NCBI RefSeq assembly: GCF_000003815.2
Contig: NC_049982.1
Span: forward strand, 29,134,377-29,198,376
Origin: Branchiostoma floridae
Lineage: Eukaryota; Chordata; Leptocardii; Amphioxiformes; Branchiostomatidae
Direction of reading: 5' to 3'
Length of the DNA stretch: 64,000 nt
Position 1 is the stretch's first letter. Each line of letters opens with the position of its first letter. Below, one piece after another: positions 1-64,000 of the stretch. Below the pieces are notes generated by a model. That model did not search any database, was not told the DNA's origin, and saw only the letters and a list, made by a program, of their open reading frames with translations. The translations under genes were made by a program, and so were the position numbers.

Positions 1-6
1 CTTCGC

Positions 7-17
7 GGCCGCCATCT
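7..17 (-). promoter_or_regulatory. YY1-like site
   Basis: AAGATGGCGGC on the minus strand matches the YY1 consensus. It lies three bases before the ATG of the ORF at 20-289, a typical promoter-proximal place for YY1. Confidence 0.4.
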
Positions 18-19
18 TT

Positions 20-289
20 ATGTTCGTGTCAGTGCTCGTGCTCCTCCTCAACCCGTGTTCAACAACCAGCAGGACACTCGGCCCCGGTACCGGTGGACTC
101 CCGGACCGGCCAGACGGAATAGAGGTTCTTAGTAATGTGAAGCGGGATGTCAATAGTGAGGACGGAATAGTGGTTCTTAGTCATGTGAAACGGGATGTTA
201 GTAGTGAGGAAGGAATTGTGGTTCTTAGTCATGTGAAACGGGATGTTAGTAGTGAGGATGGCCAAAGTAACCTTGGTTTTCGGAGGTGA
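20..289 (+). CDS. Candidate secreted multi-peptide precursor (unrecognised)
   Basis: An 89-residue ORF. The N-terminus (MFVSVLVLLLNPCS) is hydrophobic and could be a signal peptide. Residues about 33-80 are three in-frame 16-residue repeats of the form GIVVLSHVKRDVSSED, so a Lys-Arg pair recurs every 16 residues, and the ORF ends GFRR. Repeat-to-repeat changes are synonymous or mostly conservative (Asp/Glu, Asn/Ser), with Glu/Val and Asn/His also seen. A YY1-like box (GCCGCCATCTT, 7-17) sits directly before the ATG, as is common near transcription starts. A GT follows CGGAG at 283-285 (GTGATATG), so the frame could splice onward instead of ending at the TGA. I do not recognise the family. Neuropeptide-type processing is an inference from the dibasic spacing. 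A 48-bp minisatellite with a chance open frame is the main alternative. Confidence 0.35.
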   Translation: MFVSVLVLLLNPCSTTSRTLGPGTGGLPDRPDGIEVLSNVKRDVNSEDGIVVLSHVKRDVSSEEGIVVLSHVKRDVSSEDGQSNLGFRR

Positions 290-831
290 TATGTAAGACC
301 TTCTGTGCGTATGAAACTGTGCATTATCTTATTTTATTTTTTTATTTTATTAAAAACAACAACAACAATGGTACATCTGTCAACCACTAAGACTAGTGTT
401 TGTACAGTCGAGTACTATTGCACATGGAGGGATACCATATACTGGTGTGTCCGGACGAATTACATGTGTAACTTAGCATGCAGTAAATGGGCAGTGGAAC
501 AGTCAGGAAAGACAAATACATGTAGTACATTTGTCAAAATACTGGGAAAACTTAAGGAATATGTACAGTCTGTTACTACACTCTGATCAAACATGGAGCA
601 GTCTAACAATAGGTGGGGTTCATGCCAAAATATCAATAGTAAATTTGTACAATCAATCTACATTGGCTGTCAGTCTACTATTGTATATCCGTTTTTCGAA
701 GTCCTTTTCAAAGACATTAAAGAGGTTAGTTATGCACAGGTGTGGGTCTTTTCTATGCCAGTCATTATTTGATGTTAGAAATAACGAATCGGATGTAGCA
801 ACAGAAAGCTAAAGAAGAGAAACTCTGCAAG
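290..831. other. AT-rich stretch, nothing recognised
   Basis: Contains a run of T/A-rich sequence and a short CAA repeat. Small ORFs here show no family signature. No gene or repeat boundary is visible. Confidence 0.5.
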
Positions 832-833
832 TA

Positions 834-1360
834 CGAGGGGTGATCAAAGAGTTCTCGGCCTCATCCAGAAATAATGAGCAAAACTAAAATTTTGAGGCAC
901 AACTTCATAGTATGAGGCCTTTTATTACTATCCTCCAAATTTCAAATCATTGCAGTCATTACTTTCTAGGGATTCGTTTGTTGCAAATCAGAGGGTAAGT
1001 GGCGAGAAAAAACAAGGGTGAATTGTGATCAGACATGAGTTCGCCATGCCGTACATTATTTGCCATTAACAAAAGACATTGTCAAAATGTTTGATAATAA
1101 TTCTCTTCCTACTTCAAGCAGAAAGAAGTGGGTGTCTGACTTCCAGCAGCACAAGTTGACGCGCACACCTCAGGTCGCAGATCAATTGTCCACATTTTTT
1201 CCTTTTCCCTTACCTAACGTTACTTGGTGTCGCCTGCAAAGTAATGATCACAATAATTTGAATTTTGGTACACTTTCATAGACTTCATACTTAACATCTA
1301 TGCTTCGAAGTATGAGTTGTGCTCATTATTTCTGGGTGAAAACTTATTGATCACCCCTCG
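834..1360. mobile_element. Mariner-type non-autonomous element
   Basis: Terminal inverted repeats CGAGGGGTGATCAA and TTGATCACCCCTCG bound a 527-bp element, with TA duplicated on each side (832-833 and 1361-1362). The TIR sequence and TA target are typical of mariner elements. An internal plus-strand stretch near 1060-1190 reads like a decayed helix-turn-helix start of a mariner transposase (FDNNSLPTSSRKKWVSDFQ), but no intact transposase is present. Confidence 0.8.
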
Positions 1361-1479
1361 TACCTCTTAAATGTGCTAGCTATATCAATGCCATTCGTAT
1401 TTCTTCATTATTACAACCAAAAAGGACATACAGACACAGTGGTGCAGCACTCAAGCAGACTGGTTTATATTAACGGCAA

Positions 1480-1612
1480 CAATGGACAAAACATGATACA
1501 TGACTGTATTAGTTAGATAAGCGTTAAGTTATAGAGCTGTAGTTATGTAGATGCCATACAATTGTACCCCGTACAACTGTTGTGCAATAAAGTTATTATT
1601 ATTATATAACAG
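1480..1612 (+). mobile_element. LINE 3' tail fragment
   Basis: The segment with TTAGTTAGATAAGC, then GTAGTTATGTAGATGCCAT, ending in TTGTGCAATAAAGTTATT, matches the tail of the LINE copy at 55143-55280. It is a 5'-truncated 3' end on the plus strand, closing with AATAAAG and a short ATT repeat. Confidence 0.6.
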
Positions 1613-1639
1613 AAAACATGTAACCGGAACGTCGTATTT

Positions 1640-2062
1640 TGTTGTTGTAAGGCATTATCATAAAATAATAAATGAAGACCTTTATAAAAAATTTTTCCCC
1701 ACTGGGCTAAGTACAGGTCACATGGTAACAATGATATACATGTAAAAATCACACACATATATATGTGCATATATACGTCTTATCTAGTATTCTAGGACAT
1801 TCGACCCCCTATCTTCTTAGTAATTGCATAAATGTAGCTAGCTGTATGGTTGGTTAAAATTGGTTTATCAAAAACTATCAGGAAGATAAATTTCTCTTTA
1901 CTATCTAAGTATATGAAGTGAGAACATTTACTTAACACAGGGTCATAGTCAAATAGAATGCTTCCATCGCTATCATATAGAGGACAATCCACGGTAAAAT
2001 GTACCTCTACTTTACCTAAACTACAAAATTGACAAATAGAATCTTTGCTCTAGGGGTGTGGT
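1640..2062 (-). mobile_element. Non-LTR retrotransposon 3' fragment
   Basis: On the minus strand the frame reads SICQFCSLGKVEVHFTVDCP, the CCHC-like zinc-knuckle end of a LINE ORF2 protein. It is followed by a stop and a 3' tail containing CCAGTGGGGAAAAATTTTTT. Only the extreme C-terminus remains. It is head-to-head with the tail fragment at 1480-1612. Confidence 0.6.
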
Positions 2063-2906
2063 TAGGTCTTCCTGATTCGATTCGCAATTTGTGACTGATT
2101 CTTAGTTTTGCGACGGTCGATCTGTTATATGACTGTAGAATAAAGTTCTTTCATTCGTTCAATATCATGACTATCATTTCCGTCGGAACGTTGTCGGGAG
2201 TCCAATGTTGACCACGGCGTTTGACCCCGCTTGGACCACGACGTTCCCCTGTCCTTGTAGCCTAGTCTCACTCACGCTCACGTGACCATCTACAGCAAAC
2301 AGAAAAAAAAACGTTACGTCATCAAGCGTCAAAGCTTTACGCGCACCACCAGTACTGAAGATGTCATAAAAAAGTTTGCACTCACGTGACTATGATGTAA
2401 TTATCGCCCGGCTTGTCGGATGGTTAAACCCTGATGTTACCACCACACCAGATTTGATATATATTAGATAAATTCACACACGCTCTTTTGTTATCCTGAA
2501 GTCATTAATAGTTATTGACACATTATTGAGACAAGATTACCCCAAACCATCTACGCTACAACGGAGCGCTATGTTGTATCGCTGTGTTCATAGCCTAATT
2601 TCCCGGAAATCCGTTGAAAACAATAGAGCAATCCATGCACTGAAATTGTTCCCAAACCCTTACCGTTCAACTCCCGACTTTATCTTTTTAGCGATGCTGG
2701 GATCTTCACATGTATTCCCTTTTCTAGCTACAGAAGTATCATTGTGCTATATATATTTTTCTCAATGTTGCTAGTTATTCTACCGTGTATAGCTGTCGAG
2801 TAATAATAAACTTCATTCGTTCATGTAGGTTTAACCGACCAATATGGCGGCCGTGACGTCACGTGAAAACAAGCCATTCTTGCCATGCATCTGGTACAAA
2901 GTTACC
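2063..2906. other. Intergenic with two AATAAA-type tails
   Basis: Two plus-strand endings of similar form (AATAAAGTTCTTTCATTCGTTC near 2138 and AATAAACTTCATTCGTTC near 2806) look like 3' tails of a repeat family. No coding similarity is recognised between them. Confidence 0.4.
2841..2874. promoter_or_regulatory. YY1 / CRE / E-box cluster
   Basis: AATATGGCGGCC (YY1-like) is followed directly by TGACGTCA (a perfect CRE) overlapping CACGTG (E-box). The group is typical of a CpG-rich promoter, yet it lies just past the 3' end of the minus-strand CARD gene, with no recognised gene starting beside it. Confidence 0.45.
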
Positions 2907-3886
2907 TCAGTCTGTTTTATAGTACGTTAACAAACCTTTCCGAACTTGTTTCCTGTAAATTGTCGGACGTTGGAAGTTGCTAACGTCCGTTTTGTCCAGT
3001 TTGTCGACCAGCCAGGGGTAGTTCTCCTGTAGCGCCTGTCTGAACGTGCTGTAGGCTTGTGGTCCTCTCAGTAGTAACAGGTCCAACATTATCCACACTT
3101 TGTCTCGCCGGGTTGTGCCGGAACACGCTCTTTCTATGTCATCTTCACTGTAACGGTCAGTTCAACATATAATGAAAAAAAAATCTAAAAAAGATCGTTA
3201 ATCACCTTCTGGTCATGAAAATTCATTCACCTCCCTTGACTTATCCTCTTTCAAAGTGTGCAACTAAAACGCCCCCTGCCCTGCGGTTCCCCAAAAAGTT
3301 GCTTGAGGGCCCAAGTTTGCGTCATTTTTTCCCAAGTACAAAAGCTTTCTATTAGACAAAAATCGTTACTATAGTATTTTCGAATACGAGGTACCACAAA
3401 AGAAAATTCCGCTATAGTGCCGCAGCAAGCCGCCAGGGGGAGCAAAACCTAAACATTTCGGTAATAGGGCAAAAACCAACTGCATGTCAAATTTCATGGT
3501 AATGCATTTATATAACAGAAAGTATAACTTCTAAAGTTACAACTTACATAGATACAAACAAGCATACGAATTCTAATAAGATTATAACCTTTTCGACAAA
3601 GATAGAAAAAGGACTGACACATACATTTGAATTTGATTGAAGATGTAATGATAACATTCAACAAAGACTTAGTATTGTCTGTATTGTAACATTGCCCACA
3701 CCATGCTACATAGTGCATTGATGGGGAGAATCGCTAGGTGTCGTATCTAAGCGGTTACTGAATGATTGTTACTGCTCACCTGAAGATGCCCTCTTGGTAC
3801 AGATAATGGATGACGTTATGTACATTAAGAGAGTCCAAGAGGTCGATCCGGTTACGAAGAAGACGTTCTCTATCCGTGGCGTCCAT
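2907..3886 (-). CDS. CARD-only protein, CRADD/RAIDD-like (two exons)
   Basis: Exon 1 is 3780-3886 and exon 2 is 2907-3147. The donor reads CTTCAG|GTGAGC and the acceptor GTTACAG|TGAAG. Together they make 348 nt, a 115-residue protein starting MDATDRERLLRNRIDLLD. Almost the whole protein is one CARD, a six-helix homotypic interaction domain of apoptosis and inflammation adaptors. Signature stretches are IHYLYQEGIFSEDDIE, RACSGTTRRDK and LRGPQAYSTFRQAL, then PWLVDKLDK. These resemble the CRADD CARD (YLYQEG, RGP.A..TF, PW..KL.K) and also caspase-9. CRADD normally adds a death domain, and none is seen here. A weak alternative donor (AAAG|GTTTGT, phase 1, near 2930) could lead to further exons outside the window. 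The likely role is a cytosolic CARD adaptor or decoy, an inference from domain content. Confidence 0.8.
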
Positions 3887-5860
3887 TTTGAAGGAAGACA
3901 CGAACACTGCTTACAGACGGTTGTAATGAATGTACACAGAGGAAATAGTACAGTCGGTCACTAGAAAGGTAACATTTGGAAGTAAATACATGCGTTACAT
4001 AATGTCTTACTCTACCTTCATATGGTCAAGCTTAACACATTGTTTCTTACTCAAATACTTAATGATGGCAAAAGCAGACGCTTGTTTAACTTGATTGGGG
4101 GAAAAACACATTCACATAGATTACACGGGGACCAGCCCCTCCAGTTCTGCCCTGCCACTTGCTACTCAATGTAATCGAATACTTCATGGTGTCGGCTACT
4201 TTACCAGTTACCATGGTGATAGCCATCTGTCCCAGGTCATTGACCTCATTTGTTTGAAGACGGGGAAGAAAAAGCGGAGCATAAAGCAATATGTTTCCCT
4301 TCAGTGAAGGTGAATATAATTTTGAAGTATGATTTTCAACGCTAATTACTGAATGTTTGGGACTAATTTAGTGTAACCATACAGCCGAATAAATAAAACC
4401 AATTTATAAATGTATGCCTCATAAAAATACATGTATATTCAAGATGCGAGACTAAGCTATTTCTGAATTGTTTCTTTCACTTCCCTTTTCCAGATATAAC
4501 GACCATCTACAGAACATAGTTCCGTCACATTGAAGCATTGATAATAGGAAAATGATCTCTATTAAAGAATTTATTAGGTCATAAGGTCCTTAAGAATTAG
4601 CTAGCGTCGTTGAGAAAGTTTGTTTCTGAATATATAATGTCAAGTAATGTCAATAATAAGATCAAGTAACGGAGAGATTTCGAGTCTAACGTCATATATT
4701 GCTAATGTACTTACCGACTGGGCGGGTTCGGAAACGCTTCCAAACTGTTCTTCGGGGAGGAAATTTAAAACTTAACACAACTGTCTTACTCTTATAGTGT
4801 GTTGCAAGTGAACTATAGTTGACTATCAAGTTATCGCCAATATCTTATCGTAAACCCTGAAGACTGGAAGCTTTGCACTCACTCAAAAAAGAAACTGCGT
4901 AACGTTAACACACTCAGGTAGTTGTATTACATGAGAAAATCCCATTCCAAAATGGGTGAACATGTTAACCATGTAAAAGTAATTGGGTGTACACATGACA
5001 CAAATGCGAACTTAAAATGTAAACACGTCCAACAAAAGGTACCATGTTTTAAATCTATTGAATTCACCAAGTTTTCGTTTGGTCAAAGACGTCCAAAAGT
5101 TAGGGTTTTACAATAAATCGAACGCTGCGCCCCTTCTGAGTCGTGTATGTGGACTAGTCCTTAAAATTTCCCCGTTTGTCATTTTGGTGCGTTTGGAAAG
5201 TCCCTGGATGACGCGCTATATAGAAACTTGGCTGTTACGACTGGCTGTTCCATGTAGTAGCGTTACTCCCTACGATATGAAAGTATTACACCATAGACAA
5301 CGTTTTACACCTCAAAGTATGTAACCATGTAGCTGATATTATTTTCAGTAAAGGCAGTATATGCAGCTTTTTTTAATAATCAACTGTATCTATTTATAAA
5401 TTTGCATGTATCAATAAAGGTACATATTGTACATGCAACATTACCTATCAATTGTATCTATTATATAATGATACATCTATGACCAGAAAATACAATACCT
5501 TCTTCATTTATGTTCATTTACATCTTCCTCTTCGACTCTGAAATTTACATTGGCATTCTATATGGCATTAGCATCTGTCTTCAGATTTTTTCTTATATTT
5601 GTTCATCTTACAACTGCTTTGCATGATTGACAGTATGGTCAATTTAAAAATAGATTATGCATACACAGGCAGATATGATCCATATCATATCAATATGACC
5701 TTACATTCTGAAGTATATTTACTAAGCTTCATTATAATATTGCTTACAGCAAAAGAAAAAAAAAGCAATGGACACAAAAATGAGCTGCTGCTTGCAAAAA
5801 GGCTGTAGTGATGTATTTATTATGTTGTCTGTACGTAAGCCGCATTTTATTTATCCTATT
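3887..5860. other. Intergenic, nothing recognised
   Basis: AT-rich sequence upstream of the CARD-only gene. It should contain that gene's promoter and possibly a 5' UTR exon (a TTTCTAG acceptor-like site lies near 3960 on the minus strand). No further gene or repeat family is recognised. Confidence 0.4.
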
Positions 5861-5879
5861 TAAATCTCAGAGAATCAAT

Positions 5880-6370
5880 GGCTGGGTTTACAGGTTTTAA
5901 AGTCGACCCTGAGCACACGCAGGACTCGAAGTACTGGGTGCATGTACACCTGGTGCACCCAAATCTGGATCTGTGCACCCAAATTTTTTTCTGTGGGTGC
6001 ACCAATGCACCTATATGAAGGTTTACAAATGTAAAGACAATCAAAGTATACTAGTATACAACACATTATTGACATGAAAATGTTGAAAAGATAATAAAAT
6101 GTGTGTCAAAGAACTTGTTTAAGAATCAGAAGTTGTTATTTGGATTCCTCAAACTTTTTGATGCTCCAAAACTGTATGTGCTGCACTCAAAAACTTTTTT
6201 GGTGCACCCAATTTTTTGAGGTTGGGTGATGAACTACTGAACCTAATCCCAAAAATGAATTTCGAGCCCTCACTCGGACACACCACCAAAAACAGACGCA
6301 AGAGTGATCTGTTTATACAGGAGGCCTCAAAGAAACTAGGAATACCCAGCTGCACTGACGGTGTGTGGAA
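5880..6370. repeat. Interspersed repeat with GGTGCACCCAAAT motif
   Basis: The motif GGTGCACCCAA occurs repeatedly in both halves (about 5957, 5977, 5995 and 6200). The layout looks like a small non-autonomous element, but clear termini and target duplications are not seen. Confidence 0.35.
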
Positions 6371-6581
6371 TATTGCCTCATTTTAAATCGTGAAAACTTG
6401 CACAAGTCTGACTTGAGCATGGTTTAAAATTGAAGTTTAACTGAAGTCACATTGAAGAGAAGGGTACTAGAGTAACCTAAATCTCCGTTTACATAGACTT
6501 CGCTGTGTCGAACTCCAAAAATGGGTTTGAAAACCAGGCCATAGTTGAGTTTGGGTTATTTAGAGGTTTTCCTATACTCCG

Positions 6582-6773
6582 TTGCAGGCTCCCAACGGGG
6601 CTAGTTTTTATTCTAGGGGGAGGGGGGCGCTGGTTCACGAATTTCAACGTTGGCTACCGGTAGGTTCTCTTATGCTGGGAAAGAGAGTTTGCCAAGGAAG
6701 GGAGTTTGCCGTGGAAGGTAGTTTTGCCCCGTAACCGCGAACCAGCACCCCCCTCCCCCTTTGGAGCCTGCAA
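6582..6773. repeat. Foldback element (long hairpin)
   Basis: TTGCAGGCTCC at the left end is answered by GGAGCCTGCAA at the right. Inside, AGGGGGAGGGGGGCGCTGG pairs with the CCAGCACCCCCCTCCCCCT segment. The middle carries the phrase GAGTTTGCC three times. A related but truncated copy lies at about 42745-42900. Confidence 0.6.
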
Positions 6774-7247
6774 TGTCTATACTTTCATCTTTCATTCTAC
6801 CAAAAAAAATGTCAAAGATTATCTAAAGAACAAAAGAATACATGAAAACTGATAATACACTGTGTATCATTGAGCAACAGCAACATATAACTTAATAACA
6901 AACGTAACATATGAGCCATGAATTATAACATGCAGGCATTTTTTGGCATAGTTCTGTGTGAGCTAAATGGAGTGCATTATTTTCTTGTATTGCCTGGTTT
7001 CTTGTAAACACACGTCATTGAGCAGCTTTTGGCCATAACATTTAGTAAATATTGTAGAATTTAAACCAAGAAGAAGGCTATCCTAATTGAATAGATTTGA
7101 TTCAAATCATTCAGATGGATTTTACCTTGTGTGAACAAGGCCCAAGATAAAACTGATTGGGGCCAAATATGTTTCAACATACATTGATTTTCATTCATCT
7201 GGTCCTTTCTAGTGGTTTCTTGTCAATAATGCCAAAAGAATCTTATA

Positions 7248-7716
7248 CAGTCAAACCTGTCTATAGCAGCCACTCAAGGGACTGGAGAAATATGGCCACT
7301 ATAGACAGGTGGCCACTATAGAGAAAATGTTGATCAATTGACCATGAGCAAGCTACACATGATTTCAGTTCCCACTAATCTGTCTCACCAAGTAACATTG
7401 TCTCGATTGGTAAATTCACCGACAAAGACTTGCACTTTAATGCTACCGCCCAAATGACCCTGCCAGGAACTCCAAATCCTCGCAAACTACAATTCCAAAC
7501 TCGGTGCAGGGTGACATAAGGCTGCAGTATGGTTGCAATAGGCAGTGTTTCCGTATCTATGGGACCGGAAATCATGTGGCCGTGGCCGCGTTGGACAGGT
7601 GGCCGCTAAACCTATTTCTTAATCATTACGAATCCAAGGGACCGAGAAAAAGTGGCCACTATGGCCAGGTGCATGGCTGCTACATGCAAAGGTGGCCGCT
7701 AATACAGGTTTGACTG
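7248..7716. mobile_element. Tc1/mariner-type MITE
   Basis: Termini CAGTCAAACCTGT and ACAGGTTTGACTG are flanked by TA on both sides (7246-7247 and 7717-7718). The interior repeats GTGGCCACTATAG-like phrases, as in the widespread animal MITE family with this terminus. It holds no coding capacity. Confidence 0.75.
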
Positions 7717-7832
7717 TAGACAGAAACATCCTATCATTTTCCGCTTATTAGTAAATATTGTTGACCTTTAACAAAGAATGTTGCAATAAAAACTACTTGA
7801 TTCAGCTATAGGTAGACAAATATTTGATATGA

Positions 7833-8005
7833 CTATTTTTTAGGATTAGGTGGTTTCCTGATAGCCCCCCTCCCCACAGGTTTAGGCGGAGGGACGTTGG
7901 TGTATCTGTTGATGGTACATCCCGATCCCGTGTTGATGACAATATTTCCCGAGCCACGGACGATGGAGGTGTTGCAAACCTGCATGGTGTTGGCCGTACT
8001 TCGAG
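7833..8005 (-). CDS. 3' exon with RHIM-like amyloid motif (CARD gene 2)
   Basis: A strong acceptor (CTCTTTTCCATGCAG, minus strand) opens an exon of 2 nt plus 56 codons ending in TAG. The peptide runs RSTANTMQVCNTSIVRGSGN, then IVINTGSGCTINRYTNVPPP, then a basic Pro-rich tail ending NPKK. The core IVRGSGNIV fits the G-x-x-N-x-hydrophobic half of the RHIM consensus, and NTGSGCTIN forms a second pseudo-repeat, as in beta-solenoid amyloid motifs. The exon's phase (needs 1 nt from upstream) matches the donor of the CARD exon at 12672-13029. The joined protein would be 176 residues: CARD, Ser-rich linker, motif. Known biology: RHIM and HET-s-type motifs seed signalling amyloids. That function here is inferred. 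The exon could instead belong to another unseen transcript. Confidence 0.55.
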
Positions 8006-9040
8006 CTGCATGGAAAAGAGGATATTGTAATTTGTATACGTATCTATCTAGGTAGTCACAGACATCCTAATAAGAGCTTACCCCCTGAGGAGTTGCCAAA
8101 CAAGAGCTTCTGAAAAAAGCTAGTCTTTCGCTTACTTATATTGTGTAGGTAAAATTGTTTGGCATAGTTTGGTCAAGCGTGGGTGCCAAGTCTGCAACGT
8201 TGGCAGCTCTGGCACAGTTTGGTCAAGTGCTAGGTTATATAACTGTTTAGTAAGGTAGTGGTTCTCACAGAGTATATTTTACTAGAACTGTATAATAACA
8301 CAACTGCATGAATGATGTTAACTTTATTCGGATTGTTTCGCTGTTAAGAACGGCTCTGTTACAGTACAACAGGGTTTTATGAAAGTGCACTGTAGTAATC
8401 AAATTTATCAGTAGATGTGTCCTGAATTTCTGCAAGAACAAACAAAGTATTGTCACCATAAACAACTGAACATAAAATATTAACATGGCATATACAGTAA
8501 TGGAAATATTTTTTTTAATGGCAAGATCATGTGAAAGGTAGATATTTTAAACTAAAACAGGTCCGTGGTATGTTTAATGGAACGTTTCGTTTCTTTTAGT
8601 AACGCAATTATGCTTTTACTTGACGGAGTCGTGACGTCACGCGTCAGACTCACTCCGTCGAGCTCGGTCAGAATCTTCCCTTTCGAAATTATAAATTAAA
8701 TGTGGGTAATTCTATTTTTAACGCATCCGAGGGCTACTATTTTGCTGAAAGAAGTTTGTTACACGAAAATAGCCTGAAATTTCTTAGAGTAAGAAATTTC
8801 CGAATACGCCCCCCTCCCACACCATGTCAGATGCGGCGCACGCATCTTACACAATTCTAGATTTTGTAGCGGTGATTTTCCATAAAACAAAGTAAATGAC
8901 ATGTCAAACTGTTCTCTACAAGGTCTGTTTTATTATAACCAAACAGCGAACATGTTAGTTTATAAATTGTATACAATCTTACGAAGAAATCCTCACCGTT
9001 CACATCCGTCTCTGCAAATTCCTGCTTATAAGCCATACAG

Positions 9041-9246
9041 AAACCAAGCAGCACATTCATGGTAGGCCGATACGTATGTCATAACGTTACATACCGTCGA
9101 ATCTGCAGGGTAGAATATCTCGCTAGCACGATATGGCATGGACCGCAAACCAAGCAGCACATTCATGGTAGGCCGATACGTATGTCATAACGTTACATAC
9201 CGTCGAATCTGCAGGGTAGAATATCTCGCTAGCACGGTATGGCATG
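9041..9246. repeat. Tandem duplication of about 106 bp
   Basis: The block starting AAACCAAGCAGCACATTCAT at 9041 recurs at 9147 with very few changes (ACGATATGG versus ACGGTATGG). It is followed by a (GGAC)n microsatellite at about 9253-9283 and a small GC-rich hairpin (CGCCGCGGAAGCGCGGCG). Confidence 0.75.
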
Positions 9247-9578
9247 GTCGACCCGGACGGACGGACGGACGGACAGACGGACAGAAATCTAATATCGGTC
9301 TGATTGCCTTTCGCCGCGGAAGCGCGGCGAAAGACAAAAAATTTAATTTAATTTTCATCATGGAGCATGAGCATAGGAACTTCCTGTCAATAGTGAAAAA
9401 AAGATTTATAGATCATCCCCAAAGATTTGTCCCCAAAGATTCTTCTTGTTCAGAGCATCCTGTCAATAGTGCCAGTTATATAAGTCTTTATTGCAAATTA
9501 TCATATAGCCAGGCGCCGCGGACCAATCAGAAGGCCCCGTTCCACGTTGGTTATGACGCCGTAACACGTAGATTCAGN

Positions 9579-9677
9579 NNNNNNNNNNNNNNNNNNNNNN
9601 NNNNNNNNNNNNNNNNNNNNNNNNNNNNNNNNNNNNNNNNNNNNNNNNNNNNNNNNNNNNNNNNNNNNNNNNNNNNN
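9579..9677. other. Assembly gap (N)
   Basis: Run of about 100 N inside the intron of CARD gene 2. The true length is unknown. Confidence 0.95.
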
Positions 9678-10496
9678 TGAAGTTGTTGAGACGCTACCTT
9701 TTTTTGTCTCAGATGGCCCATGCACATGTAGTTACTCTGTCACATGATATACTAATATCTTCCTATTTCAATGTACTGACCTAATGCAGCTGCTAAGTCT
9801 CCTTGGTTTGTGTTCTTCCAATGATATTCATTAAAGATTTATTTCTGGGGTGTTATTCACTTGACATCGGAATGTTACTTGTATAATTTGACCAATGATA
9901 CTTTTATCTGTAGTTCCATAGACATTAGACAATATGAATAGTGGTAGCCCCCATGCAGCAGCAACAGTTAGTCCCCAGGGTGGTATGATGGCAAGCTGCT
10001 GGCAATGTAGCCTGATTAAATCTCGCTTATAGCAGCCCGCCAAACATCCGCCGGCCCGCGGGGAGGGGCCAGTTACAGCCCTGGACAGCGGAGTTTGTGT
10101 TACACAGACTACTGGCAATGGAAGCTTTGAAAAGTTCAGAAGCTGTTGTAGTCAGAGCAAACACCCAGCAAACATCCCCGCAAACCAATGAGCAGTTGCT
10201 TAGAAGGGGAATTTCATCATATATTTGCCGCGACAAAATGCAACCAACGATACTGAATTTAAAACAGAACAAAGCTAAGCCTCCACCACTTAACCCTGCC
10301 TGTACCATAGATTAAGCAGGCCCAAAAACCAAGCGAATATGACTAGCCCAAAACAACAAATTACCTGTATACAGTATGGAAATGGCATTACCAAAGAAAC
10401 AAAAAGAAACACAGGACAAATCATACACATACCTTTCTCTTATGCCCACACTCTATACAGTTCTCCTCCACATTAGAAAATTGCATCTTCTTCTGT

Positions 10497-11440
10497 TTAA
10501 GTTCAAGTTCAACCATGATTGCCAACAGGGTAAAGGAACTTGTACCGAAACTTAAAACTCAGTACTATACAGCTCTAGAAACACCACAAAGAGTAATAAG
10601 CAAACTCCAATTATACCTGACCAACAGATATATAATCTTGTACACTCCCGTCATCTGGAAAACTGTCAGTGCCACTAAGTAACCTGATACATTGAAGGTG
10701 GCCCAGGCCAGATGATGGTTCTACACCCAACCATAATCTGTTTTTAAAACCAAGCAGATATTGGGAGGATGCCCCAACCACACAAAAACAGGATCAACCT
10801 ATACAGTATCAAGTTCAAGCACTAGGAGGCCCCAAATCAAACCTGACCACCAGGACACCACAAACAACTCACGTACCAAATAGCAACACAATGGTACCTT
10901 GCGTTCCGGAGATACAGCGCACGCCCCGTGCCCGCACAAAAGGTAACCTAAAATGTCAAGTTCAAGCACCAAGGGCGCCAAAATCAAAATTGAGCATTAT
11001 TCAGCCACCGCCGACACATGTGCCAAATATCATCGCGCCAGCACCAGCCGTTCAGAAGATATAACTCCGGAAACAACCCTCTCGGACACAAAATTCGACC
11101 TGCCGGGTCAAGTTCAAACGCGACAAGGCCCAAAGTCAATCCTAGGCAACAGGCAACAACCCCCCACCCATGCACCAAAAATCGTCGCAATCGCGCGTAT
11201 CGTTCCGGACACACAGCGCCAAAAGTGCCCCCAAAACACCAAAAATGCCACCTGCAATGTCAAGTTCAAACGCCAGGAGGCCCAAAATCAAACCTGAGTG
11301 TTAGGCTACCACCCCCAACCCACGTACCAAAAATCGTCGTGCTCGCACCATCCGTTCACGAGATACAGCGCCCTACATCCCCGGCTACCGAAAAGTTCCC
11401 ACCAGCATCAAAACCATACCTGCATACATGCAGGTAATAA
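10497..11440. repeat. Degenerate tandem monomers of about 150 bp
   Basis: The phrase CAAGTTCAA recurs at 10810, 10957, 11109 and 11261 (spacing 147, 152, 152), each time followed by an AGG..CCCAAA(A)TCAA phrase, a CAC.TACCAAA phrase and a GAGATACAGCG phrase. The reverse complement contains the same phrase order as the repeat at about 38680-39120 (ATGATATTTGGTACGTGG, then GATTTTGGGCC-like). Long open frames here come from base composition and are not taken as genes. Confidence 0.6.
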
Positions 11441-11444
11441 CGTC

Positions 11445-11860
11445 TAAACTAAATCTATAAGCTATTTGATGGGTTTGACTTCTTTTCCGTATGCAGTAGG
11501 AGATGAATTGTCCAGTATTTTCATATATATCTAAGGGTTGGACGACTTATGCAAGAAGATTGATTTTTGTTGGTCGGTAAGGTGATAAAAGCTTGGGAAA
11601 GTTTTGCAGATTTTAAGGAAAAGTTTGTTTCTTTCGGAACTGTAGTGTGAACATTGACAAATGAAATGTAGTTCATCTTCCTGTGACTGCTTTCTCTGAA
11701 CAGTATTTACACCTTCTCTCCTCAACGGACAGTTTTTTGTACCTGCCCCTCTCTATTTCTAGTGAATAAACACTTATCCTCATTCTACATAAAGCGGATC
11801 TTAGCTCAAAATCTGTATGGTATAGGTAACTCTCCATACTGTACTCAGATTTAAGTTATA
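11445..11860 (-). mobile_element. LINE ORF2 C-terminal fragment
   Basis: Minus-strand frames read LEIERGRYKKLSVEERRCKY, C, SEK, then in another frame EDELHFICQCSHYSSERNK. This is the conserved C-terminal zinc-knuckle region of lancelet-type non-LTR retrotransposons. One frame change separates the two parts. It is 5'-truncated and lies in the intron of CARD gene 2. Confidence 0.65.
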
Positions 11861-12091
11861 TGTTATGGACAAGATCGTCCTACTGATTGTGCCAAAGCAA
11901 AGAAATTCTTATTTTGTATATATCCTGTCAATGGCTGATTATTTATTGTTGAAAGGAAAATCAATTAAATACAATAGCGAAAAAGTATTTTAGTTTTAGT
12001 ATGTCCCTGAGATACCTGGGCATCAAATGGAGGTCTCATTATTGAGAACAGCCACACTTTGATTTGTTTAAATATGTTCAAGAACCCCCCA

Positions 12092-12378
12092 TGCACCATT
12101 ATCTAAAAGAGTGGGGGTCTTTCCCGGTGTGAGCGCACATCAATCAAATAAGTCTATCTGGATAACCAGCTTGTATGGTTCAGTACAAACCTGATGTGTG
12201 TCATGCCAGAAGGTGGTTTACCTGGTATTTTGTTTGTTTGTTAAATGCATGTCGGTCAACCGCCTTAAGGCGTAACACACTAGGTTTGTACTGAACAGTA
12301 CAAGCTGTATATTCGGACAGATTTATCTGATCCACTTACACTGGGAAGGACCCCTACTCTTTTCGATAAGTGTGATGG
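12092..12378. repeat. Foldback element with arms of about 100 bp
   Basis: The left arm (AAAAGAGTGGGGGTC, TTTCCC, TTCAGTACAAACCT) is the approximate reverse complement of the right arm ending GACCCCTACTCTTTTCG. The arms are separated by about 60 bases. It looks like a MITE, but no clear target duplication is seen. Confidence 0.6.
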
Positions 12379-12399
12379 GCTCAACATGCCTGAAGTGAA

Positions 12400-12612
12400 C
12401 TCTCCTCAAACACCGGACCGCCATTAAACGTCCTATCCAAGGGAAGACCCTAACCAAACCTTAGGTACTCATTTTCACTTGAGTGAAGTGTGGAAAGTCG
12501 TGTAAAGTGTCTTTCCCAAGGGCACAAGATTGGTGGCACATCGACGGATTCGAACCAAGGACCTCAGGGTTGTGAATCAAACACCCTGCCAATTGCGCCA
12601 CACGACCCCACA
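12400..12612 (-). mobile_element. tRNA-derived SINE
   Basis: On the minus strand a tRNA-like head has an A box (TGGCGCAATTGGCAG) and a B box (GGTTCGAATCC). It is followed by a body containing CCCTTGGGAAAGACACTTTA and a T/G-rich end. No full acceptor stem or CCA-end structure of a true tRNA gene is present, so it is a SINE and not a tRNA. A CAAA-rich microsatellite (12630-12662) borders it. Confidence 0.7.
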
Positions 12613-12671
12613 TTTTTGGATATGCAATACAAACAAACAAACAAACAAGTAAACAAACAAACAATACATAC

Positions 12672-13029
12672 TGGTAAATGTTGTCACTCCTGATGCCCCT
12701 CCTTGTGTTGATGATGATGATGACTTTTTCGGGTCTACATCACTAACGTCCGTCTTCTCCAACAGTTCAACTAGCTCATCATAAACTTTCACTTTCTGAT
12801 CCTTCAAGGCGCCCACAAAATGTCCGTAAGCGCCTTCCCCTCTCCTGGGCAGCATGGTAAGGAGTTGAAAGTTCTTATCTCTGGTTGTCGTTCTGGCTTC
12901 TATTCTTTCCAAGTCATCTATGGAGAGAACCTCCTTTTCGAAAAGGTAGTGGATGAGGTGGGGTGATTCTATATTGTCCAGGAGTTTGGTGTGGTTTTTC
13001 CGAAGGCGTGCCTGGTCGTAGGGATCCAT
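12672..13029 (-). CDS. CARD domain exon, 5' part of CARD gene 2
   Basis: The ATG at 13029 opens a 119-codon exon plus 1 nt. Residues 1-95 form a CARD (MDPYDQARLRKNHTKLLDNI, HLIHYLFEKEVLSIDDLERI, TTTRDKNFQLLTMLPRRGEG, AYGHFVGAL), closest in feel to CRADD, followed by the linker KKSSSSSTQGGASG. The frame runs on into CA repeats and the SINE, so it must be spliced before that. TTTACCA|GTATGT gives a donor leaving phase 1, which fits the acceptor at 8005. The first CARD gene (2907-3886) shares the phrase KTDVS after its last helix but has an intron inside the CARD that this gene lacks. The protein should be a cytosolic death-fold adaptor. Whether the intron really spans 4.7 kb needs transcripts. 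Confidence 0.7.
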
Positions 13030-13177
13030 GGTAGTTCTAGTTAAGGTGCGGTTTCCTAGGGTTGGACCGAAAGTATATATGAAACTTACATGAAAATCTT
13101 GTGAAACTTTGCAGCCTCCTTGCCGAAGTACTAATGCGACAGTTCACCCCAAATTTCACGTTTGAAATTATAATGAT

Positions 13178-13574
13178 AAGGGCTGTGCACCCAATACCCG
13201 TACCTGTACCATACCTATAAAATTAATAGTATTCAGGTAACAGGTCTGGACCAAAATATCTGTGTACCTGTACCGGTACCAACAAACTAAATCACAGCTA
13301 TTCAACACCACTTTTTGAGACTAAAGATAAGTAAATTCCAAATCAAAGATGACAATTATGATAATCGTGCAGTTTTTCAACATCAAGAAAACTTTGTTTT
13401 GAGGTTCAAATATCTAAATCCTCATACAAAGATGACAATTTCTCACTAAAAAAGGCAGTGGACTACATTTATAACTTACAATTGATTTATCAAACTTGTT
13501 CAGGTACAGGTTAAGGTCCTGACCTTAATCCGTGTACCTGTACCTGTATCTAAAATTTCTGTGACACAGCACTA
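13178..13574. mobile_element. hAT-like MITE with 8-bp duplication
   Basis: The 8-mer ATAATGAT stands at both ends (13170-13177 and 13575-13582). Termini AAGGGCTGTG and CACAGCACTA are imperfect inverted repeats. The interior is rich in GTACCTGTACC and GGTACC phrases. A related fragment lies at about 37300-37375 (CCCAATACCGGTACT). Confidence 0.65.
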
Positions 13575-13582
13575 ATAATGAT

Positions 13583-15298
13583 GAAATTTCCAGTTTCCTA
13601 CTAAAAGTACTATTAGAAATATCAAAACAGCAGTCAAGGGCATTTCTGCAATAATTTGTCACTTTTCCTTATTCTAAGTGGTGTGGCTGGGTACTGGAGT
13701 CAGAATTTAAGATGTTTCTGTCGTGTTCTTTACTCAATGTCACTTGAAGAAGATGAGAGAAGGAAAAGTTACCAAACAGTTACTTATTTAGTAGAACCCG
13801 GAAGTAATGTGCCCCCCTCCCCACAACATACGAAATTTTGTGATATTCGTGTATGAAACTTTGTATGAGTGGATCACTCCAGGTAGTATACCAATTTTAA
13901 GCATCAGAAGTAAAAGGTACTGTACAAACCTTATTTAGTCCTTAAGTCGCGATCTTCAGAAACAAACTGTTTGCTCTAATCTAAACTCTTGTCCAACATG
14001 GCCACCGCTGAATCACACCTTCGGCTCTTCCATCCGGTTTACACACTCCCACTTATGGATCACGAGCGCCACCTTACGATCACAATGCCAAACGCATTGA
14101 CCTGAAGTGGCACTTTGTTTTAGAGTCATATATCATCCTTAGCCATACTAAATTGATCTCATGACTGCCATAAAGGCACAGATGGATTGCTTCTGAGAGA
14201 AGTATAGAACGTTATTTTTGGTCCTTTTGCGATTTGCAACGTTACTTTTGCACATAGTGTATGTAGTATTGGTGTAACTTTTAACACACTATTAAGGGTG
14301 TAATGTTAACAAGTAAAAATGTATCACTATTTTTAACTTTAAGAGGTAGGGTAGCTTAAGCCTACAATTTTACTTGCGCCTGGCGGTTCAGTTCCGTTAC
14401 CTTCATGAAAAATGGAGGCATAGTTTTTGGTGTGTCTGCCTTACAGTGTGTTCGTCTGTGTCCGGATATTTGTGGTAGGTACTACACTAGTTTACCTAAA
14501 TTTATCTGTGGGATAACCTATACCTAGCTATTGTTTTTGAGAATAGTGTACAGTCAAATGCAGTACAAAAGTGACCGCTTTGGCCAGATCACTTCAATCT
14601 GCAATGATGCTAATAACTATCACATAAGGACACACCATTTAATTTGTTGGGTTTTAGATTTTATGCAGGAAAAAATGATGTGACAGGGTGAAAAAAAATT
14701 AAAAAATTGCAAAACATTTTGAACCCACAACAACAAGCAATCCAGCACACTACCAGTACCAAGATTTAATCAAAGCAGATGTATGAACAATGCTTTTCTG
14801 TTGCAGCAAACTGACCATCAAGTATAGAAAAATAGCCAAAGATATATCATAGATCCTATATATCAAACACTAGTCACTATTTCTTCTAGTGTTCTTCCCT
14901 TTACAGAATACACATACTTAAATACCAAGTGCCTTTTGAAAGGATATGCCCTATCAATCATCAACGTTGGGATTCTAATTACAATATTCAAAGCTAGTCT
15001 ACCAATTACGAATGTTATTCAATTTAGAATATACATGTAACCTTTGTTGTTCAATACTTCCTACTGACAGTATTACAAAAGGCTACACATGTAAAACATA
15101 AAGACTAGTACAGGCTCCATGAAAATCCCTCCTACTAAAACAGCATTAGAAACTTGCTGCCCTATTTCCCACTAGACACTACAAGTACAAGGGTCCGAAT
15201 GAACAGAAACCATTTGATTTACCACCAGTTTTTTTAGGGATGCAAGCATAGGGGCTCCGGCAGAAATTGGATGGCACCAAGGGGAACTAACCTCTACA
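13583..15298. other. Intergenic and 3' flank of KLHL gene A
   Basis: The stretch 14395-14480 (ATGAAAAATGGAGGCATAG, then TGTGTCTG runs) belongs to the same repeat family as 38680-39120. The last part should be the 3' UTR of gene A. No other gene is recognised. Confidence 0.4.
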
Positions 15299-16996
15299 TC
15301 ACCCCTTAAATATGGTGACACAAACATGCCCATACAAACCCTTAGGCATGGTTCCCACCCACTCAAGTGACTTGCCTTGGCGATTAAGCCAAAAAACTTC
15401 ACTTGTTATATTGCCCCACTTATAGCCCCCATAGATGTAAATCTCACCACCAAAGACAGTCATACCGCACCTCGGTCCAGCACCAGCATGGGTTACAGCA
15501 GTCCACAAGTCCTCCTGAGGCCTGTAACACAGCACATTTAAGGGAAACCCAGCAACATAGATGCTATCATTGAGAACTGAAGCAGTAATAAAGGAAGCTG
15601 TCTTAGGCATGTCCCTAGCTGAATACCACTGGCAGTCTCCTGGGCTGAAGCGGTACACTGTACACATTGGCTTCTCCTCAGCATCACGTCCACCTATCAC
15701 ATGTATACTGCCATCTAACACTGCAGCTGCATGCGCTCCTCTTGGCTGTGGGAGGGGAACACCTTCAGTCCACTTGTTCAGACTTTGGTCATAGACTTCC
15801 ACACTGGATGTTATACCGTCTTTGCTTGTCCCACCAATTGCATACACTTTACCTTGAATCACTGCAAGCTTGTGAAAGGACCTTGCCATGTTCATAGGAG
15901 CAAGTTTTGACCAGGAGTCAAGTCTTGTGTGATACAACCAAACATCGCCACACTGACGCCCACCAACGGACATTACAATGTCACTTGTGCCCAAAACAGC
16001 CACTGCAAATCCACGGTCATTATTCCTCCTCATTGTGGTCATAGGAACCCAACTTTCACTTGATGGTGCAGATGAGTGTGTCATCTGGATGGAGTTGCTG
16101 TAAACTGAATGGTTTCCTCCCACTGCAAGTCTCTCAATCCCTCCGATGACCACTACTGCCTCCTTCAGACCACTGACACAGCGGGGGCGGGTGCGGGGTG
16201 ACTGGACCTCCCCTGGGAATATATGATACTTCCGACCTTCTGAAATGATGTCTGGGCAACATTTGCATATGACCTTGTCTGTCTCCACCTTCTCCATGAA
16301 GTACATCTTGTCCATGAAGGGGAACCTGACCAGCTCCATCAGCTCTCTCATCTCCTTCTTCCTCTTACTAGTGTCATGGTTGATCCACTTCATCACTGCC
16401 ATGTACACAGTTTCTTCTGGAGCATTAAGGTCATCTGATGAGATGAGCTTTATTAGCTGCTCCTTTGTCAAATCAAGGAACTCCAGTGTCTTGCAGGCTG
16501 CTGCAAACTCTTTCATGGCATATGACAGTGCATCTGCCTCAAGATTGAGGTCCAGCATGCCACCTAAGATTACCACTTTCATACAGTTTTTGATGTTTAG
16601 ATTGTCTGACAGGAACTTTATGCAAGCTTCCCTGACTGGTGGAACCTGGAAGAAACTGGCCCCTTCCATCAGTTCTGCAGCATTGTCCTCTGTGATGGTC
16701 ACCTTTGACGTGTAGGCATAGTCAACAAGAAGCTGCAAGGTACTGGGGCTGGCCTCGTGAATGGTAACCTTATGCTCCTTGCTCTCACGATGTCCATTGC
16801 AGAACATTGCACGAAAATATCCACTGCAAGCAGCGAGTACATTTCTGTGGCATGGGATCTCTTTCCCTGAAACAGAAAGGATGACATCTACCAGCAAGTT
16901 GTCTGATCGCAGTTCCTGCAAACCTTGCAAGAGGGCAGTTGAGTGGGTATCATGGCAGAAGTCAAGCGACTTCTGTGACCTCTGAGCTGCCGCCAT
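15299..16996 (-). CDS. KLHL24/KLHL6-like BTB-BACK-Kelch protein (gene A)
   Basis: A 565-residue single-exon CDS. The BTB domain is about residues 20-128 (LLVDVILSVSGKEIPCHRNV, YFRAMFCNGHRESKE), BACK about 133-240, the linker SPRTRPR at 266-272, and then six Kelch blades whose di-glycines read VIGG, SVGG, AIGG, VIGG, VAG and IYGG. BTB-Kelch proteins of this kind recruit substrates to Cullin-3 ubiquitin ligases. The SPRTRPR linker and the CGM...GG and CVTI ending match vertebrate KLHL24/KLHL6. The start MAAAQRSQ was chosen because the splice acceptor TTTTGCAG ends 12 nt upstream (exon from 17008). The frame remains open above it, but that is intron. The non-coding first exon ends at 18118 (CAG|GTAAGAA). 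The first-blade loop reads IERLAVGGNHSVYSNS, unlike its siblings. Confidence 0.9.
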   Translation of the reverse strand: MAAAQRSQKSLDFCHDTHSTALLQGLQELRSDNLLVDVILSVSGKEIPCHRNVLAACSGYFRAMFCNGHRESKEHKVTIHEASPSTLQLLVDYAYTSKVTITEDNAAELMEGASFFQVPPVREACIKFLSDNLNIKNCMKVVILGGMLDLNLEADALSYAMKEFAAACKTLEFLDLTKEQLIKLISSDDLNAPEETVYMAVMKWINHDTSKRKKEMRELMELVRFPFMDKMYFMEKVETDKVICKCCPDIISEGRKYHIFPGEVQSPRTRPRCVSGLKEAVVVIGGIERLAVGGNHSVYSNSIQMTHSSAPSSESWVPMTTMRRNNDRGFAVAVLGTSDIVMSVGGRQCGDVWLYHTRLDSWSKLAPMNMARSFHKLAVIQGKVYAIGGTSKDGITSSVEVYDQSLNKWTEGVPLPQPRGAHAAAVLDGSIHVIGGRDAEEKPMCTVYRFSPGDCQWYSARDMPKTASFITASVLNDSIYVAGFPLNVLCYRPQEDLWTAVTHAGAGPRCGMTVFGGEIYIYGGYKWGNITSEVFWLNRQGKSLEWVGTMPKGLYGHVCVTIFKG

Positions 16997-18117
16997 GGTA
17001 GTCTGATTCTGCAAAACAACACAATGGTTTGAAAAGGTGCACCAGTATTCCTTAACACAAGAATGCCTTCCTAAACACATCAATCCGAGTAGTGCAGTAC
17101 ATGAAAATTTTGAAATCTTGACCCTCTGAAATGCTATTTCTAGCATTAATGGGGGTGGAGCACAACTGTTTCAGCTCTCCCAACATATTTTTTGAGGACT
17201 GCACCCCTGCCACATTAACCTGTCATCCTCGTTAATTTACCGGGGCTCCATACGTACCCCTCACTAAAGATCACTAAACAGTCTGAGATCGCTGGCATGA
17301 ATCAAATTCGTCTGTATATCTATGCCCCTGAGGCGTTGCCAAAAACAACATATAAAAATATTCAATGTGAATAAAATATCATTAAGAACCTGACATGTTG
17401 AAATATGGCATATTTTCTCCTGTTTATGACAGAAATATGAACAACTCTTTATTTTTTTCTCATCTTGTTACAAATTTTAACATGCTTCAGGCATCGTGGG
17501 GTGGGGTGGGGGTAGCTGACAGCTCTATTAAACATTATTTTTATATTGAGGTAAAACAGATAAAAAAGAGAGAAGTCTTGACATAGTGACACTAGCAGGG
17601 ATGAGGGAAGATCTAGGAGAAGAAACGAAGAAAAAGATGTACAAGGCACTTTCAAAGTACATAGAAGACACAGGGAGATTTGCCGGGGAGGACTAAAAGG
17701 TCAACAACTTACTATACACGAATGTGCAAAGCACCAGAGATCAAGCACCAAGGTGTAACAATCACATGAGAAGCACCTAGATGGAAATGGTACCTGGAGT
17801 CCACGTCTAGCGAAGAAATAGACGTAAAGCAAGGACAACAACAACAACAACATAAAACGTTTCGGTCTGTTTGAATAGTGGTCTTCAGAAAAGGCACGAA
17901 TCGAAAGACTCCAGAGTAAAATTTTCTCCAATCATCCACAAGTCTCTCTCAGAGATTCTCTGACTGTAACGAGAACCAGATGGTCTTCCCGGACATATTT
18001 CTTTGACAGAAATCCGGTACCTTTCAGTGATCCCTCGTTCTTCTCAGCGTCCACATAGACTCTGTGAATGTTGATACAACAGTTTTATAGCTACTAGTAG
18101 CAAGAAAAGTTTCTTAC

Positions 18118-18240
18118 CTGACACTGTAGTAGTTCTTGTCCCAGTTTTCCGGGAATGAAGCTGGCTGGGGACCCGCAGAAGATCTGATCTCGGCGCAGTC
18201 ACAATGTGCAGACGACACGAAAAAGACGCGGGAAACTACC
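18118..18240 (-). other. Non-coding first exon of gene A
   Basis: The donor GTGTCAG|GTAAGAA lies at 18118/18117. Sequence from here to the promoter block is almost identical to the equivalent part of gene B (23222-23340). The 5' end (transcription start) is not defined by sequence. Confidence 0.6.
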
Positions 18241-18257
18241 GGGGCGGTCAAAGGTCA
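18227..18257 (-). promoter_or_regulatory. E2F + DR1 composite promoter block, gene A
   Basis: CGCGGGAAA on the plus strand (TTTCCCGCG on the coding strand, E2F-like) at 18227-18235 is followed after 9 bases by CGGTCA-A-AGGTCA at 18245-18257. The latter is a DR1, the site type of HNF4, COUP-TF and RXR partners. It lies about 110-140 bp upstream of the first-exon donor. Confidence 0.7.
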
Positions 18258-18259
18258 TT

Positions 18260-20384
18260 ATTGGAATTCTACATACCGTGAATAGGGGTGGTTTTCTAAA
18301 TATGAAGTTTTGTGTTCCTTTTTAATATACTAAGATAAATAATAGTAATTTCTGATTTACACCAATACTACCATGCTTTGTTGTGTTATGATAGTGTAAA
18401 ACTCATAACTCAATTTCAATTAATAATAAATGTTTTGATATCTCTCCAAATATCTGGAAAGATGGAAGGATGCCTACCTACATCTCTCCATTTCTTCAAA
18501 TTAAATATCCCAAAGAGTGCCAGTAAAGGACTATACCAAGCACAACACTAAAGGGTGATCAGGTCATGGCTCTGAATTTAAAAAAAGAAATGAAGATACA
18601 TTGTAGACTTATCAAAGTCCCGAGAAAGCACAATACGATTTAACTGGTTTAATATACCTAATTTGACAAAGCGTTTGGCATCTTAGAACATTTACAATGA
18701 CGAAAATGAAACACGCAAAAAAATAAAATATGTGAGAATTCAATAGGCTTTACCAATTCAATTTCATGGGTAACATCAACACCCATAGAATCTTCACTAG
18801 TTAATTTTTTCTTTCAAATATTATTGATAATCAGCTTATGGCATAAAGTATTTAGTATTTTGGTTTTTGCCTTGTTCTGAGCACAAGAAGTTTATATATT
18901 CAGTGTGTTATCATGATCAGTGTGTGTGCATGCTTGTCTGTGTGAACATGTATATAGCTAGTTCACCTTTATCCGCGAGATAACCTATATCCATTGGTTT
19001 TATAAATGCATGATGTTTAGGGATATCAAATCTACAAATGTACGGATGGCGATTTCATATTGCAACATTTCAAAAGTAGTGCAGTTTCAAAGGACCATCC
19101 GTGAATAATGTTTAAGGGTTAATGACCCCGAGGTGTATATGATGTGATAACGCCTGGGCCTTTGCTATAATCACCTCATTAAACCACCGAGTGAGTGAAG
19201 CGATATTCCGATATTCATCGGAAACATAACTACATCAAAGTGTAAGAATTAGAAACATACCACTTTGTGTTACATCATAAATGGGGTGATAGTCCAATCC
19301 TTCCATCTATCTGGATCTGAACTTAGGAAATCACCCCTAATCATAAATTCAAACAAACTAAGAAGATTACTGCCGGGAAGATTATCACATTAAGTTCAGT
19401 ACTTCTCACACTACTACTGTTAACAATAGTTAAGCCATTTTCTCTTTAGACTAAGCGGACTAACAGTCAAAAATTATAGCTGATCTGGCAACTTTAACAA
19501 ATACTCATGGAATTTAGTAGAATATCGATAGGTAATATATAGAGGCTAATAGGTAAAAATGGTCTGTCCTAGACATGAAAGGCATAATGAACTAACATTA
19601 GTAAAATACAGCAGGGTTGGACAAGTCCACTAGCCCGATTGTCCCGGGCAAGTGCATGTCCTACCCCACTTGTCCGATCGGGCAAGTAAGATTTTTCCAT
19701 GAGTGAGATTTTAATATACTTGTTTTATTGTACAGTCATGGAATCAAGCATTGGTCAATGCAGAAAAATGGAAACCATTAACAAAGAATTTGATTGCTAT
19801 AAGTGATAATACATAGAAAATATTATTTCAATTTCGGGCAAGTGAAAAGTTGGTTCTGGCAGGTGAATTTTTTATGTACTTGCCCGATAGGCAGGTGAAT
19901 TTTAAAAAACATGTCTAAGTTACTCCAACCCTGATAAAGATTTCAGTATGTCCTATTGGGTGTACAGGCTATATTTTTAATGCTCATAGATGTATCAAGC
20001 ATGATTGCTAATGTATGATATAAAACAATATTCTTCCTAAGACATTAAAGGCATAATGAACGAATGTTAGTTAAAGAGAATTCATAGTAAAAATACTTCG
20101 AATATGCTACACTAAATATTTGAACATGTCATCAAAAAGGGTCATATACTAGTACTTTTTCTGTTCATTTCAAGTAAGTTATGAACGATTATGAACGATT
20201 GCGTACTATCATACATATTCTTCAACATCCTGACTTCATTATGACATTGTACAATAAACAACATCATTTAAGAGCCCTGACACAATGTTGGTCCCATCTG
20301 ATTGCCAACCATTTACTTCATATTACATTTACAACAAGAGTTGCCAGTGATATCTTAGAAGTATTAGAGGTATTCTGTTGTACC
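18260..20384. other. Spacer A-B and 3' block of gene B
   Basis: 18290-19200 is nearly identical to the sequence upstream of gene B (23390-25130, apart from an insertion). 19230-20384 is the 3' block shared by the array (CATAACTACATCAAAGTGTA ... ATAAATGGGGTGAT). About 100 nt past the stop it contains ACAATGTTGGTCCCATCTG, a phrase retained in most copies. Confidence 0.6.
19612..19933. mobile_element. hAT-like MITE in the 3' block of gene B
   Basis: Ends CAGGGTTGG and CCAACCCTG. The interior repeats GGGCAAGT and GCCCGAT phrases. The matching 3' blocks of genes C (about 25660) and E (about 43780) lack it, so they show the empty site. The target duplication is degenerate (ATACAG / ATAAAG), so the superfamily is a guess. 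Confidence 0.55.
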
Positions 20385-22094
20385 TCAGCCCTTTAGTATC
20401 GTGACACAGCCATGTCCAAACAGACCCTTGGGCATGGTTCCCACCTGTTTGAGTGACTGGTCTTGATGATCCAGCCACAAAACGTCATTTGTTCCATTGA
20501 TGTCTTTAAATTTATGACCTCCATAGATGTAAATCTCCCCACCAAAGACAGCCATACCACAACTAGATCCAGTACCAGTGTTAGTTACAACAGTCCACAA
20601 GTCCTCTTGAGGCCTGTAACACAGCACTTTTGAGCGAAGCCCAGCGACATAGATGCTACCATTAAGAGCTGAAGCAGCAATAGCACATCCCTTCTGTGGC
20701 ATGTCACTTAGTGTACACCATTGGGTGTCTAGATCTCCTGGGTTGAACCGGTACACTGCAGATGTTGTATTATTCTCAGCATCACGTCCACCTATCACGT
20801 ATATGCTACCATCTAACACTGCAGCTGCATGCCAGTACCTTGGCTCTGGGAGTGGAACACCTTCAGCCCACTTGTTCAGGCTTCTGTCATAGACTTCTAC
20901 ACAGGCTGTTAGATGTAGTGGTGAGCAGCTGATTCTGCCACCAATGGCATAGACTTTACCTTGCACCACTGCCAGCTTGTGATAGTCCCTTCCTGTGTTC
21001 ATAGGTGCAAGCCTAGACCAGGAATCAAGTCCTGCCTGATATAGCCGAACGTCCCTGCACTGAACCCCACCGACAGACACCATGATGTCACTTGTGCCCA
21101 AAACTGCCACAGCAAATCCAAAGTCATTTGTCCTCTTCATTCTACTCATGGAAACCCAACTAGTGCTTGACGGTGTATAGGAGTGTGTCATTAAGATGTC
21201 ATTGCTGTCCACCGGAGGGTTTCCAGATCTTTCTGTCCCCCCAATGACCACCACTGCCTCCCTCAGACCACTGGCATGGCGGGGACGGGTGCGGGGTGAC
21301 TGGATCTCCCCTGGGAAGGCCTGATACATTAGAGCTTCTGAAACAATATCAGGGCAGCACTTGCACAATATCTTATCAGTCTGTACCTTCTGTATGAAGT
21401 ACATCTTGTCCATCCAGGGAAACCTAACCAGCTCCATCAGCTCTCTCATCTCCTTCTTCCTCTTCCTGGTGTCATGGTTGATCCACTTCAACACTGATGT
21501 GTACACAGTTTCTTCAGAAGCCTTGATGTTGTCTGATGAGATGAGCTTTATGAGTTGATCCTTTGTCAAATCAAGGAACTCTGCTGTTTGGCTGGCTGCT
21601 ACAAATTCTTTAATTGCATATGACAATGCATCTGCTTCCAGGATGGGGTTCAGTATGCCACCTATGATTACCATCTTCATACAGTTTTTGATACTTAGAT
21701 TCACTGACAGGAACTTTGTACAAGCATCGCTGACTGGTGGAACCTGGAAGAAGCTGGCCCCTTCCATTAGTTCTACAGCATTGTCCTCTGTGATGGTCAC
21801 CTTTGACGTGTAGGCGTAGTCGACAAGAAGCTGCAAGGCACTGGCACTGGCTTCCTGAATGGTTACCTTATGCTCTTTGCTTTCACGATGACCATTGCAG
21901 AACATTGCGCGAAAATATCCACTGCAAGCAGCGAGTACATTTCTGTGGCATGGGATCTCTTTCCCGGAGACACAAAGGATGACATCTACCAGCAGGTTCT
22001 CTGACCGCAGCTCCTGTAAACCTTGCAAGAGGGCAGTTGAGTGTGCATCATGGCAGAAGTCGAGTGACGTCTGTGACCTCTGAGCTGGCGCCAT
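20385..22094 (-). CDS. KLHL24/KLHL6-like BTB-BACK-Kelch protein (gene B)
   Basis: A 569-residue single-exon CDS starting MAPAQRSQTSLDFCHDAHST. It has a BTB domain near residues 20-128, BACK, the SPRTRPR linker and a six-bladed Kelch propeller ending CVTILKG. The fourth-to-fifth blade region carries an insertion (FNPGDLDTQWCTLSDM). The expected role is a substrate adaptor for Cullin-3. The flanks are nearly identical to gene A, so this is a young neighbour duplicate in its regulatory part. Odd point: the acceptor used by all siblings 12 nt before the ATG is altered here (TTGCTG instead of TTGCAG). The next AG is 6 nt nearer the ATG (AATCAG|GCTACCATGG), leaving a very short leader. The first exon ends at 23222. 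Confidence 0.9.
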   Translation of the reverse strand: MAPAQRSQTSLDFCHDAHSTALLQGLQELRSENLLVDVILCVSGKEIPCHRNVLAACSGYFRAMFCNGHRESKEHKVTIQEASASALQLLVDYAYTSKVTITEDNAVELMEGASFFQVPPVSDACTKFLSVNLSIKNCMKMVIIGGILNPILEADALSYAIKEFVAASQTAEFLDLTKDQLIKLISSDNIKASEETVYTSVLKWINHDTRKRKKEMRELMELVRFPWMDKMYFIQKVQTDKILCKCCPDIVSEALMYQAFPGEIQSPRTRPRHASGLREAVVVIGGTERSGNPPVDSNDILMTHSYTPSSTSWVSMSRMKRTNDFGFAVAVLGTSDIMVSVGGVQCRDVRLYQAGLDSWSRLAPMNTGRDYHKLAVVQGKVYAIGGRISCSPLHLTACVEVYDRSLNKWAEGVPLPEPRYWHAAAVLDGSIYVIGGRDAENNTTSAVYRFNPGDLDTQWCTLSDMPQKGCAIAASALNGSIYVAGLRSKVLCYRPQEDLWTVVTNTGTGSSCGMAVFGGEIYIYGGHKFKDINGTNDVLWLDHQDQSLKQVGTMPKGLFGHGCVTILKG

Positions 22095-22705
22095 GGTAGC
22101 CTGATTCAGCAATACAAAACAAGGGCTTGATAAGGTGCACCAGTATTCCTTAACACAAGAATGCCTTCCTAAACACATCCATCCAAGTACAAGAAAATTG
22201 TGAAATCTTCTCCCCTTCTAAAGACACTAACACAGACACCAGAAAGCTACACTGAGCACTTATGTAGAATTGTAGAAATGTAGAATCTTTGGATTTCCTG
22301 GCAATTGGAAAACTTGAATACTATTTCCTGCAAAGGGGGTAACATGGATTTCAGTTTGGCTACCACCCACCACCCCCAATATATTTTTCATGGCACCTCC
22401 ACATGACCTGTAATGGCAGACCTCACACTTTTATGTAAGGTAGTCACTTACACACAGAAGTAACAAATATACATAAAGCACTTCCATGCAGAATTCCTGG
22501 CAATTGGACATACTGTATAATGTACTGTTAGGCTAGCCCCTGAGGCGTTGCCAAAAAACAGCTTGCATTTCAAAATAAACTTGGTGAAAAATATGCAGAC
22601 AGCCAAATCATTAAGAAGACCCTGACAAGTAGAAATACGGGATTTTTTCTCCTGTTTTTGGCAGAAATATGTACGAGTCTTTCCTTCTTATCTTGTACAT
22701 TAATA

Positions 22706-22879
22706 CAGTAGAAGCCAGTTAATTGCACAACGGATTAACGCACACTTCTTTTAATTGCACGGAATCCCCAAATCCCAAACCAGTGCGGTCCAGCTGGATA
22801 ACTTCGCATTATTGCACCAGCCGGATAATTGCACGAAATTTACGGTCAAATAGGCCGTGCAATTAAGCGGCTTCTACTG
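22706..22879. mobile_element. pogo/Tigger-type MITE
   Basis: A 174-bp element with ends CAGTAGAAGCC and GGCTTCTACTG, TA on both sides (22704-22705 and 22880-22881), and TTAATTGCAC phrases inside. It sits in the 5' UTR intron of gene B and is absent from the same place in gene A. Confidence 0.8.
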
Positions 22880-23221
22880 TACCACAATCCAGCATCGTGG
22901 GGTGGGGGGTAGCTGACAGTTCTGAATAAGGGAACATATTATTAGATAAGGCTGCCAGGTAAAACGAAAATTTCGGTCTGTTTGAATAGTAGTCTAGGGA
23001 GAAGACAACGCATCTGGGGAGTACAATCTTTACACTCATCTATAAGTCTCTCTCAGAGATTCTCTGACTGTAACGAGAACCAGATGGTCTTCCCGGACAT
23101 TTTCTTTGACAGAAATCTGGTACCTAATCAGTGATCCCTCGTTCTTCTCAGCGTCAAGATAGGCTATGTCGCCGTTTATACAACACTTTTATAGCTACAA
23201 GTAGCAAGAACAGTTTCTTAC

Positions 23222-23340
23222 CTGACACTGTAGTAGTTCTTGTCCCAGTTTTCCGGGAATGAAGCTGGCTGAGGACCCGCAGAAGATCTGATCTCGGCGC
23301 AGTCACAATGTGCAGACGACACGAAAAAGACGCGGGAAAC
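23222..23340 (-). other. Non-coding first exon of gene B
   Basis: The donor GTGTCAG|GTAAGAA lies at 23222/23221. It differs from the gene A first exon at only a few positions. Confidence 0.6.
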
Positions 23341-23361
23341 TACCGGGGCGGTCAAAGGTCA
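23331..23361 (-). promoter_or_regulatory. E2F + DR1 composite promoter block, gene B
   Basis: CGCGGGAAA at 23331-23339, 9 bases, then CGGTCA-A-AGGTCA at 23349-23361. Layout and spacing equal those of gene A. Confidence 0.7.
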
Positions 23362-24059
23362 TTATTGGAATTCTACATACCGTGAATGGGGGTGGTTTTC
23401 TGAATATGAAGTTTTGTGTTCCTTTTTAATATACTAAGATAAATAATAGTAATTTCTGATTTAAACCACTACTGTCATGTTTTGTTGTGTTACGATAGTG
23501 TAAAACTCATAGCTCAATTTCAATTAGGTTATGATTTCTCTCCATTTCTTGAAATGAAATATCCCAAAGACTGGTTAAAGGACTATACCAAGTATAACAG
23601 TAAAGGGTGATCAGGTCATGGCTCTTGATTAAAAAAAGGAAGATAATTGTAGACTTATTAAAGTCCCAAGAAAGCGAAATGCGATCCAACTGGTTTAATA
23701 TACCTAATTTGACAAAACGTTTGGCATCTTAGAACATCACAATGACGAAAATGAAACACACACAAAACAAAAAGAATATGTAATGAAAATTCAATTTCAT
23801 GGGTAACATCTACACCCATAGAATCTTTACTAGTCAATTTTTCTTTCAAATATAATTGATAATCAGCTTATGGCATGAAGCATTTAGTTTTTTGTTTTCT
23901 TTTCCTTGGAAGTTCTGAGCACAAGAAGTTTATGTATTCATTCAGTGTGTTATCATGATCAGTGTGTGTGCATGCTTGTCTGTGTGAACATGTATAACGC
24001 TAGTTCACCTTTACCTGCGAGATAACCTATATCCATTGGTTTTCTAAATGATGTTTTAA

Positions 24060-24966
24060 CCCTATTCAGACCGGGGGGGGGGGGGGGCTTTTGAGGCCCG
24101 CGCTAACTTCGATGCCCTATAACGCCAGAACGACTTACGCTAGAGCCACCAAATTTGGTGAGTTTTCCTAAAATATTGTTGGCAACATTTTTGCGAAGTT
24201 TGACAAATTTTCCATTTTTTCTTGTTGCCATGGCAACCATTTGTTGACAGGCAGTTTTGCCAAAAATCACTATTTTTGGTTCTAACTGTATTTTTCACAT
24301 TTATTTGCTATATTACTGCGATTTTGTTACATAAATAAAATCTTATATTATTCAGCATATCTTTCATAATTATATATGCATAAATTATGCTAATTTGATG
24401 ACGTCATCAGCCCAAAATCCAAGATGGCGGACCGAATGGCCAGATCAAGAATAACAAGGTAATTATCCCTTAAAATTTGTAACAACCTGGTATGTTTTCA
24501 TCAAAAACCATCTAAATGAATGAATTTAGTCTATTTTCATTGACCTTTGTGATTATTTGTTGCAAAAAAAGGATTTTTAAAAATTCAAGGTGGTGGATAT
24601 AATATGGCGGAGCCCAACTCGTATCTTAGATGTGCATGACGTCATTTTATGACGTCATATTGACGTCATTAATGTTGCTATTGGCAACGCAAGTCGTAAT
24701 TAACATTATTATTCTGTTATCTGCACTTGGTGTTACATTTTTGCAGCAAAACTTGAAGTTTTCTGAGAATACCCATTTTTCATGGGTTTGGCCAATGTAA
24801 TCAAATTGATGACGTCATAATTACGTCATCTTACGTTTTGGTGGTCCTACGGCACGTCGTTTTAGAGTTATAGGACTTAGAAGTGGAGGGCCTCAAAAGC
24901 CGCCCGCCCCCCCCCCCCCGCCCCCCCGGGTGCAGGGATGACCAAAAAGGCCCAGTCTGAATAGGG
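24060..24966. mobile_element. piggyBac-type non-autonomous element
   Basis: Ends CCCTATTCAGACCGGG and CCCAGTCTGAATAGGG are each flanked by TTAA (24056-24059 and 24967-24970), the piggyBac target. It is 907 bp with long G and C homopolymer runs just inside the termini and no transposase. The duplicated spacer near 19010-19035 lacks it and shows the uninterrupted site. Confidence 0.85.
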
Positions 24967-24970
24967 TTAA

Positions 24971-26106
24971 TAGAGATATCAAATCGACGGATGGCGACTT
25001 CATATTCAAAAGTAGTGCAGTTTCAAAGGACCATCCGTGAATAATGTTTAAAGGTTAATGACCCCGAGGTGTATATGATGTGATAACGCATAGGCCTTTG
25101 CTATAATCACCTCATAAAACCACCGAGTGAGTGAAGCGATATTCCGATATTCATCGGAAACATAACTACATCAAAGTGTAAGAATTAGAAACGTATCACT
25201 TTGTGTTACATACATCATAAATGGGGTGATGGTCCAATCCTTCCATCACTCCCATCTCTATATGTTTATTTAATACTAATAGTCAACGCTGGAACATGCC
25301 TGTAACAGAAAGGCATGGTTAATGCTACAATGTTCTTGCACAAAATTACTGGGTTTTTGAAACAGTCTATCTGGACCTGAACTTAAGAAATCATCCCTAA
25401 TTATAAATTCAAACCAACCAAGACTACTGCAGAGAAGATTGTCACATTAAGTACAGTACTTCTTACACTTCTAAGGTTAGCAATAGATAATTCATTTTCT
25501 CGTAAGACTAAGCGGACTAACAGCCAAAAGTAGTTGATCTGGCATCTTCAATAGATACTCGTGGAATGTAGTGGAATATCGATATGTAAAATATAGAAGC
25601 CAATAGGTAACAATGTTATTTCCTAGATATTATAGGCATAATGAACAAACGTTACTAAAATACAAATTTTTGAATTTCATAGTGAATATATAATTTGTAC
25701 AGGCTATATTTGTAATGATCGTAAAATAAAGCATCAATTATAATACTGTATGATATTAAAGTATTTTCCTTAGACATAATAAGCGTAATGAACAAATGTT
25801 AGTAAAAAAGAATTTATGATGAAAGTACCTTAATTATGCTGCTACAATAAATGTTTGGACGTGTTATCAAAAAGGATCATATACAGGTACTTTTTGTGTC
25901 TTGAGAACTACATGAATCTCTTTATCATACATTTTCTTCAACATCCTGACTTCATTATGACAGTGTACAATCAACAAGATCATCTAGTACCCTTACCATG
26001 ATGCAACCCAATGGACACAATGTCGGTCCCATATGATTGTCAACTTTTCACTTCATATTACGAGTTTCCAGTGATATCTTACAAGTGCATGGTACTCTGT
26101 TGTACC
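24971..26106. other. Spacer B-C and 3' block of gene C
   Basis: 24971-25250 resumes the duplicated upstream sequence, then the shared 3' block of the array follows (CATAACTACATCAAAGTGTA near 25160, ATAAATGGGGTGAT near 25218, CACAATGTCGGTCCCAT near 26018). No further gene. Confidence 0.55.
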
Positions 26107-27825
26107 TCAGCTCTTCAGTATAGTGACACAGCCATGTCCAAACAGACCCTTATCATTAGGCATGGTTCCCACCTGCTGAAGTGACTTGTCTTGCTGATTA
26201 AACCGTAATACCTTTGTTGTTGCATTCTCGTTTTTATAGCCTCCATAGATGTAAATCTCCCCACCAAAGACAGTCATACCACATCTGTATCCAGTACCCG
26301 TGTTGGCTACAACAGTCCACAAGTCCTCCTGATGACTGTAACACAACATATTTGAAGGAATCCCAGCAACATAGATGACACCATTGAGAACTGAAGCAGT
26401 AATATCATTAGCTTTGTTTGGCATGTCGCTTGCTGAATGCCACTGGCAGTCTCCTGGGCTGAGGAGGAACACCGTAGATGTTGCGAGGTCATCAGCATCA
26501 CGTCCACCCATTACGTATATGCTACCATCCACCACGGCAACAGCATGTTGGTACCTTGGCTGTGTGAGTGGAACACCTTCAGTCCACTTGTTCAGGCTTC
26601 TGTCATAGACTTCCACATTCGTTGTTACATGAAGTGGTGAGTAGCTGATTCTGCCACCAATAGCATAGGCTTTGCCTTGCACCACTGCCAGCTTGTGAAA
26701 GTCCCTTGCTGTGTTCATATCAGCAAGCCTAGACCAGGAGTCAAGTCCTGCTTGATACAACCACACATTTTTGCACTGAGTCCCACCAACAGATACCATG
26801 ATGTCACTTGTGCCCAAAACGGCCACAGCAAATCCAAAGTCATTTGCCCTCTTTATTCTACCCATGGAAACCCAACTGGTGCTCGACGGTGCAGAGGAGT
26901 GTGTCATCACGATTGAGTTGCTTTCCACGGAAGGGTTTTCTCCAATTGCATACTTCTCCGTCCCTCCAATGACCACTACTGCCTCCCTCAGACCACTGGC
27001 ACGGCGGGGACGGGTGCGGGGTGACTGGATCTCCCCTGGGAAAGCCTGATACTTCTGAGCTTCTGACACGACATCCGGGCAGCACTTGCACAATGCCTTA
27101 TCCGTCTGCACGTTCTCTATGAAGTACATCTTGTCCATCCAGGGGAACCTAACAAGCTCCATCAGCTCTCTCATCTCCTTCTTCCTCTTCCTTGGGGCGT
27201 GCTTGATCCATTTCAGCACTGATGTGTACACAGCTTCTTCAGGGGCATTGAGCTCATCTGATGAGATGAGCTTGATGAGCTGCTCCTTTGTCAAATCAAG
27301 GAACTCTGGTGTTTGGGTGACTGCTGTAAACTCTTTCATGACATACGACAATGCACTGCTCTCCAGATAACGGTTCATCAGCATGTTCCCTACGTTTATT
27401 CTCTCCAGACAGTTTGTGATCCATAGAGTGTCTGATAGGAACTTTGTGCATGCATCCCTGACCGGTTCAAACTGGAAGAAACTGGCCCCTTCCATCAGCT
27501 CTACAGCGTTGTCTTCTGTGACGGTTACCTTTGACGTGTAGGCATAGTCGACAAGAAGCTGCACAATGTTAGCACTGGCCTCGTGAATGGTTACCTTATT
27601 CTCCTTGCTCTCAAGATGACCATTACAGAACATCGCGCGAAAATATCCACTACAAGCAGCGAGAACATTTCTGTGGCACGGGATCTCCTTCCCAGAGACA
27701 CAGAGGGTGACATCTACCAGCATGTTCTCTGATCGCAGTTCCTGCAAACCCTGCAAGAGGGCGTTTGAGTGTGCGTCATGGCTGACGTCGAGTGACGCCT
27801 TTGGCCTCTGCGATGTTGTTGCCAT
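26107..27825 (-). CDS. KLHL24/KLHL6-like BTB-BACK-Kelch protein (gene C)
   Basis: A 572-residue single-exon CDS starting MATTSQRPKASLDVSHDAHS and the most divergent copy in its BACK domain (FFQFEPVRDACTKFLSDTLW, ITNCLERINVGNML). BTB, BACK, the SPRTRPR linker and six Kelch blades are complete. The end is CVTILKS, and the last blade has an extra MPNDKGLF. The acceptor TTGCATTGCAG ends 12 nt before the ATG (exon from 27837). The nearest promoter block and donor upstream are at 32339-32369 and 32206, giving a 5.6-kb distance and a 4.4-kb 5' UTR intron. Two Harbinger-like insertions (30368-31128, 31290-31816) account for over 1 kb of that. The pseudogene at 41849-42348 is its closest relative. Confidence 0.9.
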   Translation of the reverse strand: MATTSQRPKASLDVSHDAHSNALLQGLQELRSENMLVDVTLCVSGKEIPCHRNVLAACSGYFRAMFCNGHLESKENKVTIHEASANIVQLLVDYAYTSKVTVTEDNAVELMEGASFFQFEPVRDACTKFLSDTLWITNCLERINVGNMLMNRYLESSALSYVMKEFTAVTQTPEFLDLTKEQLIKLISSDELNAPEEAVYTSVLKWIKHAPRKRKKEMRELMELVRFPWMDKMYFIENVQTDKALCKCCPDVVSEAQKYQAFPGEIQSPRTRPRRASGLREAVVVIGGTEKYAIGENPSVESNSIVMTHSSAPSSTSWVSMGRIKRANDFGFAVAVLGTSDIMVSVGGTQCKNVWLYQAGLDSWSRLADMNTARDFHKLAVVQGKAYAIGGRISYSPLHVTTNVEVYDRSLNKWTEGVPLTQPRYQHAVAVVDGSIYVMGGRDADDLATSTVFLLSPGDCQWHSASDMPNKANDITASVLNGVIYVAGIPSNMLCYSHQEDLWTVVANTGTGYRCGMTVFGGEIYIYGGYKNENATTKVLRFNQQDKSLQQVGTMPNDKGLFGHGCVTILKS

Positions 27826-27837
27826 CGTAGCCTAATC

Positions 27838-30367
27838 CTGCAATGCAAAATAATATCTTTATTAGTTTAATAAAACTTTAATTGCACAAAAATTCCTGAT
27901 CTCAATCAATCTGATTACTTAACAACTAGATGTGGCAGACGTCACCCCTACAAAACTCACACACGCACAAACACAGAGACCGACTGATTTGCCATGAAAT
28001 ACATTGGATGACATGTTTATCCGCAGAAGCAAGTGTTGTTTCCTATTTTTTCCAGGCCATAGTTCTAAATGATTTTTTTCACAAAAAGAATTAATAGTGC
28101 ATGTAGTTTAGATCATACTCTTTTCCATTGCGAAAATTTGAGGGAGGTCACTGTAAACGTCAATCTTTACTTTCTTTCCTATGTATATCAAATGATGGTT
28201 GGACCATATGAAATCTAACTCGGCACAAAAGTTTCAAATATCGATTTTGGTTGATTCTGCATCAACTTCAATGCATTATAGATTATTTAATATCAAGCTT
28301 GTGTAATTTTGTCTCCTGTGATATCCAACTTCTTAGGATTGTAAAATCATGAAACGAGCACCAGGCCTGCTTACGTCAGGGGGTAACAAAATAAGTGCAT
28401 AAATTACCCTAATGAAGTCAAACACTCCGTTCAGTTTAGTATTGACTTGCAACTCAATGACCGTAAGTCATTTTATGGCCCTCCTGCCTAATTAACTGGC
28501 CCACCAACTTTGATGTGCCATATATTGTTCTTGGCTTGCTATATTCCTGAATGTTCAACAGGAAGTGGAGCACAATACCCATAAGTTGGTGTCAGACCAT
28601 ACAGATATCAACTAAAGCTCATTGATATTGAAAAATGAATATGATAAGCACAGCTATATTTTATCACTTTTAGGCTCCAAGCGCTAGCCCCAGGAACATA
28701 TTTATGACACAAATATGGTATCTATGTATTCAGGAGAGAGCATTCTACAATATTCAGCCTGTCCCACACTTACTAGAGTGATTTTAACAGAGATATTCTT
28801 TAATATGTTCAAAATATTATGAAAAATGGCATTTGCAATATTCATGCAAGCCTGACAGGTAACTGGAAAGGGGAACAACCATGGGCCAGGTTGAACATTG
28901 AAGTGCAACATTTGTACTTTCCATACATTTCTTTTGTGACAAATGAAAATATTGCATAAGCTAGCGCTTTTACGAAAGAAAAAAGATGACAAAATTTCAA
29001 GTTTGGGCTACTCTAAGGATGAAATGTGACACGTTTGTTTTGATAAAGGAACAATATGGCCAATTAATTTGTTTACACAACCTCCTGACAGTAGGACACC
29101 ATGCTCTCATAGGCAAACAATGCGGATTGTTCACACCTTTACCTGGCAAGGCATATGTTCCAGACACAGCTTGGCTTGGCTTGGTTTGGTTTGACAAACA
29201 ATAAACAAACAGCATTCGAGTATCTGAAGTTACTTTTAAACAAATGCTGGGTCTCCAAATACAACATAGCAATTATTGCAAATACCTGGTTAAGGCCTGT
29301 CATGTTATACGATTATCAAATGTGAGATATGATCACAGCAAAATGCATGATGTCAAGGTTCTGTTCTGAATATCCTTGATAATATTTTGTGTATCCACAA
29401 TTCTACCAAACCAGACATAACCAGACAGTTGTCATCATGACTGTTATGATTCAGTGATACTGAACTAGTAATAGGTGTATTGACAAAACTAAAAAAGGAG
29501 ACTTTTACATGTGGCTGTATGTTCAAATTTGAGGGTTTTAAGTGTAAAACTTGGTGCCATACTAGCAAGCTAACTATAATTGTACATGTTACATGATGGG
29601 TAAATGGCCACAACTATGTGCACGGTTAAATACAAAAAAAAGATCATACTTTCGATAGTTTAGTCTGAGTTTAGCATTGACGTTATTTAGAATCAAGGAC
29701 GTTATATTAAATTATAAAACATATAACTTCCTTGCAGCTGGAATGAATCTAAATTGCAAAAATGGTTTGGTACTGTTTCTAGTGTTGCTTCATGTGAGTA
29801 GAATTTACTATAAAACTGCTTTGGCAAATTGATCAAGACACAAAGAACTGCAATTCTAACAAGACAAATTTAGGATACTGTTAATAAAGTACCAACTCAG
29901 TAACTTGCAAACAGGAAAATATCCGAAGTCTTTGTTTGGGGGAAAGATCGTGGCTACATTCTTGTAGTATGTATTTTGGTGTCTAACATTAGTAGGTTTA
30001 TAGAGAAGTTCCAAAGCTAAAAAAATCAAATGCAAGTGGATGCTTTCTCTGGAGAGCTGTAACTTACATATTCTAAGATATTTGCAGACGGTCAGAGTAA
30101 AAATCTAGCAGTGCCTATCTACTACATATGAAACAGTTAATGCTCAATACACATCATGTTGTCATTCCCAGACAGTACTGTCTGAAACAACCTGGGGTTC
30201 CAGGTAACACTTTACCTGGCTTGGTGGAACCCCTCTTGGGATGTTTTCACACTGGGTGGAGAGGGGGCAATTAGTAAACAATGGGGTAACTTGGGGTCAA
30301 AGGTGGTTGCTATGTGTTGCTAGGGGAGCCAACACCCACTTCGCTGGGGGTCTCAAGAAATGACTTA
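27838..30367. other. 5' UTR intron of gene C, nothing further recognised
   Basis: 27960-28210 resembles the sequence above the KLHL pseudogene (42420-42740), supporting a shared origin. The remainder shows only AT-rich sequence and short GGTTTGG/GGCTTGG runs. Small ORFs have no family signature. Confidence 0.4.
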
Positions 30368-31128
30368 GACCCCATTCACACTCAGAAAAACGATTCGAAT
30401 AAAACATGTTATCCGAATAAAACTACCCGATCCGAATAAAACTTAGCAGTATGAACGCTCCCAAATCACTTGGATTTCATTGATTCGAATCCCTCGCGAT
30501 CCACCTCGGGGAGGTAGATAGAACTCCGGGAAGTGGATAAAACTGCGCCGCGGGGAGTCTCGATTCGTGCGATTCGGCAGTGTGAACGCGCAAGTGGATA
30601 GGATTCCGCTTATTCCGGGGTGTAACGTCATTCATCCGGGAACTTGGGGTTATACTTCGAAACACTACACACGCCTGATTGATTCGTTTTTCAGCGCGCA
30701 TTTCCGCCATATTTTACTTCCAACAACAACGAGCGGAAAGAAAGGGAAATCTTCATCATACGCCAAGTGGACACCGTAACAAACGAAGCTGCTTATTTCA
30801 ATCTGGGGGTGGGAGGAGACGCAAAAAAAGCTCGGGAAGGTTCATAAAAACAGGGACTAATATGAAGATATATCCGAAGGAATGGCGGAGCATGGAGTTG
30901 AGAAATCCCTCGACCAGTGCAGAAATAAAGTGAAGAATCTCACCGCCAACTACCACAAGACGTAGCGATACATCTGTGAAACGCAACTAATGTTTTATTC
31001 AGATAAAACTGAGGGCGCACTGATCGGGTTGCTGAAGAGCAGTGTGAACACAATTTTGGATCGGATAAAAAAAATTTTATTCGGATAAATGTTTTATTCG
31101 AATTGTTTTTCTGAGTGTGAATGGGGTC
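30368..31128. mobile_element. PIF/Harbinger-type element with MYB-like remnant
   Basis: Ends GACCCCATTCACACTCAG and CTGAGTGTGAATGGGGTC are flanked by TTA (30365-30367 and 31129-31131). It is 761 bp. A plus-strand frame around 30775-30965 reads QTKLLISIWGWEETQKKLGK and, further on, KSLDQCRNKVKNLTANYHKT. This is the trihelix/MYB-like DNA-binding protein that Harbinger elements carry beside their transposase. It is broken by stops and no transposase remains. Confidence 0.75.
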
Positions 31129-31289
31129 TTACGGTCATTGAGTGTGCATGGAGGAAAGCTGGGTAAACAGGACAAGTTAATCATAGCCACTGTTACTAAA
31201 TTTATTTATCTAAGCAAACAATTTGACCCATTTCAATTGATATATAATACATTGAAATCAATGCAGAAACAATGGAAATGATCTGCTAA

Positions 31290-31816
31290 GGCCACAGCAA
31301 GTAAATTTTATGGATGACATCCTCTGCAGACGGCAAAAATAGTGAGATAGGGCGAAAAAAAAACAAGATGGGTAAAAAAAACAAGATGGCTAAATTGTCC
31401 AAATATACGCAATAAACGTATAAAAAGGGATTGAGGCGACGAAACATGGTATCACAGCCTATAAGGCATTCATTTCTGTATTCAAGACGTGAATTTGTAT
31501 AGTAAAGGTGACACTAGTGTGGTAGACTGGTATCACTTACCAACATGGCAACTACACTCATGGCTTCCATTTTGGGGCCACTTTCACAACTATCTAACTA
31601 AATTTTTACTTTCACTTCTATAACTACAGTCATGACTACCTGGCTAGTTTCACTTCTACAAGTACAACCATAAGCCTACACACATCATATTTGCCCATTT
31701 TGGTACTTTCTCGTCATGTTGACCATCTTGGAAAAAAAATTCTTGTTTTTTTTCTGAAATCAGGTGAAAATTAATGCGCGCGCTGATGTCATCCATAAAA
31801 TTGACTTGCTGTGGCC
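31290..31816. mobile_element. Harbinger-like MITE, copy 1 of 3
   Basis: Ends GGCCACAGCAAG and CTTGCTGTGGCC with TAA on both sides (31287-31289, 31817-31819). A TGGATGACATCC-type phrase near each end links it to the copies at 47512-48382 and 63235-63627. Confidence 0.7.
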
Positions 31817-32205
31817 TAAAGAAATATTCCAAACTTTTGTGCAGAGTTTAATTTCCTCATATACGCATTTCAGAACACGTCCGACATTGTTATGCAAATG
31901 CCACAGAGTCTGGAATGTGTGACTGAGGTAAATGACACGCGCGTTGTGTCGTCGAGGCAAAATACAAAGTCTTTTGTACACGGTAGGTGTCTTTTTCCGC
32001 GAAAATAGAAATTGAATGCATGTAGTTGTATATTAGTCACTGTATATTAGTCACGTGTTGTCTTAAAGAACCATGTACTAGATATGGTCTCTCGTTGCTT
32101 GTAAATTGAACTTACAGAAAACCGGTACTATTCGGTATTTCAGTTGCAAGAAATGTTGATATAGTCGTCCTAGAAACACTAGTAACAACAACAGGTTATT
32201 CTTAC

Positions 32206-32338
32206 CTGGTCCTATAGAAGTTCTTACTTCTGTTTTCAGAGAATGGAGGAAACTTGAAACCGACAGACGAGCTGAGCTAAGCGTGCCCTCCGCGCACCTG
32301 GGTCTCCTCAGTCAGAATGCGCAAGAGATAGAAAAATG
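32206..32338 (-). other. Probable non-coding first exon of gene C
   Basis: The donor GGACCAG|GTAAGAA lies at 32206/32205 at the same distance below a promoter block as in the siblings. Assignment to gene C rests on order and strand, as no other gene lies between. Confidence 0.5.
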
Positions 32339-32369
32339 CGCGGGAAACTTCTCAGAAGGTCAAAGGTTA
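32339..32369 (-). promoter_or_regulatory. E2F + DR1 composite promoter block, gene C
   Basis: CGCGGGAAA at 32339-32347, 9 bases, then AGGTCA-A-AGGTTA at 32357-32369. The surrounding sequence has diverged from genes A and B, but the block is retained. Confidence 0.65.
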
Positions 32370-32389
32370 TTCTGTAATAAATTACATGT

Positions 32390-33076
32390 TTGGGATGGCA
32401 ATCAGATTATGTACTACAATATTCTGTCTATATTATACAAACGCGGATGGTAATTATTTGATTCAGAAAGGTCTCGTGTTCTTAAGGCGTAAAACGTTCT
32501 AAATCGAAATCAGTTTATATTCGGTTTACTGACATTTCCTTTACGAAATGGAATATACAAAAAAAAATGGGTCAAACCAAGTCAAACTGTGCTGGTGGGA
32601 GCTTAGAAGAATGCAACGGGATCTGAATACGAATCTCGTAAAAGGTAACCCCGAAATTTCGCAAAGCACCGGCCGACAGAGCACCAACTATAGAACTGTT
32701 ATACCGTCACTAGGTCATTTCTAATAAGACGAAGAATGAATATGTACAGGGAGTAGTAGGTATATCGTTGGCCCACAGGAACCAATGTTGGTGGTCAAGA
32801 GACGAAATCTTCAGTAGTTCGTCCACGTGACACGCCACGACAGCCTGGCTTTATATAATAGACAATACTACTCGAGGACACAGGATAGTTACGGAAGGGA
32901 CAACAGAGAAAATCCAGGCAAGACGATATTACAGAGCGGACGTCACCAAACCATTCATCTCAGACAGTTGGTTCGATCTTTTGGTATTTTGTATGATATT
33001 GCAGATCACCTGGGCCCTGTGAAAATGAAAATCACTGTAGTTTGAAATAGGATAGCTCGCCTTGCGTGACAGTTTT
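32390..33076. other. Spacer, nothing recognised
   Basis: No gene family or repeat boundary is recognised. The short ORF at 32827-33045 (plus) has no signature I can name. Confidence 0.4.
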
Positions 33077-33591
33077 TAGCCTGGAATCCAGCCGTGTTGT
33101 GCTTTGGTCGCTCCCCTAAGCCAAAAAAAGGCTAAGGTACGCTTCCTGCCATACGTCTGGTGTCCGTTACCACTTGAACGATCGGCATTTGCATTTTCGC
33201 AGAGATTTTATGCAAGATTTCTGATTGGCTGGTTTAAGCGCTCGTTCGAACAGGCTTTCCATTATCATCAATGACCCATCTTCTTCGAGACTATTGGAAC
33301 GATCTGATAAATCAAACTCTTGCCATGCTCGGTTGGCAAGAGCGTCATTCAAACATCCTTTCCGTTGAGAAAAGCCTCTGAGGTTTTTGTTTGCTCGTTT
33401 TAGTGACGAAATTCCGGGAAATTCGCTGGGTAGTTCTGGCATTTATGAAGGTCTGACGCGGCGGCCATGTTGATGATAATCAACGCCTGTCCGAACGAGC
33501 ACTCGAACCATTCATAATTCAGCCAGTCAGAAATTTCGCATAAATCTCTGCGAATATGCAAATGCCGATCGTTCAAATGGTAACGAGGCTA
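33077..33591. mobile_element. MITE with 9-bp target duplication
   Basis: GACAGTTTT occurs on both sides (33068-33076 and 33592-33600). The element ends are TAGCCT and AGGCTA. Longer inner inverted repeats start at 33166 (GTTACCACTTGAACGATCGG) and end at 33584. A 9-bp duplication is typical of Mutator-like elements, but I do not assign the superfamily firmly. Confidence 0.7.
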
Positions 33592-33939
33592 GACAGTTTT
33601 ATCCTCCCATATGTTAACTTTACTGCAGTAAGTGCGTAATAATCTGACCTACCTACCTAACATCCTTCATGTTGCATTTTGTACGTTGGTTATGTACCAG
33701 ATGAGTTTTAACAGTGCATGTATTGAAAGCCTTAATTTGTGCATTGTACTCGCTCTGGGTACAAGATTATTGGCTACTCGTATTACAGTGGTCAGTTCAG
33801 ATCTTGTTTCAACATTAAACTTTTCTTCGAGCGGCAAAGGTCCCATTTTCTTCAAAGCAAGGACAAAACAATTAAGTATGTGTATGGTATCATTTTCCAG
33901 TAAAGACTTTACAAAAACAGTAACTGAAACATTTGAATT

Positions 33940-34931
33940 GGTAGGCAAGAAAAAAACACACACAACAGGGACATTTCACTAACAGAACTTTGTTTATCAA
34001 TAGTACAACATAATACATGTACAAGTGTCACATCATAAAATGGGGTATAACTCCCATCTTCCTATCCAATTCTCATATCTAATACTTCAGTCTTTTAATA
34101 CTAGTACATGTAGTTAGGGCAGATGTTCTTAGTTTAATGCATGCAATTGTTAGACATACACTTGTCCATGCCAAATTACAAACATACAAACGTTAGTAAA
34201 AAGATTCCAATACAGTAACTGCACTTCCTAGTGACTACAGTATTTTACAAGCTACATTTGCAAGACAAGATTATAATATTGTGACAAAATATGGGAGGGT
34301 GCAAAAGGGATAAGAGTCCTTCTCCTGTCCATTTCCCAACTTAAAGCTTAATTACCAGAGAGCTAATCTTTCATCTTGAATAGGTCAAATTTCATGGAGT
34401 AACCTTTATCTGCAATCTTTATGGCGAAAACACTTTGGACCGAACAGGATCATGTAATTCTCCATTTCTGTGTTCATTCCAGCTAGTTATGAACAGGTGT
34501 AAACAACATGTACCTCTTTCTCACAGTTTCTTTCTCTCTCAACGTACTTGTTGATTTTCATCATGGCATTAGATATCACACATCATCAGGTAGCTTTGCC
34601 ACGCAACATTGTCCATTTGCATTGGTACAATGTTGGTCCCATCTGCTTGTCAGCCTACACTAAATAGTTTAACATGTCATCAAATGGGATCATATAGTCC
34701 TTTTCTGTGTTCATTCAATCAAGTCATGAACAGTTGTGAACTGCATGTATGTCTTCATCATACATTTTTTCTTAACATTTATACTTCCTCACTTCATCAT
34801 GGCATTCTACAGTAAACAAGATCATCTTGTAGATTTAAAATGATGACACCATGTTGGTCCCATCAGATTGTAGCCTGTTTACTTCATATCACACAAAGAG
34901 TTGCCAGTGATCTCTTAAGATTGCATGGAAC
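33940..34931. other. 3' block of gene D
   Basis: Matches the array's 3' block (AACAGAACTTTG, ATAAAATGGGGTATAAC). The phrase TGTTGGTCCCATC is present twice (about 34630 and 34853), as is the CATTC...AGTTATGAACAG/AGTCATGAACAG segment, showing an internal duplication of roughly 230 bp. Confidence 0.6.
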
Positions 34932-36638
34932 TCAGCCTTTCAGTATGGTGACACAACCATGTCCAAACAGACCCTTGGGCATGGTCCCTACCTTCTTAAG
35001 TGACTTTTCTCGGCTATAAAGCTGCAAAACGTCAGTTGTTCCATTGTTATGATTGTCGCCACCTCCATAGATGTATATCTCCCCACCAAAGACAGTCATA
35101 CCACATATGTACATGTGTCCATTTTCAATGTGGGCTACAACAGTCCACAAGTCCTCCTGAGGCCTGTAACACAGCACCTCTGAACGAAGCCCAGCAACAT
35201 AGATACTACCATTGAGAACTGAAGCATTAATTAATATGACCTTCCACGGCATCTCCCTTGCTGAATACCATTGACAGTCTTCTGGGCTGAAGCGGTACAC
35301 TGTAGATGTTGCGAGGTCATCAGCACCACGTCCACCTATCACATATATGCTACCATCTAACACTGCAGCTGCATGTAGGTACCTTGGCTGTGGGAGTGGA
35401 ACACCTTCAGTCCACTTGTTCAGGCTTCTGTCATAGACTTCCACAACAGTTGTCAGATGTAGAGGTGAGTCGCTGGTTCTGCCACCAATAGCATAGGCTT
35501 TGCCTTGCACCACTGCCAGCTTGTGATAGTCCCTTGCCGTGTTCATAGGAGCAAGCTTAGACCATGAGTCAAGTCCTGCATGATACAGCCAAACGTCCCT
35601 GCACTGAAGTCCACCAACAGACACCACAATGTCACTTGTGCCCAAAACAGCCACAGCAAATCCATGGTCATCATTCCTCCTCATTGTGGTCAAAGAAACC
35701 CAACTGGTGCTTGATGGTGCAGAGGAGTGTGTCATCATGATGGCGTTGTTGTAAACTGAAGACTGTTCCAGTTTCTCATACCCCCCAATGACCACTACTG
35801 CCTCCCTCAGACCACTGGTATGGCGGGGACGGGTACGGGGTGACTTAACTTCTCCAGGGAACGCATAATTCCTTACAGTTTCTGTAACGACATCAGGACA
35901 GCACTTGCGCATGGCATTGCTTGCCTCCACATTGTCCATGAAGTACCTCCTGTCCATAAAGGGAAACCTAACCAGCTCCATCAGCTCTCTCATCTCCTCC
36001 TTCCTTTTCCTGGTGTCATGGTTGATCCACTTCAGGACTGACGTGTACACAGTTTCTTCTGGAGCATTAAGGTCATCTGAAGAGATGAGCTTTATGAACT
36101 GGCCCTTTGTCAAGTTAAAGAACTCTGGTGTTTGGCTGGCTACTGCAAACTCTTTCATCGCATACGACAATGCCTCCGTCTCAAGATTAGGGTTCAGCAT
36201 GCCACCTAAGGTTACAATCTTCATACAGTTTGTTACACTTAGATTGTCTGAAAGGAACTTTGTGCATGCATGACTGACTGGTGGAACTTGGAAGAAGCTG
36301 GCCGCTTCCATCAGTTCTGTAGCATTGTTCTCTGTGATGGTCACCTTTGACGTATAGGCATAGTCGACAAGAAGCTGCAAGGCACTGGGGCTGGCCTCGT
36401 GAATGGTAACCTTATGCTCCTTGCTCTCTCGATGTCCATTGCAGAACATTGCACGAAAATATCCACTGCAAGCAGCCAGTACATTTCTGTGGCATGGGAT
36501 CTCTTTTCCAGAGACACAAAGGATGACATCCACCAGCAAGTTGTCTGATCGTAGTTCCTGCAAACCCTGCAAGAGGGCGGTTGAGTGTGTTTCATGGTAG
36601 AAGTCAAGCGAAGGCAGTGTTCTCTGTGCTGCTGCCAT
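34932..36638 (-). CDS. KLHL24/KLHL6-like BTB-BACK-Kelch protein (gene D)
   Basis: A 568-residue single-exon CDS starting MAAAQRTLPSLDFYHETHST. The BTB (LLVDVILCVSGKEIPCHRNV, YFRAMFCNGHRESKE), BACK and SPRTRPR linker are complete, with six Kelch blades ending CVTILKG. Variable loops differ from the siblings: first blade YEKLEQSSVYNN, fifth-to-sixth AHIENGHMYICGM, sixth blade GGGDNHNNGTTDVLQ. The acceptor TTTTGCATTGCAG ends 12 nt before the ATG (exon from 36650). The first exon donor is at 38269, so the 5' UTR intron is about 1.6 kb. The expected role is a Cullin-3 substrate adaptor in the cytosol. Confidence 0.9.
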   Translation of the reverse strand: MAAAQRTLPSLDFYHETHSTALLQGLQELRSDNLLVDVILCVSGKEIPCHRNVLAACSGYFRAMFCNGHRESKEHKVTIHEASPSALQLLVDYAYTSKVTITENNATELMEAASFFQVPPVSHACTKFLSDNLSVTNCMKIVTLGGMLNPNLETEALSYAMKEFAVASQTPEFFNLTKGQFIKLISSDDLNAPEETVYTSVLKWINHDTRKRKEEMRELMELVRFPFMDRRYFMDNVEASNAMRKCCPDVVTETVRNYAFPGEVKSPRTRPRHTSGLREAVVVIGGYEKLEQSSVYNNAIMMTHSSAPSSTSWVSLTTMRRNDDHGFAVAVLGTSDIVVSVGGLQCRDVWLYHAGLDSWSKLAPMNTARDYHKLAVVQGKAYAIGGRTSDSPLHLTTVVEVYDRSLNKWTEGVPLPQPRYLHAAAVLDGSIYVIGGRGADDLATSTVYRFSPEDCQWYSAREMPWKVILINASVLNGSIYVAGLRSEVLCYRPQEDLWTVVAHIENGHMYICGMTVFGGEIYIYGGGDNHNNGTTDVLQLYSREKSLKKVGTMPKGLFGHGCVTILKG

Positions 36639-38268
36639 TGTAGCCGAAGTCTGCAATGCAAAAGGTCTTGATAAGTTGTATTTCTAGACACAAGAGTACC
36701 TCACATAGATAACTAAATCCAAGAACATTACAGAGATGGCAGACTTCACCCCTTCACACAGCCCAGAAAGACACACAAAGCAGACACGACAAAAACAAAT
36801 CTTCACTCCCATTCACAGTCCTAGATACATGTGTTATTGAACTACATCATATACATTGTATATGCCCCTACAGCTTGTTTGGCTTTGTACGCACTTCCAT
36901 CATGTAGTCAGTTCGGACAACTTTCTTTGACACTCCTTGCTGACACTCCAAGTGAGATGTTGGAGGTATTGGTACAGTTATTGGTTACAGAGGTCTATTT
37001 GTAGATATACTGGTCCAGACTTGAAAAACTTGACAAAGCAAACAGTAGTTGTCATTGATGATTGAGACATGAATAAACAGTAAACAGAATGTTATCAAGG
37101 CTTCGTGTGTCCTATGCAAAGAACCTGTGAGAATCTCAAAACAAAGGTGGTGCTAATTTCAATGCATAAATAAATGTTTTCATCTTTTTTTCAGTGCTAC
37201 ATTATTATTCTTTATTTAGATTGAGACTAAGTAAAATAAATTAATAGTTTGAGTGTTAGTCTATTCACAACTGTACAGCAACTGTAATTGGTACAATGAT
37301 ATTCAGGATCTTGGTCCTGTACCTAAATTATTTTAACAGTATTGTAACCGATACCCAATACCGGTACTCATGTTATAAATTAATTCTTCGGTGGAAGTAC
37401 AATTGCTAGTAGTAGTACATATATGTTGTAGGCAAAAACATGAATGAAGGTTAGCATATCCTTTTTCCCTGAGGCATAAGTGGCCTAGGAAAACCAGTTC
37501 ATCATGACAATAGCTACACTCAATGAGTCAATCTCACACTAAACCTGAAATGTCTGCATAACAATGAAAAGCTAGGCAAAATAGGCACTATTATATACAA
37601 AATAAACTTGGTGCAGCAATATGTATTACTTACTACTGGTATAACTTTTAAATGACATTATCAAAAAACCAAAGTTTGAAATAATACAGTATCATCATCA
37701 TCATCATTGCGGGCTGCTTATGCGGACCAGGTCCACCCTCTCCTTCCAGACGTCTCTGTCCCCCATACAGTATAATCTCTCCAAATTTCTCATTACTGGG
37801 TGTTAAAACAATAAGAATATTTCTACAATACATGGCATACAGCAGTTCACAAGAAATGAACAGGTTTGATAAGACTGAAGTAACAAGAAAGGTTTTAATG
37901 TGCACATAACATTTATCCATCCACAACAAGTACAACTAAGCACCCATCATCGCCATGGCAAATTATGTCGTTTTTTACGTTACCACTCTTGTTTCCTGTT
38001 GTTGTTCGCCTTTTTGTGCCTGTGGCCCAAAAGTGACAATTTAACTTGCCGGTTCAGTAGCAGGAAATATTCTTACAAGGAGGGGTACTAGCCCTTCCCT
38101 CTTTTTTCCACTGCGCAAATAGAAACAGCGAGTGTATAATTAGAATCAGATGGTCTTCTCAGACGAAATTTTCCTGACAGAAATCGGTTCCTCTTTCCTC
38201 TCAGTTTCGAGATAGGCTCTGTAAATATTGACACAGCAGTTCTGGTAGCAACGACTGTTCATCCTTAC

Positions 38269-38375
38269 CTGATACCGTAGTGGTTCTTGCCTGTTTCCTG
38301 GGAATTATGAAGCTACGCGCCCGCGCAGAAGACCTGATCTTCACACGACCGACTCTCCTCTGTCAGACAGAAAAG
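38269..38375 (-). other. Non-coding first exon of gene D
   Basis: The donor GGTATCAG|GTAAGG lies at 38269/38268, below the promoter block, in the same layout as genes A and B. Confidence 0.55.
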
Positions 38376-38406
38376 CGCGGGAAGCTTCCCCAGAGGTCAA
38401 AGGTTA
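38376..38406 (-). promoter_or_regulatory. E2F + DR1 composite promoter block, gene D
   Basis: CGCGGGAAG at 38376-38384, 9 bases, then AGGTCA-A-AGGTTA at 38394-38406. Confidence 0.65.
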
Positions 38407-38659
38407 TTGGGATGATAGAAATCACGGAATGGGGGTAATAGATCGTGCAATGTAGTAGTCTTTCTCCATAAATATGACAAAAAAAGGAAAATAAAAATCA
38501 TTTGCTTTATTACCCTTGTATATTGTCTTTTCAATCAACTTTGTAGGCATAGATAGATAGATTGCACTTCCAGCTTACCCTCTCGGAGTAGAATGTACCA
38601 ACGTTGAATATAGACTACACCAAGTAACGAAACAGGGGTGTTTTGCAATATTCTCCAAG

Positions 38660-39300
38660 CAGAAGTTAGGTCGTGTGGATTGTTATTATTTCCATGAAAA
38701 ATGGAGATATAGTTTTGGGTGTGTCTGTCTGTCGGTGTGTCTGTGTGCGTGTCTGTCTGTCTGTGTGCCCGCATTTTTGTAGTGAGCATAACTCAAGAAC
38801 CTCTGGATGGATTACGATGATATTTAGTTTGTGGGTAGGTGTTGGGAAGAAAAGGCCAAGGTCAATTTTGAGCCCCCTGGTATGTGACCTTGGTACTACA
38901 GCGTTTTTTTTTGTATCTTTTGAACTGGATGTGCTATGGTCTTGATTTTTTGATGGCAGATAGCTTGTGACATAAGAGATATGTGGTGTATATTTAGGCC
39001 CCCTAGCAGGTTGCTCTGGAACTGCAGGGACATTATTATCAAAATCTTATAACTGAAGAAGGAAAGGGCAAATTTACATGATATTTGGTATGTAGGTAGC
39101 TTAGACAGAGCTGCACATCATAAAGTGCAAATTATGCAAACTGACACTTAATTTGCATATTTAATGAAGAAAATCTGTATTTGGAGTGTTTCCTTTATAG
39201 AACTCAAATACATGTATTATATGTAATTTGTGGCAGCTCGAACATTAGCAGATACCAATTATGCAAATACGTCCCTAATTTGCATAATTAATGTAAAAGT
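38660..39300. repeat. Interspersed monomer repeat (TGTCTG-headed)
   Basis: Starts with CATGAAAAATGGAGATATAG and TGTCTG runs, then phrases of the order AACTCAAGAACC, GATGATATTTAGT, CAAGGTCAATTTTGAGCCCC. These phrases recur once more in decayed form further on. The reverse complement of 10497-11440 shows the same order. The function or class of the repeat is unknown to me. Confidence 0.5.
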
Positions 39301-39305
39301 GCCAC

Positions 39306-39306
39306 A

Positions 39307-39341
<35 letters not shown>
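39306..39341. repeat. (AT)n(GT)n microsatellite
   Basis: Alternating AT run passing into a GT run. Confidence 0.9.
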
Positions 39342-39519
39342 GTAAATGATTGGACAATCAACATAGTGACCAATGTTAAGTTATTTGCAGTTGCACATAA
39401 CTAAGCATAGATTATGTAAATGTGGAAGTCATTTACATAATCAGACTATTTCATGGAGATATGAGGTCTCCGAACTCTTGTTGTTATTGGATGGGCCTAT
39501 AGCTACTTCTCTTTACTCA

Positions 39520-40185
39520 CAGCCAGGATGGGCTGGATCCGCCCAGGAATCAGGACGATTCGGACCTTTACCGACTCGGCCCTAACAACTCGGGCCTATA
39601 CTTTGGTCAACTCGGTCCTAAGCCCAACACCCTGGTCTACTTAAAAATAAAATTTTAGGAATACGCCAGGCTTGTGCTGGAGTTCATAGACGTTTAGTTT
39701 ACGCTTGTCGCGGACATATATATTGGCGCAAATAAAGACGGCACATCAGACTAGTCCATGTTCTCACCAGTTCGGTAATTTTCTTTTATTAACCTTCATG
39801 TATTCTAACGTTAAATAGACATCGGGTGTTATATGGTGTTGCTAAAACCACAAACTATCAATGAACTTTGCTTGATAATTTCACTATGATAGTAAGTGAA
39901 CAGGGACGTTTTAAAAGTGATTAGTCACTGACGATTCTTGGAACACCCCTCGTCCCGATATAGTGGTTACACCCACAGTAAAAATGTCCAACATGACGGG
40001 GCAAACATTTTGTCTTTTTGTCAGTAAAGTTATATTCTGATGATATAATTCAAGTTCAGATCTATGCAAGGTGCTGACTGGAGTTTTTACGTAGGGCCGA
40101 CTTGACCAGGGTGTAGGTCCGAGTCGACCAGAAATTGCTAGGGCCGAGTTAGTAAAGGGCCGAAGTGTCCGACTGGGCTGGATTG
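39520..40185. mobile_element. DNA element with long TIRs built of ACTCGGCCCTA repeats
   Basis: The left part (TTTACCGACTCGGCCCTAAC, ACTCGGGCCTA, ACTCGGTCCTA) is matched in reverse complement by the right part (TTAGTAAAGGGCCGAAGTG, TAGGTCCGAGTCGACC). Arms are about 100 bp and the total about 665 bp. The ends GGGCTGGAT and a matching inverse lie at both sides. No target duplication is resolved, and the superfamily is unknown. Confidence 0.55.
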
Positions 40186-40621
40186 CGAGGGGCTTTATCG
40201 GCTCGTTCCCTCTAAAAATCGCGGCCACTACCATTAAATCCCCCGACCCAACCTCTGCATGGAGAATAGTTTTGCAACTCTATGCACAATACCTTCAAGA
40301 AACGTTTTAGACCTATCAACGCATACACATGGTTCACGTCACGGTCAAGAAAAAAATTTAGACCTCTATAGAGTCGCTCTGATAAAGTCCTGTGCCTATG
40401 CACTTATATACATGATATAACGTTACATGGTCGCGTCAACTTCAAGAAATATTCTAATGGTCTTTGAACCGGTCGACAACGTTAAAGCCATGCGCCAAGA
40501 TCTTGCAAGCTCCATAGAGCTGGCTCCATGCACGATGAATGCAAATACATGGTTCATTGTCACACCTTCAAGAAATATCATCACGATGGAGGAGATAAAG
40601 TCAACGCTTTAACGGCGTGTG

Positions 40622-40633
40622 TATGCCTCTGTT

Positions 40634-40697
<64 letters not shown>

Positions 40698-40839
40698 CGC
40701 GCGCGCCTGTGTGTGTGTATGTGTGTGTGTGTGTGTTCGTGTGTCCGTCTTCCCCCTCCCCCCCCCCTCTCTCTCTCTCTCTGTGTTCGGGTGTGTGTGT
40801 GTTCGTGTGTTTGTCAGCCTGTTTGTCTCTCCCTCCCCC

Positions 40840-40876
<37 letters not shown>

Positions 40877-40935
40877 CGTGTGTCTGTCTGTCTTCACCCC
40901 TCCGTCTCTCTCTCCCTCACACACACACATACGTG
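40622..40935. repeat. Long (GT)n / (CT)n microsatellite cluster
   Basis: Several GT, GC and CT dinucleotide runs. Open frames reading poly-Cys/Val across them are artefacts of the repeat. Confidence 0.95.
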
Positions 40936-41284
40936 TCAGTATGTGGGTATGGAGGTCACTAAACTCCTTTGTGTCTGACAGGCATAAAAAAATCTACATG
41001 TATTGTTATCTATGCATCTATGGATGTACATGTGGAAAGCTACTATGCTCTACTATTACAATGTCGAACTGGTCTCGCCCTATCATAGATTAGCAATAAC
41101 TCAGTAGATTTTATTTACACATGCCCAAATGATTGTTGTAAAGTTTACAGTTGGGCTTTTTAGGCATGAATAGGATAAATCCGACAAAACAAAGCAAAAC
41201 AAACACCGAAAAAACATCAAAGCTGATTCTTCTTACGCAATTAAGTCAAGGCATAATTTTCCAAACAAAACAGTCAACATCGAC

Positions 41285-41410
41285 GATACGTATGTAATTG
41301 TCGTACCACTCCTGTAACACCATCAAATAGGATGATACTCCCATCCTGTCTATGTTTATATTTTAATACCAATAGTGAGGAGAAGTGCACGAAAGTGTTT
41401 TACAAGCACA
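41285..41410. other. 3' block remnant of the KLHL pseudogene unit
   Basis: CACCATCAAATAGGATGAT and CTCCCATCCTGTCTATG match the shared 3' block, so the pseudogene unit kept its far 3' part while the Kelch half was lost. Confidence 0.5.
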
Positions 41411-41584
41411 TGAAAATTAAAGGTAAATTTATCCATATAGACCTTTTAATGCCGCAGATGAAGTAGGTTCTTATACAGTGGGTCATGCGACGGTTGGCCT
41501 ACAAAGCCACAGACTTTGTCAACCGCCACAATGCCATGCAGAACGCTACCATAATCTGTGAAGATGGAAGGATGCCTACTTTGT

Positions 41585-41690
41585 GCACGGTATATTATTG
41601 GGGAAGCGTGACAGGATTCTAGCCCAGGACATCTGGGCTGTGGGCCAAAAGGCTTGCAGTTACTCCACACGACCTCACCTATCCATGCTA
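41585..41690 (-). mobile_element. Possible tRNA-derived SINE
   Basis: Minus-strand GGTCGTGTGGAGTAACTGC and GGGCTAGAATCC have the place and shape of the A and B boxes in the SINE at 12400-12612, but are less conserved. It lies where the Kelch part of the neighbouring pseudogene is missing. Confidence 0.35.
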
Positions 41691-41848
41691 AACTACAATA
41701 CATGCACAGTACTTGGACAGCTACATATGCATAATTTTCTATGTGCATATGCTATTATGATGCACCATGCATATGGAGATTAGAAATATTACCGGGACTT
41801 TGAAACGAAAACACAAAGACTTTTTTAAACTGCACTAAAGCAAATGCA

Positions 41849-42348
41849 CTAAAGTGTTTCGTTGACTGCTGTAAACTCTTTCATGACGTACGACAAAGCA
41901 TTGGTCTCCAGATGGTGGTCCATCAGCATGTTCGCCACGTTTATTCTCTCCAGACAGTTTGTGATCCATAGGGTGTCCGAGAGGAACGTTGTGCAGGCAT
42001 CCTTGACTGGTTCAAACTGGAAGAAGCTGGCCCCTTTCAACAGCTCTACAGCGTTGTCCTATGTAATGGTTACCCTTGACGTGTAGGCGTAGTCAACAAG
42101 AAGCTGCAAAGCACTGGAACTGGCCTTGTGAATGGTAACCTTATATTCCTTGCTCTCACGATGCCCATTGCAGAACATTGCGCGAAAATATCCACTACAA
42201 GCAGCAAGTACATTTCTGTGACATGGGATCTCTTTCCCGGAGACACAAATTAAAGGACGACATCTACCAGCTGTTTCTCCGATCGCTGTTCCTGCAAACC
42301 CTGCAAGAGGGCACTTGCGTGTGACGGCTTTGGTGAAGATGTCGCCAT
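41849..42348 (-). pseudogene. KLHL pseudogene, 5' half only
   Basis: The ATG region (MATSSPKPSHASALLQGLQE, start at 42348) is followed by BTB and part of BACK and ends at FTAVNETL. All Kelch blades are gone. A four-base insertion after the codons for VDVVL shifts the frame and brings a stop, and a Glu-to-stop change (GAG to TAG) falls after VTIT. FFQFEPVKDACTTFLSDTLW shows that it derives from a gene C-like copy. Upstream sequence also matches gene C's intron. It is certainly not a functional BTB-Kelch gene, and a short BTB fragment is the most it could make. Confidence 0.9.
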
Positions 42349-42744
42349 CGTAGCCTAATTCTGCCATTCAAAATAATTTCTTTCTTAGAAAGAATGCCTG
42401 AATAAGTGCGAAAGAATGCCTGAATTCAAATCTGTTTACATAACAGATAATCAGGTGGAAGACACCACCCCTTTATGTAGGATAAAAACTGTCACACAGG
42501 ATAACACAGGAAAAGACTTGTTTACTATGAACGGCATTGGCTGACTTGTGTATCTGAAGTAGCAAGTGCACTGTGGTATCTGCCTATTTATTTTTCTAAA
42601 TCCTAGTTATGAATGTTTATCTCACAAAAGGAATAAAAGTAGTTTAGATCATACTTTCCATTGTTATGAGTTGAGCGTGATCTCTGCAAGCTTCATTGTT
42701 AACTTATTTTCCTATGTATATTAAATGATGGATGGACCACATCT

Positions 42745-42900
42745 TCGGACGGGGCTGGGTTTTTTTGGGGGGGAGGGGGGGGGGGGGGCGTTGGTCCGCG
42801 ATTTTTAACGTTGGCCATGTTCTCTCGTGCCGGGAAAGGCAGTTTGCCGAGGAAGGGACTTTGCTGTGAAAGGGAGTTTGCCGTGATAGCGAGTTTCTAC
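42745..42900. repeat. Truncated copy of the 6582-6773 foldback family
   Basis: A G-run, then GGTCCGCGATTTTTAACGTT, then GGCAGTTTGCCGAGGAAGG and two further GTTTGCCG/CTTTGCTG phrases, in the same order as at 6620-6730. The right arm is missing. Confidence 0.55.
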
Positions 42901-43204
42901 CCTTTCCACATTCTCTCGAATACTGTAGTACTTACACAACATTCAGGTGATAAATGCAACGAACACTTTGTAATCTTGACGCCATGACGTGTGAAAGTTA
43001 AGGATATACAGTGTCAACACTGAAAAGGTAGCTTTCCAGATCCCCGACATTCTGGGTGAGGCCCAGTGTTTTAAAGCCTTGTGGAAAAGTTATTAAGTAA
43101 TTTTTGGCAGTCAACTGACTTTCTACGTTCTGTCGAGGAGTTATAGTATAAAATTCAAGTAATAAGAGTAGCGCACACTTTGTAATCTTGACCAAGGCGA
43201 GAGA

Positions 43205-44283
43205 AACACACACACACATCAGGTACGTTTTCTTCAACAGAACTTTGATGGTCAATTGCACCTGCAACATAACTACATCAAAGTGTAAGAATTAGAAACG
43301 TACCACTTTGCGCCAAACGTGCCATCATAAATGGGATGATACACCAATCCTCCCATCACATTCCAATCTCTATATGTTCCTTTAATACTAATAATCAACA
43401 CTGGAACATGCCTGTAATACAAAGTCGTCTATCCATGGTTAAGTACAATGTTACAATGTTCTTGCACAAAATTACTGGGTCTTTGAAACAGTCTATCTGG
43501 ACCTGAACTTAAGAAATCACTCCTAATTATAAATTCAACACTGACCACTGCAGGATAGATTATCACATTAAGTACAGTACACTGTACTCACGCTACTAAC
43601 TGTTAACAACAGATAAGCCATTTTTTCTTTAAACTAAGTGGACTAACAGCCAAAAATAGCCGATCTGGCAACTTCAATACATACTCATGGAATGTAGTAT
43701 CAATATCGATAGTAATGTAATATGTAACAATGTTCTGTCCTAGACATGATAGGCACAATGAACAAATGTTACTAAAATATAGATTTAAGTGTTTCCTAGT
43801 GATTATATAATTTGTACAGGATATATTTGTAATATTTGTAGAATTAAGCATCAATCATGATAACTAATGTATGATATTGAAATATCTTACCTTAGACATA
43901 ATAGGCATAATGAACAAATGTTAGTAAAAGAGAATTCATGGTGAAAATACATTGAATATGTTGCTGCACTAAATATTTGAACGTGTTATCAAAAAGGATC
44001 ATATACCGGTACTTTATGCTTTCATTTCAGCCGAGTGATGAACTCTTACAAACTACATGAATCCCTTTATGATTTTATCATACATTTTCTTCAAGATCCT
44101 GACGTTCTACATAAACAGAATCATCTACTACTACGATCTTAGTAACTTTAACATGATGCAAGTTGCCAACGTCTATTGACACAATGTTGGTCCCATCTAA
44201 TAGGCAACAGTCTATTTCATATTACAGCAGGGGTTGCTAGGGATGTCTTGGAAGTGCAGGGTACTGTGCTGTACCTCAAGTCC
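43205..44283. other. 3' block of gene E
   Basis: Contains TTCAACAGAACTTTGATGG, CATAACTACATCAAAGTGTA, ATAAATGGGATGAT and ACAATGTTGGTCCCATCT in the array order. No other gene. Confidence 0.6.
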
Positions 44284-45986
44284 TCAACCCTTCAGTATGG
44301 TGACACAGCCATGTCCCAACAGACCCTTGGGCATGGTTCCCACCTGCTTAAGTGATTCGTCTTGACGATCAAGCCACAAAACGTCATTTGTTCCATTGTT
44401 GTTTTTCAAGCCCCCATATATGTAAATTTCACCACCAAAAACAGTCATACCACAGCTAGGTAGAGCACCGGTGTTGGCTACAACAGTCCACAAGTCCTCT
44501 CGCGGCCTGTAACACAGCACTTCTGAAGGAATCCCAGCAACATAGATACTACCATTGAGAACTGAAGCAGTAATATTGCTCGCCTTGTTCGGCATGTCGC
44601 TTGCTGAATGCCACTGACAATCTCCTGGGCTGAAGCGGTACACCGTAGATGTTGCAAGGTCGTCAGCACCACGTCCACCTATCACGTATATGCTGCCATC
44701 AAAGGAGGCAACTGCATGCAGGTACCTTGGCTGTGGGAGTGGAACACCTTCAGCCCACTTGTTCAGGCTTCGATCATAGACTTCTACACCGGCTGTAACT
44801 TGTCTGCGTCTGATTCTGCCACCAATAGCATAGGCTTTGCCTTGCACCACTGCCAGCTTGTGAAAGTCCCTTCCTGTGTTCATAGGAGCAAGTCTAGACC
44901 AGGAGTCAAGTCCTGCATGATACAGCCAAACATCCCACCAACACCCACCAACAGACACCACAATGTCACTTGTGCCCAAAACAGCCATTGCAAAACCACG
45001 GTGGATATGCCTCTCACTTCTGGTCATAGAACCCAGCTGGTGCTTGATGGTGATGAGGAGTGTGTCATCATGGTGGAGTTGTTAGAACCAAAGGTTTCTT
45101 CTCCATTTACCAGTTCTTCTATTCCCGCAATGACCACCACTGCCTCCCTCAGACCACTGGCACGGCGGGGACGGGTGCGGGGTGACTGGACCTCCCCTGG
45201 GAATACATGATACTTCTGAGTTTCTAACACAATATCCGGGCAGCACTTGCACAAGGTCTTGTCAGGCTGTACCTTTTCTATGAAGTACATCTTGTCCATG
45301 AAAGGAAACCGGACTAGTTCCATCAGTTCTCTCATCTCTTTCTTCCTCTTCCTAGTGTCATGGTTGATCCACTTCATCACTGACATGTATACAGTCTCTT
45401 CAGGAGCACTGACATTGTCTGATGAGATGAGCTTGATAAGCTGATCCTTTGTCAAATCGAGGAACTCTGGTGTCTTGCAGGCTGCTGCAAACTCTTTCAT
45501 GGCATACGACAATGCATCTGTTTCCAGGTTGGAGTTCAGCATGCCACCTAAGATTACCACCTTCATACAGTTTTTGATACTTAGATTGTCTGATAAGAAC
45601 TTTATGCATGCATCCCTGACTGGTGGAACCTGGAAGAAGCTTAAGCTGGCCCCTTCCATCAGTTCTGTGGCATTGTCCTCTGTAATGGTCACCTTTGACA
45701 TGTAGGCGTAGTCAACAAGAAGCTGCAAGGCACTGGAGCTGGCCTCGTGAATGGTTACCTTATCCTCCTTGCTCTCACGATGACCATTGCAGAACATTGC
45801 GCGAAAATATCCACTACAAGCAGCGAGTACATTTTTGTGGCACGGGATCTCTTTCCCAGAGACACACAGGACGACATCTACCAACAGGTTGTCTGATCGC
45901 AATTCCTGCAAACCCTGCAAGAGGGCGCTTGATTGACTATTATCAAAGAAGTCTAGTGACGCCGGTGACCTCTGTGCTGTTGCCAT
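44284..45986 (-). pseudogene. KLHL24/KLHL6-like gene E with one-base frameshift
   Basis: The upstream frame (45024-45986, 320 codons) starts MATAQRSPASLDFFDNSQSS and covers BTB, BACK, SPRTRPR and the first blade. The downstream frame (44284-45027) holds the other blades to CVTILKG. Where siblings read GGGTTCCTATG, this copy reads GGGTTCTATG near 45027, one C fewer, so the first frame ends at TSWVL-stop and overlaps the next ATG by ATGA. Everything else is intact, including a two-residue insertion in BTB (GASLSFFQVPP), the acceptor 12 nt before the ATG (exon from 45998), the first exon (donor 46899) and the promoter block. It may be a fresh null allele or a sequencing error. A BTB-BACK-only protein would result if it is real. 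Confidence 0.8.
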
Positions 45987-46898
45987 CGTAGCCTAATTCT
46001 GCAAAAGAACACAAGCTTCAATTAGATTCTATGTCGCTTGCCAAAGAGCACATGAGCACGCTCGCCCCTGAAAATTTTGAAATCTTGTCCATCTGAAATG
46101 CTATTTCCCTCGTTTGGAGGGGAGGTTTTAGCTTGGTTCCACAACACCCCCCCAACCCCAACTTTATTTTTCTGCAGCATGTGTTACTGCTAATGTAAGG
46201 TAATGGCAGGCTTGACATCTTTACGTAGCTTAGACGCTCACACAAAGACACAACTAAATACCTTTGCTGTAGAATTCCGGGAATTCTTGGCATTCAGACG
46301 TATAAAATACACTGTAAGGCTAGCCCCTAAGGCGCCGCCAAAAATAATTTGCACTTCAACGCAAACATAGTGCAAAAATATGCAGACTGTCATAATAACA
46401 ACTCATAACCATATCATTAAGAAAATTCTAACTAACAATTTGAATTACCGGATGTTTTCTCCAGTTATCTATGGCTGAAATATGTACTTTTCTACTCATC
46501 TCCTCAAAAATATTTAATATAAATAAACGGTTCAGTTATCATGGGGGTGTGGGAGGGGGGCAGTAGCTGACAGTTCTAAAGAAGGGAAAATGTTTTAAGT
46601 TTCGGCCCGTCTCAATAGTTGTCAAGGGAAAAGACAACATATCGAAAGACTGCGGTGAATAATTTTCCCCACTCATCCTTTGCGAAGTCTCTCTTTGTCT
46701 CTGACTATAACTGGTAGAACCAGGTGGTCTTCCCGGACAAAAATTATTTGTGACAGAAATCCGGTGCCGAGTTGTCCTGATACCAAATCCGGTACCATAT
46801 GCAGTGACCAATCGTTCTTCTCAGTGCCAAGATACACTCTGTCTATGATGATACAATGGTCCTACTTTACTAACACATGTAGCAAGACAGTTCCTTAC

Positions 46899-46986
46899 CT
46901 GAAACTGCTCCCGTTTTCAGAATAAAGCTCGCTGGGGACCTGTTGACGATCAGCGCGGTCAGAAAGTGCAGATGACACTAAAAAAG
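46899..46986 (-). other. Non-coding first exon of gene E
   Basis: The donor GTTTCAG|GTAAGG lies at 46899/46898, below the promoter block. Confidence 0.55.
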
Positions 46987-47017
46987 CGCGGAAAACTTCC
47001 GGGACGGTCAAAGGTCA
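46987..47017 (-). promoter_or_regulatory. E2F-like + DR1 composite promoter block, gene E
   Basis: CGCGGAAAA (a weaker E2F variant) at 46987-46995, 9 bases, then CGGTCA-A-AGGTCA at 47005-47017. Confidence 0.6.
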
Positions 47018-47511
47018 TTTTTGGAATTCTACATATGGAATGGGGGTGCTTTTTTTAAACTTTGGGTATTTTATACAAAGATTAACACTAGTAATTTCTG
47101 CTATATAACACTTCTGTTATTGTATACTATATTATATTATGATAGTGTCGAAAAACATAGTATGACTTTAATTCATGATTTAAGTTATGTTTCTTTCCCC
47201 CCATGTCTTGCAATAAAATATTCCAAAGGATGAATAAGGTGTCAGGACTATACCAAGTTCAGCAGTATAAAGGGGTGCTCGAAATCACACCAGGGCTCTG
47301 AATAAATCATATGAAGAGAGAGCACAACCCATTCTAACTAGGTGAATATGTCTCATTAGACAAAAACTCTTGATATTTTAAAACCTTACAATGATGAAAA
47401 TGAAAGGGAAAAATGTAAAATGTGGAAAGGAAATTTAACAGGCTTTATCAAATTAATCTTATGAATAACGGTGCACCCATAGATTTTCTGTATGTCATTT
47501 TTTCCCAGTAA

Positions 47512-48382
47512 GGCCATGTTGATTTGATTATATGGATGACATCCTCACTCGCACCAATTTTTGGCCGTTTCAGAAAAAAAAAAAGTTTTCTAACACACAA
47601 TAAATTGTGCAAAGCAGCTGTAAAATTAGCACAAATATGCCGTAGATTGAAAAAAAAAGTAACAGAAAACAGATAACTAATGCCATAGAATGCCAAAATA
47701 AATCTGAAGTCAAAGAATAAGATGTGAAAGGACAGAAAGAAAAAAAATCTATTGTTGGTAGGGGGAGATACCAGTACAGAAAATTAAGGTCCAGAGGATC
47801 ATTTCCAGGTCCGGACCTGAACAAGGATCTTATTGTCTGTGGAAACTTGAGAACTGACAATACTCAAAACAATGGTAATTGGTCAATTTTGCTACAAAGG
47901 AATCTATTTGGTGGGTTATTGGAGTCCCACTGGCATTTTAAAATCCCATCTCCATGTAATAAAGGCTAACTGTCTCTGTACCTTTGACTGTAGAAACTTG
48001 GTACAATTGACTATAAACTCTACTTGACGTCGCTCTTGTTGTCTCCTTGGCCCTCGGTAAGACCCCAAATGCCTGCCGACATAGTGGGTCCATTTTGTAA
48101 TTGGCGAAACCTGTTCCTCTGATTTTTTTTTCAGGTCTGTTTTTTTCGGCTTGGTCCAAGTGGAAGAAAAATGTTTTGCACCCGTATGATGTACTGGTCC
48201 CTACACCTAACAGTTGGTATACCATACTATGTATGTTGAGTCCTATGTTCAACCTTCCTGGCCACTTTGATTTCATACTGAAGGCAACTTTTTTTTTTGC
48301 CAACCTTTTTTTTTATTCGCTCGCTCGCATCAGTTTTGGAGTTCCTAGAGGATGTCATCCATATAATCAAGTCAACATGGCC
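47512..48382. mobile_element. Harbinger-like MITE, copy 2 of 3
   Basis: Ends GGCCATGTTGATTTGATTAT and its inverse ending CATGGCC, with TAA at 47509-47511 and 48383-48385. It is 871 bp with no transposase seen. Confidence 0.75.
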
Positions 48383-48429
48383 TAAAGACAAAACTTGTAT
48401 CTAAATTTATCAATTGATTAATTGCACAA

Positions 48430-49221
48430 CGAATTAAAACCACACAGCAGGTAAGTTTTCTTTAAAAAAGTTAATCACTAGCCAGAAAATAACCACAACA
48501 AAGTGTAAGAAAAGTACCACTTTCATATATTTGTTTCTGTGATACTTAAACTGTACAGTATTCAAGACTAGTTTTCTTAGTTTAATACATGCAACTGTTA
48601 GAAAAAACATGCAGCTGTTAGAAAAAAATCTTAACCACGCTTACATTGTACATATGCTTGTATAACTAAATTCTTTAGTCTTTGAAACAAAAACAAAGCC
48701 TGTAGACCTGTTTTTAATCTGAACTAAAATAATTACTACTGAATCTGAGATTCAAACTTAACTCAGACTGAAGCAAAGCATAGTACAGTAATTGCCACAT
48801 GTCTATCTTAGTACTAGTATCATTGGGTGCATGTTCTCTGGGAAAAACTGCCTACTAGTTATCCAAAAATAAACAGAGTTCACATGAAAATCTATATACT
48901 CAGGTGAAATTTAGACTTATCAATATTGACAGGTAACAATAAGAAAAAGCTCAATGTGATTTCAATACTTTCTACTTATTAAAGCATTTCTGTATGCTAC
49001 TAATGATATACATGTTGATTCATATTCTTTTAACTTTGTCAGTCTATCTTATCCACAGTCATCCATATATATTTTTCCTTCACAACTTAATCATAAAATT
49101 CTGCATCAGACAACTCTGAGTCATGACAGGCAACAATTCCAGTCCAATCTGTCGCTTTTCCTCTTGATGAGAAGAGTTGAACATGTGACCTCTTACTAGG
49201 TGCAGTGTACTCTGTTGTGCC
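48430..49221. other. 3' block of gene F
   Basis: Begins with CACACAGCAGGTAAGTTTTC and AACAAAGTGTAAG as in the other units. The GTTGGTCCCATC phrase is decayed here (AATTCCAGTCCAATCTG). Confidence 0.5.
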
Positions 49222-50931
49222 TCATCCCTTCAGTATGGTCACACATACGTGGTCAAACAGCCCCTTGGGCATGGTTCCCACCTGCTTAAGTGACTTGTCT
49301 TCCTGACTGAGCTGCAAAACCTTTGCTGTCCCATTGCCAGCTGTATACGTACCGTCATAACCTCCATAGATGTAAATCTCTCCACCAAAGAGAGTCATGC
49401 CACATCTTTCGAGTCCAGTCTCGGTGTTAACTATCTCAGTCCACAAGTCCTCCTCAGGCTTGTAACACAGCACATTTGATAAGCTAAGCCCAGCGACATA
49501 GATGCTACCATTGAGAACTGAAGCAGTAATATCACGAGCCCTCTCAGGCATGTTGCTTGCTGAATACCACTGAGAGTCTCCCGGGATAAAGTGGTACACT
49601 GTAGATGTGGGGCTGTCCTTGTCATCACGTCCACCCATCGTATATATGCTACCCTCCAACACTGCAACTGCATGTGTGAACCTTGGCTGTGGGAGCGAAA
49701 CACCTTTGGTCCACTTGTTCAGGCTTTGGTCATATACTTCTACATCTGCGCATGGCGTTTGGCTGATTCTTCCACCTATTGCATATACTTTTCCTCGCAC
49801 CACAGCCAGCTTGCAATAGGCCCGGTTTGTAAGCATTGGAGCAAGTTTAGACCAAGAGTCAAGCTTTGCCTGATACAGCCAAACGTCCTGACACCGCAAT
49901 CCGCCAGCCACAATAATGTCACTTATGCCCAAAACAGCCGCAGCAAATCCATGGTCATCCGTGTTCTTCATTGTGGACATAGGAATCCAGCTTTCACTTG
50001 ATGGTGTCGATGAGTGTGTCACCATAATGTCATTGCTGCAAACTGAAGCCATTCCATACTCTAATTTCTCGTACCCTGCAATGACCACCACTGCCTCCCT
50101 CAGACCACTGGCATGGCGGGGACGGGTGCGAGGTGACTGGACCTCCCCTGGGAAGGCCTGATACTTCTGAGCTTCTGACACGATATCTGGACAGCACTTG
50201 TACAGAGTCTTATCAGTCTGTACTTTCTCTATGAAGTAAATCTTGTCCATCCAGGGGAACCTAACCAGCTCCATCAGCTCTCTCATGTCCTTCTTCCTCT
50301 TCCTGGTGTCATGGTTGATCCATTTCAGGACTGCCGTATACACAGTTTCTTCGGGGGCATTAAGGTCATCTGATGAGATGAGCTTGATGACCTGGTCCTT
50401 TGTCAAGTCAAGGAACTCGGGTGTTTTGCTGGCTTCTGCAAACTCTTTCATGGCAAATGACAACGCATCTGCCTCAAGATTGGTGTTCAGCATGCCACCT
50501 AAGAGTACCATCTTCATACAGTTTTTGATACTTAGATTGTCAGATAGGAACTTTGTACATGCATCCCTGACTGGTGGAACCTGGAAGAAGTTGGCCCCTT
50601 CCATCAGTTCTGTAGCATTGTCCTCTGTGATGGTTACCTTTGACGTGTAGGCGTAGTCAACAAGAAGCTGCAAGGCACTGGGGCTGGCCTCATGAATGGT
50701 GACCTTATGCTCCTTGCTCTCACGATGTCCATTGCAGAACATTGCGCGAAAATATCCACTGCAAGCAGCGAGTACATTTCTGTGGCACGGGATCTCTTCA
50801 CCGGATACACAAAGGATGACATCTACAAGCAGGTTGTCTGATCGGAGTTCCTGCAAACCCTGCAAGAGGGCTGTTGAGTGAGTATCATGGCAGAAGTCCA
50901 ATGACGTCTGTGACCTCTGTGCTGTTGCCAT
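49222..50931 (-). CDS. KLHL24/KLHL6-like BTB-BACK-Kelch protein (gene F)
   Basis: A 569-residue single-exon CDS starting MATAQRSQTSLDFCHDTHST, with the acceptor TATTGCAG ending 12 nt before the ATG (exon from 50943). BTB (with SGEEIPCH where siblings have SGKEIPCH), BACK, SPRTRPR and six Kelch blades are complete, ending CVTILKG. The second blade is one residue shorter (DIIVAGG) and the last carries the insert GYDGTYTAGNGTAKV. Upstream stands a second acceptor-plus-ATG relic (51060-51110), and the first exon is not visible. It would fall in or near the N gap at 51357-51456. The expected role is a Cullin-3 adaptor, like its siblings. Confidence 0.88.
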   Translation of the reverse strand: MATAQRSQTSLDFCHDTHSTALLQGLQELRSDNLLVDVILCVSGEEIPCHRNVLAACSGYFRAMFCNGHRESKEHKVTIHEASPSALQLLVDYAYTSKVTITEDNATELMEGANFFQVPPVRDACTKFLSDNLSIKNCMKMVLLGGMLNTNLEADALSFAMKEFAEASKTPEFLDLTKDQVIKLISSDDLNAPEETVYTAVLKWINHDTRKRKKDMRELMELVRFPWMDKIYFIEKVQTDKTLYKCCPDIVSEAQKYQAFPGEVQSPRTRPRHASGLREAVVVIAGYEKLEYGMASVCSNDIMVTHSSTPSSESWIPMSTMKNTDDHGFAAAVLGISDIIVAGGLRCQDVWLYQAKLDSWSKLAPMLTNRAYCKLAVVRGKVYAIGGRISQTPCADVEVYDQSLNKWTKGVSLPQPRFTHAVAVLEGSIYTMGGRDDKDSPTSTVYHFIPGDSQWYSASNMPERARDITASVLNGSIYVAGLSLSNVLCYKPEEDLWTEIVNTETGLERCGMTLFGGEIYIYGGYDGTYTAGNGTAKVLQLSQEDKSLKQVGTMPKGLFDHVCVTILKG

Positions 50932-51059
50932 GGTAGTCTGATTCTGCAATAGAACACAAGCTATAAATAAGTTGTATTTCTTGACACAAGAACACCATAA
51001 ATCGATAACAAGATGTACCAAGAAAATTATTGATGGCAGATTTTCACCCCATCATATAG

Positions 51060-51110
51060 GTCAGAAGAGGTTGTGGCTGCCACCATGGTAGCCGGATTCT
51101 GCAATATAAC
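51060..51110 (-). other. Duplicated acceptor-ATG relic upstream of gene F
   Basis: On the minus strand TTATATTGCAG is followed by AATCCGGCTACCATGGTGGC, the same acceptor, 12-nt leader and start as the array genes (ATG at 51086). After about 20 bases it runs into gene F's intron sequence. If spliced in, it would open a 19-codon upstream ORF. It looks like a recombination joint between two array members. Confidence 0.6.
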
Positions 51111-51356
51111 AGCTCTTGATAATGTGCACTAGCATTTCTACACAAATAGATAAACACAAGAACATTTCAAGGAAGAGGCAATGGCGAGATGTTCACCACC
51201 AAGCTGTCACTATGTCGATTGCCAAAGGGCGCATGAGCACACTCGCCCCTGAAAATTTTGAAATCTTGCCCCTCTGAAATGCTATTTCTCTCATTTGGAG
51301 GGGAGGCAAGAGGTTTTAGCTTGGTCTCTGCCATCCCCCACCCCACCCCAACTTTC

Positions 51357-51456
51357 NNNNNNNNNNNNNNNNNNNNNNNNNNNNNNNNNNNNNNNNNNNN
51401 NNNNNNNNNNNNNNNNNNNNNNNNNNNNNNNNNNNNNNNNNNNNNNNNNNNNNNNN
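51357..51456. other. Assembly gap (N)
   Basis: 100 N, probably a placeholder of unknown true size. The missing first exon of gene F would be expected here. Confidence 0.95.
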
Positions 51457-51496
51457 AATAAAAGGCAAATTCAAATAAAATTCAACAATAGGTGGG

Positions 51497-51533
51497 GGAG
51501 ACTTCCCCAAAAGGTCAAAAAGTTTATTGAAAC
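51497..51533 (-). promoter_or_regulatory. Possible decayed promoter block of gene F
   Basis: GGGGAGACTTCCCC, then AAAAGGTCAAAAAGTTTATT, resembles the block of gene D and gene G (GGGAAACTTCCC, AAAGGTCAAAGGTTT). The second DR1 half-site is degraded and the spacing is one base longer, so chance similarity is possible. Confidence 0.3.
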
Positions 51534-52314
51534 CGAAAGAAAAAAGAAACATGGAGGGTGGCAGAAAGGGTCCCGTCCACGAGTGGGCGGCCATGTTGGA
51601 TGATAACGGGAGAAATAGAACACAGAAACGGCGCTATTAAAGTTGCTTGCGGGGGATTCAAGTGTGCTGTTTAGTCTCAGTACTGGGAATCATTAAGTGG
51701 TGTAGCCAAGGTGAGATATCAGGACAAAGTTGCCTAAATACGTCTTGATCCATATTTTTAAAAAAACGGGCATTCAACGATCTATAACGCTGGTTTCGAT
51801 GGCTGGATACCCGACCATCCCTTGCCCCTACCCTGACTACATAATCATGAACTTCTCCCATAGAGGCGGCGCACTGAGGACTAGCTTCCGATTCCCCACC
51901 GCACGCGCGCACGAACTTCATACCTGCCCCATTATCCACAGCACGAAAACGAATATTTAAGCCTACTTTCCGAAATACTTAAATGTAGCCTAAAGGTGTG
52001 AAAATATTTCCGCAGAGTTTACGGTATCGTAAAGACCACGGAAACCATGGTTTTACATTTCCGTAACCTTTCCGTAATCGTTAAGGCAAATTAAATACAT
52101 GTGATATCTTTACATAACCTTTAAGCATCCTTATATGTGCCGTATAGATGAAACGGGTATTGCTTATGTACAAAAAACATCTACAGGCTTTGAACCGACA
52201 ATATGTTCACATACAATCAGTTAAACTTCGCCTTTTTTTATTTTCGTAGTTCTCGATTAAAAGTGGAAATTACATATAGGAGATAATATCTTTTCATTGC
52301 CTTTCCGTTACATT

Positions 52315-53240
52315 TCATCTCATTTTTCATACTCCTATTAGTATAGGTCTATGCATCTTATGTATAGGTGCAAAAAAGATCAGAATGGTAGCGTTTATCT
52401 TTATTTTTAGAAGAGGCATTGCTTTTGCCAAATTAAGAGTATTTTCCGCTCAATATACCACATGCGTCTTTCACTAAAGCAGCGGCTTTAAACCATGAAT
52501 AGCTCCTGCTGTGTTAGCGTGTTTAGTTAAACTAAGAAAAGAAAATCTCATGGCCTCCCGTGTGAAACCTAACAGATACAACCTTTCCGACGTCATTCCG
52601 TTACATTTGAGCTGACTTTACATACATGGGGGGAGGTTTAAGCAAACCTCCCCCCTTTTATGTATAGGTGGAAAAAAGATGTCGGAAAGATAGCGTTTAT
52701 CATTATTCTAAGAAGAGGCATTGCTTTTTCCAAATTACGAACATTTTCTGCTCAATATACCACATGCGCCTTTCACTAAAATAGTGGCTTCAAATGAGCG
52801 CTCCTGCTGTGTTATTTTAGCGTGTTTAGTTTAACTAAGAAAAGAAAATCTCCTCCCGTGTGAAACCTACATATAACAGAATTCCGACGTCATTCCGTTA
52901 CATTTGAGCTGACTTTACAGACAAGGGGGGAGGTTTAAGCAAACCAAAGGTGGAAAAAAGACGTCGGAAAGATAGCGTTTATCATAATTCTAAGAAGAGG
53001 CATTGCTTTTCCCAAATTTCGAGTATTTTCTGCTCAATCAAAATATTCTCATAGGTGAAATCATGAATACTAGTATAACAGATAGTATCTTTCCAATGCT
53101 TTCCGTTATCATTGAGCTCACTTTACATAAAAAGGGTCTGTGTACGGGTGCAAGGGTAGCATTTATTTTTTCCAGTAGTATCGTATGTTACCGATATCGT
53201 TCCGTTACCTTTGAGCTTACTTTACAGACAACTCTCTGAA
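52315..53240. repeat. Tandem repeat of about 290 bp inside the CACTA-like element
   Basis: AGAAGAGGCATTGCTTTT recurs at 52409, 52711 and 52993 (spacing 302 and 282), each with a preceding ATAGCGTTTATC-like phrase and a following TCTGCTCAATA-like phrase. A fourth partial unit follows to about 53240. Confidence 0.7.
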
Positions 53241-53339
53241 CTTACTTTACAGAAGTGGAGATTGATAGTTACAGAAAAGACAGTGTCGGAGAGGTAGCGT
53301 TGAAAGCAAGGAGGTTAAATATTAAACCTCCTTGTTGAA

Positions 53340-54420
53340 AGGAAGCAACAGTCGCTGGGAGCACTGCGTACATGCCCCCGAGGATTTGTGGTCATTAAAT
53401 TACGGCGTGTTCCCGTTCAGGGTAAGAGGACTAGTACTGGGCGGCCTGTCCAGTATGTCGCTCGCTGTGCCGTGAAGCCAGTTGGCATCCCGACGACATA
53501 GCGTCCTCACTACTCGGTAACGTATGCAGGGGAATGCAGCGATGGTCGGGTTTGCTTTTCTCAGTTCATATAATTTTGTCGTGTCAATAAAAATTGTATT
53601 GTATAATTGCAAAAAAAAACTTTCCTATCACCATGTTCTCCCAGAAAGGCTGGTATTTTCTAGTGTGATAACAGTTGTTGTGTTTAGCTAAACCTAGGCT
53701 TAACAGCTTACAAAGGGGATGGTGTTTTTTTCAAATTCAAATTTATTCGCCGTCAACTATGAATAACGAACAACGCGGCATTGAATTTTTAATTAGCAGC
53801 TCCCAGAAGAGGTTCACGTGTGTCATGTGATGGGACGTTATCCAATGACAGACAAGAGTGGGTTTTTTAAACCTAACGAATATGCAGAATTTGTTGAAGA
53901 AACCAGTTTGCAGGGCGTCTGTTTCGGGACAAGTCACGAAGGAACCTTGGACCCGTTTCAACACACGGATTATCGGTGTGGTTTTGCCGCATATGGATTC
54001 CGACGGAACTACAAGACGGAACGAATACTAGGACACTCACGGCTTTCTGGAAATGGAGTATGTTGGAGAGCCTTCAACGGGGCACAATTGAATTCAATAT
54101 TGTGTCGTCTTGTCCAGCATCGGCTGGCGGAGACTACATGGAGAGCACGGCCATCACGAAACAGTGCCCATCCTCGGGAATCTCAGCGAATTTTTCTACT
54201 GTGATGACAAGATGGAACTAAATTGTGCTTGAAATGACGTCTTTTCAGTCGTATCGCCCGACACTGGACTCCAAATTGTGGACTTGAATGTAGCGGAGAT
54301 TCGTGTATGCATATTGTACACCGATTGTTCCCTTGGTCGACCAAACCAAGTCCACAATAAGAATTAAAATATAGTTTAGACGAAGGAGCCTCAGCTACCT
54401 AGTAGCTATGATTCGAACCA
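53340..54420. other. Interior of the CACTA-like element, unrecognised
   Basis: Contains plus-strand ORF 53818-54204 (MCHVMGRYPMTDKSGFFKPN...) and minus-strand ORF 53400-53612 (NTIFIDTTKLYELRKANPTI...). I recognise neither. They may be captured host or transposon fragments. Confidence 0.3.
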
Positions 54421-54596
54421 AATGAGACACGCATACCCAATGCACATGGTGCGGAAAGTTAAGCCACACAAAACACATAAAGCCAACCTAAAGATACGGA
54501 AAGGTTTAAACTTACGCCGCCTTTACTAAAAAGAAACTATAGTCCAAGAAAAGATCACGGAAAGCGTTCGGATAGGTACGTTTCTGCACTTCTTTA

Positions 54597-56589
54597 AGGT
54601 GGGTTTACACCTGCGTATATTTTCATGCCGCATGAGTTCCGTTTTGACATTTTTCGACATTTTGACTAACTTCTTCAATACGCGGCCGCACGCACACGTC
54701 GCACCTCTATCGCATCTGAATCGTCTTAGAAAGTTTCAAGTACGCAGGCAAACGAAAATATACGCCCAGTTCGTCTGATAGTTTTGGACATGCACAAAAC
54801 TATCATTCGTACGCAGTTTGGTGCCCAAAACGTTATGGATGCGCAATACAGTGGTCCCACGTCGGTCGATTGCGCTATGAAGACGCTACATGTTTGCGCT
54901 TTACACGCAGTAATACGCGGAAATCGAGGTAATGCGAGTACATAGCGTTCTTACAGCGCAGACACAACGCACCATGAGCGACCGTATAACGAATGCACAC
55001 ATAGATCACGATTTAGTAACGTGCGTTCTGCGATCGCTTTGCGCATACTACGCGTACTGATAGCGTGATCGACGCACACTCCAGATTTGGAATAAATACG
55101 AAGGTGCATCTGACTCCAGACAAAAAAAATCATCTCAAGATGTATATAACTTTATTGCACAACAATTGTACGAGGTACAAAGTATGGCATCTACATAACT
55201 ACAGTGCTACTGTAGTTATGTAGATGCCATACTTTGTACCTCTTAACTTTAGTTAAGGCTTATCTAACTAATACAGGAGTTGTATTATGGGATAAGTTTC
55301 TTACAATCATTGGGGGCTTTTACAATCATTTGGGGAATTTCTAATGTCTAAACCTTCTTTGATATATTTTCCTATATCTGCCATGCAGGGATTGTCACAT
55401 GTCATTATGTATTTGAATTTGCACTTCAGGTCCATTTGGATAAATCCTTGTGTACAAAATGACAGCCTGTATAGAGAATTGCGTATATCGGAATATTTGG
55501 GACATACAACCATAAAGTGATATTCGTCTTCTATTAGCTCTGGACAGAGTGGACAAACCCTCTGGTCGATAGGGATTTTTTGGAATCTTCCGGTTTATGA
55601 TGTCAGATCCAGGCCAGGACTGACGAATTTGTACCGGGGCATGGAGAGATGGTCACAACTTGCAGGACACCATGAATGCACGACACTGTCCCAACAGAGC
55701 CTCCAGGGACGGGAAGATGTAGAGGAACCTGCTCAAGCACTGGGTCAATTTGTGTGACACACGTGCCATTTTGTGTAACAGATATTTGACTTAATTTGTT
55801 GATAATGGCACTTTTTTTGTGTGTGCAGAACCACATGATATAAAGGTGCAATATAGAGCCATATTACAACTTTGAAAGAGGGCGTAAGGTTTCATAATTG
55901 TTTAATTTACGTGTTTGATAAAGATCTTGAATACGTTTTGCGGTGTGTATGAGTGTGATTTTTATAGTAGTTGAAATAGGGGAAATCATTAAGGACAAAG
56001 TGAAAACAAACACAATCTTAACAGTGCACATAATCTCTTAAGGTAAATGATGGCCCACATTTCTGTAAAAGCACAGTGTCACTGCTTTACTGCTTCGCAA
56101 ATGAATAAAAAAAACCTCTTCACTGTTTACTTGTCAATGTTCTACTTGCACTGCCTGTAAACAAAGGCATACGTAGTACAAAGGGTTCCTCTAACAAAAA
56201 TACTCAATTGGCAATGCTCGCAAACAAAACTATATGTAACACAAACTGTTCCTCTGACACACCTGAAATGCGTTTGGAATGCAGTTAGCACCAAGTGCGT
56301 CAGGCATTCGGTCGGTAGACGTTGTGTGCGTCCGGAAAACGCCCAACATACGTACCCCATACGAATCTATTCGCAGTACGGAAAATTTTGTTGCGCATTT
56401 CAGTTGCAATCATACGCATCTCATGCGAAATGAAAACGCTGAAGTCGTAATTCAAACGCCAGATGGGCTCGACGTACAATTTAATTTATTCCAAAAAAAA
56501 TCCAAATGTTGGGCGTTCGGCCGCGTATTGACAAAATTTCATGCGGAACTCACGCGCACTTGAAAATATACGCAGGTGTAAACCCACCT
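54597..56589. mobile_element. Nested Harbinger-like element
   Basis: Ends AGGTGGGTTTACACCTGCGT and ACGCAGGTGTAAACCCACCT, TTA on both sides (54594-54596, 56590-56592). The TIR similarity runs on for about 100 bp (GCGGAACT, AATACGCGGCCG phrases). It is 1993 bp, lacks an evident transposase, and contains a LINE fragment. Confidence 0.75.
55143..55620 (-). mobile_element. LINE 3' fragment with a palindromic tail
   Basis: The minus-strand frame reads PIDQRVCPLCPELIEDEYHF, then MVVCPKYSDIRNSLYRL, the zinc-knuckle C-terminus of LINE ORF2, ending at 55307. The 3' tail matches 1480-1612. Inside it stands a perfect inverted repeat of two 33-nt arms (55172-55204 and 55210-55242) around TGCTA. Confidence 0.7.
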
Positions 56590-57399
56590 TTACGTACCTT
56601 TCAGGCTGTGTGAACGACACATAAACGTGGGGGAAATCAGGACGGAAATCAAGTGTAAAGGTGGTCAAAAGATCACGGCAAAGTCTTATGAAGCGCACGC
56701 TTTCCGCCCGAAATATTGTTATTAACGACGCCTTTCAGCGTCTAATAGTTGCGGAAAGGTCTGCGGAAAGGCACGTGAGGAGTGCCGAAACGTACATATA
56801 AGTGCCAACGTAAAGGTAACATTAAAGGGAATCTTTACGTTCACGGAAAGAAGTCGTTAAGTTGCGGAAAGAGTGCAGAAACGTCGCGTTTACGTTGAGT
56901 TTAAGCTTGCTTAAATACCAGATTTCGTGCTGTGATCCAAGATCATCCAACCGTCCCCACTATCCGCTTGGGGCAAGATTTGGCGCTTCCCCGACCCAAA
57001 CTCCGTGAGGCAAGCGGATAGTGGAGGCCAGCGGGATAGTTATTACGTTCGTGTGCGCTTCTTTTATTCCTGTATTTTGGTGTGTATTTGAGAACACTAT
57101 TGGAACATCCTCAACTACGAGGAAAGAACCATTATGATAGAAAGCCCTACTCACAAAATTACACAAAAAAAACATGATTTGATCAAGTAGCATTAAAGGT
57201 AATCAGGGCTGCTAGCGTTTATATAATACTGCTGTATAGTGTGCACTTTATACGGAAACATCAAACTCAGAATGCTTGGCACATGATTTGACAGCATGGA
57301 GGTGACAGGAGCTTGTAGAAGTTTCCCTTGCCACAGCACAAGCACAGAGCTCACTGGAAGACAAGCCCGGAAGACAAGCCTGGAAGACAAGCCCGACTT

Positions 57400-58660
57400 T
57401 GGTACGGGGTCGCTTTGTGGTTACCGAAAGGTTCGCTTAGCGGTTACCCAGGCGAACCATCATTGGCTTTCAAGCCCTGTAGAAAAGTAAGGAAGTAATC
57501 TTGAGTACTCAAATCACTTTTTGTCTTCTCGTTACTGGTTGTACTATCGAATTCAAGTCACGGAAGTAACGCACACTCTCTTCAAGACTCTAGAAGTTCG
57601 ATCGTATGGGTTCGTTTAGCGGTTACCCAGGCGAACCATCATTGGCTTTCAAGCCCTGTAGAAAAGTAAGGAAGTAATTTTGAGTACTTAAATCACTTTT
57701 CGTCTTCTCGTTACTGGTTGTACTATCGAATTCAAGTGACGGAAGTAACGCACACTCTCTTCAAGACTAAGTTCGATGGTACGGGGTCGCTTTGCGGTTA
57801 CCGAAAGGTTCGCTTAGCGGTTACCCAGGCGAACCATCATTGGCTTTCAAGCCCTGTAGAAAAGTAAGGAAGTAATTTTGAGTACTCAAATCACTTTTTG
57901 TCTTCTCGTTACTGGTTGTACTATCGAATTCAAGTCACGGAAGTAACGCACACTCTCTTCAAGACTCTAGAAGTTCGATCGTATGGGTTCGTTTAGCGGT
58001 TACCCAGGCGAACCATCATTGGCTTTCAAGCCCTGTAGAAAAGTAAGGAAGTAATTTTGAGTACTCAAATCACTTTTTGTCTTCTCGTTACTGGTTGTAC
58101 TATCAAATTCAAGTGACGGAAGTAACGCACACTCTCTTCAAACTCTAGAAGTTCGATCGTATGGGGTCGCTTTGCAATTACCGAAAGTTTCGCTTAGCGG
58201 TTACCCAGGCAAACCATCATTGGCTTTCAAGCCCTGTAGAACAGTAAGGAAGTAATTTTGAGTACCCAAATCACTTTTTGTTTTCTCGTTACTGGTTGTA
58301 CTATCGAATTCAAGTGACGGAAGTAACGCACACTCTCTTCAAGACTCTAGAAGTTCGATCGTATGGGGTCGCTTTGCGGCGAACCATCATTGGCTTTCAA
58401 GCCCTGTAGAAAAGTAAGGAAGTAATATTGAGTACTCAAATCACTTTTTGTCTTCTCGTTATGTTGTACTATCGAATTTAAGTGATAGAAGTAACGCACA
58501 TTTTGTTCAAGATTCAAGTTCACCTCGCGGTTACCGAAAAGTTCGCTTAGCGGCTACCCAGGCGAAACTTCATTAGATTTCAAGCCCTGTAGAAAGGTAA
58601 GGAAGTAATTTTTAGTTCTCAAATCACTTTTCGTCTTCTCATTATGGGTTGTACTATCGA
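57400..58660. repeat. Satellite-like array 1 (7 units of 170-201 bp)
   Basis: GGCGAACCAT (with small changes) begins units at 57451, 57630, 57828, 58007, 58208, 58378 and 58561. Spacings alternate 179, 198, 179, 201, then 170 and 183. Long units carry an extra GGTCGCTTTGCGGTTACCG segment, so the basic repeat is probably a dimer of about 378 bp. Confidence 0.85.
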
Positions 58661-59700
58661 ATTCAAGTGATATATATCGGCAACAAAGCACAATCGTAGA
58701 AAGCGGTATGCGGATTACAATTTCCTACCAAGGGACCTTTTCAAAGATACCAAGTTGACATTGCCGAAAGATCGTTTAAGGTTCCGGAAACTCCGGTGTA
58801 TACACGTGCGTATGTAGGCGCGTTAGTGCTCGTTAGCGGTTAATATATAGTTAAGGTGAACCTATATCCGAGAATATCTCGGCAACAAAGCACGATCTTT
58901 AAAAAAAGCGGTTTGCGGATTACAATTCCCTACTAAGGGCCCTTTCTAAAGATACCAAGTTGAACTGCTTGATGATCCTTTAAGGTTCCGGAAACTTTGG
59001 TGTATATACGCGTGTACGCGCGTAAGCGTTCTTTAGCGGTTAGTTAAGGTGAACCGATCTTTGAAAGTGGTTTGCGGATTACAATTCCCTACTAAGGGCC
59101 CTTTCTAAAGATACCAAGTTGAACTTGCTTGAAGATCCTTTAAGGTTCCGGAAACTTCGGTGTACATACGCGTGTACGTATTTTAGCGGTTAGTTAAGGT
59201 GAACCGATCTTTGAAAGTGGTTTGCGGAGTACAATTCCCTACCAAGGAGCCTTTCTAAAGATACCAAGTTGAATTTGCCGGAAGATCATTTAAGGTTCCG
59301 GAAACTCCGGTGTATACACGTGCGTATGTAGGCGCGTTAGTGCTCGTTAGCGGTTAGTTATGGTGAACCTATATCCGAGAATATTTCGGCAACAAAGCTC
59401 GATCTTTTTAAGCGCTTTGCGGATTACAATTCCCTACCAAGGGACCTTTTTAAAGATACAAAGGTGAACTTGCCGGAAGATTGTTTAAGGTTCCGGATAC
59501 TCCGGTGTATATACGCGCGTATGTACGCACGTAAGTGTTCGTTAGCGGTTAGTTCAGGTGAACCTATATCCGAGAATATCTCGGCAACAAAGCACGATCT
59601 TTCAAAGCTGTTTACGGATTACAATTTCCTACAAAGGGACTTTTCAATGATACCAAGTTAAACTTAATGATAGATCGCTTAACTATTGATAGTGTTTTGC
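58660..59700. repeat. Satellite-like array 2 (6 units of 150-205 bp)
   Basis: TGCGGATTACAAT-type phrases occur at about 58710, 58915, 59074, 59224, 59419 and 59614. Each unit has ATACCAAGTTGA, GGTTCCGGAAACT and a TTAGCGGTTA end. The CTTAGCGGTTA phrase is shared with array 1, suggesting a common origin. Confidence 0.8.
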
Positions 59701-59719
59701 GAAAGTATGGGGTCATCAA

Positions 59720-60486
59720 AAACACCACAGCAGATAATTTTTCTTTAACAGAACTTGATAAATGAATAGTAGTGCTAGTAAGATAACTCCTTTTTTACAT
59801 CAATACATTCTTTTGATAAGTCGATAAAGGTTATACATCCAAGTAATAAATGCATAATGTATATAGATTGTAAGTAGGAGAAATGGGGATGTCCTCAGGC
59901 TTCATAAAGTCATTTTCCCTTTAATGTCACTTTTTTTCAAGTTAAGCTTGAACATACAGCCTCAATTATGCCCAATTTGAAAAAGGGCCTCCTCTGCGTA
60001 ATTTACAGTCTTTTTTCGCACTTTTGCCCAGTAAAAAAAATAAAAACCTGCGGACTACCGGGCTATTCTAGGGCAGAGCATAGCCCCTGGAATCTTTTAA
60101 CTTCGCAGTTAAAAACAATCAGGGACCTGGATACAAATAGACACTGTGATCTAATCGTAGAAAAGTGCTTAGAGGTACTCTCCAAGCAGAGGTTAGGCTC
60201 CGTATCTTGTAACAGGTTTTGACAATACAAGATACAATACAAAATAGAAAGCCCGAAAAAACGACTAAAAACGTTTTAAAAAACCAGCCGGAGCCTAATC
60301 ACTCTTTGGAGAGTAGCTTAGAGGTACCACCATGACACCTGGCAGTCTACTAAAACAAATTTGTGGCGTCAGAGCCTGGCCGAGGTTACACTGCATTTAT
60401 ACAATGTTGGTCACATCTGCTTGTTACATTTTTACTCCCCAGCACAAGTTGTGATCTCTTGGAAATACAGGGTAGTCTGCTGTATC
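59720..60486. other. 3' flank of gene G
   Basis: 59728-59765 keeps the phrase CACAGCAGATAATTTTTC, TTTAACAGAACTTGAT of the shared 3' block, and 60395-60420 has CAATGTTGGTCACATCTG. Between them are a small MITE (60176-60315) and unrecognised sequence. Confidence 0.5.
60176..60315. mobile_element. Small foldback MITE with 9-bp target duplication
   Basis: GCTTAGAGG stands on both sides (60167-60175, 60316-60324). Ends TACTCTCCAA and TTGGAGAGTA, with GGTTAGGCTCCG pairing with CGGAGCCTAATC. It is 140 bp. The AGCAGAGGTTAGG phrase recurs in changed form near 38655. Confidence 0.75.
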
Positions 60487-62193
60487 TCACCCCTTCAGTA
60501 TAGTGACACAAACGTGGTATACCAGACCCTTGGGCATGGTTCCCACCTGCTTAAGTGATTTGTTTTCTTGATTAAGCTGCAAAACCTTTGCTGTTCCATA
60601 GCCTGAGTTGTCACAGCCTCCATAGATGTAAATCTCCCCACCAAAGACAGTCATGCCACATGCGTTTCCAATGTCAGTGTGGGTTACTACAACAGTCCAC
60701 AAGTCCTCCTGAGGCCTGTAACACAGCACTTTTGAGCGAACTCCAGCAACATAGATGCTACCATTGACAGTTGAAGCGGTGATAACTGAACCCACCTCAG
60801 GCATGTCGCTTGCTGAATACCACTGAGAGTCTCCCGGGATAAAGTGATGCACTGTAGATGTGTTGCAGTCCTTATCATCACGTCCACCCATCACATATAT
60901 GCTACCATCGAACACCGCAACTGCATGCAAGAACCTTGGCTCTGGAAGTGGAACCACTCCCGTCCACTTGTTCAAGCTTCGGTCATAGACTTCTACATCT
61001 GCTGTTACACAAACAGGTGATTGGCTAATTTTTCCACCAATTGCGTACACTTTTCCTTGCACCACTGCCAGTTTGCAATGGTCCCGGTTTGTGAGCATCG
61101 GAGCAAGTTTGGACCAGATGTCAGGTCTTGCCTGATACAACCAAACTTCCTTCCATTGAAGCCCACCAGTGGACACGATGATGTCACTCATGCCCAAAAC
61201 AGCCACAGCAAATCCATGGTCTTCAGTTCTCCTCATTGTGGTCATAGGAACCCAACTTTCACTTGATGGTGTGGAGGAGTAAGTCATGGTGATGGCACTG
61301 CTGAAACCAGAAGGGAATCCTACAAATTTCTCCTTCCCTCCAATCACCACTACTGCCTCCCTCAGACCACTGGCTATGCGGGGACGGGTGCGGGGTGACT
61401 GGACCTCCCCTGGGAAGGCCTGATACTTGCGAGCTTCTGACACGATATCTGGGCAGCACTTGCACAAGACTTGGTCAGTCTGTACTTTCTCTATGAAGTA
61501 TATCTTGTCCATGAAGGGAAATCGGACCAGCTCCATCAGCTCTCTCATCTCCTTCTTCCTCTTCCTGGTGTCATGGCTGATCCACTTCATCACTGACATG
61601 TACACAATCTCCTCTGGAGCACTGAGATTGTCTGATGAGATGAGTGTGACAAGCTGATCCTTTGTCAAGTCAAGGAACTCTGGCGTTTTGCTGGCTTCTG
61701 CAAACTCCTTCATGGCAAATGACAACGCATCTGTCTCGAGATTGGGGTTCAGCATCCCGCCTAAGGTAACCACCTTCAGACAGTTTCTGATACTTAGATT
61801 GTCTGATAGAAACTTTGTACATGCATCCCTGACCGGGGGAACCTGGAAGAAACTGGCACTTTCCAACAAGTCTACAGCGTTGTCTTCTGTGATGGTTACC
61901 TTTGACGTGTAGGCGTAGTCCACAAGAAGCTGCAAGGCACTGGCGCTGGCCTCGTGAATGGTTACCTTATGCTCCTTGCTCTCACGATGCTCATTGCAGA
62001 ACATAGCACGAAAATACCTACTGCAAGCAGCAAGTACATTTCTGTGGCACGGGATCTCTTTCCCAGAGACAGACAGGACAACATCTACCAGCAGGTTCTC
62101 TGATCGCAGTTCCTGCAAACCCTGCAAGAGGGCGATAGAGTGTGTATCTTGGCAGAAGTCAAGCGATGGCTGTGACCTCTGTGCCGCTGCCAT
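60487..62193 (-). CDS. KLHL24/KLHL6-like BTB-BACK-Kelch protein (gene G)
   Basis: A 568-residue single-exon CDS starting MAAAQRSQPSLDFCQDTHSI. BTB (ACSRYFRAMFCNEHRESKE, with Arg and Glu in place of the siblings' Gly), BACK, SPRTRPR and six Kelch blades are complete, ending CVTILKG. Variable loops: first blade KEKFVGFPSGFSSAI, sixth blade GGCDNSGYGTAKVLQ. The acceptor TGTATTGCAG ends 12 nt before the ATG (exon from 62205), and the first-exon donor at 62888 reads TGTCGT|GTAAGA. The 5' UTR intron, about 0.7 kb, is the shortest in the array. The expected role is a Cullin-3 substrate adaptor. Confidence 0.9.
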   Translation of the reverse strand: MAAAQRSQPSLDFCQDTHSIALLQGLQELRSENLLVDVVLSVSGKEIPCHRNVLAACSRYFRAMFCNEHRESKEHKVTIHEASASALQLLVDYAYTSKVTITEDNAVDLLESASFFQVPPVRDACTKFLSDNLSIRNCLKVVTLGGMLNPNLETDALSFAMKEFAEASKTPEFLDLTKDQLVTLISSDNLSAPEEIVYMSVMKWISHDTRKRKKEMRELMELVRFPFMDKIYFIEKVQTDQVLCKCCPDIVSEARKYQAFPGEVQSPRTRPRIASGLREAVVVIGGKEKFVGFPSGFSSAITMTYSSTPSSESWVPMTTMRRTEDHGFAVAVLGMSDIIVSTGGLQWKEVWLYQARPDIWSKLAPMLTNRDHCKLAVVQGKVYAIGGKISQSPVCVTADVEVYDRSLNKWTGVVPLPEPRFLHAVAVFDGSIYVMGGRDDKDCNTSTVHHFIPGDSQWYSASDMPEVGSVITASTVNGSIYVAGVRSKVLCYRPQEDLWTVVVTHTDIGNACGMTVFGGEIYIYGGCDNSGYGTAKVLQLNQENKSLKQVGTMPKGLVYHVCVTILKG

Positions 62194-62887
62194 TGTAGCC
62201 TTGTTCTGCAATACAAAAGCTCTTGATTAGTTCTTTACTAGACACAAGAGCCCCTCACAGTCTCAATCCAAGCGCATTGCAAGGTAATCAGAGATGGCAA
62301 ACTTTGCCCCCTCACATAGCTCAGAATAGTATAGGGAAAGCCATCTTAATCACAAAATTTGTAGTAAAGAAACCCCCTTTGGCATCATTGCCTTCATTGC
62401 TCTCTTTTGGATTCAGGATCACCCATGAAGGCCCTCATGATTAAACCAGTTCATCATGACAATAGCTACACTAAATATAACACAAATCCTGAAATGTTGA
62501 TGTAGATTAGACATCCAGGTAATAAGATACGCCAAAAAAATAGTTACTCAAGCAACTGGATATGATTTTGGAAACGGTCATATCCAGTTGCTTGTAACTA
62601 CGTTTTGGCAAAACCTGAAACGATCTACATAACAATAACACGCTGGGCAATACAAACTATTACCATGATTCGGAAACAGATTGGTGCAAAAATATGCATA
62701 GAATATGCATAGCATATTGGTATAACTGTTCAACATATCATCCCTAAAAACCTGATATCTTGAAATGATATAGAACAATCTGCCCAGTATCTAAATCATT
62801 TTGCTCATTAAGACAATATTTGCTGAAATTTGATACAGCAGTTCTATGATCACTAGTATAGTAGTAGCAACGGCAGTTTTCTCTTAC

Positions 62888-63016
62888 ACGACACTGTTAC
62901 GGCTCTTGCTAATGTTTTACGGGAAATAAGATGTGGGGACCCACAGACGATCGTACCTCCGCGCAGCCGAATCTCCTCTGCTCAGCTCAGTCTGACTGCC
63001 AAACAACCAACAACAG
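62888..63016 (-). other. Non-coding first exon of gene G
   Basis: The donor GTGTCGT|GTAAGA lies at 62888/62887, where siblings have GTGTCAG|GTAAG. The GT is kept but the exon end is less canonical. Confidence 0.5.
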
Positions 63017-63047
63017 TGCGGGAAACTTCCCAAAAGGTCAAAGGTTT
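63017..63047 (-). promoter_or_regulatory. E2F + DR1 composite promoter block, gene G
   Basis: TGCGGGAAA at 63017-63025, 9 bases, then AGGTCA-A-AGGTTT at 63035-63047. Confidence 0.6.
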
Positions 63048-63234
63048 TTGGAACGATCTAATCACGAATTGGGGGTGTAATATCATGCGCTATATTATTC
63101 TTTCCCTATTGTACGACAATAGAGAAATCATTTTCTTTATAATACTTTATAATATCATATTCTCTGAGACTGTATATAGCACAGAACAAGTAACTTTTCT
63201 TCAACAGAACTTTATTAATTAATAGTACCAGTAA

Positions 63235-63627
63235 GGCAATGTTGATTTGATTATATGGATGACATCCTCTGGGAATCCGAAAACTGATGCGAGCGTGCGA
63301 ATAAAAAAAAAGTTTGACAAAAACAAAAGATACTTTCATTATGAAATCTAAGTAGTCAGGAAGGTTGAATAAGTTACTGAACACACAGAATATAGTATAC
63401 CAAACAATAGACTCTTCATTTTTGTTCTGTCACATCTTCTTTGACCTTGGAACGATCTTTGAAATTAGTATACGTTTTCCGATATTTATTTTTGCAATCC
63501 ATGGCATATATTTGCTAATATTTACCCTGCTATGTACGATTTAGAGTTAACTTTTTTTTTAGTTTCAGAAATGGCTGAAAATAGATGTGCACACGGATGT
63601 CATCCATATAATCAAATCAACATGGCC
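63235..63627. mobile_element. Harbinger-like MITE, copy 3 of 3
   Basis: Ends GGCAATGTTGATTTGATTAT and its inverse ending CATGGCC, TAA at 63232-63234 and 63628-63630. It is 393 bp, the shortest of the three copies. Confidence 0.75.
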
Positions 63628-63630
63628 TAA

Positions 63631-64000
63631 TATAAATACAACAAGGTGTAAGAAATACATAATTATTACAATGAGGAGGAGGGGGGGTGATAATTCCATC
63701 TTCCCATCAAACTTTCGTCTCTACTTTTCTTTCATTAGCTAAGACAGACGTTCTAAGCTTTATACATGCAAGTGTTGGAAAGACACTTATCTATGCTAAA
63801 CTACAGTATACATGTGCTTGCACCACTTTCTTCAACTAAAACAAATGCCCCTGATTATACATTCATCTAAAACTTAAATCAAACTATAACAGATTAACAT
63901 AGTTAGTGCAGTACTTCTCACAAGTCTATCTTAACGTCATAACAAAGGATATATCATTTTCACTTTGGAAAAACAGCCTAAGTGTAAAATACATGGGCAG
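63631..64000. other. 3' block of a further array unit
   Basis: ACAACAAGGTGTAAGAAATA, CCATCTTCCCATC and GACAGACGTTCTAAGC match the 3' block of gene D (34000-34200) in order. A KLHL gene of the same array is therefore expected just beyond the window on the minus strand. Confidence 0.55.

Follow-up and report, generated by a model that had tools for sequence, protein, structure and literature searches.

A short motif shared by two tandem CARD genes and NLR genes of a lancelet, a candidate for homotypic coupling

Two tandem paralogous genes of the lancelet Branchiostoma floridae are predicted to encode small proteins in which a CARD is followed by a short C-terminal motif, and the same motif is found upstream of NACHT in NLR genes. 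Both genes, called A and B here, lie in the window, that is, the whole stretch of 64,000 nucleotides that was analysed (C4:29134377-29198376 of the 513 Mb host assembly). The chances seem about even that A and B are ASC-like adaptors in which the motif couples an NLR to a CARD protein homotypically, probably as an amyloid-like stack. The two genes consist of the following features.

12672..13029, minus strand: gene A exon 1, with the start codon and the CARD, ending in phase 1 (Pfam PF00619, E 6e-15; open frame once joined)
8006..12671, minus strand: gene A intron, GT..AG, 4,666 bases, including a 100-N gap at 9578-9677
7833..8005, minus strand: gene A exon 2, encoding the 56-aa C-terminal tail up to the stop codon
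7899..7979, minus strand: gene A tail motif, VCNTSIVRGSGNIVINTGSGCTINRYT (E 8e-6 and 2e-7 with profiles from outside the window that contain neither A nor B)
3780..3886, minus strand: gene B exon 1, with the start codon and the first part of the CARD, aligned to the CARD of gene A
2936..3147, minus strand: gene B exon 2, remainder of the CARD, ending in phase 1 with the donor GTTTGT (the frame 2907-3161 matches Pfam CARD with E 1.5e-10)
2174..2289, minus strand: gene B exon 3, encoding the C-terminal tail up to the stop codon
2198..2278, minus strand: gene B tail motif, SVSETRLQGQGNVVVQAGSNAVVNIGL (E 1e-6 and 4e-5 with profiles from outside the window that contain neither A nor B)

The CARD exon of gene A scores 55.4 bits against a Pfam cut-off of 23.9, and CARD models are the only ones that it matches. 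It ends in phase 1 with the donor ACC A/GTATGT, and the second exon, preceded by a pyrimidine-rich acceptor (TCTTTTCCATGCAG), is entered in phase 1. Joined, 13029-12672 and 8005-7833 give 176 codons without a stop. The preliminary description had proposed this join from a phase-1 end at 12672 and a complementary entry at 8005, split over an intron of 4.7 kb, and had pointed to IVRGSGNIV and NTGSGCTIN in the tail; the donor, the acceptor, the open frame and the intron length bear it out, both peptides are present, and the observation of a CARD exon and a tail exon is confirmed as real. By eye, the intron also contains a tRNA-like, SINE-looking stretch at 12520-12610, where ARAGORN finds no tRNA, and two near-identical tandem copies of ~110 bases at ~9040-9270. 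A second assembly gap of 100 Ns lies at 51357-51456 in the window, and the minus strand between 15302 and 62226 carries an array of BTB-Kelch-like frames, several of ~570-620 aa (the first identified by Pfam, the others by eye).

Gene B (3886-2174), absent from the preliminary description, lies ~3.9 kb beyond gene A on the same strand. It encodes 144 aa and has the same architecture: a CARD, a last intron in phase 1 and a tail. The frame of its second exon scores 41.4 bits with the Pfam CARD model, and a blastp comparison of A with B (E 1e-23) produces an alignment that spans both the CARD and the tail. The tails align with a score of 49, which is reached by 5 of 20,000 shuffled versions of tail B and by 1 of 20,000 of tail A. 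Among 1,837 candidate phase-1 terminal exons from both strands of the window, the two tails are mutual best matches, self-matches and nested frames aside. Because the join of CARD and tail recurs in a paralogue, gene B is the best available stand-in for a cDNA. The order of the exons of gene A across the gap at 9578-9677 does rest on the assembly, since the gap lies within the intron, and it might be argued that the CARD and the tail belong to different genes or were wrongly joined owing to the gap. This is very improbable, as neighbouring gene B repeats the order of CARD, phase-1 intron and tail with no gap in its sequence. The predicted model of gene A is thus supported by its frame, its splice sites and its paralogue.

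The motif is ~25 residues long. Two profiles were built from copies outside the window. The first contains the copies on C219, C4 and C5, which were reached from tail B and not from tail A, and is independent of A. The second contains the C1 copy and two NLR copies, which were reached first from tail A, and is largely independent of B, the independence being partial in that C1 was later matched by B too. With each of them the two tails take the top two ranks among 2,137 window peptides (first profile: A 8e-6, B 4e-5; second profile: A 2e-7, B 1e-6), and the next best peptides have E-values of 0.034 and 1.1. With a profile of two NLR copies alone, the tails again occupy ranks one and two, here among 2,481 peptides, at E 0.003 and 0.011. 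The C8 copy escapes this profile at E 1, and is recovered by a profile of six other copies (8e-5) and by one of A and B alone (0.011). The consensus of eight aligned copies is [NS]-x-[ST]-x-[VIL]-x-G-x-G-N-x-x-x-[NQST]-x-G-x-x-x-x-[IV], with the core columns G, G, N and G invariant in all eight despite very different flanks, and the 18-residue core of each copy holds 0-2 charges. Such a Gly/Asn-rich core with few charges would suit cross-beta stacking. The preliminary description had seen two pseudo-repeats in the tail. As an internal repeat these do not stand up: across seven copies the best offsets, 8 and 9, have p-values of 0.045 and 0.048 taken singly and 0.42 after correction for the number of offsets.

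No Pfam family is found on either tail exon, and NCBIfam gives one match at chance level. The PDB matches are either weak or due to composition. Tail A matches an antibody (E 0.07) and a succinyltransferase (E 1.5), and tail B matches haemoglobins and Putidacin L1 (E 0.0097, where no stretch passes singly).

The genome was searched with six motif copies as queries, keeping all matches with E up to 10. Tail A has six matches: itself, three sites on C11, one on C10 and one on C1; as a single query it thus leads to NLR loci, with E-values of 0.28 to 2.7 at the four NLR sites. Tail B has three (itself, C219 and C1), none of them an NLR site. The NLR copy at L031 has twelve matches, ten on C11 including itself and one each on C10 and C9, with neither tail among them; tail B and this copy do not recover each other as single queries. 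The C8 copy matches itself, C219 and C1, and again neither tail. The C219 copy has nine matches, including gene B (E 0.42) and one NLR site on C11 (E 3.5), and the C1 copy has sixteen, including A (E 0.13), B (E 0.78) and six NLR sites, five on C10 and C11 plus that on C8. Altogether there are 24 distinct copies: the two CARD adaptors, 13 NLR-type sites (ten on C11 and one each on C10, C9 and C8) and nine in a third family (four on C1, one on C4, two on C5 and two on C219). Thirteen of the 24 were read, and eleven (seven on C11, three on C1 and one on C5) are placed by position and frame only.

The motif occurs upstream of NACHT on the four contigs C8, C9, C10 and C11, as read at five loci. 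NACHT is found downstream in all five loci scanned with Pfam (L031, L033, L034, L039 and L043), a count that excludes L032 and includes L039 (C9) with a divergent copy only. At L031, the motif exon lies between a low-complexity-looking upstream open frame and the NACHT exon, and the splice phases fit (ACA G/GTAGAA, TG ACA ... AGC ACA G/GTGAGC, CAG/TG ACC). L043 (C8) is a more divergent NLR whose motif exon is 1-1 in phase by eye, the junction from motif to NACHT itself being unphased. The copy at L039 is weak (E 0.007 in 9,771 peptides). The upstream frame of this locus contains MGQGHSKSQ, which we take to resemble an N-myristoylation signal, and is followed by the divergent motif and then NACHT. 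Pfam finds no death fold in the upstream open frames of L033 and L034, which need not be first exons; a death-fold exon further upstream is possible in the motif NLRs, as the reading of upstream frames covered few loci.

In A, B, L031 and L043 the motif exon is entered in phase 1, and in the two NLRs it is 1-1. This common phase indicates an exchangeable exon. Such a symmetrical exon, with 24 copies, could also be a shuffled exon without any signalling function. This seems improbable, as G, G, N and G are invariant in eight of eight copies within very different flanks, and as the motif has been seen only in NLRs, CARD adaptors and one further class. The module through which an NLR is coupled is usually N-terminal. 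In these genes that position is taken by a short motif which is also present on a CARD protein, and the most economical interpretation is homotypic coupling. The suggestion in the preliminary description that the tail is a signalling motif is therefore supported, at the level of sequence, by the presence of the same motif before NACHT.

The third family comprises L036, L038 and L044 (C219), L030 (C1), L041 (C4) and L042 (C5), where the motif is followed by a shared region of ~300 residues. This region is 62% identical between C219 and C1 over 308 residues, and parts of it are seen on C4 and C5. It looks helical and TPR-like by eye; a 327-aa stretch from C1 has no PDB relative at E 0.1, and a 425-aa frame from C1 has no Pfam family at E 1. 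C219 carries two motif exons, at 580684 and 582451. The former and the C1 motif exon have an apparent phase-0 entry by eye, and, again by eye, neither the 9 kb before the C219 motif nor the 8 kb before the C1 motif shows a clear partner domain. The presence of the motif in this family is not explained by homotypic coupling of NLRs to CARD adaptors, and counts against it. It would be accommodated if the motif, being short and modular, were a docking peptide by which the three protein classes bind one common partner, the motifs not assembling with each other. We rate this as unlikely, though to be taken seriously; homotypic pairing accounts better for the position of the motif, ahead of NACHT in the NLRs and across from the CARD in a small protein.

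The tail does not appear to be general to lancelet CARD genes, since the motif is found, by pattern or profile, in none of 28 other CARD loci sampled. These represent 27 distinct sites (L004 and L019 share one) from at least 149 genome matches; 20 were covered to ~9.7 kb from the CARD and 8 to only ~1.5 kb on each side, too short for a tail placed as in gene A. The closest CARD relatives among the 28, L028 (43% identical to A) and L016-L018 (40% to B), are all without the motif. Further genes joining a CARD to the motif may exist. The preliminary description had called for a search for the same tail in other lancelet proteins; it is thus present in NLR genes and a third family and absent from the sampled CARD loci.

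The RHIM label given to the tail in the preliminary description is not supported. The RHIM core tetrad is V/I-Q-V/I-G, as stated in a passage of PMC12119088, which also reports a RHIM in lancelet RIPK1. At the corresponding places the seven copies compared have VNAG, INTG, VQAG, ANAG, INIG, FSAG and VTAG, so that the tetrad is absent from all seven, and membership was rejected on this ground. The motif resembles the RHIM of RIPK1, RIPK3, ZBP1 and TRIF in being short, in its setting in death signalling and in a partly similar tetrad, and differs in that the core Q is replaced in six of seven copies and the third position is not V or I in six of seven. Pfam has no match in seven copies (A, B, C1 and four NLR copies, without those on C219, C4 and C5), a scan in which HMMER filters may hide weak matches and which had no RHIM positive control. 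According to a statement in PMC7885112, fungal PP and RHIM have G-phi-Q-phi-G in common, with flanking N and G. By eye, Q occurs only in gene B among seven copies, and there without a G two places before it, so this core is not present either. It is nevertheless conceivable that the motif is a divergent branch of the superfamily that unites RHIM, fungal PP and bacterial BASS3: an NLR copy has I-N-I-G and gene B V-Q-A-G at the tetrad place, and the core common to PP and RHIM is itself flanked by N and G. We consider such a branch quite unlikely, given the missing tetrad and the silence of Pfam in all seven copies scanned, and the likeness may be one of composition. A link between a death fold and amyloid templating, as first proposed, remains the reading that we prefer.

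Homotypic coupling would then proceed as follows. Genes A and B would encode small ASC-like adaptors, whose C-terminal motif would bind its counterpart at the N-terminus of one class of NLRs; no death fold is seen at this position in them. Oligomerisation through NACHT would cluster the NLR motifs, which could nucleate those of the adaptors, and the motif would probably assemble as a short cross-beta, amyloid-like stack. The CARDs of the adaptors, thereby concentrated, would polymerise and might recruit CARD caspases or kinases. In the broader and more tentative form of this proposal, to which we give somewhat less than an even chance, lancelets have an inflammasome-like relay, in which NLRs that lack a death fold hand the signal on to a CARD adaptor by way of a signalling amyloid other than RHIM, the second such family in animals. 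What the sequences offer towards the coupling is the shared motif, its place in predicted CARD adaptors and NLR genes, and compatible intron phases. The tandem paralogues, the single-query links from tail A, C219 and C1, NACHT in five of five loci, the upstream frames of L033 and L034 with no death fold, the profile of the NLR pair, the exchangeable phase-1 exon and the low charge count in favour of homotypic coupling. Against it count the weak E-values between tails and NLRs in single-query searches, with links missing from the tail B, L031 and C8 queries, the failure of the NLR-pair profile to recover the C8 copy at E 1, and the lack of any Pfam model that fits the motif.

Like ASC (PYCARD), A and B would be small proteins of two modules, one of them the CARD and the other a homotypic module, putative here, for coupling to NLRs. 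They differ in that the pyrin domain is replaced by the ~25-residue motif and in that the CARD comes first and the motif last; no pyrin domain is seen among the Pfam matches of the tail exons, which have none, or of the CARD exon of gene A, which are to CARD alone. Fungal NLR pairs work by a shared motif, and their genes neighbour each other. As in the fungal NWD2/HET-S and PNT1/HELLP pairs, the lancelet motif lies at the N-terminus of an NLR and at the C-terminus of a putative partner. However, the lancelet partner carries a CARD and not a HeLo or HeLo-like domain, the motif sequence is another one, and the genes are not adjacent: the adaptors are on C4 and the motif NLRs on C8, C9, C10 and C11. 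This separation, unlike the arrangement of the fungal pairs, counts against the proposed coupling.

Passages of PMC11508797 describe amphioxus NLRs as CARD-NACHT or Death-NACHT and state that ASC and PYD are missing in invertebrates; an older paper adds DED-NACHT and TIR-NACHT and, in a passage that also counts against the proposed coupling, suggests that amphioxus NLRs may signal directly and not via an ASC-like hub (PMC2575513). Among the open-access literature matches listed, titles and the starts of abstracts mention no such lancelet motif and no CARD protein with such a tail. The reported lack of ASC and PYD in invertebrates speaks for the proposed coupling, and so does a passage of PMC7889193 according to which NWD2/HET-S modules can stand in for the pyrin pair of NLRP3-ASC.

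A motif common to NLRs and CARD adaptors can be tested with peptides of ~30 residues. It would explain how some NLRs could signal without a visible effector domain. If the relay through a signalling amyloid is real, animals would have a second family of such amyloids, and lancelets would show in nature what has been achieved experimentally by exchanging pyrin domains for a fungal amyloid pair.
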